59,370 nt of DNA from an uncultured Faecalibacterium sp. (lineage in GTDB: Bacteria > Bacillota > Clostridia > Oscillospirales > Ruminococcaceae), in NCBI GenBank assembly GCA_934512105.1, contig CAKSWQ010000010.1, positions 1 through 59,370 of the forward strand, in the 5' to 3' direction. Both the position numbers and the translations under genes were made by a program. Position 1 is the stretch's first letter, and every line of letters begins with the position of its first letter. Below, piece after piece: positions 1 through 59,370 of the stretch. The notes under the pieces were generated by a model that worked only from the letters and a program-made list of their open reading frames with translations, made no database searches and was not told where the DNA came from.

Positions 1-1125
1 GGCTTTGACCTGCCCCAGACCAAGGCACTGGTCAAAAAGGCGCTGACCGAGATGGGCTACACCCCGCAGGACTGCGGCAAGTGCGGCGTGGTGGCGCTTG
101 CAGGCGGCAAACGCCCCGGCAAGGTGATCCTGCTGCGCGGCGATATGGACGCGCTGCCCCTGCAGGAGGAATCCGGCGAGGAGTTTTCCTCTGAGCTGCC
201 CGGCAAGATGCACGGCTGCGGCCACGATATGCACACCGCCATGGTGCTGGGTGCGGCCAAACTGCTCAAGGAGCACGAGGACGAGATCGAGGGCACGGTA
301 AAGCTGGAGTTCCAGCCCGCAGAGGAGATCTTTCAGGGCTCGCTGGACATGATAAACAGCGGCCTGCTGGAAAATCCCAAGGTGGACGCAGCAGTCATGT
401 TCCATGTGCTGGCCGGAATGCCCCTGCCCGCCGGGATGGTGCTGGTACCGGGCGGCGGCATCACCATGGCCAGCTGCGAGCAGTACCACATCGTTGTGCA
501 CGGCAAGGGCGGCCACGGCTCCATGCCCAACGCCTGCATCGACCCCATCACCGCAGCGGCGCACATCCACATTGCCCTGCAGGAGATCAACAGCCGCGAG
601 CTGGACCCCGCAGGCTTCGGCGTGTTCACCACCGGTCGGTTCGAGGCAGGCAAGGCCTCCAACGTCATCCCGGATTCTGCCGATATGTGGGGCACCATCC
701 GCACCGTGGACCCGGAGCAGAAGGTCAGCGCCCTCATCCACCAGCGCATGACCGAAATTGCGCAGGGCGTAGCCGCCGCCTACCGCTGCACCGCCGAGGT
801 GGAGTTCAGCGATTACTGCCCCTGCATGGTGGTGGACACCCCGCTGGCAGGCAACGCCCTGACCTATATGACCGAGCTGCTGGGCAAGGGCGCTATGGAT
901 ATGACCCCGCTCACCGGCGGCAAGCCCGGCGGCGGCAGCGAGGATTTTGCCTTCGTCAGCCATGAAGTGCCCACCGTGAGTATGTTCTTAGCCGCAGGCA
1001 ACGCCAAGGAGGGCTACACCTACGGTCAGCACCACCCCAAGGTGCGCTTTGACGACAGCATCCTGTACCGCGGCACGGCGGCCTACACCTATATGGCGCT
1101 GCGCTGGCTGGCAGAGCACCAGTAA
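1..1125 (+). CDS. M20 family amidohydrolase (5' end outside window)
   Basis: The reading frame is open from base 1, so the N-terminus lies upstream of the window; the first ATG at 52 is internal. The protein has the M20D (HipO/IAA-amino-acid hydrolase-like) metal-site pattern: RGDMDALP, then GCGHDMHTA, PAEE, and a late HHPKVRFDD. The dimerisation lid is seen around GKGGHGSMP. This family removes acyl groups from N-acyl amino acids or related amides in the cytoplasm; the substrate cannot be read from sequence. glpP begins 35 bases after the stop, so the two are probably co-transcribed, but no functional link to glycerol metabolism is evident. Family assignment is firm, substrate unknown. Confidence 0.9.
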   Translation, partial: GFDLPQTKALVKKALTEMGYTPQDCGKCGVVALAGGKRPGKVILLRGDMDALPLQEESGEEFSSELPGKMHGCGHDMHTAMVLGAAKLLKEHEDEIEGTVKLEFQPAEEIFQGSLDMINSGLLENPKVDAAVMFHVLAGMPLPAGMVLVPGGGITMASCEQYHIVVHGKGGHGSMPNACIDPITAAAHIHIALQEINSRELDPAGFGVFTTGRFEAGKASNVIPDSADMWGTIRTVDPEQKVSALIHQRMTEIAQGVAAAYRCTAEVEFSDYCPCMVVDTPLAGNALTYMTELLGKGAMDMTPLTGGKPGGGSEDFAFVSHEVPTVSMFLAAGNAKEGYTYGQHHPKVRFDDSILYRGTAAYTYMALRWLAEHQ

Positions 1126-1160
1126 AATTGACCCACAGAACGCCGGGCAGGAGGAAAAGC

Positions 1161-1727
1161 ATGAAGCAGGAGCTGATGGATGCCATTCAGGAAACGCCGG
1201 TCATTGCGGCCGTCAAGGACGATGCCGGGCTTTGCAGTGCGCTGACCAACGAGAATATCCGGGTGGTATTTGTGCTATATGGAGATATCTGCAATATCGC
1301 CTCCATCGTGCGCCGCATCCACGAGGCCGGGCGCTTTGCCGTGGTGCATGTGGACCTTATTGCCGGGCTGGCGGGCAAGGAAGTTGCAGTGGACTTTATC
1401 CGCAATACCACCGAGGCCGACGGCATCATCTCCACCCGGCAGTCCTTTATCCGCCGCGCCAAGGAGCTGGGTCTGGCCGCCATCCTGCGGGTATTTCTGC
1501 TGGATTCCATCGCACTGGAAAGTCTGGACAAGATCCCCGCAAACCTGCCGGACTGTCTGGATCTTCTGCCCGGCGCTATGCCCAAGATCCTGCGCCGCGT
1601 CTGCGCCAAAGCCACGGTTCCGGTGCTGACCGGCGGACTGATCGCAGACAAGGAGGATGTGATGGCGGCGCTGGAAGCCGGGGCCACCGCTATTTCCACC
1701 ACCAATCAGGCGGTGTGGAATATGTGA
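1161..1727 (+). CDS. glpP: Glycerol-3-phosphate-responsive antiterminator GlpP
   Basis: 188 residues, the normal size for GlpP, a TIM-barrel RNA-binding protein that binds glycerol-3-phosphate and lets polymerase read through leader terminators of glp genes. Family features seen are PVIAAVKD near the start, VHVDLIAGLAGKE, ADGIISTRQSFI, the DLLPGAMPKI segment and a final TGGLIADKEDV. The start at 1161 is chosen because AGGAGG lies 6 bases upstream; an in-frame ATG at 1128 has no ribosome site. It sits immediately upstream of a promoter and intrinsic leader terminator that precede a glycerol-3-phosphate dehydrogenase-like gene, the arrangement known for Bacillus glpP/glpD. Control of that leader is inference from position. 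Confidence 0.93.
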   Translation: MKQELMDAIQETPVIAAVKDDAGLCSALTNENIRVVFVLYGDICNIASIVRRIHEAGRFAVVHVDLIAGLAGKEVAVDFIRNTTEADGIISTRQSFIRRAKELGLAAILRVFLLDSIALESLDKIPANLPDCLDLLPGAMPKILRRVCAKATVPVLTGGLIADKEDVMAALEAGATAISTTNQAVWNM

Positions 1728-1791
1728 CCCGCATTCTGCGCAAAAGCAACCGGTGTTTTTTGTAAGGGTTTCACAAAAAGTGCAAAACACC

Positions 1792-1820
1792 TTGCTTTTT
1801 ATGCAGGGACAGGGTATCAT
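1792..1820 (+). promoter_or_regulatory. Sigma-A promoter of the glp unit
   Basis: TTGCTT at 1792-1797 and TATCAT at 1815-1820 are separated by 17 bases. Transcription would start near 1827 and run into the leader terminator at 1856-1903. Confidence 0.7.
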
Positions 1821-1855
1821 AAGAGCAAACAAGTGCTGTTTGTTTCAAGAGATAT

Positions 1856-1903
1856 GAGCGAAACGGACAAGGGCAATTGCCTTTGTTTGTTTCGCTCTTT
1901 TTT
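1856..1903 (+). terminator. Leader intrinsic terminator, probable GlpP target
   Basis: GAGCGAAAC (1856-1864) pairs with GTTTCGCTC (1889-1897) and six T residues follow. It lies between a promoter and the ribosome site at 1953, so it would stop transcription before the GlpA-like gene. A competing AAACAA/TTGTTT pairing just upstream (about 1827-1843) could form part of an antiterminator. With glpP as the adjacent gene, GlpP plus glycerol-3-phosphate is the likely antitermination signal. Confidence 0.8.
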
Positions 1904-1967
1904 GTACCATCAACAAGACGCCCGGCTCCCGACGGGCCAAGGCAGAACGGACAGGAGGAAAAGAACA

Positions 1968-3413
1968 ATGTATGATATTGCAATCATCGGCTGTGGCGTC
2001 ATCGGTGCCGCTGCCGCCTACGCGCTGTCGCGCTACGACAACAGGGTGGTCATCCTTGAGGCCGAGAACGATGTGGCAGACTGCACTACCAAGGCCAACA
2101 GCGCCATTCTCCACGCAGGCTACGACCCCGCCCCCGGCACCCGCATGGCACGGCTGAATGTGCGCGGCGTAGCGCTGGCCAAGGAGATCTGCGCAAGGCT
2201 GGATGTCTCCTACAAGCAGTGCGGCTCTCTGGTGCTGGCACTTGACGAAAAGGAACTGCCCCACCTGCAGCATCTGTTCGAGAACGGCACCACAAACGGC
2301 GTGCCCGGCATGAAGATCCTTTCCAAGGAAGAGACCCTTGCCATGGAGCCCAACCTCTCCGAGAAGGTCTGCGGCGCACTGTGGGCACCCAGCGCCGCCA
2401 TCGTGAACCCCTGGGAGTACGCGCTGGCTATGACTGAGGTGGCGGTGCGCAACGGTGTGGAACTGCGCCGCAGCTGCAAGGTGACCGATGCCGAGTTCAT
2501 TGAGGGCGGTTACCGCCTGACCGTGCCCGGCGGCACGGTGGAGACCCGCTGCGTCATCAACGCTGCCGGTATCTGGGCGGACAAGGTGCACTCCATGGTG
2601 GAGCCCGCCAACTTCCGCATCATCCCCACCCGGGGCGAGTACTACCTGCTGGACAAGAGCGAGGGCACCCGCGTGAGCCACGTCATCTTCCAGTGCCCCA
2701 ACGCGCTGGGCAAGGGTGTGCTAGTAGCACCCACCGTCCACGGCAACCTGCTCGTCGGCCCCAACGCGGAACCTGTGGAGGGCAACGACACCTCCTGCAC
2801 CAGCAGCGGTCTGGAATTTGTCAAGACCACTGCCCAGCGCAGCGTGCCCAGCATCAACTTTGGCGAGTCCATCCGCAGCTTTGCGGGCGTGCGCGCCAAT
2901 CTGGACGTAGACGACTTTATCATTGGCGAAGAGCCGGAAGCTCCCGGCTGGATCGACTTGGCCGGTATGAAGAGCCCCGGCCTGTCCGCTGCCCCGGCGG
3001 TTGCTGAGGAAGCCGTTGCCATCCTGCAGCAGCGCGGCGTTCTGGGCGCGGAAAAATCCGACTACAAGGACGGCCGCCGCCACATCCGCTTCAAGGAGCT
3101 TTCCGCAGAGGAAAAGGCAGCGCTTGTCAAGGAGCAGCCCGCCTACGGCCGGGTCATCTGCCGCTGCGAGACCATCACTGAGGGCGATATTCTTGCAGCC
3201 CTCCACAGCGAAGTGCCTGCCAACACCATCGATGGCGTCAAACGCCGCGCCGGTGCAGGCATGGGGCGCTGTCAGGGCGGCTTCTGCGGCCCCCGCGTGC
3301 TGGAACTCATCAGCCGTGAACTGGGCATAGACCCCTTGGACATCCTGCAGGACAAGAACGGTTCCAATGTTCTGGTCGGCGAAACGAAGGTAGGAGGAAA
3401 GAGCAATGGTTGA
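1968..3413 (+). CDS. FAD-dependent glycerol-3-phosphate dehydrogenase-like protein (GlpA/LhgO family) with BFD-type iron-sulfur domain
   Basis: 481 residues. The N-terminus has the Rossmann FAD motif IIGCGVIGAAAAY, followed by a DAO-type oxidoreductase domain (to about residue 365). The C-terminal part has a BFD-like [2Fe-2S] pattern: CRCE followed by GMGRCQGGFCGP. It oxidises a 2-hydroxy substrate, by context glycerol-3-phosphate, and passes electrons on through the iron-sulfur domain. The start at 1968 has AGGAGG 9 bases upstream; the longer in-frame ORF from 1833 would cross the leader terminator. It overlaps the next gene by 8 bases, giving a three-gene unit (dehydrogenase, FAD oxidoreductase, DUF1667) that parallels the GlpA-GlpB-GlpC division of labour. 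The exact substrate is inferred from GlpP control. Confidence 0.85.
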   Translation: MYDIAIIGCGVIGAAAAYALSRYDNRVVILEAENDVADCTTKANSAILHAGYDPAPGTRMARLNVRGVALAKEICARLDVSYKQCGSLVLALDEKELPHLQHLFENGTTNGVPGMKILSKEETLAMEPNLSEKVCGALWAPSAAIVNPWEYALAMTEVAVRNGVELRRSCKVTDAEFIEGGYRLTVPGGTVETRCVINAAGIWADKVHSMVEPANFRIIPTRGEYYLLDKSEGTRVSHVIFQCPNALGKGVLVAPTVHGNLLVGPNAEPVEGNDTSCTSSGLEFVKTTAQRSVPSINFGESIRSFAGVRANLDVDDFIIGEEPEAPGWIDLAGMKSPGLSAAPAVAEEAVAILQQRGVLGAEKSDYKDGRRHIRFKELSAEEKAALVKEQPAYGRVICRCETITEGDILAALHSEVPANTIDGVKRRAGAGMGRCQGGFCGPRVLELISRELGIDPLDILQDKNGSNVLVGETKVGGKSNG

Positions 3414-4659
3414 TCTGGTCATTATCGGCGGCGGCCCTGCGGGCCTTGCCGCTGCCTGCAAGGCATGGGAAAGCGGTCTGCGCGACATCCTCATTCTGGA
3501 ACGCGACAAGGAACTGGGCGGCATTCTGAACCAGTGCATCCACAACGGTTTTGGTCTGCACCGCTTTGGCGAGCAGCTGACCGGCCCGGAGTACGCCGGA
3601 CGCTTTATTGAGATGCTCAAGGACACCGGCGTAAAGGTGCAGCTGGACACCATGGTGTTGGAAGTGACCCCGGATAAAAAGGTGCACTGCGTCTCCAAGG
3701 AGTACGGCTACCAGATCATCGAGGCCAAGAGCATCGTGCTGGGCATGGGCTGCCGCGAGCGCACCCGGGGTGCCATCGGCACCCCGGGCACCCGCCCTGC
3801 CGGTGTGTACACCGCCGGTGCCGCACAGCGCTATGTGAACATGGAAGGCTATCTGGTGGGCAAGCGGGTGCTGATCCTCGGCAGCGGCGACATCGGCCTC
3901 ATCATGGCGCGCCGCATGACCCTTGAGGGCGCAAAGGTGCTGGCCTGCGTAGAGGTGATGCCCTACTCCGGCGGTCTGACCCGCAACATCGTGCAGTGCC
4001 TGAATGACTTTGACATCCCCCTGTACCTCTCCCACACCATCGTGGATATTCAGGGCAAGGACCGCGTAGAAAAGGCTATCGTGGCCAAGATCGGCCCCGA
4101 CCGCAAGCCCATCCCCGGCACCGAGATGGAGTTCGATGTGGACACCATTCTGCTGAGCGTGGGCCTGATCCCCGAAAACGAGCTGACCAAGCAGGCCGGC
4201 ATCGAGATGGACCCCCGCACCAAGGGTGCCATCGTGTACGAGAACATGGAAACCAGTATTCCCGGCGTGTTTGCCTGCGGCAACGTGGTGCAGGTGCATG
4301 ATCTGGTGGACTTTGTTTCCGGCGAGAGCGAGCTGGCCGGTGCTGCCGCTGCCAGCTACATCCAGAACGGTCCCGTGACCGAGGGGCGCGTGCTGACTGT
4401 AAAACCCGGTGCAGACCTTGGCTACACCCTGCCGCAGCGCATCCGTCTGGAAGGCGTGGAAAAGAACACCAACGTCTCCTTCCGCGTCCGCCGCATCTGC
4501 GGCAAGAGCACCATCCTTGTCAAGAGCGGTGACACGGTGATCGCACGCTTCAAGCGCGACCGCCTTGCCCCCGGCGAGATGGAGCACATTGCCCTGCCCA
4601 GAGTGCTGCTGGACAGAGCCCCCGTGGACGAAGTGACCATTGAGATCGAGGAGGCATGA
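3406..4659 (+). CDS. NAD(P)/FAD-dependent oxidoreductase, partner of the GlpA-like protein
   Basis: 417 residues with a FAD-binding motif DLVIIGGGPAGLAAA at the N-terminus, a second dinucleotide fold around VLILGSGDIGLIMARRM, and the late FACGNVVQVHDLVDFVSGE segment typical of pyridine-nucleotide-disulfide-type reductases. There is no redox-active CxxxxC pair next to the FAD motif, so it is not a thioredoxin-reductase-like disulfide enzyme. It starts 8 bases inside the preceding gene behind TAGGAGG and is followed at once by a DUF1667 gene. It probably moves electrons between the dehydrogenase and NAD(P) or another carrier; that role is inferred. Confidence 0.85.
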   Translation: MVDLVIIGGGPAGLAAACKAWESGLRDILILERDKELGGILNQCIHNGFGLHRFGEQLTGPEYAGRFIEMLKDTGVKVQLDTMVLEVTPDKKVHCVSKEYGYQIIEAKSIVLGMGCRERTRGAIGTPGTRPAGVYTAGAAQRYVNMEGYLVGKRVLILGSGDIGLIMARRMTLEGAKVLACVEVMPYSGGLTRNIVQCLNDFDIPLYLSHTIVDIQGKDRVEKAIVAKIGPDRKPIPGTEMEFDVDTILLSVGLIPENELTKQAGIEMDPRTKGAIVYENMETSIPGVFACGNVVQVHDLVDFVSGESELAGAAAASYIQNGPVTEGRVLTVKPGADLGYTLPQRIRLEGVEKNTNVSFRVRRICGKSTILVKSGDTVIARFKRDRLAPGEMEHIALPRVLLDRAPVDEVTIEIEEA

Positions 4660-4664
4660 GCGAT

Positions 4665-5012
4665 ATGAAAGAAGTAATTTGCACCTGCTGCCCGCAGGGC
4701 TGCCATCTGCAGGTGGATGAAGCCAACGACTACAAGGTGACCGGCAACGGCTGCCCCAACGGCATCGCCTACGGCAAGGAAGAACTGACCCACCCCACCC
4801 GCATCATTACCAGCACCGTGCGCGCCGAGGGCTGCCTGCACTCCCGCTGCCCGGTCAAGACCTCCAAGCCCGTGCCCAAGGGACAGATGGCCGAGGTGGT
4901 CGCCGCGCTGGACAGCGTGGTGCTGCACGCGCCCATCCATGTGGGCGATGTGGTGCTGCAAAACGTCTGCGGCACCGGGGCTGACATTGTGACCTGCCGC
5001 GATATGGCATAA
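4665..5012 (+). CDS. DUF1667 protein (CxxC-rich, glp-associated)
   Basis: 115 residues from the ATG at 4665. The ATG at 4656 sits only 1 base after GAGGAGG, while 4665 has a 10-base spacing and is preferred. The protein matches the DUF1667/COG3862 pattern: an early CTCCPQGCHL, then GNGCPNG, HSRCPVKT, and a C-terminal GTGADIVTCRD. Clustered cysteines suggest an iron-sulfur or metal site, and the family accompanies GlpA-like and FAD oxidoreductase genes in anaerobic Firmicutes. It is probably the small electron-transfer subunit of the complex; no activity can be read directly. Confidence 0.85.
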   Translation: MKEVICTCCPQGCHLQVDEANDYKVTGNGCPNGIAYGKEELTHPTRIITSTVRAEGCLHSRCPVKTSKPVPKGQMAEVVAALDSVVLHAPIHVGDVVLQNVCGTGADIVTCRDMA

Positions 5013-5036
5013 GTACTCCCCTTTTTACACGAATAA

Positions 5037-5080
5037 GCAAAGCAGCCGCTGCACCTTACCGTGCAGCGGCTGCTTTGTTG
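5037..5080. terminator. Bidirectional intrinsic terminator between glp and mod units
   Basis: An 18-base stem GCAAAGCAGCCGCTGCAC pairs with GTGCAGCGGCTGCTTTGT across a 6-base loop. It lies between the convergent ends of the DUF1667 gene and modC, so it can serve both strands. Confidence 0.8.
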
Positions 5081-5127
5081 TGGAGCCTGTGAAAATGGCC
5101 GGAACGCAGTGCAGGCCATTCATTTTC

Positions 5128-6177
5128 TCAGCCTTTCAGCGGCATAATGCTCTCCGGCGCGGCACACAGATACTGCGGCGCGGCGGGCGCGGCCGAGGAA
5201 AGGCTTTTTTTGCTTATCTTCCACCACAGCTGCGCCGTGCCCTCCGGCGGGGTGCAGATGAGGTTCCAGTCAAAGGGATTCTCACTGGTGGAGACTGCCT
5301 TTACCGGGATGGCGTTGGGCGCATCCGCTGCGCAGGGCGCAAAGTCGTGGGCGCGGATGCCCACAGCGGTGCAGCCTGCCGGGACGGGCAGTGCCAGCCG
5401 CAGGGCGGTGCCCCAGCCGTCCAGCCGGACGGTGTGGCTGTCCAGCGGGGTGCAGGGCAGAATGTTCTTGCAGCCGGTCAGCCGGGCAGCGGCGATACTC
5501 TGCGGGTCGGCAAACACCTCTTTCGTGCTGCCGGTGCGCAGCACCTGCCCCTCGTTCAGCACGATCATTTCTTTGCACAGGCGGTAGGCCTCGTCCCGGT
5601 TGTGTGTCACCAGCAGGGCGGTGCCTGCAAAGTTTGCCAGCAGGCTGCCCACCTCGCCCTCTACCTCTTCCCGCAGATAGCTGTCCAGCGCGCTGAAGGG
5701 CTCGTCCAGCATCAGGATGCGGGGCTTGCCCACCAGAATGCGTGCCAGCGCGACGCGCTGCTGCTGCCCGCCGGAAAGCTGGGCGGGGTAGCGCTTGGCA
5801 AGCGGCTCCAGCCGCATGGCACGCAGCATCTCGGCGCAGGCGGCGCGGCGGGCGGCGGGGTCTTTTTCCGCCTTCAGCCCGCAAAGGACATTCTGCTCCA
5901 CGGTCATGTTGGGGAACAGGGCGTAGTTCTGGAACAGCAGCCCCACGCCCCGCTGCTGCGGCGGCAGATCGATGTGCCTGTCACTGTCAAACAGCACCCG
6001 TCCGTCCAGCACGATGCGTCCGCGGTCCGGTTTTACGATGCCCGCGATGCACCGCAATGTCATGCTTTTGCCGCAGCCGGAAGCGCCCAGCAGGGCGGTG
6101 GAGGTGTTGCCGGCGGTAAAGGCGGCGCGGAGGGTAAAGCCGTCCAGCTTTTTTTCAATGTTAATTTCAAGGCTCAT
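5128..6177 (-). CDS. modC: Molybdate ABC transporter ATP-binding protein ModC
   Basis: 349 residues, normal for ModC. Walker A is [10 protein letters not shown], the signature is [13 protein letters not shown], and Walker B is [13 protein letters not shown], followed by the switch histidine in [10 protein letters not shown]. The last ~100 residues form a TOBE-like substrate-sensing domain. It powers ModB-mediated molybdate (or tungstate) import. The start at 6177 overlaps the modB stop by 4 bases (ATGA); a longer frame running to 6264 lies inside modB and is rejected. It is the last gene of the molybdenum operon and ends at the shared terminator. Confidence 0.95.
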
Positions 6178-6845
6178 TTCCGGCCACCCGCTTTCTGTTT
6201 TTTCTCCAGCAGGTTCACCGCCAGCAGCACCACCGCCGAAATGGCGATATCCACCAGCACCCACCGCATAGCGCCCAGCTCATCATTGGTACGCCACAGC
6301 TGGTACACCGTAGTGGCGATGGTGGCAGTCTTGCCGGGGGTGTAGCCCGCGATCATGCTGGTAGCGCCGTATTCGCCCAGTGCCCGGGCAAAAGCCAGCA
6401 CCGTGCCTGCCAGAATGCCCTGACGGCAGGCGGGCATCCGCACCCGCCAGAAGATCCATGTATCGGACTGTCCCAGCGTCTGCGCCGACCACGCCAGCGT
6501 TTCGTCAAAACTTTCAAACGCGCCGCGCGCGGTGCGGTACATCAGCGGAAAAGCCACCACGATGGAGGCAAAGATGGCGCTGTACCAGTTCATGACCAGC
6601 TTTACCCCGAACTGCTGCATGAAAAAGATGCCCAGCGGCCGCTTTGCGCCGAAGAGCAGCAGCAGAAAGTAGCCCACCACCGTGGGCGGCAGCACCATGG
6701 GCAGGGTGAGCAGCACATCCAGCACACCCTTGACCACCCGGGGCAGCCGGGCGATATAGTAGGCCGCAAAAATGCCAAGAAAGAACACCGCCGCGCAGCT
6801 GATCAAAGCAATGCGCAGGCTGTTCCACAACGGATACCAGTCCAT
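6174..6845 (-). CDS. modB: Molybdate ABC transporter permease ModB
   Basis: 223 residues with five to six hydrophobic membrane segments. The EAA loop that contacts ModC is seen as ARALGEYGATSMIAG (residues about 150-165), the hallmark of molybdate/sulfate permeases. It forms the membrane channel for molybdate taken from ModA. It lies 10 bases after modA and overlaps modC by 4 bases, so the three transport genes are translationally linked. Family and function are well supported. Confidence 0.95.
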   Translation of the reverse strand: MDWYPLWNSLRIALISCAAVFFLGIFAAYYIARLPRVVKGVLDVLLTLPMVLPPTVVGYFLLLLFGAKRPLGIFFMQQFGVKLVMNWYSAIFASIVVAFPLMYRTARGAFESFDETLAWSAQTLGQSDTWIFWRVRMPACRQGILAGTVLAFARALGEYGATSMIAGYTPGKTATIATTVYQLWRTNDELGAMRWVLVDIAISAVVLLAVNLLEKKQKAGGRK

Positions 6846-6855
6846 GCCTGCTCCT

Positions 6856-7740
6856 TTATACAGCGCTGAAGCCCACGCCCTCGAACACGGTCATGGCCTT
6901 GTCGGTCTGTAAGTAGGCCAGAAATTCCTTGGCAGCCTCGGCGTTGGGGGCGGCCTTCATCACAGCGGCGGGGTAAATGACCTGACCGCACATCTCCTTG
7001 GTGGCCTCGTCCACAGGGGTCAGACCGGCGCTGTATGCATCAGTGCAGTAAACGACACCGGCATCCACGCTGCCCTCGATGACCTGCGTGGTCACCTCCT
7101 TGACGTTGGAGCCGTAGGTGATCACGCCCGCAGCAGCCAGCGCAGCCTCGTCCAGCTGGTAGTAGGCAAGGATTTTCTGGGTGTACTGACCCACGGGCAC
7201 ATCGCTGTTGCCCATGCAGAACAGGATATCCTGTGCCTTCAGGTGCTCGGCCAGTGCGTCAAAGCTGTCAATGCCCTTGTCGCTGCCCTCCGGCACGCAG
7301 AGCACCACCTTGTTCTCCAGCAGGTTCACGCGGCTGTCGGCATCCACAAAGTCAAGGCCGTCCTTGTTCACCTCGGCAGAGGCGGTGATGTCCAGCTGGT
7401 TCATCTGCTTCTGACCGGCAGAGATGAGCAGGTCACAATCCGCGCCCTCCTGAATCTGGGTCTTGAGGGTGCCGGAGGAATCGAAGTTGAAGCGGAAGGT
7501 CACCTCCGGGTGCTCTGCGGTGTAGCTCTCGCCGATAGCGTTCAGCGTCTCGGTGAGGGAGGCGGCGGCAAACACGATCAGCTCCACGCTCTGGGCTGCC
7601 TCCGAGGAAGCAGTGGCAGAGGAAGCCACGGACGATGCTGCGCTGGAAGCAGCACCGCCGCAGGCGGTAAGGGCAGCGGCTGCACCGGCCATACCAGCTG
7701 CGGCCAGAAAGCTCCGGCGGGAAATGCGATGGTTATTCAT
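6856..7740 (-). CDS. modA: Molybdate-binding lipoprotein ModA
   Basis: 294 residues. The signal peptide carries SRRSFLAAAG followed by the lipobox LTAC, so Cys27 is the probable lipid anchor; the twin arginines at residues 8-9 may route it through Tat. A Ser/Ala-rich linker (about 30-48) leads into the binding domain, which begins ELIVFAAASLTETLNAIGE, the ModA pattern whose serines bind the oxyanion. A second typical stretch is GNSDVPVGQYT. It delivers molybdate or tungstate to ModBC at the outer membrane face. The gene is 74 bases downstream of the MOSC-MogA gene in the same operon. Confidence 0.95.
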   Translation of the reverse strand: MNNHRISRRSFLAAAGMAGAAAALTACGGAASSAASSVASSATASSEAAQSVELIVFAAASLTETLNAIGESYTAEHPEVTFRFNFDSSGTLKTQIQEGADCDLLISAGQKQMNQLDITASAEVNKDGLDFVDADSRVNLLENKVVLCVPEGSDKGIDSFDALAEHLKAQDILFCMGNSDVPVGQYTQKILAYYQLDEAALAAAGVITYGSNVKEVTTQVIEGSVDAGVVYCTDAYSAGLTPVDEATKEMCGQVIYPAAVMKAAPNAEAAKEFLAYLQTDKAMTVFEGVGFSAV

Positions 7741-7814
7741 ATCCGTTTCTCCTTACTTCAAGTAAAAAACACTCCATTTCTACGCCCCGTAAAGAAAAAC
7801 AGGGCGGGAAAACC

Positions 7815-8747
7815 TTACTTGCGGGCGCACTCGCCGTCCAGACCCGCGGCAATGCGTACTCCATGCTCCAGGCTTGGCAGGATATACTCCAAGTTCTCCT
7901 GCACCGCCTTGGGGCTGCCAGGCAGATTGACGATCAGGGTCTTGCCGCGCAGCACACTGACACCACGGCTCAGCATCCCGCGCGGGGTGATGCTCAGGCT
8001 GTGGTAGCGCATGGCTTCGGCAATACCGGGGGCGTTGCGGTCGGCCACAGCGCAGGTGGCCTCCGGGGTAATGTCCCGGGGGGAGAAGCCGGTGCCGCCG
8101 GTGGTGAGCACAAGGTTCACCTGACGGCCGTCTGCCATACGGATGAGCTGGGCCTTGAGCGCCTTTGCCTCGTCCGGCAGGATCATGGTCTCCTCCACCA
8201 CATAGCCTGCGGCAGTGAGCATTTCGGCGATCAGCGGGCCGCTTTTATCCTCCCGCTCACCGCGGCTGCCCTTATCGGAAAGGGTAATGACGGCAGCGCG
8301 CAGGGGCGGGTTTTCCAGTGCGGGCAGCAAGGTCACCTCGTCCCCCACACGGATCTGGCCGCCGGTGAGCACCCGGGCGAACACGCCCTCGTGGGGCATG
8401 ATGCACTCGCCGGTCTGCTGCTTGATAACGCAGTCATTGTGGCATTCCTTGCCGATCTGGGTCATTTCCAGCACCACGTCCCCGATGGCGAACCGGCTGG
8501 TCACCGGCAGACTGCGGAAATCGAAGCCCTCAACGACCAGATTTTCGCCAAACGCGCCGTAGTCCACCCAGAGTTTCTTGCGGAAGGCCTCGATCTTTTC
8601 GGCGCTGAGCATACTGACCTGACGGTGCCAGTTGCCGCCGTGGGCGTCCTCCACGATGCCCCACTCCGGGGTCAGGACGGCACTGGGCACCTCGGTCTTT
8701 ACAGTGCCCCGCTTGGGGCTGGTGCAGATTGCCAGAAGCTTACCCAT
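7815..8747 (-). CDS. MOSC domain-MogA fusion protein
   Basis: 310 residues with two domains. Residues about 1-145 are a MOSC domain, with GAFGENL, GD and the conserved cysteine in IGKECHNDC (Cys102). Residues about 150-305 are a MogA/MoaB-type molybdopterin adenylyltransferase, with VITLSDKGSRGEREDKSG, TTGGTGFSPRD and NLPGSPKA. MogA adenylylates molybdopterin before metal insertion; MOSC domains handle sulfur or Moco transfer. It therefore supplies the MogA step of the operon. The start has a weak upstream ribosome site; moaA ends 6 bases before it, so coupling is likely. The fusion order is known in Clostridia. Confidence 0.92.
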   Translation of the reverse strand: MGKLLAICTSPKRGTVKTEVPSAVLTPEWGIVEDAHGGNWHRQVSMLSAEKIEAFRKKLWVDYGAFGENLVVEGFDFRSLPVTSRFAIGDVVLEMTQIGKECHNDCVIKQQTGECIMPHEGVFARVLTGGQIRVGDEVTLLPALENPPLRAAVITLSDKGSRGEREDKSGPLIAEMLTAAGYVVEETMILPDEAKALKAQLIRMADGRQVNLVLTTGGTGFSPRDITPEATCAVADRNAPGIAEAMRYHSLSITPRGMLSRGVSVLRGKTLIVNLPGSPKAVQENLEYILPSLEHGVRIAAGLDGECARK

Positions 8748-8753
8748 ACTTCT

Positions 8754-9731
8754 TTATCCTCCAATGCGATACATCCCGCGGGTAGCGGGCATGGAACTGT
8801 CGTTAAAATGGTGTTCCCGGGGCTTTGCCCAGATGGTCTCCCGGATGGCGGCCAGCAGCTGCGCATCGTCCGCGCCGCTGCGCAGCAGTGCGCGCAGGTC
8901 GCAGCCGGTCTCGCTGGCAAGACAGGGGCGTAAAAAACCCTGACTGGTCAGCCGCACCCGGTTGCAGGAGGCGCAGAACTTGCCGTGCACCGCTGCAATA
9001 AAGCCGATGCTGCCCTGCCAGCCCGGCACGGTGTAGTACACCGCCGGGCCGTCGCCCAAGGCGTGCTCCTGCACAGTGGACAGGGGCGCAAGTTCCGGCC
9101 AGCGCCGGGCAAACCGCGCCCGCAGCTCCGGGCCGGAGATGCAGGGCATGGCAGCGCCGTAGCCGATGGGCATCATCTCGATGAAGCGCACCTGCATGGC
9201 GTTGTCCTTTGCCAGCGCGGCAAGCGTTTCCAGTTCGCCCTCGTTGACGCCCGCCTGCGGCACACAGTTCAGCTTGACCGGCAGGCCGCTTTCCAGCGCC
9301 GCCTGCAAGCCCGCCTGCACGGCGGAAAAATCGTCCCGGGCGGTGATCTGCCGGAATACCTCCGGGCGCAGGGTGTCCAGACTGATGTTCACGCTGTCCA
9401 GCCCGGCGTCCAGCAAAGCGGGCAGCTGCTCTGCCAGCAGCACCGCGTTGGTGGTCAGGGTGACCCGGCGGATGCCCGGGGTCTCTTTGAGCCCGGCCAC
9501 CAGCTGCGCCACGTTCTTGCGCACCAGCGGCTCGCCGCCGGTCACCCGCACGGTGTCGATGCCGCACTGGGCAAACAGCGCAGCCAAACGCAGAAATTCC
9601 TCGTAGGTCAGCACGGCCTCCCGCTCCAGCTTTTCCACGCCGTCCGGCATACAGTAGCGGCAGCGCAGGTTGCACAGGTCGGTCACCGACAGGCGCAGAT
9701 AATGGATCCCGCGCTGGTAGCGATCAAACAT
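8754..9731 (-). CDS. moaA: GTP 3',8-cyclase MoaA
   Basis: 325 residues. The radical-SAM motif is [12 protein letters not shown] with Cys20, Cys24 and Cys27. The second, GTP-binding cluster is in [18 protein letters not shown], and the protein ends in a double glycine needed by MoaA. It converts GTP to 3',8-cyclo-GTP, the first step of molybdopterin synthesis, with MoaC acting next. It overlaps moaC by 8 bases and precedes the MOSC-MogA gene by 6. All key residues are present. Confidence 0.97.
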
Positions 9732-10221
9732 AGCCGCCCTCCGCCCGGATATAGTGGCCGCTCTTGCCGCCGGTCTTTTCCACCAGATGGATCTCGCCCA
9801 GTTCCATGCCCTTATCCACGGCCTTGCACATATCGTAGATGGTCAGCAGCGCGGTGGAAACGCCGGTCAGCGCCTCCATCTCCACGCCGGTCACACCGCT
9901 GGTCTTGACGGTGCACAGGGCTTCCACCGCCTGCCGCTCGGGCAGCAGACGGAACTCGATGCCCACCTTGGTCAGGGGCAGCGGATGGCACAGGGGGATC
10001 AGCTCGCTGGTGCGCTTGGTGGCCATAATGCCCGCAATGCGCGCCACGCCCAGCACATCGCCCTTTTTCACGGTGCCGCTCTGCACGGCGGCAAAGGCTT
10101 CGGCGTTCATGGTAATAATGCCGTGGGCAGTGGCTTCCCGGGTGGTGACGGGCTTTGCGCTCACATCCACCATCACGGCATTCCCGGCGGCATCAAAATG
10201 CGTCAGATTATTTTCACTCAT
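9724..10221 (-). CDS. moaC: Cyclic pyranopterin monophosphate synthase MoaC
   Basis: 165 residues, standard length. It begins [19 protein letters not shown] and carries the family's [39 protein letters not shown] and the late catalytic lysine region [11 protein letters not shown]. It converts the MoaA product to cyclic pyranopterin monophosphate. It overlaps moaA by 8 bases. The 45-base gap to the upstream MoeA-like gene contains a small AAAGCC/GGCTTT hairpin without a T tract. Confidence 0.97.
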
Positions 10222-10266
10222 ATTTTTTTACCTTAGTAAAGCCACAAGGCTTTGCCTGAGAGGGTC

Positions 10267-11286
10267 TCAGCAGTGCCCAAAGCCACAGTTCGGCCAGTGG
10301 CATACTTCGCAGTTCAGGCACAAGCCCCCCTCGCCCAGGCGGGCGATATCCTCGGCGGTGATGGGGTCATCGGCCAGCAGGCGGGGCAGCAGCAGATCAA
10401 AGATGGTACGCTTGGCGTACATCACGCAGCCGGGCAGGCCGCATACCGGCACACCGTCCAGATAGCTGACAAGGAACATGGCCCCCGGCAGCACCGGTGC
10501 ACCGTAGGTGATGATATCCGCCCCAGTGTTCTTGATGGCCAGCGGGGTACGGTCGTCGGGGTCCACGCTCATGCCGCCGGTGGTAAAGATCAGCTCGCAC
10601 CCTGCGGCCTTGGCCTCCAGAATGGCGGCAGTGATCCCGGCGGGGTCGTCATCGCAGACCTTGTGGAAGACCATCTCACAGCCGTAGACATCCAGCTTGC
10701 TTTGCAGGATGGGGGTGAATTTATCCTCGATGCGTCCCTTGAATACCTCGCTGCCGGTGGTGATGATGCCCACCTTTTTGGCCTGCATGGGCAGCACGTT
10801 CAGGATAGGCTCTGCCCCGGCGGCAGCCTGCATGGCATCCATCTTCTCCTGCTCGATGACCAGCGGGATGATGCGGGTGCCGGCCAGCTTCTGCCCCTTT
10901 TTCACCGGCAGGTCGCCGTGGATGGTGGCGATCATCATCTGCGGGGTGCTGTTTACGGCCATCAGCGCCCTGCGGTTGATCTTCAGCAGGCCATCGCAAT
11001 CCGCGATCAGCTCGATCTTACCCTCTTTCGGCGCAGTACCGTGGATATTTTTGCCAGCAGCAGCCTTATACAGCAGGGCGGCTGCTTCGTCCTCGTGGAG
11101 GATGCCGGGGTGCTTTTCCCAGACGTAGAGGTTCTCCTTGCCGATGGAAAGCAGCACGGGGATATCCTCGGGCTGGATGACGTGCCCCTTGCGGAAGCGG
11201 GCATCCTTGTACTCGCCCGGGATGATCTGGGTGATATCATGGCAGAGCACCTGCCCTACGGCGTCAGCAGTGCGGATCAGTTTCAT
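10267..11286 (-). CDS. MoeA-like molybdopterin-binding protein with C-terminal cysteine cluster
   Basis: 339 residues. The second half carries a molybdopterin-binding fold: KVGIITTGSEVFKGRI, FTTGGMSVDPDD and VCGLPGCVMYAKRT. The first half lacks the normal MoeA domain order, so it is a shortened relative rather than a second MoeA. The last 17 residues contain five cysteines (323, 326, 329, 334, 339) with a histidine, which looks like an added metal or sulfur site. Such proteins accompany molybdenum-hydroxylase maturation genes in Clostridia; the specific step is not known to me. It is 14 bases downstream of mobB in the same operon. Confidence 0.85.
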   Translation of the reverse strand: MKLIRTADAVGQVLCHDITQIIPGEYKDARFRKGHVIQPEDIPVLLSIGKENLYVWEKHPGILHEDEAAALLYKAAAGKNIHGTAPKEGKIELIADCDGLLKINRRALMAVNSTPQMMIATIHGDLPVKKGQKLAGTRIIPLVIEQEKMDAMQAAAGAEPILNVLPMQAKKVGIITTGSEVFKGRIEDKFTPILQSKLDVYGCEMVFHKVCDDDPAGITAAILEAKAAGCELIFTTGGMSVDPDDRTPLAIKNTGADIITYGAPVLPGAMFLVSYLDGVPVCGLPGCVMYAKRTIFDLLLPRLLADDPITAEDIARLGEGGLCLNCEVCHWPNCGFGHC

Positions 11287-11300
11287 GATGGCATTCCTCC

Positions 11301-11819
11301 TTACAGCGCGGGCATCTGGGCTTCGATCCAGTCTGCCAGTGCCGGAATATCGTTCAGGTCAAAATCTGCGCCGGGGATATCCCCCACTACCGCCAGCGGC
11401 TGGAAGGAGACGGGCGCAGCCGAGACGGCGCTGCGCACCACCTCGATCTTCGGCCAGCCGCTGGACTTGAACCCTTCCAGCAGCACAAGGTCGTAGCCGT
11501 GACGCTCGAACAAGGCAAGCAGATCCTGCTCAGTCAGGCGAAATTCCTCGGTCAGCAGGTAGCGGGTGCCGGAGTAGATTGCCACGCCCTCGGCACCGGC
11601 TTCCCGCAGGCGGCAGCTGTCGGTGCCGGGCACGTCCGGGGTAAAATCGTGGCCGTCGTGCTTGATGACGCCCACCTTCAGCCCACGGCTGCGCAGCACG
11701 GGCAGCAGCTTTTCCAGCAGGGTGGTCTTACCGCTGTTGTGCACCCCGCTGACGGCCAGCACCGCCGGGCGCTTGAACGCCTGTGTCTCGGCCAGAGCCT
11801 GTTTTTGTTCACTGTACAA
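11301..11819 (-). CDS. mobB: Molybdopterin-guanine dinucleotide biosynthesis protein MobB
   Basis: 172 residues. A P-loop is seen as SGVHNSGKTTLLEKLLP, then VGVIKHDGHDF and LVLLEGFKSSGWPKIEVVR, all typical of MobB, the GTP-binding adaptor for dinucleotide attachment to Moco. The N-terminus overlaps the end of moeA by 11 bases. No MobA or MocA is in the window, so its partner must be encoded elsewhere. Confidence 0.93.
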   Translation of the reverse strand: MYSEQKQALAETQAFKRPAVLAVSGVHNSGKTTLLEKLLPVLRSRGLKVGVIKHDGHDFTPDVPGTDSCRLREAGAEGVAIYSGTRYLLTEEFRLTEQDLLALFERHGYDLVLLEGFKSSGWPKIEVVRSAVSAAPVSFQPLAVVGDIPGADFDLNDIPALADWIEAQMPAL

Positions 11820-13047
11820 AGTAAAGCACCTCCACTTTCCTATCGGGCTGTACCGGGCCGCTGCCGGCGGGGATCTCCACCAGACAATTGCAGCCCATCA
11901 TGGCGGACAGCGCACCGGAGGAGTGTGCCCCGGCACTGCCCGCGCAGGGCAATGTCACCTTGCCGCCGCAGGCAGCTGCCCGCAGATAACGGTTCTCCTT
12001 GCTGGCCCTGGAAAAGCCGTTTGTCAGGGTGCAAACGGCGCGGGCAGGGATGCAGCTCTCCTCCCGGCGTCCGGCGACGCGCAGCAGCGCGGGGATGGCG
12101 TATTGTTCCAGCGTGGCAGCGGCGGCAAAGGGGTTGCCGGACAGGCAGAACACCAGCTTGCCGTTAAGTGTTGCCGCCAGCATGGGGCTGCCGGGCTTCT
12201 GGGCTATACCCTCCACCAGCAGCTGTGCGCCCAGCTGTTCCAGCACAAGGGGCAGATAATCTTTCTGCCCCACCGAGACGCCGCCGCTGGTGATAATAGC
12301 ATCGCAGCGGGTCAGCAGTTCCTGCATTTTACCGGCGATGATCTCCGGGTCGTCGGAGCACTGCTGCCGCTCCACGGTAAAACCCAGCTGGCGCAGCCGG
12401 GCCGCGTTCTGGATGCCGTTGGCATCGTAAATTTTACCGGGTGCCCACGGTGCGCCGGGTTCCAGCAGCTCACTGCCGGTGGAAAGGACGCCCACGGTCA
12501 GCAGGCGGCAGACCGTTACCTCGGCATAGCCCTGCCCGGCCAGCACGCCCAGACGGGCGGGGGTAAGCACCGTTCCAGCGGGCACAATGATTGCGCCTGC
12601 GGCCACGTCCTCGCCGCGGAATACCACGTTCTGCAGCGGTTTTACGGCAGCATAAAGCTGTACAGTGTCCTCACCGCTGTCGGTCAGCTCCTGCATCAAA
12701 ACGCAATCCGCGCCCTCCGGCAGGGGTGCGCCGGTCATGATGCGGGCAGCGCACCCTGCGGGCAGCGCCGCAGCCGGGGCATCGCCCGCGTAAAGCTTCA
12801 TCACCACCGGCAGGGTGACCGGGGTCTCCCGGCTTGCACCGGCGGTATCCGCGCTGTGCAGGGCGTAGCCGTCCAGCGGGCTGCGGTCAAAGGGGGGCTG
12901 GTCCATCCGGGCACAGAGGTCCCCGGCGGCAATGCGTCCGCGGGCGTTTTCCAGCGGGATAGTCTCCGGGGACGGAGAAGGCAGAAGTGCTGCCGCGTCC
13001 AGCACGCTGCGCAGCGCCTGAACGGGGGAGCAGAAAGACTGATCCAT
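11809..13047 (-). CDS. moeA: Molybdopterin molybdenumtransferase MoeA
   Basis: 412 residues, normal length. It shows the MoeA series: FDRSPLDGYALHSADTAG near the N-terminus, RIMTGAPLPEGADCVLMQE, VGVLSTGSELLEPG, ITSGGVSVGQKDYL and FCLSGNPFAAAATLEQY. It inserts molybdenum into adenylylated molybdopterin. It is the first gene of the nine-gene operon, with GGAGG 9 bases before the ATG, and follows a long structured leader containing an intrinsic terminator. A leucine- and alanine-rich C-terminal domain IV is present. Confidence 0.95.
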   Translation of the reverse strand: MDQSFCSPVQALRSVLDAAALLPSPSPETIPLENARGRIAAGDLCARMDQPPFDRSPLDGYALHSADTAGASRETPVTLPVVMKLYAGDAPAAALPAGCAARIMTGAPLPEGADCVLMQELTDSGEDTVQLYAAVKPLQNVVFRGEDVAAGAIIVPAGTVLTPARLGVLAGQGYAEVTVCRLLTVGVLSTGSELLEPGAPWAPGKIYDANGIQNAARLRQLGFTVERQQCSDDPEIIAGKMQELLTRCDAIITSGGVSVGQKDYLPLVLEQLGAQLLVEGIAQKPGSPMLAATLNGKLVFCLSGNPFAAAATLEQYAIPALLRVAGRREESCIPARAVCTLTNGFSRASKENRYLRAAACGGKVTLPCAGSAGAHSSGALSAMMGCNCLVEIPAGSGPVQPDRKVEVLYFVQ

Positions 13048-13330
13048 CGTAAACTTCCTCCATAGACCCGCCGCTCTCCCCTTCTGCTATGGCTCAGACG
13101 GGGACACCGGCGGGGGTATTCTTTTTTTCAAAAGACAGGTGAAAAAGAAACGGAGACGTCTTGACCGGAAAATCAAAACGCCTCCGCAGAATATCCCCAC
13201 AAAACCGGCAGTGGCAGCTTGCAGTTTGCCGCGCCAGCGGTATGCCTTTGACTGTGCGCCGCCTTTGCAGCGGCAGCACACCGCCAAAAACACCTGTGAG
13301 GATGGGAGGAGTTCTTTTTTTCAAATTGCA
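13048..13330 (-). promoter_or_regulatory. Structured 5' leader of the molybdenum operon (candidate riboswitch)
   Basis: On the minus strand this leader holds, in order, a hairpin of TGTGCTGCCGC with GCGGCGCACA (13252-13279), the terminator at 13141-13186, and a second fold between 13048 and 13120 in which CCCGCCG pairs with CGGCGGG and CCATAG can pair with CTATGG next to the GGAGG of moeA. A possible promoter (TTACAC, 16 bases, TATAAG) lies near 13457-13484. A leader of this form before Moco genes suggests ligand control, as in Moco RNAs, but I cannot match the Moco consensus with certainty. Confidence 0.5.
13141..13186 (-). terminator. Intrinsic terminator in the moeA leader
   Basis: On the minus strand CGGAGGCGTTTTGA pairs with TCAAGACGTCTCCG over 14 base pairs (two G-U) around an 8-base loop, followed by TTTCTTTTTC. 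No coding gene ends just before it, so it appears to be an attenuator about 94 bases ahead of moeA. Confidence 0.7.
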
Positions 13331-13885
13331 GCGTTTCTTCTGCGGGAAGGCGGTGGGGTTTCCCCCGCCACCCTTGAATGCCAGCTTATGCAGCTCTTAG
13401 CATTGCGGCGCGGTGTCAGTGCCAACGGTTTAGACACCTTTGCTCAAAGAAGCTCTTATACCCTGATTCAATTGTAGTGTAATGTGGTCAGACCGACCGT
13501 CAAAGCGATGGTCGCAGCGCCCATGGCTGCATAGCCCGGCAGCTGCTTGCGCCACAGCGGTACGGATGCAAACGGGTTGGCTGCCCGCTTCCTGTTATCA
13601 CCGTCTGATTTTTGTCCGGGTATCCCCGGACAACGATCGAGACCGCTCTGGCTGCTACGACAGTGGAGCGGTCTCTTCGGTACTATATTAACATGCAGGT
13701 GCGAAGTGTGTCAACAGAAACAGACACCCTTCTCTGATTTGTAATGATCGTTTTGGGAATAGCTGCTCAGAGTTCAGGGCTTTTGCACCCGCAGACTGTC
13801 CATGTTCTGGGCTGCCGTGCCCTCCCACACCATGTCAAGCTGCAAAAGTGGATTGTCGTGAGCCGTATTCACGGAACCGTACCGT
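13331..13885. other. Gene-poor stretch with inverted repeats and possible coding debris
   Basis: No complete gene is supported here. Visible are GGTGGCGGGG/CCCCACCGCC (about 13350-13373), TTGTCCGGG/CCCGGACAA (13612-13634) and GAGACCGCTC/GAGCGGTCTC (about 13640-13676). On the minus strand two open tails without starts are seen: one ending at 13774 (…QLDMVWEGTAAQNMDSL) and one ending near 13480 with a hydrophobic end (GAATIALTVGLTTL). They look like remnants of genes, but no family is recognised. Confidence 0.35.
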
Positions 13886-15256
13886 TTACATAGCGATCCA
13901 GCCCAAGGCATTTGCCACCGAGCTTGCCAGAATGATGGCTGCAAAAATGGGGCACAGCCAGCGGATCATAAAATTGAACACCGGCTTGCGGCGGAACCGC
14001 TGACCGTCCTGCTCCACCTCCTGCGCGATCTGCTCCACGCCGATGACGCGGGACACCAGCAGGCAGGTGGCAATGGCTGCAATGGGCATCATGACTGAGT
14101 TGGTCAGGAAGTCGAAGAAGTCCAAGAACTGCATCCCGAACACGGTCACCCCGGCCAGCGGGCCGTAGCCCAGTGCCGACAGGCTGCCCAGCACCACCAT
14201 GATGGCGCCGATGAGCACGGTGGAGCGGGTGCGGTCCCAGCCCAGCTCGTCCTCAAAGGTGGAGACGGCACTCTCGGTCAGGGCGATGGAGCTGGTAATG
14301 GCCGCAAAAAGCACCAGCACAAAGAACAGCACACCCACCACAGTGCCCAGACCCATGCTGGCGAACACCTTGGGGATGGTGATGAACATCAGCGCAGGGC
14401 CGGCCTGCAAAGTGTCCGGGTCGCCGCCGGAGAAGGCGAACACCGCCGGGATGATCATCAGGCCTGCCATGATGGCAATGGCGGTATCAAACACCTCCAC
14501 GTTCTCGGTGGACTCCTCAATAGAGACGTCCTTCTTCATATAAGAGCCGAAGGTGACCAGAATGCCCATGGCGATGGACAGAGAGTAGAACATCTGCCCC
14601 ATGGCGGTGACCACGGTCATCCACGAGAAGTTTTTGGGGTTGGGCACCAGAAAGTACTTTACACCCGCCAGTGCGCCGGGGCGGGTGACTGAATAGCCCG
14701 CAATGACCAGCGAAAGCACCACCAGCACCGGCATCATCACCTTGGAGACCCGCTCCACGCCGTTGCGCACACCGGCAAAGATGACGCCCAGCGTGAACAG
14801 ACTGAACAGCAAAAAGGCCAGCTCGGCCTGCAAGCCGTTGGTGATAAAGGCGGAGAAGTAACCATCTGCCGCCAGATTGCTGCCGCGTCCGCACAGGTAC
14901 TCGGCCAGATAGTGGATGACCCAGCCGCCGATGACCGAATAATACGGCACGATCAAAATGGGGATGATGGCGTTGATCCAACCGCCGAACCGGATGCCCC
15001 TGCCCTTGCCGAAGTGGGCATAGGCACTGACCGGGCTTTTGTGGGTCATACGGCCCAGCGCGGTCTCGGCCACGATCATGGTATAGCCAAAGGTGACTGC
15101 CAGCAGAATGTATACCAGCAGAAAAATGCCGCCGCCGTATTTGGCTGCCAGATACGGGAAGCGCCAGATGTTGCCCAGACCCACCGAAGCGCCTGCGGCA
15201 GACAGCACGAACCCGATCTTACCGGAGAACGCACTGCGCTTGTGTTGTTGTTCCAT
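13886..15256 (-). CDS. Sodium-dependent transporter, SNF (SLC6-like) family
   Basis: 456 residues with about eleven membrane segments. The first segment carries GFVLSAAGASVGLGNIWRFP, the sodium- and substrate-binding hallmark of the neurotransmitter:sodium symporter family, followed by NGG-like KYGGGIFLLVY. Bacterial members such as Tyt1 and MhsT import amino acids with Na+; the substrate here is not predictable. It is a single-gene unit, separated from upstream genes by the terminator at 15342-15383. The region between it and that terminator (15257-15340) probably holds its promoter. Confidence 0.93.
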   Translation of the reverse strand: MEQQHKRSAFSGKIGFVLSAAGASVGLGNIWRFPYLAAKYGGGIFLLVYILLAVTFGYTMIVAETALGRMTHKSPVSAYAHFGKGRGIRFGGWINAIIPILIVPYYSVIGGWVIHYLAEYLCGRGSNLAADGYFSAFITNGLQAELAFLLFSLFTLGVIFAGVRNGVERVSKVMMPVLVVLSLVIAGYSVTRPGALAGVKYFLVPNPKNFSWMTVVTAMGQMFYSLSIAMGILVTFGSYMKKDVSIEESTENVEVFDTAIAIMAGLMIIPAVFAFSGGDPDTLQAGPALMFITIPKVFASMGLGTVVGVLFFVLVLFAAITSSIALTESAVSTFEDELGWDRTRSTVLIGAIMVVLGSLSALGYGPLAGVTVFGMQFLDFFDFLTNSVMMPIAAIATCLLVSRVIGVEQIAQEVEQDGQRFRRKPVFNFMIRWLCPIFAAIILASSVANALGWIAM

Positions 15257-15341
15257 GTTGTTGTTCCTCTTTTCCTATCCGTTATAAAAATTAAGCAGAA
15301 CAAGTTTACCACAACTGCGGACAACTGGCAAGCAACAGAAG

Positions 15342-15383
15342 AAACACCCCGGTCAGCGCCTGACGGCGCTGACCGGGGTGTTT
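15342..15383 (-). terminator. Intrinsic terminator after the DUF1846 gene
   Basis: AAACACCCCGGTCAGCGCC pairs perfectly with GGCGCTGACCGGGGTGTTT across a 4-base loop. On the minus strand it follows the DUF1846 stop at 15404 and is trailed by TTTCTTC. Confidence 0.85.
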
Positions 15384-15403
15384 GCACGATCATCGTTTAT
15401 TTT

Positions 15404-16897
15404 TTACAGCTTATGGTACTTGCGGTCCTCTTCCTCGTAGACGGGGTCGCAGGTCAGGTACATGCCCAGACGGTTCAGAGTGCTGCTGTCCACGCTGGAA
15501 AGCAGCACGGTGGAGTGCACATCGCAGCCCTTGAGGTTGGGCAGCTGATGCATGGCCACTGCGGCAAGCTCGCTGGAAGCAGCAGAGCTGGACAGGGCGA
15601 TCAGGATCTCATCGGTGTGCAGACGGGGGTTCTTGCCGCCCAGATAGTTGGTCTTGAGGGTCTGGATAGGCTCGATGGCAGTGGCACTGACCAGATCCGT
15701 CTCCTGCGGGATGCCCGCCAGATACTTGAGCGCGTTGATCAAAGCGCTTGCGGTAGCACCCAGCAGCGGGCCGGTCTTGCCGGTGATGACGGTGCCGTCG
15801 CTCAGTTCAATGGCAGCAGCCGGTGCGCCGCCGGTGGCCTCGCTGCGGGCGTGCGCCTGCTTTTCCACCTCGCGTGCGCCCATGGTCAGCCCGGCCTGAT
15901 TCATCAGCAGCTCCAGCTTGTAGCGCTCGCTCTCCTTGGCGGTGCCGGTGATCTTCTGCTCGCACAGGCACTTGTAGTACCGGCGCACGATCTCCTTGCG
16001 GGAGGCCTCGCAGCAGACGGCGTCGTCCACGATGCAGTTGCCGGCCATGTTCACGCCCATGTCCGTGGGGGACTTATAGGGGCTCTGCCCTGCGATCAGC
16101 TCGAACATCGCGTTCACCACCGGGAAGATCTCAATGTCGCGGTTGTAGTTCACGGTGGTCACGCCGTAGGCCTCCAGATGGAAGGGGTCGATCATGTTCA
16201 CATCGTTCAGGTCGGCGGTGGCGGCCTCGTAGGCCAGATTGACCGGGTGCTTCAGGGGAATGTTCCAGATGGGGAAGGTCTCGAACTTGGCATAACCAGC
16301 CTTGACGCCGCGCTTGTATTCATGGTACAGCTGGGACAGGCAGACGGCCATTTTTCCGCTGCCGGGGCCGGGCGCGGTGATGACCACCAGCGGGCGCTCG
16401 GTCTCAATGTACTCGTTGCGGCCGTAGCCCTCGTCGCTGACGATGCGTGCCACGTCGTTAGGGTAGCCGGGGATCTTGTAGTGGCGGAAGGTGCGGATGC
16501 CCAGACTGTTCAGCCGCTTTTCAAAGGCTTCCACCTCGGCGGCGGCGGTGTACTTGGTCACGCACACGCTGCCCACATACAGCCCCACCTCCTGAAAAGC
16601 GTCGATGAGGCGCAGCACATCCAGATCGTAGGTGATGCCGTAGTCACCGCGCACCTTGCTGCTGATGATGTCCTCGGCGCTGATGACGATGACGATCTCA
16701 GCCTGCTCCTTGAGCTGTAAAAGCATCTGCAGCTTGGAGTCCGGCTGAAAGCCGGGCAGCACGCGGGAGGCGTGATAATCGTCGAACAGCTTGCCGCCGA
16801 ATTCCAGATACAGCTTATTGTCAAACTTCTTGATGCGCTCGCGGATATGCTCAGACTGCATCGAAAGATATTTGTCGTTGTCAAATCCTATTTTCAT
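15404..16897 (-). CDS. DUF1846 family protein
   Basis: 497 residues, the usual size of this widespread Firmicute family. It opens MKIGFDNDKYLSMQSEHI and includes GGKLFDDYHASRVLPGF, IVISAEDI, the P-loop-like ITAPGPGSGKMAVCLSQ and GVTTVNYNRDIE. The structure of a family member is known but its enzyme role is not established; a nucleotide- or cofactor-binding function is suggested by the glycine-rich loop. The start at 16897 follows GAGGAAAC; a frame extending to 17011 has no ribosome site. It is transcribed alone, with terminators or gaps on both sides. Confidence 0.9.
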   Translation of the reverse strand: MKIGFDNDKYLSMQSEHIRERIKKFDNKLYLEFGGKLFDDYHASRVLPGFQPDSKLQMLLQLKEQAEIVIVISAEDIISSKVRGDYGITYDLDVLRLIDAFQEVGLYVGSVCVTKYTAAAEVEAFEKRLNSLGIRTFRHYKIPGYPNDVARIVSDEGYGRNEYIETERPLVVITAPGPGSGKMAVCLSQLYHEYKRGVKAGYAKFETFPIWNIPLKHPVNLAYEAATADLNDVNMIDPFHLEAYGVTTVNYNRDIEIFPVVNAMFELIAGQSPYKSPTDMGVNMAGNCIVDDAVCCEASRKEIVRRYYKCLCEQKITGTAKESERYKLELLMNQAGLTMGAREVEKQAHARSEATGGAPAAAIELSDGTVITGKTGPLLGATASALINALKYLAGIPQETDLVSATAIEPIQTLKTNYLGGKNPRLHTDEILIALSSSAASSELAAVAMHQLPNLKGCDVHSTVLLSSVDSSTLNRLGMYLTCDPVYEEEDRKYHKL

Positions 16898-17077
16898 CGT
16901 TCGTTTCCTCTCTGGTGGCCGGGCACACCATACCCGGGCTTTAAAAATCACAAGCATAAGTATACCACAGCCCGGGGTGGTGCGCAATGCAAAACAAAGC
17001 GCAGAACGCAATTCCGGCAGGATAGGCCGTTTTGGGCGGTGCAGAGTTCTGTTTTTTGTTGCAGATGCCGTTTTGGG

Positions 17078-18574
17078 TCAGTTTTTTTGCCGGGCGGCAA
17101 GGTCTTTTTCCACCTTCCAGAAGGCCAGCAGCAGAAGCCCCGCCGCCACATAGCTGAGCGTTTCCACCCAGATATAGCCGCCTGCGATCACATGGCGCAC
17201 GGCGGCGTTCTGGGCGGCAGTACCCAGCGCCGTACTGGCGCACTGGTCATAGCCGGTGCGCGCCAGCACCCCGTTGAACAGTGCGCTCATCACCGAGCCG
17301 CCCGCCACGGACAGGGAACTGTACACCGACATGGTAAGTCCGTCCGTGCGGATGCCGCTGCGCCCCTCCACATGGTCCACTACATCGGTCACCATGGCAA
17401 GGAGCAGGCAGCAGGTAGGCGCAGAACCGAAGCATTTGAGCGCAACGCCGATGGCTGCCGGGATCAGTCTGCCCTGTCCCAGCCCTGCAATCATGCCGCC
17501 CGCAGCGCCCAGCAGCAGAAACCAGCCGCACACCTTGCGCTTGCCGAACCGGTCGGTCAGCGGCACCAGCAGCACCGAGGCCAGCGCCATGGGCAGCGCA
17601 CCCATCATGGTCAGCAGCGATTGGGACGCGCCCCATGCACCCGCACTGCCCAAAAAGGTGTTGTCCACCACCCACTTACAATAGTAGGTCATGGTGCTGT
17701 TTTTTAAAGCTCCGCTCCACTGGAACAAAACGCATACGCCCAATATGAGCCACCACATGGGGTCGGCAGCCACGGCCCGCAGCTGGCGGCGCAGCGAGAC
17801 CCGCTGCACCGGTACAGGCTCCGGCGGGGGTGCTTCTGCCTGTCGGGCGGCTTCAAATTCATCTTCCGGTCCGTACAGGCCTTCCAGAATGCGGCGCTCC
17901 TCGGTAACGCGCTCCCGGGTAAAGGCGAACTGCAAGTAGATGGTAAGTCCGGTGAACACCGCCACACCCAGCATGGTGAAAAACCAGCGGTGGATATTTT
18001 CCCGGAGGAAAAAGGACACCAGCATGGGGAACACCATGCTGCAAGTACCCATCACGCCCAGCCCCACCATGCTGTTGATGGAGGCCAGCAGTCCGCGCTG
18101 ACGGCTGTCCCGGGTGGACACCGAGAGCATAATGCTGCTGGCTGTGCTGTAAATGGGGGATGCAAAGGAGTAGTACAGGTTGTACGCCACGGCGATCCAC
18201 ACCATGCGCGCGATGCCCTGAAAGGGCACGATGAACATAAGCACGCTGGCAGAGGAAAAGGTAAACACCGAGAGCAGCAGCCACGGCCTTGCCTTGCCCG
18301 CCGTGGCGCTGGTGTGCTCGATCAGCTGGCCTACCAGAAGGTTTGCCGCCACGATAAGCACAGTGGACACCAGCTGCAACCGGCTGAGGAACCGCAGGTC
18401 CAGCCGGAGCACATCGGTAAAGTAGCTTTGCAGGATGCTGCCGAAAATACTGCCCGAGATGGAAGCCCCCATCGGCCCCAGAATGTAGCCGAAGAGCATC
18501 TCTGGCAGCTGAACTTTCTCGCTTTTGATCCGGGTGCGGGTGAACCGGTGGTTCCAGAAGCTTTGTCTGTGCAT
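17078..18574 (-). CDS. MFS/GPH-type transporter
   Basis: 498 residues with about twelve membrane segments. It starts with a basic cytoplasmic stretch, then LFGYILGPMGASISGSIFGS, and carries the GPH (glycoside-pentoside-hexuronide:cation) feel in GSAPTCCLLLAMVTDVVDH and the acidic loop near RSGIRTDGLTMSVYS. This family imports sugars or sugar derivatives with cations. A hydrophilic central loop of about 50 residues (near 215-265) is rich in Glu and Pro. No sugar enzyme adjoins it, so the substrate is unknown. Confidence 0.85.
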   Translation of the reverse strand: MHRQSFWNHRFTRTRIKSEKVQLPEMLFGYILGPMGASISGSIFGSILQSYFTDVLRLDLRFLSRLQLVSTVLIVAANLLVGQLIEHTSATAGKARPWLLLSVFTFSSASVLMFIVPFQGIARMVWIAVAYNLYYSFASPIYSTASSIMLSVSTRDSRQRGLLASINSMVGLGVMGTCSMVFPMLVSFFLRENIHRWFFTMLGVAVFTGLTIYLQFAFTRERVTEERRILEGLYGPEDEFEAARQAEAPPPEPVPVQRVSLRRQLRAVAADPMWWLILGVCVLFQWSGALKNSTMTYYCKWVVDNTFLGSAGAWGASQSLLTMMGALPMALASVLLVPLTDRFGKRKVCGWFLLLGAAGGMIAGLGQGRLIPAAIGVALKCFGSAPTCCLLLAMVTDVVDHVEGRSGIRTDGLTMSVYSSLSVAGGSVMSALFNGVLARTGYDQCASTALGTAAQNAAVRHVIAGGYIWVETLSYVAAGLLLLAFWKVEKDLAARQKN

Positions 18575-18709
18575 GGAACAGATCGTTTCCTTTCTCCCCG
18601 CAAAAGCAGGGTCTTACACATTCCTATCATTTCTATGATAGCACATTTTCCACCGCCGGGGAACTATCCGGTGCAAAAAACATCTTTTTACCGCAGACGG
18701 TCGGAAAAT

Positions 18710-18748
18710 GCAAAAGGGGCTGCCGCGCAGCGCGGCAGCCCCTTTTGC
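18710..18748 (-). terminator. Intrinsic terminator of the fructose operon
   Basis: GCAAAAGGGGCTGCCGCG pairs with CGCGGCAGCCCCTTTTGC across a 3-base loop, 43 bases after the fruA stop on the minus strand, with an ATTTTCC tail. Confidence 0.8.
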
Positions 18749-18791
18749 GTTTATGGAGAACTTATCCGTAATGGAAAAAGAGAATGGCTTG

Positions 18792-20720
18792 TTACTTTGC
18801 CTCGGCGGGCTGGGTCTTTTTGACAAGGCTCAGGATCACTGCGCCCAGCACACTGCCCACAGCCAGCGCCACGCAGTACAGCACAGCGTGATCCACCACC
18901 GGGAACACGAAGATGCCGCCGTGGGGTGCGCGCAGTGCGCAACCGAAGGTCATGGAGAGCGCACCGGCGACCGCAGAGCCAACAACGCAGCTGGGCAGAA
19001 CGCGCAGCGGGTCGGCTGCTGCATAGGGGATAGCGCCCTCAGACACGAAGCACAGACCCATGACGTAGTTCACAATGCCGTTGCGGCGCTCCTCCGGCGT
19101 CCACTTGCGGGGGCAGAAGGTGGTGGACAGGGCAATGGCGATGGGAGGAACCATGCCGCCCACCATGACGGCGGCCATCACCTCATAGTTGCCGGAGGCA
19201 AGGGCTGCGGTGCCAAAGACGTAAGCCGCCTTGTTGACCGGGCCGCCCATGTCCACGCTCATCATACCGGCCACGATGGCACCCAGCAGCACCTTGGAGC
19301 TGCCGCCCAGTGCGTTCAGCCAGTCGGTCATGGCGGTGTTGATCATGCCCATCACCGGGTTCACGGCGCACATCATCGCACCTACGATGAGGATGCCGCC
19401 CAGCGGGTAGATGAGCATCGGGCGGATACCGTTCAGGCTGGCGGGCAGCTTTTCGGTGATCTTTTTAAGGAACTGCACGATGTAGCCCGCTGCAAAACCG
19501 GCCAGCAGCGCTGCAAGGAAACCGCCGGAGATGCCGGTGGTGCTGCCTGCGGCAAGGTCGGTGAAGTTGGTGCCGTTCATGGCCAGCACGCCGCCTGCAA
19601 AGCCTACGGCCAGGCCCGGACGGTCGGCGATGGACATGGCAATGAAACCGGCCAGAATGGGCAGCATGTAGCCAAAGGCGGCGTTGCCCACCGTCTTGAA
19701 GAAGGCGGCGACAGGGGTGTTCATGCCGAAGTTTGCGGGGTTGATGCTGTAATCATCCAGCAGGAAGGCCAGCGCGATCATGATGCCGCCGCCCACCACG
19801 AAGGGCAGCATGTGAGAAACGCCGTTCATCAGGTTCTTGTACAGGCTGCGGCCGAAGCTGTCCTTACCGGCAGCGTCATCCTCGGCTGCTGCGCCGCCCT
19901 CGGCGTGGTACACAGGCACCTCGCCGTGGGCAATTTTCTTAATGAGTTCCTCCGGCTTGTGGATGCCGTCATCCACGCGGGTGAACAGCACCGGCTTGCC
20001 GTCGAAGCGGGCAGTATCCACCTTTTTCTCCGCTGCCACGATGATGCCGTCACAGGCGGCGATCTCGGCGCGGGTCAGGATATTCTTTGCGCCGTCCGAG
20101 CCGTTGGTCTCCACCTTGGTGGGCAGACCCAGCTTGTCACCGGCCTTGGTCAGTGCTTCTGCGGCCATGTAGGTGTGGGCGATGCCGTTGACGCAGGCGG
20201 TCACAGCCAGAATGCGGTAGCCGTCCTGCGGGATGGCCTGCTGGGTAAAGCTCTCTGCGCCGAACTGTGCTTCCTCCTGCGCGTCGATGCACTCCAGGAA
20301 CTCCTTGGGGGTCTTGGCTGCCTTGAGCTTTTCCACAAAGTCCTCGTTCATCAGCATCTGCATCATGCGGGCCAGCATATCCACATGCAGGCTGCCGTTT
20401 TCCGGCGCGGCAATGGCAAACAGCAGGTCGGTGGTTCCGTCATCCTCGGCGTTGTACTGCACCGGGGTGCTCAGCCGCAGAGCAGCCAGACTGGGGCGGG
20501 TGACCACATTGGTCTTGGCGTGAGGCACGGTGATGCCGTTGTCCACATAGGTAGAGCCCTCGGCCTCGCGGGCATAGAGTGCCTTTTTGTAGGCCTCCTT
20601 ATCCGTGATGTTACCGTGGGTGGCCTGCAATTCCACCAGACGGCTCAGGATCTCCTCCTGCGTCTGCAGCGCCTCGTCCAGCGCAATGGACTGTGCGGTG
20701 AATAACTCGGTAATGCGCAT
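18792..20720 (-). CDS. fruA: PTS fructose transporter, EIIA-EIIB-EIIC
   Basis: 642 residues in the order IIA, IIB, IIC. The IIA domain (about 1-150) has the phosphorylated histidine in NGITVPHAKT. The IIB domain (about 165-265) begins ILAVTACVNGIAHTYMAAEAL with its phosphocysteine. The IIC domain (about 300-630) has FVVGGGIMIALAF, GFAGGVLAMNG and DMGGPVNKAAYVFG. It imports fructose and releases it as fructose-1-phosphate. The gene follows fruK by 27 bases and is the last of a fruR-fruK-fruA operon. Confidence 0.95.
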   Translation of the reverse strand: MRITELFTAQSIALDEALQTQEEILSRLVELQATHGNITDKEAYKKALYAREAEGSTYVDNGITVPHAKTNVVTRPSLAALRLSTPVQYNAEDDGTTDLLFAIAAPENGSLHVDMLARMMQMLMNEDFVEKLKAAKTPKEFLECIDAQEEAQFGAESFTQQAIPQDGYRILAVTACVNGIAHTYMAAEALTKAGDKLGLPTKVETNGSDGAKNILTRAEIAACDGIIVAAEKKVDTARFDGKPVLFTRVDDGIHKPEELIKKIAHGEVPVYHAEGGAAAEDDAAGKDSFGRSLYKNLMNGVSHMLPFVVGGGIMIALAFLLDDYSINPANFGMNTPVAAFFKTVGNAAFGYMLPILAGFIAMSIADRPGLAVGFAGGVLAMNGTNFTDLAAGSTTGISGGFLAALLAGFAAGYIVQFLKKITEKLPASLNGIRPMLIYPLGGILIVGAMMCAVNPVMGMINTAMTDWLNALGGSSKVLLGAIVAGMMSVDMGGPVNKAAYVFGTAALASGNYEVMAAVMVGGMVPPIAIALSTTFCPRKWTPEERRNGIVNYVMGLCFVSEGAIPYAAADPLRVLPSCVVGSAVAGALSMTFGCALRAPHGGIFVFPVVDHAVLYCVALAVGSVLGAVILSLVKKTQPAEAK

Positions 20721-20747
20721 AAACGTTCCTCCTATTCCTTTATTCTA

Positions 20748-21653
20748 TCAAAGCTGCGCCAGCAGCTCGTCGATCTTCTCCTTTGTGGCAAGCCCAAGGC
20801 TGAAAGCCGTGGCGCTGCCGCAGGCGGTGCCCAGACGCAGTGCCTGCGCGTAGCTGCGGCTTTGCAGATACCCGGCCACAAAACCGGCTACCATGCTGTC
20901 GCCTGCGCCCACGCTGTTGACCACCTTGCCCTTGGGGCAGCCGATGCGGTGTACCTGTCCCTGCTCGTCCAGCAGCAGCGCACCGTCCCCGGCCATGCTC
21001 ACCAGCACGTTGCGGGCACCCTTTTCCTGCAAAGTGCGGGCAGCAGCCACGATCTCGGCGTCACTGCTCAGCACCTTGCCCACGATCTCGCCCAATTCAT
21101 GGTTGTTGGGCTTGATGAGGAAGGGGTGGTAGGGCAGCACGTTCACCAGCAGGTCGCGGGTGGCATCCACCACCGCACGCACGCCCCTGCCTTGCAGCCG
21201 CGCCAGCAGCCGCTCGTAGACGCTCTGCGGCAGGCTTGCCGGGATGCTGCCCGCCAGAATGAGGATATCGCCCTCGGTCAGCTTGTCCAGCTGTGCTTCC
21301 AGCTGCTGCAATGCGCTTTCCGGGATGGCAGGGCCTGCGCCGTTCAGCTCGGTCTCCTGCCCTGCCTTGATCTTGACATTGATGCGGGTCATGCCGCTTT
21401 CCAGATGCACAAAGTCAGTTTTCAGCCCCTGCGCCGCCAGACCGCGCTCCAGCCATGCGCCGGTCTCACCGGCCACAAAGCCCAGCGCCACGCTCTCACA
21501 GCCCAGCTGCGCCAGCACGCCGGACACGTTGATGCCCTTGCCGCCCAGCACGCAGTCCTCGCCTTTGGCGCGGTTCACTTCGCCCACCTCCAGCGGTGCG
21601 TCCAGACGCACAACATAGTCGATGGCGGGGTTAAAGGTAACGGTATAGATCAT
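20748..21653 (-). CDS. fruK: 1-phosphofructokinase FruK (PfkB family)
   Basis: 301 residues, typical. It starts MIYTVTFNPAIDYVVRL and has GGKGINVSGVLAQLG and the ribokinase-type signature NSVGAGDSMVAGFVAGYL with the catalytic aspartate. It phosphorylates fructose-1-phosphate to the bisphosphate, directly downstream of FruA transport. It overlaps fruR by 4 bases (ATGA). Confidence 0.95.
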   Translation of the reverse strand: MIYTVTFNPAIDYVVRLDAPLEVGEVNRAKGEDCVLGGKGINVSGVLAQLGCESVALGFVAGETGAWLERGLAAQGLKTDFVHLESGMTRINVKIKAGQETELNGAGPAIPESALQQLEAQLDKLTEGDILILAGSIPASLPQSVYERLLARLQGRGVRAVVDATRDLLVNVLPYHPFLIKPNNHELGEIVGKVLSSDAEIVAAARTLQEKGARNVLVSMAGDGALLLDEQGQVHRIGCPKGKVVNSVGAGDSMVAGFVAGYLQSRSYAQALRLGTACGSATAFSLGLATKEKIDELLAQL

Positions 21654-22405
21654 GCTTCTGCCTCCTTTATAAAGGTATACTGCTTATATTTCGGGTTCGG
21701 GCAGCGGTTGGTCAGGATGGCACCGCCGTGCAGATCCGTGATGACCGCTGGATAAATCTTAGCAAACTTGGCGTCGTCCACAAGGAACCAGCTTTCCCTT
21801 GCGCGGTGGACGGCTGCGGCTTTTACCGCCGCTTCCTCGGGGTCCGGGGTGGTAAAGCCCGCTTCCAGCGCTACGCCGTTGGCCCCCATAAATGCTTTGG
21901 TAAAGTTATATTGCTGGACGCTGCTGACCGCCGGAGCCCCCACGATAGCCTCAGTCTGAGGACGCAGCAGCCCGCCAGGCAGATACACCCGGCAGCCCTT
22001 TTGCGCCAGCAGCCGGGCGTGCGCCACGCCGTTGGTCACATAGGTGGCCTTGAGCGCCACACCCGCCAGCGCCCGTACCAGCTCCAGCGTGGTAGTGCCT
22101 GCATCGATGAACACAAAATCTTCGGCGGTGATAAGCGCTGCGGCGGCGGCGGCAATACTGCGCTTTTCGGCTACCGCCAGCGTCTCCTTGGCCTCCATGG
22201 TGGGCTCGTCTGCCAGAAAGCGGCTGTCCGGCAGGGTGGCACCTCCGTGCACCTTGGTCAGCCTGCCCTGCCGGTCCAGCTCGGTCAAATCGCGCCGGAT
22301 GGTGGATTCGCTGGTATGCAGTGCCTCGCACAGCTGCTGCACCGTCACCGTGCGCTTCTCGTTCAGCTGCTCCAGAATCAGTGTAAAACGTTCCTCTGCC
22401 AGCAT
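21650..22405 (-). CDS. fruR: DeoR-family regulator of the fructose operon
   Basis: 251 residues. The N-terminal winged helix reads VTVQQLCEALHTSESTIRRDLTELDRQGRLTKVHGGA, the DeoR signature region, followed by a sugar-phosphate sensor domain (VFIDAGTTTLELVRAL, YVTNGVAHARLL). It is the first gene of the operon and probably responds to fructose-1-phosphate. A promoter lies about 80 bases upstream. Confidence 0.92.
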   Translation of the reverse strand: MLAEERFTLILEQLNEKRTVTVQQLCEALHTSESTIRRDLTELDRQGRLTKVHGGATLPDSRFLADEPTMEAKETLAVAEKRSIAAAAAALITAEDFVFIDAGTTTLELVRALAGVALKATYVTNGVAHARLLAQKGCRVYLPGGLLRPQTEAIVGAPAVSSVQQYNFTKAFMGANGVALEAGFTTPDPEEAAVKAAAVHRARESWFLVDDAKFAKIYPAVITDLHGGAILTNRCPNPKYKQYTFIKEAEA

Positions 22406-22483
22406 GGTGTCTCTCCCCTTCTTTCCTTCCCATGCCTGACCGGTTTTGCACGGTCTTGGCGTGTTTTGGTTGTCTGTATCTTT

Positions 22484-22489
22484 ATTATA
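22484..22489 (-). promoter_or_regulatory. Extended -10 promoter of fruRKA
   Basis: On the minus strand TGCTATAAT gives an extended -10, with only a weak -35 (ACTGAT) 17 bases upstream. Just upstream, TCA-spaced repeats (about 22500-22530) could be a DeoR-type operator, but this is uncertain. Confidence 0.55.
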
Positions 22490-22619
22490 GCAAAGCTTCC
22501 GTCAAAATCAATCAGTTTCAGTCATTTTCGTGCACAAAAAATTTCTTCGATTTTTGTGCATGGTTGCCAATAGCTGGGATACAAGAGGATAAACTCCCTC
22601 AGTTTCCTCGCACGGACAC

Positions 22620-22752
22620 ACCCCTTCAGCCTCACTACGTTCGGCAGCTCCCCCAAGGGGGCGCCTTTGGGTGCTGCCGCAAACTTTGCCGCCACTGCTG
22701 AAGCCGTCCCCTTGGGGAAGGTGGCAAAGCCGCAGGCTTTGACGGAAGGGGT
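22620..22752. repeat. Intergenic repeat family A, copy 1
   Basis: Inverted ends ACCCCTTC and GAAGGGGT enclose CACTACGTTCGGCAGCTCCC, a CCCCAAGGGGG core and GTCCCCTTGGGGAAGG. Copy 2 at 24455 shares the same blocks in the same order. The remainder of the 22406-22884 gap holds the fru promoter and the terminator at 22796. Confidence 0.8.
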
Positions 22753-22795
22753 ATCCCATCGCAAATGCAGTTCCCGGCCACAACCTCACCCACGC

Positions 22796-22833
22796 AAAAA
22801 GACCACCGCACTGGGGGATGCGGTGGTCTTTTT
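22796..22833 (-). terminator. Intrinsic terminator of the C69 peptidase gene
   Basis: AAAAAGACCACCGCA pairs with TGCGGTGGTCTTTTT across an 8-base loop, about 50 bases after the peptidase stop on the minus strand. Confidence 0.85.
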
Positions 22834-22884
22834 GGCGTTTATGTGACCGGTCGTGACCGGTTTTGGTACTTTGGCTGGTTTACA

Positions 22885-24369
22885 TCAGGCATCTGAGCGG
22901 GAGTAGGCGTTCTTCATCTGGCTGCTCAGCTCAAACAGAACTTTGTCCAGCGTGTCGGCGGCCTTCTCCTGCAGCATGGCGGCGATGGCAGTGTTGGCTT
23001 CCTCCCGCAGGGCGGCGCGGCGGGCAGCGTCCGGCTCGGCGGCAAGCTTTGCGTCATACTGGTTCACCAGTGCGCGGCCAGCGGAGAGCACAGCTTCCTC
23101 GTAGCGCTCGAGGTGGAACAGGGACTTATTATAGGAAGCATCTGCCATGGCGGCGATGAGACGGCTGGTCCAGTAGAAGTTGTCGGTGGACACCGTGCCG
23201 GTGGTGTTGGCCAGATACTCCGGGGTGCGCTCCACGTTGGCGTAGAAGGGCACCATAGTGTTGAAGGCGTTGGAGGCATAGGCCACCCACTCCACTGCGC
23301 GGGATTCCTCCGGCTGGTCGGGGCGCATCTGCAACAGGGCCATAAAGTCGTTGCGGTTGATGCCGATGGAACGGTATGCACCCTTTGCGGACTTGTCGCC
23401 GTAGCTCAGGTAGGGGTCGTAGGGGGTGCCCTGATAGTGGCTGGACAGCATATACTTGATGTCCTCCGGGGTCACCTTGCGCTCCGGCACCATGCACCAC
23501 GGCAGGTCGTCGGACATGGGGGTGTAGTCGGCGTCGGCACCCTCCCACACCCATGTGCGGGGGTTGAGGTAGCGCAGCATATACCATGCGCGGGGGGTGT
23601 TGTAAACGTGGTCGGCGTCATCGTGGCTGCCAAAGGCATCCCGGGGGTTCAGCGCGCCGTCCAAAGAGAGGTCGAGGTGGTTTTTGGCAATGAACTCCCG
23701 CAGGTCGGCAGAGCAGAGGTAATTTTCCTGTGCGCCGAAGGCATCTTCCAGATCAAAGCTGTCGATGCCCAGCTGGTTGGGCATGACCACATACACATCG
23801 TCCGGCACACGGCGGGCGATCCAGTGGTGACCGCCGATGGTCTCCAGCCACCAGATCTCGTTTACGTCCTGAAAGGCGATGCCGTTCATCTCGTAAGTAC
23901 CGTACTGCTCCAGCAGGCTGCCCAGACGCAGCACACCCTCGCGGGCAGAGTGGATGTAGGGCAGCACCAGATAGACGATATCCTCCTCGCCGATGCCGCC
24001 GGGCACCTCGGGCTTTTCGCCCTTGGCGGGCTGATACTCCACCAGCGGGTCTGCACCCAGCACGCGGGGGTTGGAGGTGATGGTCTCGGTGGCGGTCATG
24101 CCCACATTAGCGGCGTTGACGCCGGAAGCTGCCCAGATGCCCTTCCCCTCTACGGCATTGGGCATGGCGGTAAACCGCAGTGCGCCTTCCGGCAGGGGGA
24201 TCTCCACATGGGAGAGGACGCTGCGGTAGGTCTTGGGCAGTTCCTCCGGGTGGATCACGGTGAATTTTTTAGCAGTGAAATGGCCGGAGCCGGAGTCATC
24301 GTTGCGGGCGATCATAGTAGAGCCATCGTACGATGCTGCCTTGCCGACCAGAATGGTAGTGCAAGCCAT
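22885..24369 (-). CDS. C69 family dipeptidase
   Basis: 494 residues, typical for PepD-type C69 peptidases. The mature N-terminal nucleophile is the cysteine in MACTTILVGKAASYDG, which needs only removal of Met-Ala. Family motifs DGSTMIARNDDSG, ASGVNAANVGMTATET, EYQPAKG and NEIWWLETIGGHHW are present. It cleaves a broad range of dipeptides in the cytoplasm. The start at 24369 has GGAGG 9 bases upstream; the ATG at 24384 overlaps that ribosome site and is rejected. It is transcribed alone. Confidence 0.93.
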   Translation of the reverse strand: MACTTILVGKAASYDGSTMIARNDDSGSGHFTAKKFTVIHPEELPKTYRSVLSHVEIPLPEGALRFTAMPNAVEGKGIWAASGVNAANVGMTATETITSNPRVLGADPLVEYQPAKGEKPEVPGGIGEEDIVYLVLPYIHSAREGVLRLGSLLEQYGTYEMNGIAFQDVNEIWWLETIGGHHWIARRVPDDVYVVMPNQLGIDSFDLEDAFGAQENYLCSADLREFIAKNHLDLSLDGALNPRDAFGSHDDADHVYNTPRAWYMLRYLNPRTWVWEGADADYTPMSDDLPWCMVPERKVTPEDIKYMLSSHYQGTPYDPYLSYGDKSAKGAYRSIGINRNDFMALLQMRPDQPEESRAVEWVAYASNAFNTMVPFYANVERTPEYLANTTGTVSTDNFYWTSRLIAAMADASYNKSLFHLERYEEAVLSAGRALVNQYDAKLAAEPDAARRAALREEANTAIAAMLQEKAADTLDKVLFELSSQMKNAYSRSDA

Positions 24370-24454
24370 AGGTATTCCCTCCATATTCTATAATGTGCCT
24401 CTATTGTAGAACTTTTGCAGCAGAATTGCAACCGGGAGGATTGGAAATCCTATT

Positions 24455-24594
24455 GTACCCCCTCAGGCTCACTACGTTCGCCAGCTCCCCCAAGGGGACG
24501 CCTTTGCACTATGCCGGAAACTTTCCCGCCACCGCCAAAAGCCGTCCCCTTGGGGAAGGTGGATTGCCGCGAAGCGGCAAGACGGAAGGGGTAC
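24455..24594. repeat. Intergenic repeat family A, copy 2
   Basis: Inverted ends GTACCCC and GGGGTAC. The interior shares CTCACTACGTTCG, CAGCTCCCCCAAGGGG, GCCGTCCCCTTGGGGAAGGT and GACGGAAGGGGTA with copy 1. It fills most of the gap between the dipeptidase and the orphan lipoprotein gene. Confidence 0.8.
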
Positions 24595-24671
24595 ATCGTT
24601 TTCTCAACAAAAAACCGCCGCGCTGCGTACCACGGCAAAGCGGCGGGAGATGGAATGCTTTTTTCAGGCTG

Positions 24672-25724
24672 TTACTGGGCTGCCCAGTAGAAGTCCTCGC
24701 CGGGCAGCGTGCCGCCCACGGCGGCGGGGTCGGCATCGCAGAGCACCTGCAGGTAACCGGAGACGTCTGCCTTCAGCTCCTCGCCGGTCAGGCAGACGAT
24801 GTTGCAGTTGGGCAGCGCCTTTTTTGCGATGGCGGCTTTTGCCACCACGCCCTGCTCTTCGCACAGAGCGGCGGTGCCGTCCAGATCAGTGTTGGCGGCG
24901 TTCACGCTCTGGGCGTAGTCTGCCAAAAAGGCCGCTACCACGTCCGGGTGCTCCTCAGCGTAGGCCTTGCGCACCACGGTCACACCGGTGATCAGCTGGG
25001 TGTCTGCCACCTTGTCCCACTCGGCGGTCAGGTCAAGGGCTACCCGCAGGGTGTCGTCCTTCAGCCCGGCAGCGGTCACATAGGGCTGGGGCAGCACCGC
25101 AATGGCGTCCTGCGTGCTGGCCATCTGGGCGGTTACCTCGGTAGCCTCGCTGTAATACTGGATGTCCACATCCTTGTCCGGGTCAATGCCATTGGCAGTA
25201 AGCAGATAGCGCAGCACATACTCCGGGGTAGTGCCCTTGCCGGTGGACAGGATGGTGCGGCCCTTGAGGTCGGCCATGCTGTGGACGGTGTCTCCCTGCT
25301 CCACCACATACAAAACGCCCAAGGTATTCACTGCCACGGCCTGAATGCCGCCGTTCGTTTTCTGGTACAGGGTCGCAGCCAGATTGGCCGGAATAGCGGC
25401 CATGTCCAGCTCGCCCTTGATGAGCAGCGGCACGATCTCATCCGCAGCGCCGTAAAGCTGCAGATCGTAGTCCATGGCAGCAGTGCCGGCCTGCTCCATC
25501 GAGAGCAGGTTGACAAGACCCATGGTGGTGGGACCCTTCAGCCCGGCGATGCGCAGCGGCTCGGTGGCAGACAGCGGCGCTGCGGTCTCTTCCTCGGAAG
25601 CAGCCGCAGAAGAAGCGGCCTCGGACACCGCCGTGCTGGAAGCGGCAGAGCTTGCGCTGCCGCCGCAGGCTGCAAGGCTCAGTGCAAGACTGAACGCCAG
25701 CAGTAAGGACAGGATCTTTTTCAT
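24672..25724 (-). CDS. ABC transporter substrate-binding lipoprotein (SsuA/NMT1-like), orphan
   Basis: 350 residues. A lipoprotein signal ends in LSLAAC with Cys20 as anchor, followed by a Ser/Ala linker. The periplasmic-binding fold resembles the NMT1/SsuA group: LKGPTTMGLVNLL, IPANLAATLYQK, LKGRTILSTGKGTTPEYVL and PQPYVTAAG. Members bind sulfonates, thiamine precursors or similar small molecules. No permease or ATPase gene is beside it. The start at 25724 has AAAGGAG upstream; the frame extending to 25862 would cross the divergent promoter region. Ligand unknown. Confidence 0.85.
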   Translation of the reverse strand: MKKILSLLLAFSLALSLAACGGSASSAASSTAVSEAASSAAASEEETAAPLSATEPLRIAGLKGPTTMGLVNLLSMEQAGTAAMDYDLQLYGAADEIVPLLIKGELDMAAIPANLAATLYQKTNGGIQAVAVNTLGVLYVVEQGDTVHSMADLKGRTILSTGKGTTPEYVLRYLLTANGIDPDKDVDIQYYSEATEVTAQMASTQDAIAVLPQPYVTAAGLKDDTLRVALDLTAEWDKVADTQLITGVTVVRKAYAEEHPDVVAAFLADYAQSVNAANTDLDGTAALCEEQGVVAKAAIAKKALPNCNIVCLTGEELKADVSGYLQVLCDADPAAVGGTLPGEDFYWAAQ

Positions 25725-25805
25725 GATATACTCCTTTTCACACCCGGCACGCCCCGGTATGGGAAGCGGAAACCGGTCTTTTTTTGAAAAATTTTGCAAA
25801 ATCAT

Positions 25806-25834
25806 TTGCTTTGCGCGTTCCAGTTTACTATAAT
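25806..25834 (+). promoter_or_regulatory. Sigma-A promoter of the Crp-like gene
   Basis: TTGCTT (25806-25811), a 17-base spacer and TATAAT (25829-25834). It points toward the Crp-family gene at 25912. Confidence 0.75.
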
Positions 25835-25850
25835 AGGGGTAAAAATACCG

Positions 25851-25867
25851 TTGCGTGTGCAACGCAA
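25851..25867. promoter_or_regulatory. Palindrome, candidate Crp-like autoregulatory operator
   Basis: TTGCGT-N5-ACGCAA lies about 17 bases downstream of the -10, over or just after the expected transcription start, a position suited to repression of the Crp-like gene. Its width fits the dyad sites used by Crp/Fnr dimers, but the bases differ from the classical ones. Confidence 0.4.
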
Positions 25868-25911
25868 TTGCAGGAGGCTGCGGAGAATACTATTTTCTCT
25901 GCGGAGTTGCG

Positions 25912-26592
25912 ATGAATAATTATCTGCCGCTGTTACAAACCACCACGCTGTTCGCGGGTCTTTCCGCTGCGGAGCTCAGCATGCTGCTGTCCCGGCTGGG
26001 GGCCAGTGTGCGCAGCTACGGCAAGGGCGAAGCCCTTGTGCTGGCGGGGGAGCCCAGCCGCCGGGTAGGCATCGTGCTGTCCGGCGAACTGGAGGCCTAC
26101 CGTCCGGCACCGGGCGGGGTGCGCATTCCCATTGCCCGGGTAGAGCCGGGCGGGGTGTTCGGGGACGTGCTGGGAGGCTCCAGCCTGTCCAGCCCGGTCA
26201 CCGTGCTGGCTTCTGTCCCCTGCGAGGTGCTGCTGCTGCCCTACGAGCGGCTGCTGCTCTCGGACGGCAGCCCCGCCCACCAGCGGGTGGTGCAGAACCT
26301 TGTGCGCACCATCAGCGATAAGTATTTTTCCCTCTCCCGCCGCATCGACCTGCTGGTGATGAAGAGCCTGCGCGCCAAGGTGGCGGCGTATCTGCTCAGC
26401 GAAGCCGCCCGCGCCCACAGCCTGACCTTCAGCATCCCCTTCTCCCGCATCCAGCTGGCGGATTACCTCAACTGCGACCGCAGCGCCCTTTCCCGGGAGC
26501 TGAGCACCATGCAGAAGGAAGGGCTCATCGACACCTACCGCAGCAGCTTCAAGCTGCTGGAGCCGGATGCCTTGCAGCAGATGGTGCAGTGA
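25912..26592 (+). CDS. Crp/Fnr family transcriptional regulator
   Basis: 226 residues from the ATG at 25912. Residues about 5-120 form a cyclic-nucleotide-type effector domain (LFAGLSAAELSMLLSRLG, GIVLSGELEAYRP, GGVFGDVLGGSS). Residues about 145-215 form the DNA-binding domain, with the helix-turn-helix IQLADYLNCDRSALSRELSTMQKEG. No cysteine cluster for an iron-sulfur sensor of the FNR type is seen. The upstream in-frame ATG at 25855 overlaps the palindrome and lacks a ribosome site. It is divergent from the orphan lipoprotein gene, so it may control it. The effector is unknown. Confidence 0.88.
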   Translation: MNNYLPLLQTTTLFAGLSAAELSMLLSRLGASVRSYGKGEALVLAGEPSRRVGIVLSGELEAYRPAPGGVRIPIARVEPGGVFGDVLGGSSLSSPVTVLASVPCEVLLLPYERLLLSDGSPAHQRVVQNLVRTISDKYFSLSRRIDLLVMKSLRAKVAAYLLSEAARAHSLTFSIPFSRIQLADYLNCDRSALSRELSTMQKEGLIDTYRSSFKLLEPDALQQMVQ

Positions 26593-26632
26593 CTTTCTGC
26601 CAGCTATTTTATATTTAAGGAGCAATCAAGCA

Positions 26633-27613
26633 ATGTCCAAGCCTGTTCTCTGGATCGTGATCCCCTGCTACAACGAGGAGCAGGTGCTGCCCATTACAGC
26701 ACCCATGTTTCTGGAAAAGATCCACAGTCTGACCGCACAGGGGCTGGTCAGCGATAAAAGCCGGGTGCTCTTTGTCAACGATGGCTCCCGCGACAAAACG
26801 TGGGAGCTGATCCAAGGCTTTGCCGCACAGGACGAGCACTATATCGGCATTTCCCAGAGCCGCAACCGCGGCCACCAGAACGCCGTGCTGGCGGGGCTGA
26901 TGGAGGCGCTGCACAGTGACAGCTGCGATATCACCATCTCCATCGACTGCGACGGTCAGGACGACATCAACGCCATGGACGAGATGGTGAAAAAGTATCT
27001 GGACGGTGCCGAGGTGGTGTACGGTGTGCGCAGCCGCCGGGACACCGACACCTTCTTCAAGCGGTTCACCGCCGAGGGCTTCTATCATGTGATGAACGCT
27101 CTGGGCGCGGATATCGTGTTCAACCACGCAGACTACCGCCTGATCAGCACCCGCGTGCTGGAAAGCTTTGCAGATTATAAGGAGGTCAACATCTTTTTGC
27201 GGGGCATGGTGCCGCTGGTGGGCTTTGCCCACGATGTGGTCACCTACGAGCGCCACGAGCGCCTGGCCGGTGAAAGCCACTATCCCCTGAGCAAGATGCT
27301 GGCGCTGGCCTTTGACGGCATTACCAGCCTTTCCAACAAGCCCATCCGCATCATCACCGGGGCGGGCATCGCGGTAAGCCTTGTCAGCTTTATCGGGGTC
27401 ATCTGGGCCATCGTATGCGCCGCCATGGGCAGCAGTGTGGCAGGCTGGGCCTCCACCGTGTGCATCGTCTGCTTTATGGGCGGTGTTCAGCTGGTGTGTC
27501 TGGGCGTGATCGGCGAGTATATCGGTAAGATCTATATGGAAACGAAAGCCCGCCCGCGCTATATCATCTCGGAGCGCACATGGGCTCCCTACGAAAGGAA
27601 ATATCACGGATGA
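26633..27613 (+). CDS. Family 2 glycosyltransferase with C-terminal membrane segments (GtrB-like)
   Basis: 326 residues. The GT-A catalytic domain begins LWIVIPCYNEEQVLP and carries the nucleotide/metal motif SIDCDGQDDINAMDEMV and YGVRSRRDTDTFFKR. Two hydrophobic segments at about 240-310 anchor it in the membrane. Relatives load glucose or similar sugars onto undecaprenyl phosphate for wall or polysaccharide modification. AAGGAG lies 10 bases before the ATG. It follows the Crp-like gene and overlaps the next gene by 4 bases. Confidence 0.88.
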   Translation: MSKPVLWIVIPCYNEEQVLPITAPMFLEKIHSLTAQGLVSDKSRVLFVNDGSRDKTWELIQGFAAQDEHYIGISQSRNRGHQNAVLAGLMEALHSDSCDITISIDCDGQDDINAMDEMVKKYLDGAEVVYGVRSRRDTDTFFKRFTAEGFYHVMNALGADIVFNHADYRLISTRVLESFADYKEVNIFLRGMVPLVGFAHDVVTYERHERLAGESHYPLSKMLALAFDGITSLSNKPIRIITGAGIAVSLVSFIGVIWAIVCAAMGSSVAGWASTVCIVCFMGGVQLVCLGVIGEYIGKIYMETKARPRYIISERTWAPYERKYHG

Positions 27614-28194
27614 GCAAGCAAAGCTGGAAGGGCAGCACCCTTCTGAACCCGGAGCCGCCGGTACTGGTATCCTGCGGCGGGCTGGATAAGTCCAACCTTA
27701 TCACCATCGGCTGGACAGGCACCATCTGCACCCAGCCCAGCATGGTATCCATCAGCGTGCGGCCGGAGCGGTACAGCCATCAGCTGCTGTGCGAGCGCGG
27801 GCAGTTCGCCATCAACCTGCCCACCGAAAAGCTGGTGCGCGCCATTGACTGGTGCGGCGTGAAAAGCGGCCGCGAGGTGGACAAGTTTGCCGCCTGCGGC
27901 CTGCACGCCGCCCCCGGCAGCGTGCTGACCGACTGCCCAGTGCTGGAGGAAAGCCCGGTCAACTTGGAGTGCCGCATCACCCAGCGCATCCCGCTGGGCA
28001 GCCACGACCTGTTTTTGGCCGAGGTGGTGGCCTGCGATGTGGACGAGAGCCTGCTGGACGAAAAAGGCAAGCTGTGCTTGGACAGGGCAAACCTCATCGT
28101 GTACAGCCACGGGGAGTATCTGGCCCTTGGCAAAAAGCTGGGCACCTTCGGTTACAGCGTGCGCAAGAAAAAGCCCGCAAAGCGTAAAAAATAG
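27610..28194 (+). CDS. Flavin reductase family protein
   Basis: 194 residues. It has the flavin reductase-like split-barrel pattern: PVLVSCGGLDKSNLITIGWTG, PSMVSISVRPERYSH, FAINLPTEKLVRAIDWCG. Members reduce free FMN or act as flavoredoxins in anaerobes. It starts inside the stop of the glycosyltransferase gene (ATGA), hence translationally coupled, though no shared pathway is obvious. The C-terminus is lysine-rich. The upstream ATG at 27580 lies well within the previous gene and is not preferred. Confidence 0.88.
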   Translation: MSKQSWKGSTLLNPEPPVLVSCGGLDKSNLITIGWTGTICTQPSMVSISVRPERYSHQLLCERGQFAINLPTEKLVRAIDWCGVKSGREVDKFAACGLHAAPGSVLTDCPVLEESPVNLECRITQRIPLGSHDLFLAEVVACDVDESLLDEKGKLCLDRANLIVYSHGEYLALGKKLGTFGYSVRKKKPAKRKK

Positions 28195-28365
28195 TAAAGG
28201 CAACTCCGCAAAATAAGTACAGCAAGGCTGGGCATCTGTGAAAGATCAGGTGCTCAGCTTTTTCCATTTTCGCAGGCAGCGGTTTCGAATCTATCAATAA
28301 AAAATTCCTTTCTGCCAAATCTGCCCAGAGCAGCGCGGCAGGCACTTTCAATCGTCCGATTCCCA

Positions 28366-28394
28366 TTGCATTCCGTCCGATTTTGTGCTATACT
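28366..28394 (+). promoter_or_regulatory. Sigma-A promoter of the queT transcript
   Basis: TTGCAT (28366-28371), 17-base spacer, TATACT (28389-28394), about 37 bases before the riboswitch. Confidence 0.75.
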
Positions 28395-28430
28395 CCCTTC
28401 TGCTGTGCTTTTTGTGCAGTATCCTCAAAG

Positions 28431-28531
28431 AGCAACTTAGGATTTTAGGCTCCCCGGTGCCACTCGAGCGGTGCCGGGCAAAACCCACAGGAGCTGGCGG
28501 TTCCTGTGCGGTCAAAATCAAACCGCTGGAG
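28431..28531 (+). promoter_or_regulatory. Class III preQ1 riboswitch
   Basis: The leader closely follows the class III preQ1 riboswitch as I remember it from F. prausnitzii: AGCAACTTAGGATTTTAGGC, CTCCCCGG with a variable arm closing in CCGGG, AAACCCACAGG, GCTGGCGGTTCCTGTGCGG, TCAAAAT, and a final CCGCTGGAG. The terminal CTGGAG contains the ribosome site of queT, 7 bases before its ATG, and can pair with upstream CTGGCGG-type sequence. Binding of the queuosine precursor preQ1 would therefore shut down translation. Recognition is by eye against a remembered sequence. Confidence 0.9.
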
Positions 28532-28538
28532 TATTATC

Positions 28539-29066
28539 ATGAATCAGAATTCTTCCGTCCGTAAGCTGGTGCACTGCGGTGTAGTGGCGGCCATCTATGT
28601 GGTGCTGTGTCTGGCATTGCAGCCCCTTTCCTATGGTGCTGTGCAGGTGCGTGTGGCCGAGGCTCTGTGCCTGCTGCCCGTGTTCGGTGCCGAGTACATC
28701 GTGGGTGTTGTGCTGGGCTGCTTCCTTGCAAACCTGCTGGGCTCCACCATCGTGGATGTGATCTTTGGCACACTGGCTACCCTGCTGGCCTGCCTTGTCA
28801 CCTACAAGCTGCGCAATGTGCGCTTCAAGGGTCTGGCCATTGCCGCCAGCCTGCCGCCGGTGCTGTTCAACGCGGTGATCATTGGTATCGAGATCGCGGT
28901 GATGTTCCCGGACCCCACGTCCAGCGCCCCCATCTGGCTGGCCTGCATCACCAATGGCATCTCGGTGGGCATCGGCGAAGTTATCAGCTGCACCGTGCTG
29001 GGCGTTGTGCTGGTAAAGCTGATCGAGAGCAACGCCGCACTGCGCAAGGTGTTTGCGACGGAATAA
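28539..29066 (+). CDS. queT: Queuosine precursor transporter QueT
   Basis: 175 residues with about five to six hydrophobic segments and the QueT pattern: VVAAIYVVLCLALQPLSYG, VRVAEALCLLPVFG, VVLGCFLANLLGST, VDVIFGTLATLLACL. QueT is the substrate-binding S component of an ECF importer for preQ1-like precursors. The start at 28539 is fixed by the riboswitch-borne GGAG; the ATG-less extension to 28506 lies inside the aptamer. Control by preQ1 is strongly implied by the leader. The energising ECF module is not in the window. Confidence 0.94.
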   Translation: MNQNSSVRKLVHCGVVAAIYVVLCLALQPLSYGAVQVRVAEALCLLPVFGAEYIVGVVLGCFLANLLGSTIVDVIFGTLATLLACLVTYKLRNVRFKGLAIAASLPPVLFNAVIIGIEIAVMFPDPTSSAPIWLACITNGISVGIGEVISCTVLGVVLVKLIESNAALRKVFATE

Positions 29067-29081
29067 CACAAGGAGGTTTCC

Positions 29082-29735
29082 ATGCAGCCAAACGGTATGA
29101 TCTTCTGGGACTGGAACGGTACCCTGATGGACGATGTGGATTTTACCCACGAATGCCTGAACTGGATGCTGGAGACCCACGGCTACCCCCAGCGGTACGA
29201 TCTGGCTGCCTACCGGGAGCTGTTCGGCTTTCCCATCGAGGACTACTACCGCTGTGCCGGGTTCGATTTTGCGCGGCACCCCTACCCGGAGCTTGCCGCC
29301 CGCTTTATGGAGCACTACAACGCCGGTGTGCCCGGCTGCGCTGTAACGGCGCATGCCGTTGACACCCTGCAAACGCTGGCCCGCATGGGCTGGCAGCAGG
29401 CTGTGCTTTCCGCCTCCCGCCGTGATTACCTGATCGAGCAGGTATCCGCCCGGGGTCTGCAAGGCTTTTTTACCGAGTTGCTCGGCCTTGCGGACATTTA
29501 CGGCGTAAGCAAGGTACAGCTTGGCACCGACTATCTGCGCCGCACCGGCATCGACCCGGCTGCCTGCGTGATGGTCGGCGACACCGACCACGACGCCGCA
29601 GTGGCTGCGGCCATCGGTGCCGCCTGTGTGCTGTACACCGGCGGGCACCAGTCCCGCGCCCGGCTGGAAAAGGCCAGTCCCTACGTCATCGACGACCTTG
29701 CCCAGCTGCCCGCACTGCTGGAAACGATAAAATAA
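29082..29735 (+). CDS. HAD family hydrolase
   Basis: 217 residues of the phosphoglycolate-phosphatase-like HAD group. Motif I is FWDWNGTLMDD with nucleophile Asp10; the usual second aspartate is Asn12, a variant seen in some HAD proteins that would affect the acid/base step. Motif II is AVLSAS and motif IV is MVGDTDHDA. A helical cap lies at about 20-90. It follows queT by 15 bases behind AAGGAGG, so it is probably co-transcribed under preQ1 control; a phosphatase role in queuosine salvage is speculation. Confidence 0.88.
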   Translation: MQPNGMIFWDWNGTLMDDVDFTHECLNWMLETHGYPQRYDLAAYRELFGFPIEDYYRCAGFDFARHPYPELAARFMEHYNAGVPGCAVTAHAVDTLQTLARMGWQQAVLSASRRDYLIEQVSARGLQGFFTELLGLADIYGVSKVQLGTDYLRRTGIDPAACVMVGDTDHDAAVAAAIGAACVLYTGGHQSRARLEKASPYVIDDLAQLPALLETIK

Positions 29736-29739
29736 CCGC

Positions 29740-29778
29740 AACGGTCGCTGCACAGCATTTTGTGCAGCGACCGTTTTT
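29740..29778 (+). terminator. Intrinsic terminator of the queT operon
   Basis: AACGGTCGCTGCAC pairs with GTGCAGCGACCGTT across 8 bases and is followed by a T tract. Confidence 0.9.
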
Positions 29779-29815
29779 CATTTGTAAAGCGTTGTCAATT
29801 CCCGACCGTGAAAAA

Positions 29816-29909
29816 GTAGCTCAGAAACGCCCGCAGGCGTTTCTGAGCTACAAATTATAATAAATATGTTTCCGCTGAATATGGCCAAAGCGCACGCGGC
29901 GGCCATTCC
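29816..29909 (-). repeat. Intergenic repeat family B, copy 1
   Basis: Read on the minus strand: GGAATGGCCGCCGCGTGCGC, TTTGGCCATATTCAGCGG, an AT-rich spacer, then hairpin GTAGCTCAGAAACGCC / GGCGTTTCTGAGCTAC. The copy at 52280-52370 shares the first block and the inner hairpin. Confidence 0.8.
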
Positions 29910-29949
29910 AATGGTCCGGCCTTTAACTGCTGCAAATCCCCCGCAAGGA

Positions 29950-29986
29950 TAAAAAAAGACCAGTACACAAACGTGTACTGGCTTTT
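29950..29986 (-). terminator. Intrinsic terminator after tRNA-Pro
   Basis: On the minus strand GCCAGTACAC pairs with GTGTACTGGT around GTTT, followed by seven T residues, directly after the CCA end of tRNA-Pro. Confidence 0.9.
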
Positions 29987-30062
29987 TGGTCGGAGCAGCG
30001 GGATTTGAACCCACGGCCTCCTCGTCCCGAACGAGGCGCGCTACCAACTGCGCTATGCCCCG
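29987..30062 (-). tRNA. tRNA-Pro(CGG)
   Basis: A full cloverleaf of 76 bases on the minus strand: acceptor CGGGGCA with TGCTCCG, anticodon stem CCTCG/CGAGG with loop TTCGGGA (anticodon CGG, codon CCG), T arm with GTTCAAATC, and an encoded CCA. Probably transcribed together with the tRNA-Gln upstream. Confidence 0.97.
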
Positions 30063-30095
30063 AAAATACCGCAGCCAGTTGAGACTGCGGTTTTC

Positions 30096-30169
30096 TGGTT
30101 GGGGATGAGAGAATCGAACTCCCACAAGTAGAGTCAGAGTCTACCGCACTACCACTATGCAAATCCCCA
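30096..30169 (-). tRNA. tRNA-Gln(CTG)
   Basis: A 74-base cloverleaf on the minus strand: acceptor TGGGGAT with ATCCCCA, anticodon stem GTAGA/TCTAC with loop CTCTGAC (anticodon CTG, codon CAG), T loop GTTCGATT, encoded CCA. It lies 33 bases upstream of tRNA-Pro. Confidence 0.97.
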
Positions 30170-30321
30170 ATATTCGGTTCTGTCAGCCGCGCCGTGCGTT
30201 GCTGACAAGGGATATTATACACGCCAGCGGGCTGCTTGTCAACCATTTTTTCAGTTTTTCTGCAAAAGTTTTCGCAGCGGCTTTCCAGTGCACACAGGCT
30301 TGTAAATTTTTGGTTTTTCTC

Positions 30322-30350
30322 TTGACAGCACTCCCCTTTCGGAATACTCT
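30322..30350 (+). promoter_or_regulatory. Sigma-A promoter of pfkA
   Basis: TTGACA (30322-30327), 17-base spacer, TACTCT (30345-30350). The consensus -35 fits a highly expressed glycolytic gene. Confidence 0.75.
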
Positions 30351-30441
30351 AATACTATAAAAAGGTAGGATCCCGGTCAGCCCGGCACCCTTTGCCGGAC
30401 CGTTCGGCTTTGCCTGAATGATAATGAAAGAGGGTATTTGA

Positions 30442-31521
30442 ATGAAAAAACGTGTTGGTATCCTGACTTCCGGCGGCGATTGCCCGGGCCTGAACGCCAC
30501 CATCCGCGGCGTTGCAAAAGCCCTGTACGCCCGCATGGGGGACAATGTGGAGATCGTGGGCATTGCCAACGGTTACAGCGGCCTGATCAACGGCGACTAC
30601 CGTGAGATGACCGAGGACGACTTCCGCGGCATCCTGACCTTAGGCGGCACCATTCTGGGCACCAAGCGCACCCCCTTCAAGATGATGCGTGTGGTGGAGG
30701 ACGACAACATTGATAAGGTCGCCGCCATGAAAAAGACCTACAAGGCGGCGAAGCTGGACTGCCTGCTGTGTCTGGGCGGCAACGGCACCCACAAGACCGC
30801 CAACCTGCTTGCGCAGGAGGGGCTGAACATCATCGGCCTGCCCAAGACCATTGACAACGATATCTACGGTACCGATGTGACCTTCGGCTTCCATACCGCT
30901 GTGGATATCGCCACGGACGTCATCGACCGCATCCACACCACCGCAGGCAGTCACAGCCGCGTGATGTGTATCGAGATCATGGGCAACAAGGCCGGATGGC
31001 TTACCCTGTACTCCGGTATTGCCGGCGGTGCAGACATCATTCTGCTGCCCGAGCTGCCCTACGATATCGACCGCGTATGTGAGGCCGTGGAGCGCCGCGC
31101 CAAGAAGGGCTCCAACTTCTCCATCCTTGCCGTGGCTGAGGGTGCCATCAACACCGAGGAAGCCCGCATGAAGCGTAAGGACTGGATGGCCAAGCGTGCC
31201 GAAGCCGGTCTTGGCACCACCGCCACCAACCGCATTGCGCAGGCCGTGCAGAAAAAGACCGGCATGGAGACCCGCGTGTGCATCCCGGGTCACATGCAGC
31301 GCGGCGGCAGCCCCAGCGCCTACGACCGTGTGCTGGCCACCCAGTTTGGCAGCTATGCCGCACAGCTGGTGGAAGTGGAGCGCTATGGCGTGACCGTGGC
31401 CATGGTGAACCGCCGGGTGACTGAGAACCGTCTGGCAGACATTGCCGGTAAGACCCGCAATGTGCCCGAAAACTGCGAACTGCTGAACGTGGCCCGCCGC
31501 ATGGGTGTCTGTCTGGGTTAA
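30442..31521 (+). CDS. 6-phosphofructokinase (PfkA family, unusual phosphodonor signature)
   Basis: 359 residues. GGDCPGLNATIRG at 11-23, LGGTILGTKR, the phosphodonor loop GGNGTHKTA (112-120), the catalytic PKTIDNDI (134-141), EIMGNKAGWLTLYSG and PGHMQRGGSPSAYDR mark the family. The lysine in PKTIDND is typical of pyrophosphate-dependent enzymes, while the glycine after GGN is typical of ATP-dependent ones, so the donor (ATP or PPi) cannot be set by these rules. Asn replaces the usual Asp of GGD. It phosphorylates fructose-6-phosphate in glycolysis. It has its own promoter and terminator. Confidence 0.93.
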   Translation: MKKRVGILTSGGDCPGLNATIRGVAKALYARMGDNVEIVGIANGYSGLINGDYREMTEDDFRGILTLGGTILGTKRTPFKMMRVVEDDNIDKVAAMKKTYKAAKLDCLLCLGGNGTHKTANLLAQEGLNIIGLPKTIDNDIYGTDVTFGFHTAVDIATDVIDRIHTTAGSHSRVMCIEIMGNKAGWLTLYSGIAGGADIILLPELPYDIDRVCEAVERRAKKGSNFSILAVAEGAINTEEARMKRKDWMAKRAEAGLGTTATNRIAQAVQKKTGMETRVCIPGHMQRGGSPSAYDRVLATQFGSYAAQLVEVERYGVTVAMVNRRVTENRLADIAGKTRNVPENCELLNVARRMGVCLG

Positions 31522-31556
31522 GCCCTGCCCGCAAGCGGAAACGCTGAGAAAAGCGA

Positions 31557-31595
31557 GACACCGGAGAGTCTGCTGGCTTTCCGGTGTCTTGTTTT
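31557..31595 (+). terminator. Intrinsic terminator of pfkA
   Basis: GACACCGGA pairs with TCCGGTGTC across a 14-base loop, followed by TTGTTTT. Confidence 0.75.
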
Positions 31596-31757
31596 ATGCT
31601 CAGCGTAAAACAGCTTTTGCGGTGAATTTTGTTGTTGAAGCCGCGCTTTCTGTCTCAAGTGCGCAAAAAAGGTTGTCAAAACCGGAAAAACAGGGTATGA
31701 TAGAAGCTGGATCGCAGGCTGTGATCCTTCAATATTGCTAAAGGAGTGTGCTTTGTT

Positions 31758-32975
31758 ATGCGCGCCTATGAACGACTGCTTGATTACGTCAGGGTCTACA
31801 CCACCTCGGACCCGGAGTCCGGCACCCATCCTTCCGCTGCGCGGGAGTTTGATCTGGCTCATAAGCTGGTGGAGGAGCTGAAGGCTCTGGGCGTGGAGGA
31901 TGCCCGTGTGGACGAGCACTGCTACGTCTACGGTTCCCTGCCCGCCACCCCCGGCTGCGAGGAAAAGCCCGCGCTGGGTCTAATCGCCCACATGGACACT
32001 GCCCCGGATGCCAGCGGCGAGAACGTAAACCCCATCCTGCACGAGAACTATGACGGCGGCGATGTGGTGCTGCCCGCCACCGGCAAGGTGATGAAGGTCT
32101 CCGCCTTCCCCTTCCTTGCCTCCATGAAGGGTGAGACCCTCATCACCACCGACGGCACCACCCTGCTGGGTGCAGACGATAAAGCAGGTGTGGCTGAGAT
32201 CATGACCGCTGTGGAGACTGTCATCCGCGAGGGCCGTCCCCACGGCAAGCTGTGCATCGGCTTTACCCCGGACGAGGAGATCGGCGAGGGTGCCGATCTG
32301 TTCGATATCCCCGGCTTTGGTGCAGACTTTGCCTACACGGTGGACGGCGGCGATGCCGGTGACATCGAATACGAGAACTTCAATGCCGCCGCTGCCACCG
32401 TGACCATCCACGGCTTCTCGGTGCACCCCGGCTCCGCCAAGGACACCATGATCAACGCTTCCAACGTTGCCATGGAGTTCCACGGTGCCCTGCCCGTGAT
32501 GGCACGTCCTGAGACCACCGAGGGGCGTCAGGGCTTCTACCACCTGTGCCAGATGTACGGCGATGTCACCACCGCAAAGCTGGGCTACATCCTGCGCGAC
32601 CACGACGCTGCCAAGCTGCAGTTCAAGAAGGACAATATGCAGGACATTGCCGATTACCTGAACGGCAAGTACGGCGCAGGCACCGTAGAAGTGGAGATCA
32701 AGGACAGCTACCGCAATATGCTGGAAAAGATCAAGCCCCACTTCCACCTCATCGAGACTGCCCGCAAAGCTGTGCGCATGGCTGGTCTGGAGCCGGTGGA
32801 GGTGCCCGTGCGCGGCGGCACCGATGGCGCCACCCTGAGCTGGAATGGTCTGCCCTGCCCCAATCTGGGCACCGGCGGCTTCAACTTCCACGGCGTGTGC
32901 GAGTGCACTACCGTGGAGCGGATGGACCGCTGCACCGAGATCGTGCTGAACATCATCTCCCTGTACGCAGAGTAA
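31758..32975 (+). CDS. pepT: Peptidase T (tripeptide aminopeptidase)
   Basis: 405 residues, normal for PepT of the M20B family. Motifs are LIAHMDTAPDASGENV, LLGADDKAGVAEIMTA with the bridging aspartate, CIGFTPDEEIGEGAD with the catalytic glutamate, YTVDGGDAG and RGGTDGATLSWNGLPCPNLG. It removes the N-terminal residue of tripeptides, with two zinc ions, in the cytoplasm. AAGGAG lies 11 bases before the ATG at 31758; the GTG at 31746 overlaps that site. Confidence 0.96.
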   Translation: MRAYERLLDYVRVYTTSDPESGTHPSAAREFDLAHKLVEELKALGVEDARVDEHCYVYGSLPATPGCEEKPALGLIAHMDTAPDASGENVNPILHENYDGGDVVLPATGKVMKVSAFPFLASMKGETLITTDGTTLLGADDKAGVAEIMTAVETVIREGRPHGKLCIGFTPDEEIGEGADLFDIPGFGADFAYTVDGGDAGDIEYENFNAAAATVTIHGFSVHPGSAKDTMINASNVAMEFHGALPVMARPETTEGRQGFYHLCQMYGDVTTAKLGYILRDHDAAKLQFKKDNMQDIADYLNGKYGAGTVEVEIKDSYRNMLEKIKPHFHLIETARKAVRMAGLEPVEVPVRGGTDGATLSWNGLPCPNLGTGGFNFHGVCECTTVERMDRCTEIVLNIISLYAE

Positions 32976-33031
32976 TTCGCCTTTTTCCGTGAAAAAGCTT
33001 TCTGCGTGAAAATGGTCTGTCCCTACAACAT

Positions 33032-33074
33032 AAAAGCGGCGGCTGCACTGTGTTTTGTGCAGCCGCCGCTTTTT
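33032..33074. terminator. Bidirectional terminator between pepT and trkH
   Basis: AAAAGCGGCGGCTGCAC pairs with GTGCAGCCGCCGCTTTT across 8 bases, T-rich on both strands, between two convergent genes. Confidence 0.9.
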
Positions 33075-33077
33075 CCT

Positions 33078-34475
33078 TTAACCTACGTTGATATGCCCCA
33101 CCGGCATGATCTTGCGCTTATTGTCGTCCGGTTTGGCGGTCAGGCTCATGGCAAAGGCCACCGGACCCACACGGCCCATGAACATGACCAGCATATACAG
33201 GATCTTTGCCCCGTTGTTCAGCTGGCTGGTCACGCCTACGGAAAGGCCCACCGTGCCAAAGGCCGAGCAGGACTCGAAGATGGCGTCCACCACCGACACG
33301 GCGTCCGAGGTGTTGTAGTACACCACGATGGCCGAGCCGATGGCTGCCGCCGCGCCCAGCACGATGATGGTCAGGGCGCGGTAGACCGTCTTGGATTCGA
33401 TATGGTGGTCGGCGATCACACAGTCATCGCGCCCCTGCGCCACGCTGCGAATGGTCAGGATGATGACCGCGAAGGTGGTCACCTTCACGCCGCCGCCGGT
33501 AGAGCCGGGCGCTGCGCCGATGAATTGCAGCACGCTCATGAGCAGCTTGCTCAGGGTGCCGCAGGAAGCCAAGTCCACGGTGTTCATGCCGGCGGTTCGG
33601 GTGGATACCGACTGGAACAGTGAAGCCATCACCTTGCCGGACACCGACAGCCCACCCATCGTGGCGGGGTTGTTCCACTCCATCAGTCCCAGACCCAGCG
33701 CGCCGCCCAGCCACAAGATCACCGAGAAGGACAGCACCACCTTGGCGTGCAGGGACAGGCGGCGTTTTTTGTACCACTGGCACAGCTCCACCCAGACCAT
33801 AAAGCCCAGACCGCCGGAGATGATCATGAACATGATCACCGCCTGTACATAGTAGTTGTTGACATAGGGCACCAGCGAGGAGTACGCCCCGAACCGTCCG
33901 AACAGGTCGAAGCCTGCATTGCAGAAGGCTGAAATGGCGGTGAACACGCTGATCCAGACGCCCTCCAGCCCGAACTGCGGCACAAAGGCAAACAGCAGCA
34001 GTAAAACGCCGATGCCTTCAAACATCGCTGCCAGCCCCACCACGATCTTCAGCACGCTTTTGGCCTGATCGTAGCCGTCTGCCGAGACGCTCTCGCCCAG
34101 CAGGCGCAGATCCCGGAAGCCCATGCGCCGGCGCATGGCCAGCGCAAAAAAGCTGGTAAGGGTAACAAGGCCAAGGCCGCCCACCTGAATGAGCAGCAGC
34201 ACCACCGCCTGCCCGAACCATGTGAACTGTGTCCATGTATCCCGTACCACCAGTCCGGTCACGCAGGTGGCGCTGGTGGCTGTGAACATGGCGTTGAGCA
34301 CATCCAGCCGTCCGTTCCTGCTGGCAATGGGCAGGGTGAGCAGCAGTGTACCAAGCGCGATCACAATGATAAAACTGACGCAGATGATCTGGGTCGGGGT
34401 GCTCAGTCCCAGCTTTCTCCACCGGAGCGACCTCTGGTGCCGCAGCTTTTTGCGGATATTTTTCATTTTTTCCAT
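33078..34475 (-). CDS. TrkH/KtrB-type potassium transporter
   Basis: 465 residues with about eight or more membrane segments arranged as repeated helix-pore-helix units. The selectivity-filter regions include TSATCVTGLVVRDT, SAFCNAGFDL, STRTAGMNTVDL and SCSAFGTVGLSVG, all around the filter glycines. It forms the channel-like K+ pore. It needs a TrkA/KtrA nucleotide-gating subunit, which is not adjacent here. The start at 34475 has GGGAGG upstream. It ends a few bases from a shared terminator with pepT. Confidence 0.93.
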   Translation of the reverse strand: MEKMKNIRKKLRHQRSLRWRKLGLSTPTQIICVSFIIVIALGTLLLTLPIASRNGRLDVLNAMFTATSATCVTGLVVRDTWTQFTWFGQAVVLLLIQVGGLGLVTLTSFFALAMRRRMGFRDLRLLGESVSADGYDQAKSVLKIVVGLAAMFEGIGVLLLLFAFVPQFGLEGVWISVFTAISAFCNAGFDLFGRFGAYSSLVPYVNNYYVQAVIMFMIISGGLGFMVWVELCQWYKKRRLSLHAKVVLSFSVILWLGGALGLGLMEWNNPATMGGLSVSGKVMASLFQSVSTRTAGMNTVDLASCGTLSKLLMSVLQFIGAAPGSTGGGVKVTTFAVIILTIRSVAQGRDDCVIADHHIESKTVYRALTIIVLGAAAAIGSAIVVYYNTSDAVSVVDAIFESCSAFGTVGLSVGVTSQLNNGAKILYMLVMFMGRVGPVAFAMSLTAKPDDNKRKIMPVGHINVG

Positions 34476-34631
34476 AGCATCCTCCCTGCGCAGCACACGG
34501 CCGCCTTGCATTCTCTTATAGCATACACCATTTTGCCCACAGGTTCAACTTGATTTTACAGCCCGGTTGCGGTATTATAATATGGTACTGTATTTTGGGG
34601 GCTTTCCTGCACCCTAAGAATGCAGACCCGT

Positions 34632-34708
34632 GTCTCCGTAGCTCAGCTGGATAGAGCGTCCGCCTCCTAAGCGGAAGGCCGTGTGTTCGAATCACATCGG
34701 GGACGCCA
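34632..34708 (+). tRNA. tRNA-Arg(CCT)
   Basis: A full 77-base cloverleaf: acceptor GTCTCCG with CGGGGAC, D arm GCTCAGCTGGATAGAGC, anticodon stem TCCGC/GCGGA with loop CTCCTAA (anticodon CCT, codon AGG), T loop GTTCGAATC and an encoded CCA. Its 3' half from the anticodon loop onward is duplicated at 36489, marking it as an integration site. Confidence 0.97.
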
Positions 34709-34770
34709 GTTTAAAAAATGCGAAGGTCATTTTTCCATGGGAAAGACGATCTTCGCATTTTTTATTTTGA
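34664..34770 (+). repeat. 107-bp direct repeat, left copy (tRNA-Arg 3' half plus terminator)
   Basis: It starts at CTCCTAAG in the anticodon loop, covers the 3' half of tRNA-Arg and its terminator, and ends TTTATTTTGA. The right copy at 36489-36595 is identical at every base. A break in the anticodon loop is typical for tyrosine-recombinase attachment sites. Confidence 0.95.
34713..34763 (+). terminator. Terminator of tRNA-Arg
   Basis: AAAAAATGCGAAG pairs with CTTCGCATTTTTT around a 25-base loop. The copy at 36538-36588 follows the LysR gene on the other strand and can serve it. Confidence 0.75.
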
Positions 34771-34783
34771 ACCTATCACCAAA

Positions 34784-34849
34784 ATTAGCCAGCTAATGCC
34801 ATTAGCAGAATTTTCGGTTCCAGCTAATAAAATCAGGCTTCCAGCTAAT
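34784..34849. repeat. CAGCTAAT repeat cluster, left
   Basis: CAGCTAAT occurs at 34790, 34821 and 34842, with inverted ATTAGC at 34784 and 34801. The longer strings TTCCAGCTAATAA and CTTCCAGCTAATGAA are both repeated exactly in the right cluster. Confidence 0.8.
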
Positions 34850-34906
34850 GAAGCCCCACAAAGCACCTTTGGGACTCTGTTTCCGGCTCTCTGCTAAAAT
34901 TGGTAG

Positions 34907-35158
34907 CCACTTCTCTGTAAATCCATGGTCACAGAGCAGTATGCACATATCTTGGATGATGATCGGCGTCTGAATGCACAGCGTTTTGATGATTTCTTCT
35001 ACCAGCACCAAGGAGCCGAACCCGAAATGCCCCATCAAACAGCGCAGCCCATCCCTGAAAACAGTGCGGTCGATGCCGACGCGGCAGCAGCACTTACCAA
35101 ATTGCTGGCTACCCCCTCTATGGCCGAACTCATAAAAAGCCTTGCAAAGAACTTATAA
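34907..35158 (+). pseudogene. C-terminal remnant of a tyrosine recombinase
   Basis: From the ATG at 34925 the peptide reads MVTEQYAHILDDDRRLNAQR, which matches the end of Tn916/ICE-type integrases, where the Tyr in this segment is the DNA nucleophile. In-frame similarity can be followed back only to about 34907, where a stop codon lies just upstream; the core-binding and RHR parts are gone. It has no ribosome site. It lies beside the left repeat, where an integrase gene is expected. Confidence 0.75.
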
Positions 35159-35173
35159 GCCCTTATACATAAG

Positions 35174-35208
35174 CAGCGGCAGCTTTCCGATTCGGAAAAC
35201 TGCCGCTG
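35174..35208 (+). terminator. Hairpin terminator after the integrase remnant
   Basis: CAGCGGCAG pairs with CTGCCGCTG, with an inner TTTCCGA/TCGGAAA stem, then TATGTTTTT. It separates the remnant from the convergent nuclease gene. Confidence 0.65.
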
Positions 35209-35241
35209 TATGTTTTTAAGAATATCTTGGCTGAATTAAGA

Positions 35242-36057
35242 TCAGGCGGGTTTCTTTGTATCCAGTGCCTTTACTTCTTCAACAGGAAGCTGAACCGACC
35301 GAGCAATTTCTTCATAGGTCATTTTTCCAACTTCTAGCAAAGATTTTGCAATTTCAATCGACTGCTCATGCTTTGTTTCTTCTCTCACTTCTTCAAATGC
35401 TCTGCACATCGTTGCCACTCCCTTCGTATCTTCTTTGAAATAACGCACCCGCTGTGCCAGAACAGGATAGTTCATGTCATCCGGGTTCGTACAGGTAAAG
35501 TCGTGCATCAGCTTTCCCAATGCGGTGTCGTCTTTGATCTGAGAGTTCACATAAATAATATGTGCTTCATCTCCGAAGGATTTTCCCATTTCCTCAATAA
35601 TGCGGTTGATATGGTAAATAGGAAGTCCGCCCCGAAGTACATCGTTCTCTGTGATAAAGATTACATAGGTTTCGTTCAGTGCGTCATACGCATCGCCCTT
35701 TCGGGTGAGATTGGCATCCAGCAGACTGCTGTTATATCTTGCCCTCTTTGCGATGGCTCCGCTGTCACTGCGCTGCACCTCGACATTGTAGGCACGGTTT
35801 TCATGATCCACTGCCAGAATGTCAAGCCGCACGGAACGCCCCTGTATATTGTTCAAGTCATGCTGCCCATGGACTTCTTTGACCTTCAAATCGTCCCGAT
35901 TCAGGATGATCCGGAGCAGGAATTCCGCACACGGCTTATCTTCAAAGACCTTGCTCATAAAGTTATCATCCATGAGCCGAAAATCACGGATACGCCGCAG
36001 ATCTTCCTCATGCTTACGCTCAAAATCAAGGTCTTTTTGCGTTTCGACTTCTGCCAT
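35242..36057 (-). CDS. Rpn-family / PD-(D/E)XK nuclease family transposase-like protein
   Basis: 271 residues. The central part has the PD-(D/E)XK core of PDDEXK_2: VRLDILAVDHENRAYNVEVQ, where Asp and the Glu-x-Gln supply the metal site. Upstream is FMSKVFEDKPCAEFLLRIIL; downstream is the charged ALNETYVIFITENDVLRGG region. The C-terminal ~45 residues (SIEIAKSLLEVGKMTYEEIA) are helical. Rpn proteins cut DNA and promote RecA-independent recombination; some act in phage defence. Its AT-rich codon use differs from neighbours and it is the only full gene in the tRNA-Arg insert. Confidence 0.85.
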   Translation of the reverse strand: MAEVETQKDLDFERKHEEDLRRIRDFRLMDDNFMSKVFEDKPCAEFLLRIILNRDDLKVKEVHGQHDLNNIQGRSVRLDILAVDHENRAYNVEVQRSDSGAIAKRARYNSSLLDANLTRKGDAYDALNETYVIFITENDVLRGGLPIYHINRIIEEMGKSFGDEAHIIYVNSQIKDDTALGKLMHDFTCTNPDDMNYPVLAQRVRYFKEDTKGVATMCRAFEEVREETKHEQSIEIAKSLLEVGKMTYEEIARSVQLPVEEVKALDTKKPA

Positions 36058-36286
36058 CGATTCACCTGCTTTCTGTTCCTTGTCTAAGGTAAGAATACCA
36101 TAAAACCGTTCTTTTTACAAGATGAAGTACTTCCCACCACATAGGTCAGAATCCTTTCATATCGTGTTCTGGCCATGTTCCTATTCCAACTGCGATTTCG
36201 ACATGGTATCATAAATCCAGAAACAGGCTTCAGCTGCTTTTTGCAACTGGTGTTCTTCTGGTGCCTATGAACAGCCACGCGCCTTC

Positions 36287-36357
36287 CAGCTAATGAAAGG
36301 TGAGCGTTGTACAATAGAGCGGTCACTTTTCATTAGCTCAGCTAATTTCCAGCTAAT
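36287..36357. repeat. CAGCTAAT repeat cluster, right
   Basis: CAGCTAAT occurs at 36287, 36339 and 36350, with inverted ATTAGCT at 36332. The order and longer context (CTTCCAGCTAATGAA at 36284, TTCCAGCTAATAA at 36347) mirror the left cluster in the same orientation. Confidence 0.8.
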
Positions 36358-36488
36358 AAGCATCTGTTTACACAGATTAAAAAAGGTTCGATTCTATTTA
36401 CATACGTTGACATCGCAACAAAAAATTCGTTGATATAGAGTAGAATATATTACCCTATTTTGCAATAGGTTTACAGATGCACGGGCTA

Positions 36489-36595
36489 CTCCTAAGCGGA
36501 AGGCCGTGTGTTCGAATCACATCGGGGACGCCAGTTTAAAAAATGCGAAGGTCATTTTTCCATGGGAAAGACGATCTTCGCATTTTTTATTTTGA
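36489..36595 (+). repeat. 107-bp direct repeat, right copy
   Basis: An exact copy of 34664-34770. It lacks the 5' half of the tRNA, so it is not a functional tRNA gene. Upstream of CTCCTAAG the two copies diverge at once (C versus A), which sets the left border of the repeat. Confidence 0.95.
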
Positions 36596-36644
36596 GGCGA
36601 ACATGTATTTTTTCATCGCCTGCTGCCCACCACGGGCACTTTTT

Positions 36645-37526
36645 TCAGAACTTCAACCTTTCCTGCAAAAAGCGGCACAGCAGCTCCGCACAGGCATTAT
36701 GCTGCTTTTTAGGGCGGAGAAATCCGGCACAAATAGGCGGCAGACCGTCTAACACCACATCCCGGACATTGGACATCTGGTTGCTGGAAGATTTCTCGAA
36801 ACGGTTCAGAGAAACACAATTCTGCTCCTGTGTGCGGTAAAGTACTTGATAAAATTGCTCGACCAGCTCCAGCTGCGGGTGCGCGCCGCTTTCCTGCAGC
36901 GCCCGCCACAGCGGCGCAAGGGCATCCGGGGCAAAGCCAGGCACCAGCAGGGTCTGCCCATCCAGCTCTGCCGGAGAAACATGCGTCCGCTCCCAGAGTG
37001 CGTTGCTGCGGGAGACCATAACGGCGGTGGTATGCTGAGATAAAGCGGTACGCGCAAGCCCGGCAGCACAGCCGCCTAAATCCATCACCAGCCCGGCATC
37101 CAGCGCACCGTTTTGCAGCTGCGCCGGGACTTCATCGTTGGTCAGGGAAACAAGCTCCAGCGGGATGCCGGGGTACTGCTGCCGGAACGCTTCCAAAACC
37201 TCTCCCAGATTGGGCAGATAGTCCGGCACCAGAGCTACGCTGATGCCCAGCCGTAGCGGAGCAGACCGGATGTCCTGATAGGCTTGCTCACACAGGGCAT
37301 CGAACTGCTGCACCACCGGCGCAGCCTGTGCCCGGAACCGCTCGCCTTTTTCAGTAAGAGCCAGATGATTGCGGGTGTTGACGAACAGCTTGCCGCAAAG
37401 TTCTTCCTCCAGTGCGGCAATGCTCAGCCGCAAAGCCTGCCGGGACAGGTACATCCGCCCGGCGGTGTGGGTGTAATTCAAATCTTCGCACAGCGCCAGA
37501 AAATAGCGCAGCTGCTGGATGGTCAT
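36645..37526 (-). CDS. LysR-family transcriptional regulator
   Basis: 293 residues. The N-terminal winged helix reads MTIQQLRYFLALCEDLNYTH then GRMYLSRQALRLSIAALEEE, the LysR DNA-binding signature. A two-lobed sensor domain (about 90-290) follows. It is divergent from a Tat-like lipoprotein flavin reductase at 37681, the usual layout for regulator and target, and probably responds to that enzyme's substrate. The 154-base gap should hold both promoters. The right repeat terminator lies 50 bases past its stop. Confidence 0.92.
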   Translation of the reverse strand: MTIQQLRYFLALCEDLNYTHTAGRMYLSRQALRLSIAALEEELCGKLFVNTRNHLALTEKGERFRAQAAPVVQQFDALCEQAYQDIRSAPLRLGISVALVPDYLPNLGEVLEAFRQQYPGIPLELVSLTNDEVPAQLQNGALDAGLVMDLGGCAAGLARTALSQHTTAVMVSRSNALWERTHVSPAELDGQTLLVPGFAPDALAPLWRALQESGAHPQLELVEQFYQVLYRTQEQNCVSLNRFEKSSSNQMSNVRDVVLDGLPPICAGFLRPKKQHNACAELLCRFLQERLKF

Positions 37527-37680
37527 GGTGTGCTCCTTTTTGCAAAACGCAAGTTTTACTTGATACTTATAGGGATATTATAACTCCTTTTTCTTTTCCT
37601 GTAAATGTGATAATTTTAACAAGAACGACATGGAAGATTTGTCGATACGAAGGATAAAGCAAGAAAAGGAAGGAATTATT

Positions 37681-39666
37681 ATGGAAAAGATCTCCCGCAA
37701 AGGATTTCTGAAGATCGCAGCCGCTGCTGCCATGAGCGGCGTGACCGCTGCCGGTCTGGCTGCCTGCAATGCAGCCAGCAGCGCCTCCGGCGCTTCCAGC
37801 GCAGCCGGCATCTACACTCCCGGCACCTACACCGCTACTGCCAAGGGCATGAGCGAGATCACCGCCACCGTCACCTTTGACGCCAACACCATCACCAAGG
37901 TGGAGCTGGATCTCTCCGGCGAGACCGAGAGCATCGGCGGTGCTGCCAAGGACAAGCTGATCGAGCAGATCATGAACGCCCAGACCAGTCAGATCGACGG
38001 CGTGACCGGTGCCACCGTCACCAGCAAGGCCGTGCAGAACGCTGTGGCAGACTGCATCCAGCAGGCCAGCGGTGGTGCCATTAACCCTGCACAGCAGTCC
38101 ACCGAGGAGGCTTCCTCCTCCGCCGACTGGCTGGGTGAGGCACCGGAGATCGCCGAGAGCGATATTAAGCAGACTGTGGACTGCGATGTTCTGGTGGTGG
38201 GTGCCGGTTCTTCCGGTACCTTTGCGGCTGCTGCTGCCGCCGAGGCTGGTGCCAAGACCATCCTCATCGAGAAGTTTGGTCACGATATGGCCAGCGGCAT
38301 CCGGGATACGCTGGCAGCCTGCGGCTCCAAGCAGCAGCAGGAGGACGGCGATGACGTGAGCAAGAAGGACGCCGTGCGCTACCTGTGCAACTGGAGTCAG
38401 GGCTACACCCGCCGCAGTCTGGCACAGGTCTGGGCTGATAAGAGCGGCGAGACCATGGACTGGTTCACGGATGTTCTAGCCGAAAGCGGCATCGACTTCC
38501 GCCACGAGATCGACGAAAAGCACGAGGGCGACAATTACGAGGTTCTGGATGTGGGCCACAGCACCCAGTATGGCGAGGAATACAGCGAGCAGCTGACCAT
38601 GGATGCCGTGCTCAAGCACGCCGAGGCCGATGGTCTGGAGGTGCAGTACGAGATCACCATGGTCAAGCTGGAAAAGGACGGCGACCGTGTGACCGGCCTC
38701 ATCGCCAAGAATGCCAGCGATGAGTATGTGCGCTACAACGCCTCCAAGGGCGTCATCCTTGCCTGCGGCGGCTACAGCGGAAACGACGCCATGATGAACG
38801 CCTTGCAGCCCCAGAGCGTGGAGCAGACCTGCATCAACTACTCCAAGCCCGGCGCAAAGGGTGACGGAATCAAGGCGTGCCTGTGGGCTGGTGCCATCAT
38901 GGATACCACCCACACCTCCATGATCTTCGACCGCGGTGCCATCAAGCCGGACCAGACCGGCGAGTACGGCAAGGCCAGCGATGGTGCGCTGTTCTGGATG
39001 GGCAGCCAGCCGTTCCTGAAGGTGAACCTGAACGGTGAGCGTTTCATGAACGAGTATATGCCCTACGATCTGGTGCTGCACGCTGCCGCCAGCCAGCCCT
39101 ACCACACCTACTGCACCGTGTGGGACAGCAAGTATGCCGAGGACTGCGAAAAGTTTGCTACCCACGGCTGCAGCCGTCTGTACCCCCATGTCAACGGTAC
39201 AAACCCGGTGTTCCCCATGGGCTATGTGCAGGCTATGAACGCCGACCTGCAGGATCAGGGCTACATTGTGGAGGCCGACACCATCGAGGAGCTGGCCGAC
39301 AAGCTGGGTCTGCCGAAGGAGACCTTTACCGCTACGGTGGACCATTACAATGAGCTGGCCGCCAAGGGCGAGGATGAGGACTTCGGCAAGGAGAGCTACC
39401 GCCTCTCCACCCTGAGCGAGGCACCCTTCTACGGTGTCCGTCAGGCCGGTGGCTACCTGATCTGCACAATGGACGGCATCCAGATCGATGACAATATGCA
39501 CGCCATCAATCATGACTTCAAGGCCATTCCCGGTCTGTATGTCATCGGTGACATGAGCGGCAACTACTTCTCTGGCAGCTATCCCTGCCTGATGGCAGGT
39601 GCCGCCGCAGGCCGCAGCGCCACCTTTGGCCGCCTTGCCGGTCAGAACGCTGCCGCAGGTATCTGA
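37681..39666 (+). CDS. Exported FMN/FAD flavoprotein reductase (fumarate-reductase-like)
   Basis: 661 residues. The signal peptide has SRKGFLK and the lipobox LAAC, so Cys29 is the probable anchor. An FMN-binding domain (about 44-130) carries the flavinylation motif DGVTGATVT, with Thr112 the likely site of covalent FMN added by ApbE. The FAD domain starts DVLVVGAGSSGTFAAAAA (170-187) and ends GDMSGNYFSGSYPCLMAGAA. No haem motif is present. Relatives reduce fumarate, urocanate, cinnamates and similar acceptors at the cell surface. The substrate is unknown; the divergent LysR suggests induction by it. No apbE is nearby. Confidence 0.88.
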   Translation: MEKISRKGFLKIAAAAAMSGVTAAGLAACNAASSASGASSAAGIYTPGTYTATAKGMSEITATVTFDANTITKVELDLSGETESIGGAAKDKLIEQIMNAQTSQIDGVTGATVTSKAVQNAVADCIQQASGGAINPAQQSTEEASSSADWLGEAPEIAESDIKQTVDCDVLVVGAGSSGTFAAAAAAEAGAKTILIEKFGHDMASGIRDTLAACGSKQQQEDGDDVSKKDAVRYLCNWSQGYTRRSLAQVWADKSGETMDWFTDVLAESGIDFRHEIDEKHEGDNYEVLDVGHSTQYGEEYSEQLTMDAVLKHAEADGLEVQYEITMVKLEKDGDRVTGLIAKNASDEYVRYNASKGVILACGGYSGNDAMMNALQPQSVEQTCINYSKPGAKGDGIKACLWAGAIMDTTHTSMIFDRGAIKPDQTGEYGKASDGALFWMGSQPFLKVNLNGERFMNEYMPYDLVLHAAASQPYHTYCTVWDSKYAEDCEKFATHGCSRLYPHVNGTNPVFPMGYVQAMNADLQDQGYIVEADTIEELADKLGLPKETFTATVDHYNELAAKGEDEDFGKESYRLSTLSEAPFYGVRQAGGYLICTMDGIQIDDNMHAINHDFKAIPGLYVIGDMSGNYFSGSYPCLMAGAAAGRSATFGRLAGQNAAAGI

Positions 39667-39707
39667 TTAAAACGTTTTCCTTCTCTTCCCTTCTATATAT
39701 CTGCACC

Positions 39708-39745
39708 AGAAAAGCCGCTCCGGGTCTAGCCGGGGCGGCTTTTCT
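39708..39745 (+). terminator. Intrinsic terminator after the flavoprotein gene
   Basis: AGAAAAGCCGCTCCGG pairs with CCGGGGCGGCTTTTCT around 6 bases. It lies between convergent genes and may serve both strands. Confidence 0.8.
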
Positions 39746-39790
39746 GATGGCATTGAAAAAAGAACCGTATTCTCAGGCGTGAAAAAACGC

Positions 39791-40543
39791 TCACTGCCCT
39801 TCTTTTCCGTTCGGGTGCTCGTCCTTTTCTAAAACAAGATCCATGAGGTATTCAAAGGTGATGAGGACGCGCGCATAGAAATAGTTGGCGGTAAGGTTGC
39901 GGTCGTCCAACATCTTGTCGTCCAGCAGCACAAAGGCGGGGTCTGCACAGCGGGCGATGGGAGAATTGTCGGCACCCACAAAGGCAATGATGCTCCGGTG
40001 CTGTGCAAAGGAGTCCTGCACCGGCTTCAGGATGGTATCGGTCTTTCCGCTTTTGCTGATGGCAATGACCAGCCCGGCGTTCAATGCGCCGCTTTCGTAG
40101 ACTTCGTAGCTGTTGGAGCCGATGGCGCAGTAGCCCAGAACCAGCAGCTTCCGTACCAGAAATTCCTGCAAAGGGGCACAGAAGCCGGTGCCGGTCACAA
40201 GGATGGGCTTTTGCCGGTTTTCGTGGAGCAGCTCCACAAAGCGGTGCATCTTTTCCTCGGGGATGTCCCCAATAAAGGCGGTGATGTCGGAGGCATGGTT
40301 TTTGTTGTCGATCTCGTTCTGGATCAGAAAACCGATGCGATAGATCATATCGGTGTAGCCGGTATAACCCATCTTTTTGCTCAGCCGGATCACCGCAGCC
40401 GGGGAGGTGTAGTTTTGTGCTGCAAACTCCCGCACGCTGCACTGACCGCCGTTTTTGGCAGTTTCCAGCACCGCCTGCAAAAGCTGCTGCTCGTTGGCAT
40501 TCAGATGGTACTGATCTGCCAGTTTGTAAAGGTCACGTTTCAT
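39791..40543 (-). CDS. RpiR/MurR-family transcriptional regulator
   Basis: 250 residues from the ATG at 40543, which has GGAG 6 bases upstream; the longer frame to 40606 has no ribosome site. Residues about 1-77 form the HTH_6 domain (SVREFAAQNYTSPAAVIRLS). Residues about 100-230 form a SIS sugar-phosphate isomerase-like sensor (ILVTGTGFCAPLQEFL, GLVIAISKSGKTDTILKP). It is divergent from an alpha-glucoside PTS operon and probably controls it in response to a sugar phosphate. A perfect palindrome lies in the shared upstream region. Confidence 0.93.
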   Translation of the reverse strand: MKRDLYKLADQYHLNANEQQLLQAVLETAKNGGQCSVREFAAQNYTSPAAVIRLSKKMGYTGYTDMIYRIGFLIQNEIDNKNHASDITAFIGDIPEEKMHRFVELLHENRQKPILVTGTGFCAPLQEFLVRKLLVLGYCAIGSNSYEVYESGALNAGLVIAISKSGKTDTILKPVQDSFAQHRSIIAFVGADNSPIARCADPAFVLLDDKMLDDRNLTANYFYARVLITFEYLMDLVLEKDEHPNGKEGQ

Positions 40544-40646
40544 ATTTTGCTCCAATTTCCGAATCAAAGAATGCCTTTCTTTTTCGAAGTATACGCTGAA
40601 TCGCATGTTTTGTCAATATACATTTCGATGTATCCAACATAAAAGT

Positions 40647-40658
40647 GAAACATGTTTC
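40647..40658. promoter_or_regulatory. Palindrome GAAACATGTTTC, candidate RpiR operator
   Basis: A perfect 12-base palindrome inside GTGAAACATGTTTCGGC lies between the divergent rpiR and PTS genes. Related CGAAAC strings occur at about 40733 and 40755. A GAAA/TTTC dyad fits RpiR-type sites. Assignment rests on position. Confidence 0.5.
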
Positions 40659-40717
40659 GGCTTTTGAGAACAAGTTCAAAAACAGTCCAAATCGGTAGAT
40701 TTTTTTGTGCAGAGTGA

Positions 40718-40723
40718 TATAAT
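40718..40723 (+). promoter_or_regulatory. -10 element of the PTS operon
   Basis: TATAAT lies 82 bases before the PTS start. No good -35 is at the normal distance, which fits an activated or tightly regulated promoter. Confidence 0.5.
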
Positions 40724-40804
40724 CAAGCCATCGAAACGGAAAGGTGCACCCCCGAAACGAAGAGAATTTGAAAAGAGAGATCATGGAACGTTAGGAGAAC
40801 ACCA

Positions 40805-42400
40805 ATGAAACAAAAAGTTATGGATGCTATGCAGAGCTTCTCCAAAGCTCTGATGGGCCCCGTTCTGTTCCTGCCCATTGCGGGTATGCTGCAGGCGATT
40901 TCTTCGGTGATGAGCAACACAGCACTGGTGACAGAGGGCGGTGTTGTCTGGACCCTCGGCAAATTCATCAATGGCGGCGTTGGCGCAGTCATTGGCAATC
41001 TGGGAATCCTGTTCTGCGTGGGCATTGCAATGAGCCTTGCCAAAAAGCGCAAGGCAGACGCGGCATTTCTGGCACTGGTCAGCTATCTGGTCTGGCTGGC
41101 AGCAAATGCCCGCTGGCTGGATGTGGCAGGGTTGACCATCGCCGGTGATACGGCAGGCGCTTTGTACGGCACCGGTCAGACCATCTGCCTCGGCTACCAC
41201 GTTACCGACATGGGCGTATTTCTGGGCATGATCCTTGGCGTGGTGGTGGCACTGGTCCACAACCGCTTCATCGACACCGAGTTTGAAGGTGCCATGGCGA
41301 TGTACGGCAACAGCAAGTTCGTCTTTGTGGTGCTGCTGCCCATCGTTCTGGTCATGGCAGTGGTTGCCAGCTACGTCTGGCCTGTGGCTGCGGCGGGCAT
41401 CAACGCCCTGACCGGTGTCATGGCAAGTGCAGGCGCATTCGGCGTGTTCCTGTACGGCTTCCTGAACCGCGTGCTGATCCCCACGGGTCTGCATCATCTG
41501 GTCTGGTCGCCCTTCCTCTACTCTGCACTGGGCGACAGCATGATCATCGGCGGCGAGCAGATCGTCGGCGCAAAGCCTGTGTTCCTTGCCCTGCTCAGTG
41601 ACCCCAGCGTTGCAATGATGCGGGATTCCGCACGTTTTCTGACCTACGGTCTGATGAAGACCTTCGGCGTGATCGGCGTGGCAATGGCCTTTATCTCCAC
41701 TGCAAAGAAGGAGAAGAAGGCTGCCACCAAGGCACAGATCATCCCGGCAACCCTTACCGCCTGTCTGGTAGGCGTGACCGAGCCGCTGGAGTTCACCTTC
41801 CTGTTTGCAGCCCCTGCGCTGTGGCTGGTGTACTCGGTTCTGGACGGTCTGTTCCAGATGATCGTTTACCTTGTGGGTATCCGGGTCTGCGCCACCAACG
41901 GCATCATCGATTTTCTGGTGCTGAACCTGCCCGCAGGCATCGGCCGCACCCACTGGCCGCTGTATGTGGTGGTGGGTCTGGTGGAGATCGTGGTGATGTA
42001 CCTCGTTTTCCGCTTCCTCATCGTGAAGATGAACCTCAAGACCCCCGGCCGTGAGGACGGCGAGGAAGTTACCGACCTTGCCGCAAACGCTGCTGCCGTC
42101 AAGCAGCAGATCCGCAGCGGCGCAGCCGAAAAGACTGCCGCCAACGCAGACGATGCACAGACCGCAGCCCGGATCGTGGAAGGACTGGGCGGTGCAGAGA
42201 ACATCCTGAACACCGACAACTGCATGACCCGTCTGCGGGTGCAGGTCAAGGATGCCGCTCTGGTCAAGGACAAGGAGTGGTTCAAGCCCACCGGCTCCGC
42301 AGGTCTTGTGGTAAAGGGCAACAACATCCAGATCATTTATGGCCCCAAAGTGGGAAAGATGCGTGCCATCGTGGACAGCCACCTTGGCCGCGCAGAATAA
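40805..42400 (+). CDS. PTS alpha-glucoside transporter EIICB
   Basis: 531 residues. The IIC domain (about 1-390) carries FSKALMGPVLFLPIAGMLQA, GLHHLVWSPFLYSALGDS and GVTEPLEFTFLFAAP, the glucose/maltose-superfamily hallmarks. The IIB domain (about 440-531) has the phosphocysteine in NTDNCMTRLRVQV (Cys473) and IIYGPKV. No IIA domain is present, so it must borrow an EIIA from another system. Followed by a 6-phospho-alpha-glucosidase gene, it most likely imports maltose or other alpha-glucosides as 6-phosphates. Confidence 0.92.
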   Translation: MKQKVMDAMQSFSKALMGPVLFLPIAGMLQAISSVMSNTALVTEGGVVWTLGKFINGGVGAVIGNLGILFCVGIAMSLAKKRKADAAFLALVSYLVWLAANARWLDVAGLTIAGDTAGALYGTGQTICLGYHVTDMGVFLGMILGVVVALVHNRFIDTEFEGAMAMYGNSKFVFVVLLPIVLVMAVVASYVWPVAAAGINALTGVMASAGAFGVFLYGFLNRVLIPTGLHHLVWSPFLYSALGDSMIIGGEQIVGAKPVFLALLSDPSVAMMRDSARFLTYGLMKTFGVIGVAMAFISTAKKEKKAATKAQIIPATLTACLVGVTEPLEFTFLFAAPALWLVYSVLDGLFQMIVYLVGIRVCATNGIIDFLVLNLPAGIGRTHWPLYVVVGLVEIVVMYLVFRFLIVKMNLKTPGREDGEEVTDLAANAAAVKQQIRSGAAEKTAANADDAQTAARIVEGLGGAENILNTDNCMTRLRVQVKDAALVKDKEWFKPTGSAGLVVKGNNIQIIYGPKVGKMRAIVDSHLGRAE

Positions 42401-42452
42401 GATATCCGCTTTTATTCATCATACAAAAACATTATAACAGGAGGTTTCCCTT

Positions 42453-43781
42453 ATGAAAACGTTCAAACTGGTCATCGCCGGCGGCGGCAGCACTTACACC
42501 CCCGGCATCGTCAAGAGCCTGCTGGTGCAGAAGGATCGCTTTAAGCTGAATGAGCTGGTGCTCTACGATAACAACGCAGAGCGTCAGGAGGCTGTGGGTG
42601 TCATCGTCCGCCATGTGGTGGAGATGTTCGACCCGGAGCTGAAGCTGACCCTGACCACCGACCCGGAAGTTGCCATGACCGATGCCGACTTCATCTTTGC
42701 ACAGATGCGTGTCGGCCTGTACGCCATGCGTGAGCAGGACGAGAAGATCCCGCTGAAGTACGGCGTTGTTGGTCAGGAGACCTGCGGCCCCGGCGGTCTG
42801 GCTTACGGCCTGCGCACCATCTACCCCATGGTGGAGCTGATCGATTACTGCGAAAAGTACGCAAAGCCCACCTACTGGATCGTCAACTACTCCAACCCCG
42901 CTGCCATCGTGGCAAAGGCGACCTTCCGTCTGCGCCCGAAGGCTCGTATCCTGAACATCTGCGATATGCCTGTCGCCATCGAGCGCAACATGGCCGAGAT
43001 CTTGGAGTGCGACCGTCATGATCTGGAAGTGGACTACTTTGGCCTGAACCACTTCGGCTGGTTCACCAAGGTGCGTCTGAACGGCGAGGATGTGACTGAG
43101 AAACTCAAGAGCTATGTGGCAGAGCACGGCTATATGCCCCAGAACGCCAAGAGTGACGTGCTGCACAGCGATCCGTCCTGGCTGCACACCTATGCAAACG
43201 CCAAGAACATCTGCTCTGCCTTCCACGATTATCTGCCCAACACCTATATGCAGTACTACCTGCTGGGCGATGAAGTTGTAAAGAGCAGCGACCCCAACCA
43301 CACCCGTGCCAACGAGGTCATGGAAGGCCGCGAGAAGCGCATCTTTGATGCTGTGGCAGATTATCGTGCCGGTAAGGACGTGGATCTGACCAAGTTCTTC
43401 GGCGGTGTGCACGGCGAGTTCATCGTGGACGTTGCCATGAGCCTTGCCTTCGACCTGCGCAAGCGTTATCTGGTCATGGTGGAAAACAACGGTGCTGTGG
43501 AGAACCTGCCCTCCGACGCCATGGTGGAGGTCCCCGCTTACATCACCGACCGCGGCCCGGAACCCGTGCGTGTGGGCGAGATCCCGACTTTCTATAAGGG
43601 TCTGATCGAGCAGCAGGAGGCTGTGGAGAAGCTGATCGTGGATGCCGCTGTGGAACACTCCTACGAGAAGGCACTGATGGCCTTTACCCTGTCCAAGACC
43701 GTGCCCAGCCTGCTGGTCGCCAAGAAGATCCTGGACGATATGATCGTTGCCAACAAGGCTTACTGGCCGGAACTGCACTGA
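42453..43781 (+). CDS. 6-phospho-alpha-glucosidase, glycoside hydrolase family 4 (GlvA-like)
   Basis: 442 residues. It starts with an NAD-binding fold, LVIAGGGSTYTPGIVKSLL, and has VGQETCGPGGLAYGLRTI, the metal-binding NICDMP (Cys170) and GLNHFGW (His200). GH4 enzymes use NAD+ and Mn2+ and an oxidation-elimination route. The CDMP motif is the one associated with alpha-glucoside phosphates. It hydrolyses the sugar phosphates delivered by the PTS permease just upstream (52-base gap, AGGAGG). Gene pair and motifs support the call well. Confidence 0.92.
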   Translation: MKTFKLVIAGGGSTYTPGIVKSLLVQKDRFKLNELVLYDNNAERQEAVGVIVRHVVEMFDPELKLTLTTDPEVAMTDADFIFAQMRVGLYAMREQDEKIPLKYGVVGQETCGPGGLAYGLRTIYPMVELIDYCEKYAKPTYWIVNYSNPAAIVAKATFRLRPKARILNICDMPVAIERNMAEILECDRHDLEVDYFGLNHFGWFTKVRLNGEDVTEKLKSYVAEHGYMPQNAKSDVLHSDPSWLHTYANAKNICSAFHDYLPNTYMQYYLLGDEVVKSSDPNHTRANEVMEGREKRIFDAVADYRAGKDVDLTKFFGGVHGEFIVDVAMSLAFDLRKRYLVMVENNGAVENLPSDAMVEVPAYITDRGPEPVRVGEIPTFYKGLIEQQEAVEKLIVDAAVEHSYEKALMAFTLSKTVPSLLVAKKILDDMIVANKAYWPELH

Positions 43782-43832
43782 TCAGTACCTCGTCAGCGGC
43801 AGATACCGGACAACTGAGCCCATAAAACATTG

Positions 43833-43881
43833 AACGCCTCCCCGGCATTCCTTCCAAAAAGGATGCCGGGGAGGCGTTTTT
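43833..43881 (+). terminator. Intrinsic terminator of the alpha-glucoside operon
   Basis: AACGCCTCCCCGGCATCC-type stem (AACGCCTCCCCGGCAT with ATGCCGGGGAGGCGTT) and a trailing TTTTT, placed between convergent genes. Confidence 0.9.
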
Positions 43882-43896
43882 GTTAAAATATGTCAC

Positions 43897-44811
43897 TCAC
43901 ACCAGCCTTGCCCCGGCGTGGGGCAGGCTTTCTGCGCCAAGGCTTTGCAGCTTTTGGGGCAGGGCGGCAAGGTCGCCGCCGGTATAGTACCAGCCCGCCG
44001 CCAGTGCTGCCAGTACCAGCAGCAAAAGCACCGCCAGCACCCTGCCCAGTCTGCGGCGCTTCGGGCGCGGCGGCGCGGGCATTGCAGCCGTGAGGGCGGC
44101 AGGGGTCAGGGCTGCATCCGGTATCGGTTTGCCGTAGGGCTGCCAGCTTGTGCCCCCTGCCTGCGGCAGACCGCAGGCGGCGCGGCGCAGCATATCCAGC
44201 AGCCATAGCCCGGAGTTCTCGTCCGGCGATACGCACCGCAGCCAGCAGCCTTTTTTACCACCCACCAGCAGCAGGCGGCTTTGGGGCAGTTCCACACAGC
44301 CCACTGCCAGCGCGGCACCGGTCAGCCGCCGCATGGCCTGCACCCGCGCCAGTGTGCGGGCAGGCTCTGCCTGCGGTGCCTTGCGCAGTTTCCGGCTGAG
44401 CCGGGCGGTAAGCGCCGCATCGGCGTAGCTCATAGCGCCAAAATCGAACACTTTTTCCGTGCCGGGAAGGTTTTCCAGCCTGGTCTCCAGCAGCGCCCCG
44501 GCGGCGGCATCGCTGCACACCAGCAGCTTGCGGTGCTGTTCCAGCGCCTGCACTGCGGCAGCGGCAAGGGTCTGCTCCCCTTCCCCGTACAGCGCCGGGG
44601 CAAGGCTTGTCCGCAGCAGCTGTACTGCCCGGCGCAGCTGCTGCGGGGTGCTGCTTTGCAGCGCCACCAGCGTTTCCGCACCCCGGGTGCGGCAGTGTAC
44701 CGTGCCCTGCCAAGTGTCCGGCAGGGTTTCCACAGCCTTTTGCACGGTCTGCTCCGGCACACCGAACAGCCGCAGCACGCAGCCTGCCGGGCGGTTTTCT
44801 TCCTTTGACAT
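43897..44811 (-). CDS. Degenerate CinA-like protein with C-terminal membrane anchor
   Basis: 304 residues with no obvious family at first sight. Compared by eye with the CinA encoded 34 bases upstream, residues 11-215 follow its middle and C-terminal domains: VLRLFGVPEQ with LRVLGGESN, APALYGEGEQTLAAAAVQAL with GDAVYDEDVAGLEETVVHTL, and RLENLPGTEKVFDFGAMSY with RLTSVSGASEVFGYGFVTY. The catalytic ESCTGG is replaced by CSDAAAG and the VTGLAGPGG loop is lost. The N-terminal MoCF domain is absent. A Pro-rich stretch, KRRR and one membrane segment (257-275) end the protein. Function unknown, probably non-catalytic. Confidence 0.8.
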   Translation of the reverse strand: MSKEENRPAGCVLRLFGVPEQTVQKAVETLPDTWQGTVHCRTRGAETLVALQSSTPQQLRRAVQLLRTSLAPALYGEGEQTLAAAAVQALEQHRKLLVCSDAAAGALLETRLENLPGTEKVFDFGAMSYADAALTARLSRKLRKAPQAEPARTLARVQAMRRLTGAALAVGCVELPQSRLLLVGGKKGCWLRCVSPDENSGLWLLDMLRRAACGLPQAGGTSWQPYGKPIPDAALTPAALTAAMPAPPRPKRRRLGRVLAVLLLLVLAALAAGWYYTGGDLAALPQKLQSLGAESLPHAGARLV

Positions 44812-44845
44812 GACGCATCCCCCCTGCGGCCGCAGGGGCCGCTTC

Positions 44846-46165
44846 TTACTCTGCCCGCAGGGTCTCGTCCAAGGCGGTCAGGGCGGCGGGGTCATGCTGT
44901 GCGCTCCCGGTCAGCACCTGCGTACCGGCAGGGGTCTTGCCCTGTGCCAGACGCAGCGCCAGTTCCAGCGCAGTCTGTGCGGCGCGGGCGCGGATGAGCG
45001 CACGGTCCGGTCGGGAGACGAACAGCTTTTTTACATACACTTTGTCTCCCCGGGCAGCGCCCAGATACACCGTGCCCACAGGCCGGACGGCATCGCCGCC
45101 GCCGGGGCCTGCCAGACCGGTAACGCTGACCGCGATATCCGCACCGGCGGCTTTTGCCGCGCCCAGCGCCATCTGCGCCGCCACGGGAGCCGACACCACA
45201 TTATATTGCGCAATGACCGCCGGGTCTACCCCGACAAGCTTCGCCTTGGCCTGCTCCCAGTAGGTCACAAAGCCGTAGCCGAACACCTCGCTTGCGCCGG
45301 ACACACTGGTCAGGCGCTGGGCGATCATGCCGCCGGTGCAGCTTTCGGCGGTGGCAATGGTCAGGCCGTTGGCCTGCAGCGTGTGCACCACCGTCTCTTC
45401 CAACCCGGCGACATCCTCATCATACACCGCATCGCCCAGCAGATCATAGAACTTTTTGGCGTAGGCGCGGCACATGGTCTGTGCCTCGGCGTCGTCCTGC
45501 GCCCGGGCGGTGATGCGGATCTCGCACTCGCCGGTCTTGCAGTAGATGGCAGCGGTGGGGTTCGGGTTTTCCAGCAGCGGGCGCACCCGGTATTCCAGAT
45601 TGCTCTCGCCGCCCAGCACTCGCAGCGTCAAGCTGTGCAGAGCGCAGCTCTGCCGCGCCAGCAGCAGCGGGCGCACGCTTTCCTCCCACATGGCCTTCAT
45701 CTCGTGAGGCACGCCGGGCATCAGCACGGCACAGTGTCCGTCCTGCTCGAACCATGCGCCCGGCGCGGTACCGTGGCGGTTGACCACCTTATGCCCGTGC
45801 ACCGGCACCATGGCCTGCTTGCGGTTGTTGGGGGTGGTCTCGCGCCCGGTGCGGGTAAAGAAGTCCACGATCTTCTGCCACTCGTCAGGGTCAAAGGTAA
45901 GGGTGTCGCCAAAACAGGCGGCCACCGTCTCCTTGGTCAGGTCGTCCGCCGTGGGGCCCAGCCCGCCGGTGAACACCAGCAGGTCGCACCGCTGCTTTGC
46001 CTCGTTGACAAAATCTGCCAGACGGCCATGGTTATCGCCGATGGTGCTCTGCCGCCGGACGGTGATGCCCAGCGCAGCCAGCTCCCGGCTGAGGTACTGG
46101 GCATTGGTGTTAAGAATGTTGCCGAGCAGCAACTCGGTACCCACACTGATGATCTCTGCTGTCAT
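44846..46165 (-). CDS. cinA: Competence/damage-inducible protein CinA (NMN amidohydrolase)
   Basis: 439 residues. The N-terminal MoCF-like domain starts AEIISVGTELLLGNILNTNA and has FTGGLGPTADDLTKE; the C-terminal amidase domain carries ATAESCTGG (274-279) and VTGLAGPGGGD. It hydrolyses nicotinamide mononucleotide and ADP-ribose-type compounds in pyridine nucleotide recycling. The ATG at 46165 is chosen; a TTG at 46171 closer to GAGGG is an alternative that adds two residues. It begins a few bases after thiI ends, so they share a transcript. Confidence 0.95.
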   Translation of the reverse strand: MTAEIISVGTELLLGNILNTNAQYLSRELAALGITVRRQSTIGDNHGRLADFVNEAKQRCDLLVFTGGLGPTADDLTKETVAACFGDTLTFDPDEWQKIVDFFTRTGRETTPNNRKQAMVPVHGHKVVNRHGTAPGAWFEQDGHCAVLMPGVPHEMKAMWEESVRPLLLARQSCALHSLTLRVLGGESNLEYRVRPLLENPNPTAAIYCKTGECEIRITARAQDDAEAQTMCRAYAKKFYDLLGDAVYDEDVAGLEETVVHTLQANGLTIATAESCTGGMIAQRLTSVSGASEVFGYGFVTYWEQAKAKLVGVDPAVIAQYNVVSAPVAAQMALGAAKAAGADIAVSVTGLAGPGGGDAVRPVGTVYLGAARGDKVYVKKLFVSRPDRALIRARAAQTALELALRLAQGKTPAGTQVLTGSAQHDPAALTALDETLRAE

Positions 46166-46172
46166 GGACAAA

Positions 46173-47372
46173 TCAACCCTCGAATTCTACCTGATCGGTG
46201 ATGCGCACCCGGATGCGCTCGGTCTGCTCTGCGGCTTCGGCCTCCAGCGCGGCAAGGCCGGGCATGGCGGCTTCAGCGGCAAGGATCTCCTCCAGTTCGG
46301 GGCGGATCTTCGGGTGCGGCGGGGTGAAGATGGTGCAGCAGTCCTCGTAGGGCAGGATGCTGGTCTCAAAGGTATTGATATGGCGGGAGGTCTCGATGAT
46401 CTCGGTCTTATCCATACCGATGAGCGGGCGCAGGATGGGAAGGTCCTGTGCGGCATCGGTGCACTGCAAAGCCTTGACGGTCTGGCTTGCCACCTGTGCC
46501 AGACTTTCGCCGGTGACCAGCGCTTCGCACCCCTGCTTTTTAGCGATCACGTTTGCGATGCGCATCATGCTGCGGCGCATCAGCACCGTGAACAGCACAT
46601 CCGGGGCGTTATCCCGGATGTATTCCTGGGGTTTGGTGTAGGGCACCACGAACAGGTTGGCACTGCCGGTATACACGGTGATAAGCTGTGCCAGAGCCTT
46701 TACCTTCAGTTTTGCGCGCTCAGAAGTATACGGAGGGGACGCAAAATGGATGTGATCCAGGGCCAGACCGCGCTTTGCCATGCGATAGGCCGCCACCGGG
46801 CTGTCGATACCGCCGGAGAGCATATTCAGGGCACGGCCGCTGGTACCCACGGGCAGACCGCCCTCGCCCGGTACTTTCGGGCCGTGAATATACGCACCGT
46901 AATCTCGGATCTCCACGATCACCTTGAACTGCGGGTTGCGCACATCCACCTTCAGGTAGTTGTGCTTGCCCAGCAGGTAAGCGCCCAGCTCCCGCATCAG
47001 CTCCGGGCTGGTCATGGGGTAGGTCTTATCGGCGCGGCGGGCTTCCACCTTGAAGGTGCGGATGCCGTGCAGCTCACTGCCCAGATAGTCCTCAGCGGTC
47101 TGGCAGATGGTATCAAAATCCTTTTCGCACACCACGGCGCGGCTGAGCGCGGCAAGGCCGAACACCTTGCTGACCCGCTCAAAGGCGAGGTCCATATCCA
47201 CGTCCTCTTCCTCGGGCTCCATATAGAAGGTGGACTGGGTGCAGTACACCTTGAACCTGCCCACCGTCTTGAGACGGTAGCGCAGGATCTTCATCATGGC
47301 TGCTTCAAACTGGTTGCGATTGAGGCCTTTCAGGGACATCTCGCCCTGATAGCCCATAATAATTTCCTTCAT
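46173..47372 (-). CDS. thiI: tRNA 4-thiouridine synthase ThiI
   Basis: 399 residues from the ATG at 47372 behind CAGGAG. An N-terminal ferredoxin-like and THUMP region (to about 165) precedes the PP-loop SGGIDSPVAAYRMAKRG at 186-202. The C-terminal rhodanese domain found in enterobacterial ThiI is absent, as usual in Firmicutes. It thiolates U8 of tRNA, with sulfur from the cysteine desulfurase encoded just upstream. The in-frame extension to 47429 is repeat family B sequence and not coding. Confidence 0.95.
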   Translation of the reverse strand: MKEIIMGYQGEMSLKGLNRNQFEAAMMKILRYRLKTVGRFKVYCTQSTFYMEPEEEDVDMDLAFERVSKVFGLAALSRAVVCEKDFDTICQTAEDYLGSELHGIRTFKVEARRADKTYPMTSPELMRELGAYLLGKHNYLKVDVRNPQFKVIVEIRDYGAYIHGPKVPGEGGLPVGTSGRALNMLSGGIDSPVAAYRMAKRGLALDHIHFASPPYTSERAKLKVKALAQLITVYTGSANLFVVPYTKPQEYIRDNAPDVLFTVLMRRSMMRIANVIAKKQGCEALVTGESLAQVASQTVKALQCTDAAQDLPILRPLIGMDKTEIIETSRHINTFETSILPYEDCCTIFTPPHPKIRPELEEILAAEAAMPGLAALEAEAAEQTERIRVRITDQVEFEG

Positions 47373-47402
47373 AAATGTTGCATCTCCTGATGTAGGATTT
47401 AT

Positions 47403-47441
47403 AATGGCCTCCGCTTTCGCTCTGGCCATATTCAGCGGAAA
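47403..47441 (+). repeat. Intergenic repeat family B, partial copy 3
   Basis: AATGGCCTCCGC, CTGGCCATATTCAGCGG and AAAATT match the first half of copies 1 and 2; the terminal hairpin is missing. It lies in the thiI leader. Confidence 0.65.
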
Positions 47442-47497
47442 AATTGTTTTACTCTTTCACAAATCGGGGTCGTGCAGGTAAGCTGCATCTCCCCATA

Positions 47498-47616
47498 GAA
47501 CAGCTGACAGCTTTCTCTTCGGACACGAATCGGGCCATTCCATCGCCCGCCCTATTGCCCTGCAGGCAACAGGGTCCCACCCCAGCGGACGGTCCTCAGA
47601 GAAACTGTCAGCCGTT
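47498..47616. repeat. Long structured inverted repeat between the desulfurase and thiI
   Basis: GAACAGCTGACAG-CTTTCTC-TTCGGAC (47498-47524) pairs with GTCC-TCAGAGAAA-CTGTCAGC-CGTTC (47592-47616) over about 24 pairs. Inside are CCCTATTGCC/GGCAACAGGG and a GGGC/GCCC-type stem. The result is a branched cruciform or RNA. No family is recognised. Confidence 0.6.
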
Positions 47617-47631
47617 CTGCGGCTTCCGTTT

Positions 47632-48783
47632 TTACTTTCTGATCTTCTGCAAATGCTTCATGCCGTCCTCGAAGCGGTTGAGGAAGGCATCCACATCCTC
47701 CGGGGTGTTGTCGGCGCAGAAGGACACCCGGATGGCGGTATCAATGGCAAGCGGGTCACGCCCCATGGCTGCCAGCGTGTGGCTGGGCTGACCGCGGCCG
47801 CAGGCACTGGCCGAGGAGACGTAGATCTGCTCTTCCGCCAGAAAAGCCAGCATGGTCTCGCTCTTGATGCACATCTCGCTGAAGTTCAGCACTTCGGGCA
47901 CAGCGTTCTCCGGGCTGTTGATGACCACCTCCGGGAAGGCCTTTAACCCCTCCCGCAGCTGCCGGTTCAGCGCCCGCATAGCGGTGTCGCGGCTCTTCAT
48001 GGTCTTTGCCAGACGGGTGGCCGCTGCGGCCAGACCCATGGCGTAGGGCAGGTTTTCGGTGCCGGGGCGCATCTGCCGCTCCTGCTCGCCGCCCAGATAG
48101 GGCGGCTGGAAAGCCTGCACCAGCCGGTCAGAAAGGTAGAGCGCGCCAATGCCCTTGGGGGCGTGGATCTTGTGGCCGCTCACCGAGAGCGTGTCGATGT
48201 TGTCCAGTTTGATGGACACACGCATCCACGCCTGCACTGCATCCACATGGACGATGGTGCGGCTGTTGCGGCGCTTTACTTCGGCGGCAAGGCGCTCCAC
48301 ATCGTTGCGGGTGCCGATCTCGTTGTTTACCATCATGCAGGCCACAAGGATGGTGTTTTTGTCCACCCGCTCCAGCATGGCGGCAATATCCAGCGTGCCG
48401 TCTGCCCGGGGGGCTACCACGGTAACATCGTAGCCCTGCTTTGCCAGCCGCTCCAGCGGGCGCTGCACACTGGGGTGCTCGAAGCCGGACACCACGATGC
48501 CCTTGCCGAAGGTGCGGGTCTGCACCGCACCCAGCAGCGCCAGATTGTTGCTCTCGCTGCCGCAGGAGGTGAAATACAGCTCCCGGCTTTTGCAGCCCAG
48601 CGTGCGCGCCACGGCGGCGCGGGCGGCGTTCAAAGCCTCCTCACTGCGCGCGCCCGGGCCGTACAGGCTGGAGGGATTTGCCCAGTGCTCCCGCATGGCC
48701 TTGTCGATGACGTCCGCCACCTCGGGCGCTACGATGGTGGTGGCCGCGTTGTCCAGATAATGTAACTGAGGGTTTTGCAGCAT
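47632..48783 (-). CDS. Cysteine desulfurase (NifS/IscS-like)
   Basis: 383 residues of the class V aminotransferase family. It opens YLDNAATTIVAPEV, has FTSCGSESNNLALLG, the PLP lysine in SVSGHKIHAPKGIGALY, and the catalytic cysteine loop SASACGRGQPSHTL. It releases sulfur from cysteine as a persulfide. Pairing with thiI points to tRNA thiolation (the NifZ role) rather than general iron-sulfur assembly. The gap to thiI, 259 bases, is filled with repeat elements. Confidence 0.94.
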   Translation of the reverse strand: MLQNPQLHYLDNAATTIVAPEVADVIDKAMREHWANPSSLYGPGARSEEALNAARAAVARTLGCKSRELYFTSCGSESNNLALLGAVQTRTFGKGIVVSGFEHPSVQRPLERLAKQGYDVTVVAPRADGTLDIAAMLERVDKNTILVACMMVNNEIGTRNDVERLAAEVKRRNSRTIVHVDAVQAWMRVSIKLDNIDTLSVSGHKIHAPKGIGALYLSDRLVQAFQPPYLGGEQERQMRPGTENLPYAMGLAAAATRLAKTMKSRDTAMRALNRQLREGLKAFPEVVINSPENAVPEVLNFSEMCIKSETMLAFLAEEQIYVSSASACGRGQPSHTLAAMGRDPLAIDTAIRVSFCADNTPEDVDAFLNRFEDGMKHLQKIRK

Positions 48784-48903
48784 AAACGGATTTCCTGCTT
48801 TCTGTCGTTGTTTTCATAATAACCCAGAATAAGTATAGCACAAACCCTTGGATAACGCAAAAAATTTTATGCATTTATGGGTGATTTTTGTAACTGTACC
48901 TCC

Positions 48904-48933
48904 TTGACAAACACCCCGGTGGTGTGCTATCTT
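48904..48933 (+). promoter_or_regulatory. Sigma-A promoter of fhs
   Basis: TTGACA (48904-48909), 18-base spacer, TATCTT (48928-48933), just ahead of the ZTP riboswitch. Confidence 0.7.
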
Positions 48934-48946
48934 TACAGCATAGACC

Positions 48947-49024
48947 GCATCCCTGCTGACGGAACCTTGTGGAGCACCACAGTGCAGGGGTGCATGGGAT
49001 GTCAATGCCGACCGTCTGGGCAGC
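48947..49024 (+). promoter_or_regulatory. ZTP (pfl) riboswitch
   Basis: The pfl pattern is seen: P1 GCATCCC/GGGATGT, the conserved GCTGACGGAAC, P2 TGTGG/CCACA, and the 3' signature GCCGACCGTCTGGGC. ZTP and ZMP, which build up when folate one-carbon units are short, are its ligands. The gene behind it makes 10-formyl-THF, a classic target. The last GGGC of the aptamer is also the 5' arm of the terminator, so ligand binding should switch expression on. Confidence 0.93.
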
Positions 49025-49058
49025 CTTGCGCAATTGCTGCGCAAAGCTGTCCTTTTTT
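49018..49058 (+). terminator. Expression-platform terminator of the ZTP riboswitch
   Basis: GGGCAGC pairs with GCTGTCC and TTGCGCA with TGCGCAA in one long stem, followed by six T residues. Confidence 0.88.
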
Positions 49059-49079
49059 GCTATCAAGGAGGATGTCTGT

Positions 49080-50741
49080 ATGAAGACCGATATCGAGATC
49101 GCGCAGGAAGCCAGAATGAAGCCCATCACCCAGATCGCAGCCCAGCTGGGTCTGGAGGAGGAAAGTGTGATTCCCTATGGCCGCTACAAGGCCAAGATCG
49201 ACCACCGGCTGATCCACAACGCCAAAAAGCAGGGCAAGCTGATCCTTGTCACTGCCATCAGCCCCACCCCTGCCGGTGAGGGCAAGACCACCACCAGCGT
49301 AGGTCTGGCCGATGCCATGAACGCACTGGGCAAAAAGACCATGCTCTGCCTGCGCGAGCCCAGCCTTGGCCCCGTGTTCGGCGTAAAGGGCGGCGCTGCC
49401 GGCGGCGGCTACGCACAGGTGGTGCCCATGGAGGACATCAACCTGCACTTTACCGGCGACCTGCACGCCATTGGCACCGCCAACAACCTGCTGGCTGCCA
49501 TGATCGACAACAGCATCCAGCAGGGCAACCCGCTGAACATCGACCCCCGCCGCATCACTTGGAAGCGCTGTATGGATATGAACGACCGGCAGCTGCGGTT
49601 CATCGTGGACGGTCTGGGCGGCAAGGTGAACGGCACCCCCCGCGAGGACGGCTTTGACATCACGGTCGCCAGCGAGGTCATGGCGATCTTCTGCCTTGCC
49701 ACCAGCATCTCCGATTTGAAGGAGCGGCTGTCCCGCATCGTATGCGCCTACACCTATGATGGCAAGCCGGTGACCGCCGGTGAGATCGGCGCAGCCGGTG
49801 CCATGACCGCCCTGCTGAAGGACGCACTGGACCCGAACCTTGTGCAGACGCTGGAAAACAACCCTGCCATCATCCACGGCGGTCCCTTTGCCAACATTGC
49901 CCACGGCTGCAACAGCGTGCTGGCCACCAAGCTCAGCCTCTCGCTGGCAGACTACACCATTACCGAGGCAGGCTTCGGTGCCGATCTGGGTGCGGAGAAG
50001 TTCCTGGATATCAAGTGCCGCTACGCCGGTATCGCCCCCTCTGCCTGTGTGCTGGTGGCTACCGTGCGCGCCCTCAAGAGCCACGGCGGCGTAGCCAAGG
50101 CAGACCTGAACCAGCCCAACCTCGAGGCCGTCAAGGCCGGTGCCTCCAACCTGATCCGCCACATCGACAACCTGAAGAACGGCTTCGGTCTGCCGGTGGT
50201 GGTGGCCATCAACGCCTTCCCCACCGACACCGCCGAGGAGCAGGCCTATGTGGAGCAGGTCTGCGCCGAGCAGGGCGTGCCCTGCGTGCTGAGCGAGGTG
50301 TTCGCCAAGGGCGGCGAGGGCGGCAAGGCACTGGCTGAGAAGGTGCTGGAGATCCTGGAGGATCGTCCCATCCAGTACACCTACCCGCTGGAGATGCCCC
50401 TGAAGGACAAGATCAATGCCATTGCCACCAAGATTTACCGCGCCGACGGCGTGAATTACAGCGCCGCCGCCAGCAAGACGCTGGCTGAGCTGACCGAGAT
50501 GGGCTACGGCAACCTGCCCGTCTGCATCGCAAAGACCCAGTACAGCTTCAGCGACAACGCCAAGCTGACCGGTGCGCCCACCGGCTTCACCATGGAGGTG
50601 CGCGAAGTGCGTCTGGCCGCCGGTGCAGGCTTTGTGGTGGTGATCTGCGGCAGCATCATGACCATGCCCGGCCTGCCCAAAAAGCCCGCCGCCGTGAACA
50701 TTGATGTGGACGCCGATGGCAAGATCACCGGCCTGTTCTGA
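49080..50741 (+). CDS. fhs: Formate-tetrahydrofolate ligase
   Basis: 553 residues, the normal length. The ATP-binding loop is [19 protein letters not shown], followed by [20 protein letters not shown] and [13 protein letters not shown], and the late [11 protein letters not shown]. It joins formate to tetrahydrofolate using ATP, feeding purine synthesis and anaerobic one-carbon flow. AAGGAGG lies 8 bases before the ATG at 49080. An in-frame extension to 48969 runs through the riboswitch and is rejected. Confidence 0.97.
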
Positions 50742-50758
50742 TAAAAAAGCTTGATAAA

Positions 50759-50798
50759 GTACAAAAGGCGCTGTCCGCAAGGACAGCGCCTTTTGTAC
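50759..50798. terminator. Bidirectional terminator between fhs and the SGNH hydrolase gene
   Basis: GTACAAAAGGCGCTGTCC and GGACAGCGCCTTTTGTAC form an 18-pair perfect stem with a GCAA tetraloop between convergent genes. Confidence 0.9.
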
Positions 50799-50800
50799 TT

Positions 50801-51700
50801 TCACTCCATGGTGTGGCTGCAAAGGTAGTCCACCCATGCGGCGTAGCCCTCCGGTTTGATGTGGTAGCCGTCCGGCTGGGCGTAGCTTTCGATCAGGTCG
50901 CCGTTTTCGTCTGCCAGTACCTCCCACAGGTTGAGGAAATAGCAATCCTTTTCCAGTGCAATGGCGGCAAGTTCGTTGTTGATGCGGCACAGGCGGTCAC
51001 GGTTCAGTCCCGCGTGATTGGCCTGTGCGCTCACTTCTGGCCGCACCGGCGTGATGGACTGCACATAAATTTTTGCATCCGGCAGCGCCTGACTGATCAT
51101 ATCCAGCATCAAACGGTAGTAGGTCAGAAAACTGGTGTAGTCGGTGTCCCGTCCCAGCACGTTGCTGCCCAGCAGTACATAAACGGCCTTGGGCTGCTGG
51201 GCGGTCAAGGCGTCCAGCGGGATCTCTGTCACGCCGTCCACCCGCTTGCAGCTGGTGCCGTTGACAAAGGCGTTGGGGCCTACCCCCTTATAGGCGCAAA
51301 ACTGCGCCCCGGGCAGGCCGGTATCGTAGATCTGTAACCCCTGCGTCAGGCTGTCGCCCACAAAGCTGGCCTGCGCAAACCAGCTTTTTTCCACCGCGGC
51401 ACTGGCCGGCAGTGCCGCCATGCGGAAGTCCAGCGCCGTTTCCGTACTGTCCTCCAGCGTCTGCACCCGCAGCTGTCGCGCCAGCGGGTAGCTGACCGTA
51501 TTCCATGTGTTATCTGTAGTCACCTGCCGCAAGATGGTGTTCTGGCTCAGGGCGATATCCACACGCTCCCGGTGCAGCACCTTCCACAGGATGCCGATGG
51601 CGCTCAGCAGAGCCAGAAGCGCCAGAAGCGCAACGATGATAAACACCCTGCGCCAGCGCCGGTGCAGGATGCGCCGCCGGTATTCCTGATAATCTGCCAT
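50801..51700 (-). CDS. Membrane-anchored SGNH/GDSL hydrolase
   Basis: 299 residues. A basic N-terminus and one membrane segment (about 18-40) place the domain outside the cell. The catalytic serine is in FVGDSLTQGLQ, the glycine block in YVLLGSNVLG, and Asp-His in PDGYHIKPEGY, completing the SGNH set. Family members remove acyl groups from carbohydrates, lipids or peptidoglycan. Substrate not predictable. It is transcribed alone. Confidence 0.88.
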   Translation of the reverse strand: MADYQEYRRRILHRRWRRVFIIVALLALLALLSAIGILWKVLHRERVDIALSQNTILRQVTTDNTWNTVSYPLARQLRVQTLEDSTETALDFRMAALPASAAVEKSWFAQASFVGDSLTQGLQIYDTGLPGAQFCAYKGVGPNAFVNGTSCKRVDGVTEIPLDALTAQQPKAVYVLLGSNVLGRDTDYTSFLTYYRLMLDMISQALPDAKIYVQSITPVRPEVSAQANHAGLNRDRLCRINNELAAIALEKDCYFLNLWEVLADENGDLIESYAQPDGYHIKPEGYAAWVDYLCSHTME

Positions 51701-51859
51701 TGTCGTTCCCTCACTTCCGGCCCGGAGTACGGGCTGTTCTATTTATAGTATAGCATAACTGCACCCAACAGCAAGCCCCATTTGCCAAAAATGTGCTGCC
51801 GGTTTTGCACGGTGCGGGGCAGTTTTGGTGCAAAACTGACAGAGCACTGCCGCAAACGC

Positions 51860-51889
51860 TTGCATCCCATAGGCAGAATGTGATATACT
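51860..51889 (+). promoter_or_regulatory. Sigma-A promoter of the 95-aa gene
   Basis: TTGCAT (51860-51865), 18-base spacer, TATACT (51884-51889), 32 bases before the ATG. Confidence 0.7.
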
Positions 51890-51921
51890 AAGATGAATCA
51901 AACGACAGGGAGGCTTTCACG

Positions 51922-52209
51922 ATGGCATATACACCGAAACTGACTTATAAAGGCAAGCCCCTCGTCCGCAAGGACAACGAGCTGTATTACGGCAGCATGA
52001 CCGATCCCTATGTGCTGTATCTGCAGATCCTGACCACCACCCCGGTGGGCGGACAGCAGGTAGCCGACAAGGTGCACCTGATGCTGCTTTCTACCGATAC
52101 CACCAAGGCACCGCAGGAGCGCGTAGCGCGTCAGACCACCAAGCACGGCCTGTATAATGCGCTGGACATTGGCGGCATCTGGCTGCAGAAGGCCAACGAG
52201 ACCCGCTGA
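51922..52209 (+). CDS. Uncharacterised 95-residue protein
   Basis: I do not recognise a family. The protein is soluble, beta-strand-like, and basic: YKGKPLVRKDNELYYGSMTD, then YVLYLQILTTTPV and VHLMLLSTDTTKAPQERVA, ending ALDIGGIWLQKA. It has its own good promoter, GGGAGG 10 bases before the ATG, and its own clean stop, so it is a real gene. No operon partner is present; repeat B copy 2 follows. Function unknown. Confidence 0.8.
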   Translation: MAYTPKLTYKGKPLVRKDNELYYGSMTDPYVLYLQILTTTPVGGQQVADKVHLMLLSTDTTKAPQERVARQTTKHGLYNALDIGGIWLQKANETR

Positions 52210-52279
52210 ACCAAGTTAAAATGAACAATGCCGGACAGTCTGTGGACTGCCCGGCATTGCGCTTTTACAGGGACGATTT

Positions 52280-52370
52280 GGAATGGCCTCCGCGTGCGCT
52301 TTGGCCATATTCATAAGAATTTCATTGAAGATTCGGGATACAGAAACGCCTGCGGGCGTTTCTGTATCCC
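52280..52370 (+). repeat. Intergenic repeat family B, copy 2
   Basis: GGAATGGCCTCCGCGTGCGC, TTTGGCCATATTCA, an AT-rich spacer and hairpin GGGATACAGAAACGCC / GGCGTTTCTGTATCCC. The outer six pairs differ from copy 1 but remain complementary. Confidence 0.8.
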
Positions 52371-52397
52371 ATTTTCACAAGAGAAAGAGAGAAGTAT

Positions 52398-52967
52398 TTA
52401 CTCCTCGGTCACCTCAAAGTCCAGCGGCTCGCCGCAGTTGGGGCACTTGGGTGCGCCGTCCAGCAGCTCGTCCTCTTCAAATACGGCGGTGCTGCCGCAG
52501 GCGGGGCAGGTCACCTCGTACTGCACAGGGGCGTCCTTGGCTTCGTCCTCCTCGCCTTCCAGCGCGACCTCAAAGGTCACACCGCAGTGGGCGCAGTTGG
52601 CTTCGCCTGCATCCAGATCATCCTCGCTGACGTAGACGGTCTCGCCGCAGGCGGGGCAGGCCACCTCGTAGAAGGGCTCGCTGGCGATGTCGTCATCTCC
52701 CGCATCCTCATCCTCGTCGGCTGCGTCGTCGTCCTCGGCATCCTCGTCCTCGTACAGGTCGGCTTCCAGATCCTCCAGCTCCTCGCTCAGATCGTTGATC
52801 TGGTCATAGGCGTGGGTCAGATCCTCGTCCATGGCAGCAATGGCATCGGCCATCTCGCCCAGCAGAGCGGCCATGGCCTTGATGATCTTGCCCTCTTTGG
52901 TGCTCTCATCCACGCCCAGACCGTCCACTAAGCCCTGCAGGTAGGCTGCTTTCTTGTTCAGTTCCAT
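52398..52967 (-). CDS. CD1247-type protein with acidic linker and zinc ribbons
   Basis: 189 residues from the ATG at 52967 behind AAGGAGGG. The N-terminal ~70 residues, NKKAAYLQGLVDGLGVD and onward, are the helical CD1247 N-terminal domain of Clostridia. A highly acidic Glu/Asp linker (about 70-100) follows. The C-terminus has CPACGETV with CAHCGV, and CPACGSTA with CPNCGE, giving two zinc-ribbon units. The role is unknown; nucleic-acid or protein docking by the ribbons is plausible. It precedes efp on the other side by 72 bases in the opposite reading order of transcription (downstream of efp). Confidence 0.87.
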   Translation of the reverse strand: MELNKKAAYLQGLVDGLGVDESTKEGKIIKAMAALLGEMADAIAAMDEDLTHAYDQINDLSEELEDLEADLYEDEDAEDDDAADEDEDAGDDDIASEPFYEVACPACGETVYVSEDDLDAGEANCAHCGVTFEVALEGEEDEAKDAPVQYEVTCPACGSTAVFEEDELLDGAPKCPNCGEPLDFEVTEE

Positions 52968-53039
52968 CTGAAATGCCCTCCTTGTTTGTAATACAAAACC
53001 GGGCAAACGGTTGCCCGCTGCCCGGTATGCGACAAATGA

Positions 53040-53597
53040 TCAGACGCGCTCCATATACTCGCCGGTGCGGGTATCGATGCGGATGTGATCGCCCTCGTTG
53101 ATGAACAGGGGCACACGAATCTCGGCGCCAGTCTCAACGGTAGCGGGCTTCAGGGTGTTGGTAGCAGTGTTGCCCTTGACACCCGGCTCGGTCTGGGTGA
53201 CTTCCAGCTCGATGAAGTTGGGGATCTCAACGCTGAACACCTTGCCCTTGTAGCTCAGCAGCTTGCACAGCTCGTTCTCCTTGCAGAACTTGAAGTTATC
53301 GGGCACATCGGCTGCGTTGACGGGGATGTCATCGTAGGTCTCGTTGTCCATGAAGTGGTACAGGTCGCCATCCTCGTAGCTGTAGGTCACGTCCTTACGC
53401 TCGATGAAAGCCTGCGGGAACTTTGCGGTGGGGTTGTAGCTGGTCTCGACCACAGAGCCGGTGATGACGTTCTTGGTCTTGGTACGGACAAAGGCAGCGC
53501 CCTTGCCGGGCTTGACGTGCTGGAACTCAACGACCTGAAGAACCTGGCCGTCCTGCTCAAAGGTCACGCCATTGCGAAACTCGCCTGCAGAAATCAT
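53040..53597 (-). CDS. efp: Elongation factor P
   Basis: 185 residues, the normal length, with three beta-barrel domains. The tip loop is [10 protein letters not shown], with Lys32 at the position that enters the ribosomal peptidyl-transferase centre to rescue polyproline stalls. The C-terminal signature is [15 protein letters not shown]. Upstream spacing and ribosome site (GGAGG) are clean. Confidence 0.98.
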
Positions 53598-53716
53598 AGG
53601 AATTCCTCCATAAATTTAATCTCAGATGCTTAACGCATATCTCTATTTATTTTACCCAATCTGCCCCTGTTTGGCAAGGGGTTTGGGCAAAAAAGACGAT
53701 AAAAACACAAAATCTT

Positions 53717-54586
53717 TTACACATTCCGCGCTGCGCGGTACATTTGCTGCATCGTCTGCGCGTCCTCGGCCTGTGTGCCCGCGCTCTCGCAGATGACCAC
53801 CGGGGTCAGCTGCCGCTGTGCCAGCAGCTCCATCAGGGGCTGGGGCTCCGGGCCGAACCGGGTATCGGCAAAGGTCCAGTGGCGCTTTTCACCGCCCGCC
53901 GAATACTCAATGCGGGAGAAGTGCACATGGAACTGCCGGGCGCGGTCATCGCCCAGCACCTCGGCCATGCGGTCCAGAATGGCGGCATAGTCTGCCTTGG
54001 TCTGGATGCCGCCCAGCGTGCGGGCGTTCAGGTGGCCGAAGTCGATGCAGGGGGTAATGCGGCTGTCCACGCCGCACAGCGCCAGCACCTCGTCCAGCGT
54101 GCCCAGCTGCCCCACCTTGCCCATGGTCTCCGGGCACAGGGTCATATCCCCAAAGCCCGCCTCGTCCAGCGCAGCCACGGCGCGGCGCATGGTATCCAGC
54201 GCCTTTTCCAGCGCGGCCTCCCGGCTCTGCTTGCCGCAGCTGCCGGAGTGGAAGATGATGCGCCTGCCGCCCAGCGCCCGGCACACCGCCGCACTTTGCA
54301 GCAGGTACTGGATGCTGTTCAGCCGCTTGTCCTCTTCCAGACTGGACATACTGATATAATAAGGTGCGTGGACGCTGAACAGGATATCCCGCTCCGCGGC
54401 AAGGGCAGCCATGCGGGCGGCCTTATCCAGCCCCAGACGCACCCCGCGCCCGCACTGGTACTCAAAGGCGTTCAGCCCCATTTTGGCGGTGTACTCCGGC
54501 ACATCCAGACTGCTTTTGTAGCCTTGGGCGGCAAAGCTGTCGCTGGTGCCTGCGGTGCCGAACCGGATGTTCCAAGCTTCACTCAC
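53717..54586 (-). CDS. TIM-barrel protein, endonuclease IV/xylose isomerase-like
   Basis: 289 residues from a GTG at 54586, which overlaps the yqeG stop by 4 bases and has GGAGG 9 bases upstream. The barrel follows the AP endonuclease family 2 pattern: FSVHAPYYISM, IIFHSGS, LCPETMGKVGQLG, TPCIDFGHLNAR, FHVHFSRIEY and VICESAG, which supply His, Glu and Asp metal ligands. It may act as endonuclease IV on abasic DNA; sugar isomerase relatives share the fold. A 352-base N-terminal extension in frame is not supported. Confidence 0.82.
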   Translation of the reverse strand: MSEAWNIRFGTAGTSDSFAAQGYKSSLDVPEYTAKMGLNAFEYQCGRGVRLGLDKAARMAALAAERDILFSVHAPYYISMSSLEEDKRLNSIQYLLQSAAVCRALGGRRIIFHSGSCGKQSREAALEKALDTMRRAVAALDEAGFGDMTLCPETMGKVGQLGTLDEVLALCGVDSRITPCIDFGHLNARTLGGIQTKADYAAILDRMAEVLGDDRARQFHVHFSRIEYSAGGEKRHWTFADTRFGPEPQPLMELLAQRQLTPVVICESAGTQAEDAQTMQQMYRAARNV

Positions 54587-55086
54587 AGGGTCTTGCCTCC
54601 CCGGTCGTAGTACTTCTGCCAGTGCTTCTTTTCCCACTTGCGTTTCAGGATGACCTGTGCGCCCAAGTCCGGCCCGCGGGGGATGACCATCAACCCGGGA
54701 ATGCCGTACAGCGCCGCCACCATGCGGTCGGCGTAAAGCTGGTCGCCCACCATGGCCATCTGGCGGTGCTTCACGCCCATGCGGTGCTGCGCCACCATCA
54801 GTGCAAAGGGCAGGGGCTTGGCGGCGCGGTACAGGTATGCAAGGCCCAGCTTTTCCGCAAAGGGGCGCACCCGCTTTTCTGCACCGTTGGAAACGATGGT
54901 CAGCTTTACCCCGGCCTTGCGCATGGCGGCAAGCCACCCGGCGACCTCCTCCGGCAGCTCCTGACTGCGGTCTGCAGTCAGGGTGTTGTCGATATCCAGC
55001 ACCAGAGCCGTGATGCCCTTAGCTGCAAGCCATTCCGGCGTGATATGGGTAACGTCCTTAAAAACATATTCGGGGGTAATGAGCAT
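54583..55086 (-). CDS. YqeG family HAD IIIA-type phosphatase
   Basis: 167 residues from ATG 55086. HAD motif I is LVLDIDNTLTADRS, motif II IVSNGAE, the lysine in YRAAKPLPF, and MVGDQLYADRMVA motif IV. The start follows GAGAGGG, which is supplied by the end of a family A repeat. It is translationally coupled to the TIM-barrel gene. Family members sit near ribosome or shikimate genes in Firmicutes; the substrate is unclear. The frame running to 55233 is repeat sequence. Confidence 0.9.
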   Translation of the reverse strand: MLITPEYVFKDVTHITPEWLAAKGITALVLDIDNTLTADRSQELPEEVAGWLAAMRKAGVKLTIVSNGAEKRVRPFAEKLGLAYLYRAAKPLPFALMVAQHRMGVKHRQMAMVGDQLYADRMVAALYGIPGLMVIPRGPDLGAQVILKRKWEKKHWQKYYDRGGKTL

Positions 55087-55092
55087 GATAAA

Positions 55093-55259
55093 AACCCTCT
55101 CAGTCTCGCATTCGCTCGACAGCTCCCCCGACAGGGGGAGCTTTTTACGGCTTTTGCAAGGTATATTCTTCTCCGAAAAGATAAAGCCTTTCCTCTTCAG
55201 CACAGAAAGCTCGCCCTTCGGGAGAGCTGGCAAACCCGCAGGGTTTGACTGAGAGGGTT
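55093..55259. repeat. Intergenic repeat family A, copy 3
   Basis: Perfect 13-base inverted ends AACCCTCTCAGTC and GACTGAGAGGGTT, 167 bases in all, with CAGCTCCCCC/GGGGGAGC near the left end. It resembles a MITE in form. Its left end abuts the yqeG start. Confidence 0.85.
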
Positions 55260-55356
55260 ACAAATGAAAATAGGGGAACCTGTATAACAGGCTCCCCTAC
55301 ATCGGCGTTAGCAACGCGTTTAAAATCTAAAGCAACGTGCGATTCCAAGCAAGTGA

Positions 55357-55533
55357 TTACTTGAACTTGCGCTTGCGGGCTGCTTCGGACTTCTTCTTGC
55401 GCTTAACAGACGGCTTCTCGTAAGCCTCGCGCTTACGAACCTCTGCGAGCACACCGCTGCGAGCAGTGCTGCGCTTGAAGCGACGCAGTGCGCTTTCCAG
55501 CGACTCGCCCTCTTTAACACGAATTTCCGACAT
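55357..55533 (-). CDS. rpsU: Ribosomal protein bS21
   Basis: 58 residues, full length for S21: [20 protein letters not shown], then [20 protein letters not shown] and a lysine-rich end. It is part of the small-subunit platform and helps mRNA binding. AGGGAGG lies 7 bases before the ATG. It is short enough to be missed by a 60-residue cutoff. Confidence 0.97.
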
Positions 55534-55754
55534 CTTATTCCCTCCCTTGGACCGTGAGGCAGGAATTTCGTTGTTACATGGTAACTAACAGTAGACAGTA
55601 TAGCGCATTTTATCCGGTTCGTCAACCTTTTTTTGAAAGTTTTTGCTCAAAACTTTTGAAAGATTTTTGAACAGACGCTGCCGGGTGTTTCCTGCGCCAG
55701 GTCCGCCTCTGCGGGTGATGATATGTTCACGCTTATTCAGCGGAGCAGCAGTTC

Positions 55755-58304
55755 TCAGCCCTTGGCAGCCAGATTGACCAGACGGCCCTTGACGTAGATC
55801 TCCTTGACCAGCTGCTTGCCCTTCAGCGCGGCAGCCACAGCGGGGTCTGCCTTGGCGGCGGCAATGGCGTCCTCGGCGGTGATGTCTGCGGGCACCTTCA
55901 GACGTGCCTTCACCTTGCCGTTCACCTGCACGGCGATCTCCACAGCAGCCTCCACGCACTTGGCTTCCTCGTAGGCAGGCCACGGATAGTAGGCCAGCTG
56001 CTCGTCGTGGCTGTGACCCAGCTTCTCCCACAGCTCCTCGGTCATGTGGGGAGCAAAGGGGTTCAGCAGCTGCACCAGCGTCTCAAACTCGGCCTTGGTG
56101 GCGCCGCCGTTGTCGTACATGGCGTTGACCAGCGTCATCAGCTGGGCAATAGCGGTGTTCATCTTCAGGCCCTCGATATCTGCGCTGACCTTCTTGATGG
56201 TCTGGTGCATCAGGGTCTCCATGGCGGGACGGTAGCCCTCGCCCTCCACCAGCTTGTCGCTCAGTGCCCACACGCGGTCAAGGAAGCGGTTGCAGCCCGC
56301 AATGGCAGAGGTCTGCCACGGTGCAGCCTGCTCAAAGTCGCCCATGAACATCTCGTACAGACGCATGGTGTCGGCACCGTACTGGTCCACCACCTCGTCG
56401 GGGTTGATGACGTTGCCAAGGCTCTTGGACATCTTCACGATGGGATGGCGTGCCATCTCGCCGTACTTCTCTTCCAGTGCCTTCTCGGCGGCCTTCTGGC
56501 TGCCGTACTCCTTGAGCAGCTTCTCCTGCTCCTCTGCGGGCAAGTTGACGAAGCTGTGGGGGTTCAGGCCAAGGATCATGCCGTGGGCGGTACGCTTCTG
56601 GTAGGGCTCTGCCGAGGGCACCACACCGATATCGTACAGGAACTTATGCCAGAAGCGGCTGTACAGCAGATGCAGGGTGGTGTGCTCCATGCCGCCGTTG
56701 TACCAGTCCACAGGAGACCAGTATTCCAGTGCTTCCTTGGAGGCCAGAGCATCCTTGCAGTGGGGATCCATGTAGCGCAGGAAGTACCAAGAGGAGCCTG
56801 CCCACTGGGGCATGGTGTCGGTCTCGCGGGTAGCGGGGCCGCCGCAGCAGGGGCAGGTGGTCTTGACCCAGTCCTTGTGGCGTGCCAGCGGGGACTCGCC
56901 GTCCGGGCCCGGCTCAAAGTCGGTGATGTCCGGCAGGGTCAGCGGCAGGCTGCTCTCGGGCAGGGGCTGCCAGCCGCACTTGTCGCAGTGCACCATGGGG
57001 ATGGGCTCGCCCCAGTAACGCTGACGGCTGAACACCCAGTCGCGCAGCTTGTAGTTGACCTTGTCGCGGCCCTTGCCGTTCTCCTCCAGCCAGGTGATCA
57101 TCTTCTTTTTGGCATCGACCACGGACAGGCCGTTCAGGAAGCCGGAGTTGACCAGCGTACCGGTGGCAACATCGGTAAAGGCAGCCTCGTCCAGATTGGA
57201 CGGGGTGTTGCCCTTGACCACCTCGATGATGGGCAGGCCGAACTTCTTGGCAAACTCCCAGTCGCGGGTATCGTGGGCGGGCACGGCCATGATGGCACCG
57301 GTGCCGTAGGTGGACAGAACGTAGTCGGAGATGAAGATGGGGATCTCGGTCTCGTTGACCGGGTTGATACCCATCACGCCGTCCAGCTGCACGCCGGTCT
57401 TTTCCTTGTTCAGCTCGCTGCGTTCAAAGTCGCTCTTGCGGGCAGCCTCGGCCTGATAAGCCTTGACTGCATCGGCATTCTTGATGATGCCCTTTTCCAG
57501 CCATGCCTTGAGCAGCGCGTGCTCCGGGGAAATGACCATGTAGGTGGCACCGAACAGGGTATCGCAGCGGGTGGTGTACACGGTCAGGGTGTCCCCGGCG
57601 GTGGTGCCGAAGTTCACCTCGGCGCCGTGGCTGCGGCCGATCCAGTTCTTCTGCTGGGTGGCCACGCGCTCGATATAATCCAGACCGTCCAGGCCGTCGA
57701 TCAGCTTATCGGCATAAGCAGTGATCTTGAGCATCCACTGGCTCTTGACGCGGTGCACGACCTCGCTGCCGCAACGCTCGCACACGCCGTTGACAACTTC
57801 CTCGTTGGCCAGCACGCACTTGCAGCCGGTGCACCAGTTGACGTTCATTTCCTTCTTGTAGGCCAGACCGTGCTTGTACAGCTGCAAAAAGATCCACTGG
57901 GTCCACTTGTAGTACTCGGGGTCGGTGGTGTTGATCTCACGATCCCAGTCAAAGGAGAAGCCCAGCGCCTTGAGCTGGCTGCGGAAATGATCCACGTTGC
58001 TCTTGGTGACGATGGCGGGGTGGATGTGGTTCTTCATGGCGAAGTTCTCGGTGGGCAGACCGAAGGCATCCCAGCCCATGGGGTACAGCACATTGTAGCC
58101 GTTTTTACGGCGCTTGCGGCTTACCACGTCCAGCGCGGTGTAGCTGCGGGGATGGCCGACGTGCAGACCTGCACCCGAGGGATACGGGAACTCCACAAGG
58201 GCATAGAACTTGGGTTTTTTGTGGTCGATCTCGACATGGAAGGTCTTTTCGTCCTCCCACACCTTCTGCCACTTGGCTTCAACAGCCTTGTAATCATACT
58301 TCAT
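55755..58304 (-). CDS. leuS: Leucyl-tRNA synthetase
   Basis: 849 residues. The class I motifs are HVGH at 48-51 and KMSKSLGN late in the catalytic domain. The editing domain (CP1) carries [18 protein letters not shown] zinc-type cluster CTGCKC…CERCGSEV is present, and the C-terminal domain ends [16 protein letters not shown]. It charges tRNA-Leu. A family A repeat, not a T box, occupies its leader. Confidence 0.98.
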
Positions 58305-58378
58305 GTTTGTAATCAGCTCCAGACTTTAACCAAAATACCGTTGCTTGGGGGCGTATGCTTTTAAGGTGCTTCCGGTAT

Positions 58379-58474
58379 AAACCCTCTCCGTCAAGGCATT
58401 CGCCCTGCCAACTCCCCCGAGGGGGGAGCTTTTCTGCTAACTTTCCCTATTGCGCCGCAATAACGGAGCGGGTT
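58379..58474. repeat. Intergenic repeat family A, short copy 4
   Basis: Imperfect inverted ends AACCCTCTCCGT and ACGGAGCGGGTT enclose AACTCCCCCGAGGGGGGAGC. It lies in the leuS leader. Confidence 0.65.
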
Positions 58475-58502
58475 CTGCCAAAAGCAAACCTGTTTGCCTT
58501 AA

Positions 58503-58886
58503 TTATTCAATGCTGCTATCCGGGGTCAGGTACTCCGAGATGTCCACCGGCTCGCCGTCTGCCCACAGGTGCTCCAGATCATAGTAGGCGCGGCTGTTGG
58601 GCACAAAGACGTGCACGATGACGTTGGAGTAATCCAGCAGCACCCAGTTCTTGGTGTCGTGACCCTCGGTGCTGTAAGGTTCCAGACCCTTCTGCGAAAG
58701 CTCGTACTCCACCTCGTCGGCCAGAGAGGCCACCTGCGTGGTGGAGGTACCGGAGGCGATGACGAAATAATCGGTCAGGACGGTCAGGCTTTCCACCTTG
58801 AGCACCCGCACATCCTGTGCCTTCTTCTTGTCCAGGATCTTAGCGATCTCAATGGCAAGCGCCTTGCTGTCGTTGAAATTATCCAT
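58503..58886 (-). CDS. rsfS: Ribosome silencing factor RsfS
   Basis: 127 residues from the ATG at 58886 behind GGGAG; the frame to 58976 lacks a ribosome site. Family motifs are LTDYFVIASGTSTTQVASLA and WVLLDYSNVIVHVF, ending YYDLEHLWAD. It binds ribosomal protein uL14 and blocks subunit joining when nutrients are low. It follows the LCP-family gene, as usual in Firmicutes. Confidence 0.96.
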   Translation of the reverse strand: MDNFNDSKALAIEIAKILDKKKAQDVRVLKVESLTVLTDYFVIASGTSTTQVASLADEVEYELSQKGLEPYSTEGHDTKNWVLLDYSNVIVHVFVPNSRAYYDLEHLWADGEPVDISEYLTPDSSIE

Positions 58887-58947
58887 GTGTTTCTCCCTTC
58901 TGTCGGAACATCCCCGCACACGGTGTGCAGGGCCTTGTTTTCTGTTG

Positions 58948-59370
58948 TTACTGTCCGGTGCCCGCTGCCTGACCATCGGTGGTCACAGCGCCGGAAAGGT
59001 CGGTATCGCCGCTGAGGATGGCGTCGTCGGATTCCTTATCGATGCGTCCCATATACTGCACGTTGGCATCGGTGGATGCGCTGCCATGGGGCCACTGGTC
59101 GGTGACCATGTGCAGGTCGCTCACCTCCACCGGGCCGGTGTAGGTGCAGAAATACTGGTTGAGCAGGTTTGCGATGGAGCCTGCATCCGGCACCACGCAG
59201 GAATAACCGGCAAAGGTATCGGTCTTGCCCACGTTGGGCACACCCATGAACACCGGCGTCTGCGCCAGAATGATATTGGAGCTGTCGATTTTAAGGAAGG
59301 ACGCCAGCAGCTTTGCGATGGTGGTGATATCCATATCCGTGTGGATATAGTCCTTGAATATCAGCGGCAG
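58948..59370 (-). CDS. LytR-CpsA-Psr (LCP) family protein, C-terminal part
   Basis: The frame is open to the window edge on the minus strand, so the N-terminus is missing. The visible 140 residues start LPLIFKDYIHTDMDITTIAK, the end of the LCP domain, and finish in a Gly/Thr/Ala-rich tail. LCP enzymes attach wall polymers such as teichoic acids to peptidoglycan. Its position right before rsfS supports the call. Confidence 0.75.
   Translation of the reverse strand: MPLIFKDYIHTDMDITTIAKLLASFLKIDSSNIILAQTPVFMGVPNVGKTDTFAGYSCVVPDAGSIANLLNQYFCTYTGPVEVSDLHMVTDQWPHGSASTDANVQYMGRIDKESDDAILSGDTDLSGAVTTDGQAAGTGQ

Follow-up and report, generated by a model that had tools for sequence, protein, structure and literature searches.

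The insert next to the tRNA-Arg(CCU) gene in the 59,370-nt stretch of Faecalibacterium DNA analyzed here (the window) is very probably a CIME (cis-mobilizable element) formed by internal deletion from a far larger element capable of self-transfer, an ICE whose tyrosine recombinase targets the tRNA-Arg(CCU) anticodon loop in this genus. We favor this reading because the insert has attachment ends on either side, each with arm-like repeats, and an integrase stump fused to the left one, and because a nuclease gene adjoins its right end and like ends in a relative bound an 80-kb interval containing an integrase and conjugation genes. From left to right, the insert consists of a tRNA 3′ half with a terminator, a left end with three CCAGCTAAT sites, the integrase stump, a hairpin, a nuclease gene on the minus strand, a right end with further sites, the core, and a second tRNA 3′ half with a terminator. 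The initial annotation had proposed a cargo-only satellite moved by the integrase of another element. This holds insofar as the unit has no integrase and keeps both ends, so that only a helper could move it; as to origin it does not hold, since the insert appears not to be purpose-built but to descend from an ICE whose body is gone and whose integrase gene is reduced to its last 77 codons.

The observed arrangement probably arose when a nuclease-carrying ICE integrated at CTCCTAAG, with the tRNA rebuilt from the ICE's own 3′ half and terminator, and an illegitimate deletion at a common ATG took out the sequence from the left end up to integrase codon 387. The distal 3′ half with its element-type terminator would be a remnant of a previous element that had occupied this site, and the unit could still be excised, alone or together with a neighboring ICE, given a related integrase.

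The tRNA gene, the repeat and the recombination core

Positions 34664–34770 and 36489–36595 are identical at 107/107 bases with a spacing of 1,825, which confirms the exact duplication of the tRNA-Arg(CCU) 3′ half and terminator reported in the initial annotation and rules out a chance repeat. As ARAGORN places the tRNA at 34632–34708 (plus strand; Rfam RF00005, 65.2 bits), the repeat and the anticodon loop (CTCCTAA) share their first base, in agreement with the reported start in this loop. The tRNA is intact at the left junction and is composed of a host 5′ half and an element-side 3′ half. The host flank to its left matches genomes G001 and G030 at 94% identity, and this match ends at 34671. 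A consensus scan of the region upstream identified host-derived promoter-like sites of the tRNA gene at 34550–34583 (plus strand; TTGATT-17-TATTAT and an overlapping site) with 9/12 consensus matches, although the excess of such sites in the region is weak (7 found vs. 3.0 expected). The left copy of the repeat (34664–34770, plus strand) includes a terminator hairpin carried by the left end of the element (34712–34764, plus strand; -28.6 kcal/mol, z = -8.45), which is common to all 12 aligned left-end sequences, counting that of the window. The insert thereby preserves both the tRNA and its termination, as had been suggested.

The 107-bp repeat had been described as att-like. Its two copies are indeed attachment-site copies, but comparison shows the recombination core to be only 8 bp long. 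This core, CTCCTAAG, comprises the anticodon loop plus one base and is found in the window only at the two core positions, 34664–34671 on the left and 36489–36496 on the right (both plus strand). We aligned ten right ends, these being the copies that retain the core (G004 and G009, in which it is lost, were left out). All ten were identical at ACTCCTAAG and had the same core, and 3′ of the core they continued into five different tRNA 3′ halves, contig MT835957 being among the copies compared. Because the right ends are constant up to CTCCTAAG and then diverge into five 3′ halves, we consider these 8 bp, and not the 107 bp, to be the core.

The additional length of the repeat apparently reflects element-type sequence in the left as well as in the distal copy. 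A different terminator, the native one, follows the displaced 3′ half in G030 and G001. In the distal copy of the window (36489–36595, plus strand), by contrast, the displaced 3′ half is followed by the element-type terminator. We therefore read the distal copy as a stump derived from the left end of an earlier element, which apparently left its terminator there. The equivalent distal copy in G010 still continues into left-end sequence. The two copies are identical within the window, match at 107/108 positions within G010, and are about 94% identical between the window and G010; this near-identity inside each genome suggests a recent origin or gene conversion.

Composition and end sequences of the insert

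The insert proper (34771–36488) has a G+C content of 44.9%, compared to 59.8% for the window and 58.3% and 56.7% for the flanks of approximately 5 kb on its left and right, in agreement with the earlier remark that it is richer in AT than its surroundings. The motif CCAGCTAAT, on which the initial annotation did not remark, occurs at five sites in the window, all of them inside the insert and near both of its ends, where 0.41 would be expected; none of 100 shuffled sequences reached five. Three putative integrase arm sites (34789–34797, 34820–34828, and 34841–34849, all on the plus strand) lie in the 154-bp left end (34771–34924, plus strand). At the right end, a putative arm site at 36286–36294 (plus strand) is followed by a cluster of arm-like sites at 36331–36357, consisting of one inverted ATTAGCT and two direct CAGCTAAT, and by the remainder of the right end, which extends to a CTA ahead of the core (36358–36488, plus strand). 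The left end was matched in all 11 genomes searched, which had been preselected from earlier hits, with identities of 74–99% and some of the matches being partial. Across the ten aligned right ends, the arm columns were conserved above random blocks, only 12 of 10,000 being as good. Conservation of the left-end arm columns was not significantly above random blocks (641 of 10,000), and we dropped the claim of significance for these sites.

Four of the ten ORFs of at least 50 aa within 34718–36326 were scanned against Pfam, and the nuclease alone was recognized. An additional RNA gene was rejected on the basis of Rfam, in which only the tRNA was found. We also rejected a prophage origin, since among 20 of 44 phage-collection matches listed all were tRNA-sized except for larger matches to three human-faecal contigs, and a plasmid origin, since among 20 of 36 matches listed only 3–4% of the query was covered, in the tRNA region. 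Searches with the right-end pattern returned 0 contigs from IMG/VR and seven stretches across genome contigs, all of them from Faecalibacterium.

The integrase stump and the deletion junction

The insert had been said to carry one full gene, a nuclease, and no full integrase. This is correct, and we found in addition a 77-aa C-terminal integrase stump at 34925–35158 (plus strand), which is identical at 74/77 positions to residues 387–463 of an intact 463-aa tyrosine integrase of genome G029 (L045:10308–11699). The intact protein contains PF00589 and PF14659; the stump by itself had no Pfam or NCBIfam match. The position of Tyr392, which we take to be the catalytic tyrosine, is retained in the stump. 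The deletion junction is an ATG at 34925–34927 (plus strand) that is common to the left end of the element and to integrase codon 387. In intact relatives, the left end runs on past the position of this junction and the integrase is located at the opposite, right end. A 321-bp junction query matched 12 of the 31 genus genomes, with its left and right parts at separate places; no match crossed the exact junction in any of the 31, and the junction pattern was found in 0 IMG/VR contigs and in 0/94 of the loci collected. Judging from these comparisons, the stump is in all likelihood a deletion scar, and the insert is a unit without an integrase, its integrase gene reduced to the last 77 codons and both of its ends kept. 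Between the stump and the nuclease gene there is a hairpin (35162–35220, z -5.56), possibly a terminator.

The Rpn-type nuclease

The sole full-length recognized gene of the insert, at 35242–36057 on the minus strand, is a cargo gene encoding an Rpn-type PD-(D/E)XK nuclease of 271 aa. It matched PF12784 (2.2e-10) and NCBIfam TIGR01784 (5.5e-18), the latter named "Rpn family recombination-promoting nuclease/putative transposase". A role in a known defense system was considered and rejected, as there was no PADLOC match. Values of dN/dS were 0.044, 0.036, and 0.042 in comparisons with G010, G004, and contig MT835957 (252 codons for the last), 0.122 with G009, and 0.205 over the fragment present in G018. 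These ratios indicate that the nuclease is under strong purifying selection. The slot between the integrase and the right end is variable, being occupied by other sequence in G030, G001, and the ICE of G010, and by a nuclease C-terminal stump alone in G029 and G013.

Intact relatives and other deletion derivatives

The genus search comprised 31 genomes, and loci of at most 20 kb were extracted at 20 places. In 20 of the 31 genomes there was a match to the integrase at E <= 1e-30. Apart from the query itself (G029), six genomes had a full-length integrase of 92–95% identity and G028 had an altered copy. Upstream of the G029 integrase, L045:11699–14505 encodes two HTH_17 proteins, a DUF6551 protein, and a PemK/MazF-like toxin. 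In G030 (presumably I4-1-79), the attL core at about 980.6 kb and the attR core at about 900.6 kb are approximately 80 kb apart, and the interval between these ends, which may represent one element or several, contains an integrase, a relaxase, and TraG.

We identified four deletion derivatives (those in the window, G010, G018, and G009), and their breakpoints are all different: in G010 the integrase gene is joined at 34974, in G018 the join follows the integrase stop codon at about 35164, and in G009 (F. hattorii) it lies at 35237. G010 (presumably APC923/51-1) carries a tandem of an intact integrase followed directly by a mini-element with a similar right end. This mini-element is a 96% relative of most of the body of the window insert with a different left breakpoint, the partner of which was absent from the four ICE loci checked. 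The right core is gone in G018 and G009, as well as in G004 (L062:900–1300), which kept the integrase and the nuclease and apparently lost the core via recombination between arm-like repeats. The initial annotation had called for a comparison across strains in search of empty sites. Carried out between species only, this comparison gave no locus among those examined in which both native flanks of the tRNA are present and the insert is lacking. Since the window junction is absent from 31/31 genomes and the G010 breakpoint differs from it, separate deletions within one ICE lineage seem a better description than one traveling 1.8-kb unit.

Alternative explanations and retained mobility

Identical copies, near-identical in G010 too, are what one would see after a recent duplication or gene conversion, and they could stem from a tandem duplication of the tRNA 3′ half that arose locally and had nothing to do with integration. 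We regard this as extremely improbable, because CTCCTAAG marks the exact boundary and the right end upstream of the distal copy is common to 10/10 aligned copies that carry five 3′ halves; the doubt raised on this point in the initial annotation is thereby settled in favor of integration. The possibility of a cargo-only satellite, meaning a 1.8-kb unit that is under selection and relies in trans on the integrase of an ICE to spread, gains from the intact ends and arm-like sites, from the strong conservation of the nuclease, and from the 96% relative behind an intact integrase in G010. It is nevertheless unlikely: the two mini-elements, of the window and G010, differ in their left breakpoints, the window junction was found in none of the 31 genus genomes, in no IMG/VR contig (exact pattern), and in none of the 94 loci, no phage or plasmid record covering at least 80% of the whole insert was found among the matches listed, and the stump has the appearance of a deletion scar.

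A reading that overlaps with the CIME origin is that the same deletion derivative is now an immobile fossil in which the nuclease persists for its own reasons. We consider this nearly as probable as its opposite. It is consistent with the loss of the right core in G018 and G009, and in G004 apparently by recombination between arm-like sites, with the lack of a known helper in the strain of the window, and with a junction found nowhere else searched. In the window, on the other hand, both cores, both sets of arm sites, and the terminator are intact, and the two 107-bp copies are identical to each other while their closest relatives differ from them by about 4–6%. Returning to the CIME reading, any movement of the window insert is inferred to be helper-driven, and the chances that this copy may still be mobile seem to us about evenly balanced. 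Against retained mobility, mobile mini-elements explain the different breakpoints, and a junction found nowhere else searched, no better than in-place decay does, and perhaps less well.

Replacement tRNA-Arg(CCU) cassettes in relatives

In 7/31 genomes the left end opens with a cassette of 237–249 bp (AATTCGGTCAACC...) that ends inside a complete tRNA-Arg(CCU) instead of a 3′ half. Six of these seven genomes retain the host 5′ half as a fragment; in G010 the cassette comes after other sequence. The cassette loci are L033, L039, L041, L042, L044, L047, and L037, all but the last having the host fragment, with up to three stacked. Of the seven genomes that have an intact close integrase (G029 counted), five also carry the cassette, and among these five the integrase and the cassette are on one contig in G030 and G004 only. 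No consensus promoter was found inside the cassette in a promoter scan. When all spacer types are considered, 12 of the 31 genomes have one to three half-tRNA fragments ahead of a complete tRNA-Arg(CCU), and a likely 13th (G020) runs into the end of a contig; the loci of several genomes show other tRNA genes (e.g., L021–L025, L027–L029), and the CCU locus is not covered in all 31. Other types of spacer between the half-tRNA and the complete tRNA-Arg(CCU) were seen in L046, L048, L049, L050, L020, L026, L030, and L077. A more distant integrase of the family is located within about 0.4 kb in G003, G007, G016, and G146, the last belonging to another genus. In four one-contig genomes, the remaining tRNA-Arg matches have the anticodons CCG, TCT, or ACG, and no second CCU gene was therefore seen, although the TCT tRNA could read AGG by wobble.

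Tentatively, then, the ICE family of the window element may largely use tRNA-dependent integration, in which the anticodon loop is cut, a dead 5′ half is left behind, and a complete tRNA-Arg(CCU) is supplied on the cassette. We hold this to be a possibility, somewhat doubtful at present. The hallmarks of such integration are a short core, a tRNA that is not rebuilt, and a cognate tRNA that is supplied. The window insert departs from them in that its tRNA is rebuilt, while the relatives show the corresponding sequence features, a half-tRNA and then a complete tRNA-Arg(CCU). Because the cassette has a second copy of the core, an element excised via this inner core would leave a half-tRNA behind as a scar and would itself lack the cassette, like that of the window. 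If this is the case, past visits could be counted from the stacked scars of several genomes, and the host tRNA-Arg(CCU) would have been repeatedly replaced by foreign versions.

Movement between hosts

The 237-bp cassette is 100% identical in G030, G001, and G013, whereas identity to the window in the TrkH region is 94% for G030 and G001 and 81% for G013. Similarly, the element part of contig MT835957 is 95% identical to the window and its TrkH 79%. As the identity of the cassette or element exceeds that of TrkH in both G013 and MT835957, the ICE family moves between species. MT835957 (L051) is labeled Bacteriophage sp.; it contains TrkH together with an element right end, and for this reason looks like bacterial chromosome.

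Relationship to known elements

The definition and size range of CIMEs are given in PMC5704250 and PMC7563491, and the classical S. salivarius CIMEs are described there as spanning 1.2–13 kb with cargo. The window insert has both attL and attR, with both cores and end sequences present. Its integrase gene is non-functional, only residues 387–463 remaining, and besides the nuclease and antisense frames there is no ORF of relaxase or coupling-protein size that could represent conjugation or mobilization genes. Its origin by deletion from an ICE or IME is indicated by the fusion of the left end to codon 387 and by the relative with a relaxase and TraG. As for movement in cis after accretion, a tandem with an intact integrase was observed in the relative G010 only. 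An IME would have its own integrase and a mobilization protein or oriT, and no integrase or relaxase was recognized in the insert. Like the streptococcal CIMEs as presented in these sources, the insert has kept its attachment sites and lost its integration and transfer genes, and the streptococcal elements form tandems with ICEs, as in G010. It differs from them in its genus, in its location in the anticodon loop of tRNA-Arg(CCU), in having an Rpn-type nuclease as its sole recognized gene, and in its 77-codon integrase stump.

The relatives resemble the mycobacteriophage tRNA-dependent lysogeny outlined for phages such as Fionnbharth (PMC10865867) in that an 8-bp core is shared with attB, the tRNA is broken, and a complete tRNA of the same isoacceptor is brought in. 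According to the same outline, related elements, with related integrases, use either replacement or ordinary reconstitution from the 3′ half; both modes likewise occur among the relatives of the window element. In contrast to the phages, the relatives here have conjugation genes (G030), and in the window insert the tRNA is reconstituted. A non-phage case of tRNA replacement was not recognized among the titles and abstract beginnings covered by our literature search, which is a weak negative. Anticodon-centered sites are reported as common among the Islander tDNA islands (2083/3919; PMC4383910), the ends of which are likewise marked by an intact tRNA and a displaced 3′ fragment. The window insert differs in having no integrase gene and in being shorter than 2 kb, and would on both grounds be rejected by the integrase and length filters that the Islander report describes. 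Low synteny in Faecalibacterium has been tentatively linked to integrative elements in the account of PMC6295017. Among the titles and abstract beginnings listed in our literature search on Faecalibacterium ICEs and tRNA genes, none described the window locus.

The insert itself is a further CIME under the preferred reading, and the ICE family surrounding it is the more surprising part. The locus would be a hot spot for replacement of the host tRNA-Arg(CCU) by conjugative elements, a behavior described for phages in PMC10865867, in a bacterium that is abundant in the human gut. A minimal pair of ends together with autonomous relatives makes cross-mobilization directly testable.

The flanking block

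The left flank matches G030 and G001 (presumably ATCC 27768) up to 34671, and their native right flank corresponds to the window from 43897 onwards; the block at 36596–43896 is therefore extra relative to these two genomes. We infer that the earlier element may have carried it as cargo and since lost its right end. We looked for a third att site close to the right-hand border of the block and found none. The block encodes a LysR regulator, an FAD/FMN-binding protein, an RpiR regulator, a PTS transporter, and a family 4 glycosidase, genes that are absent from the corresponding place in G001 and G030. Part of the block is located on another contig (C15) in G001, and G018 has part of it at 93% identity.
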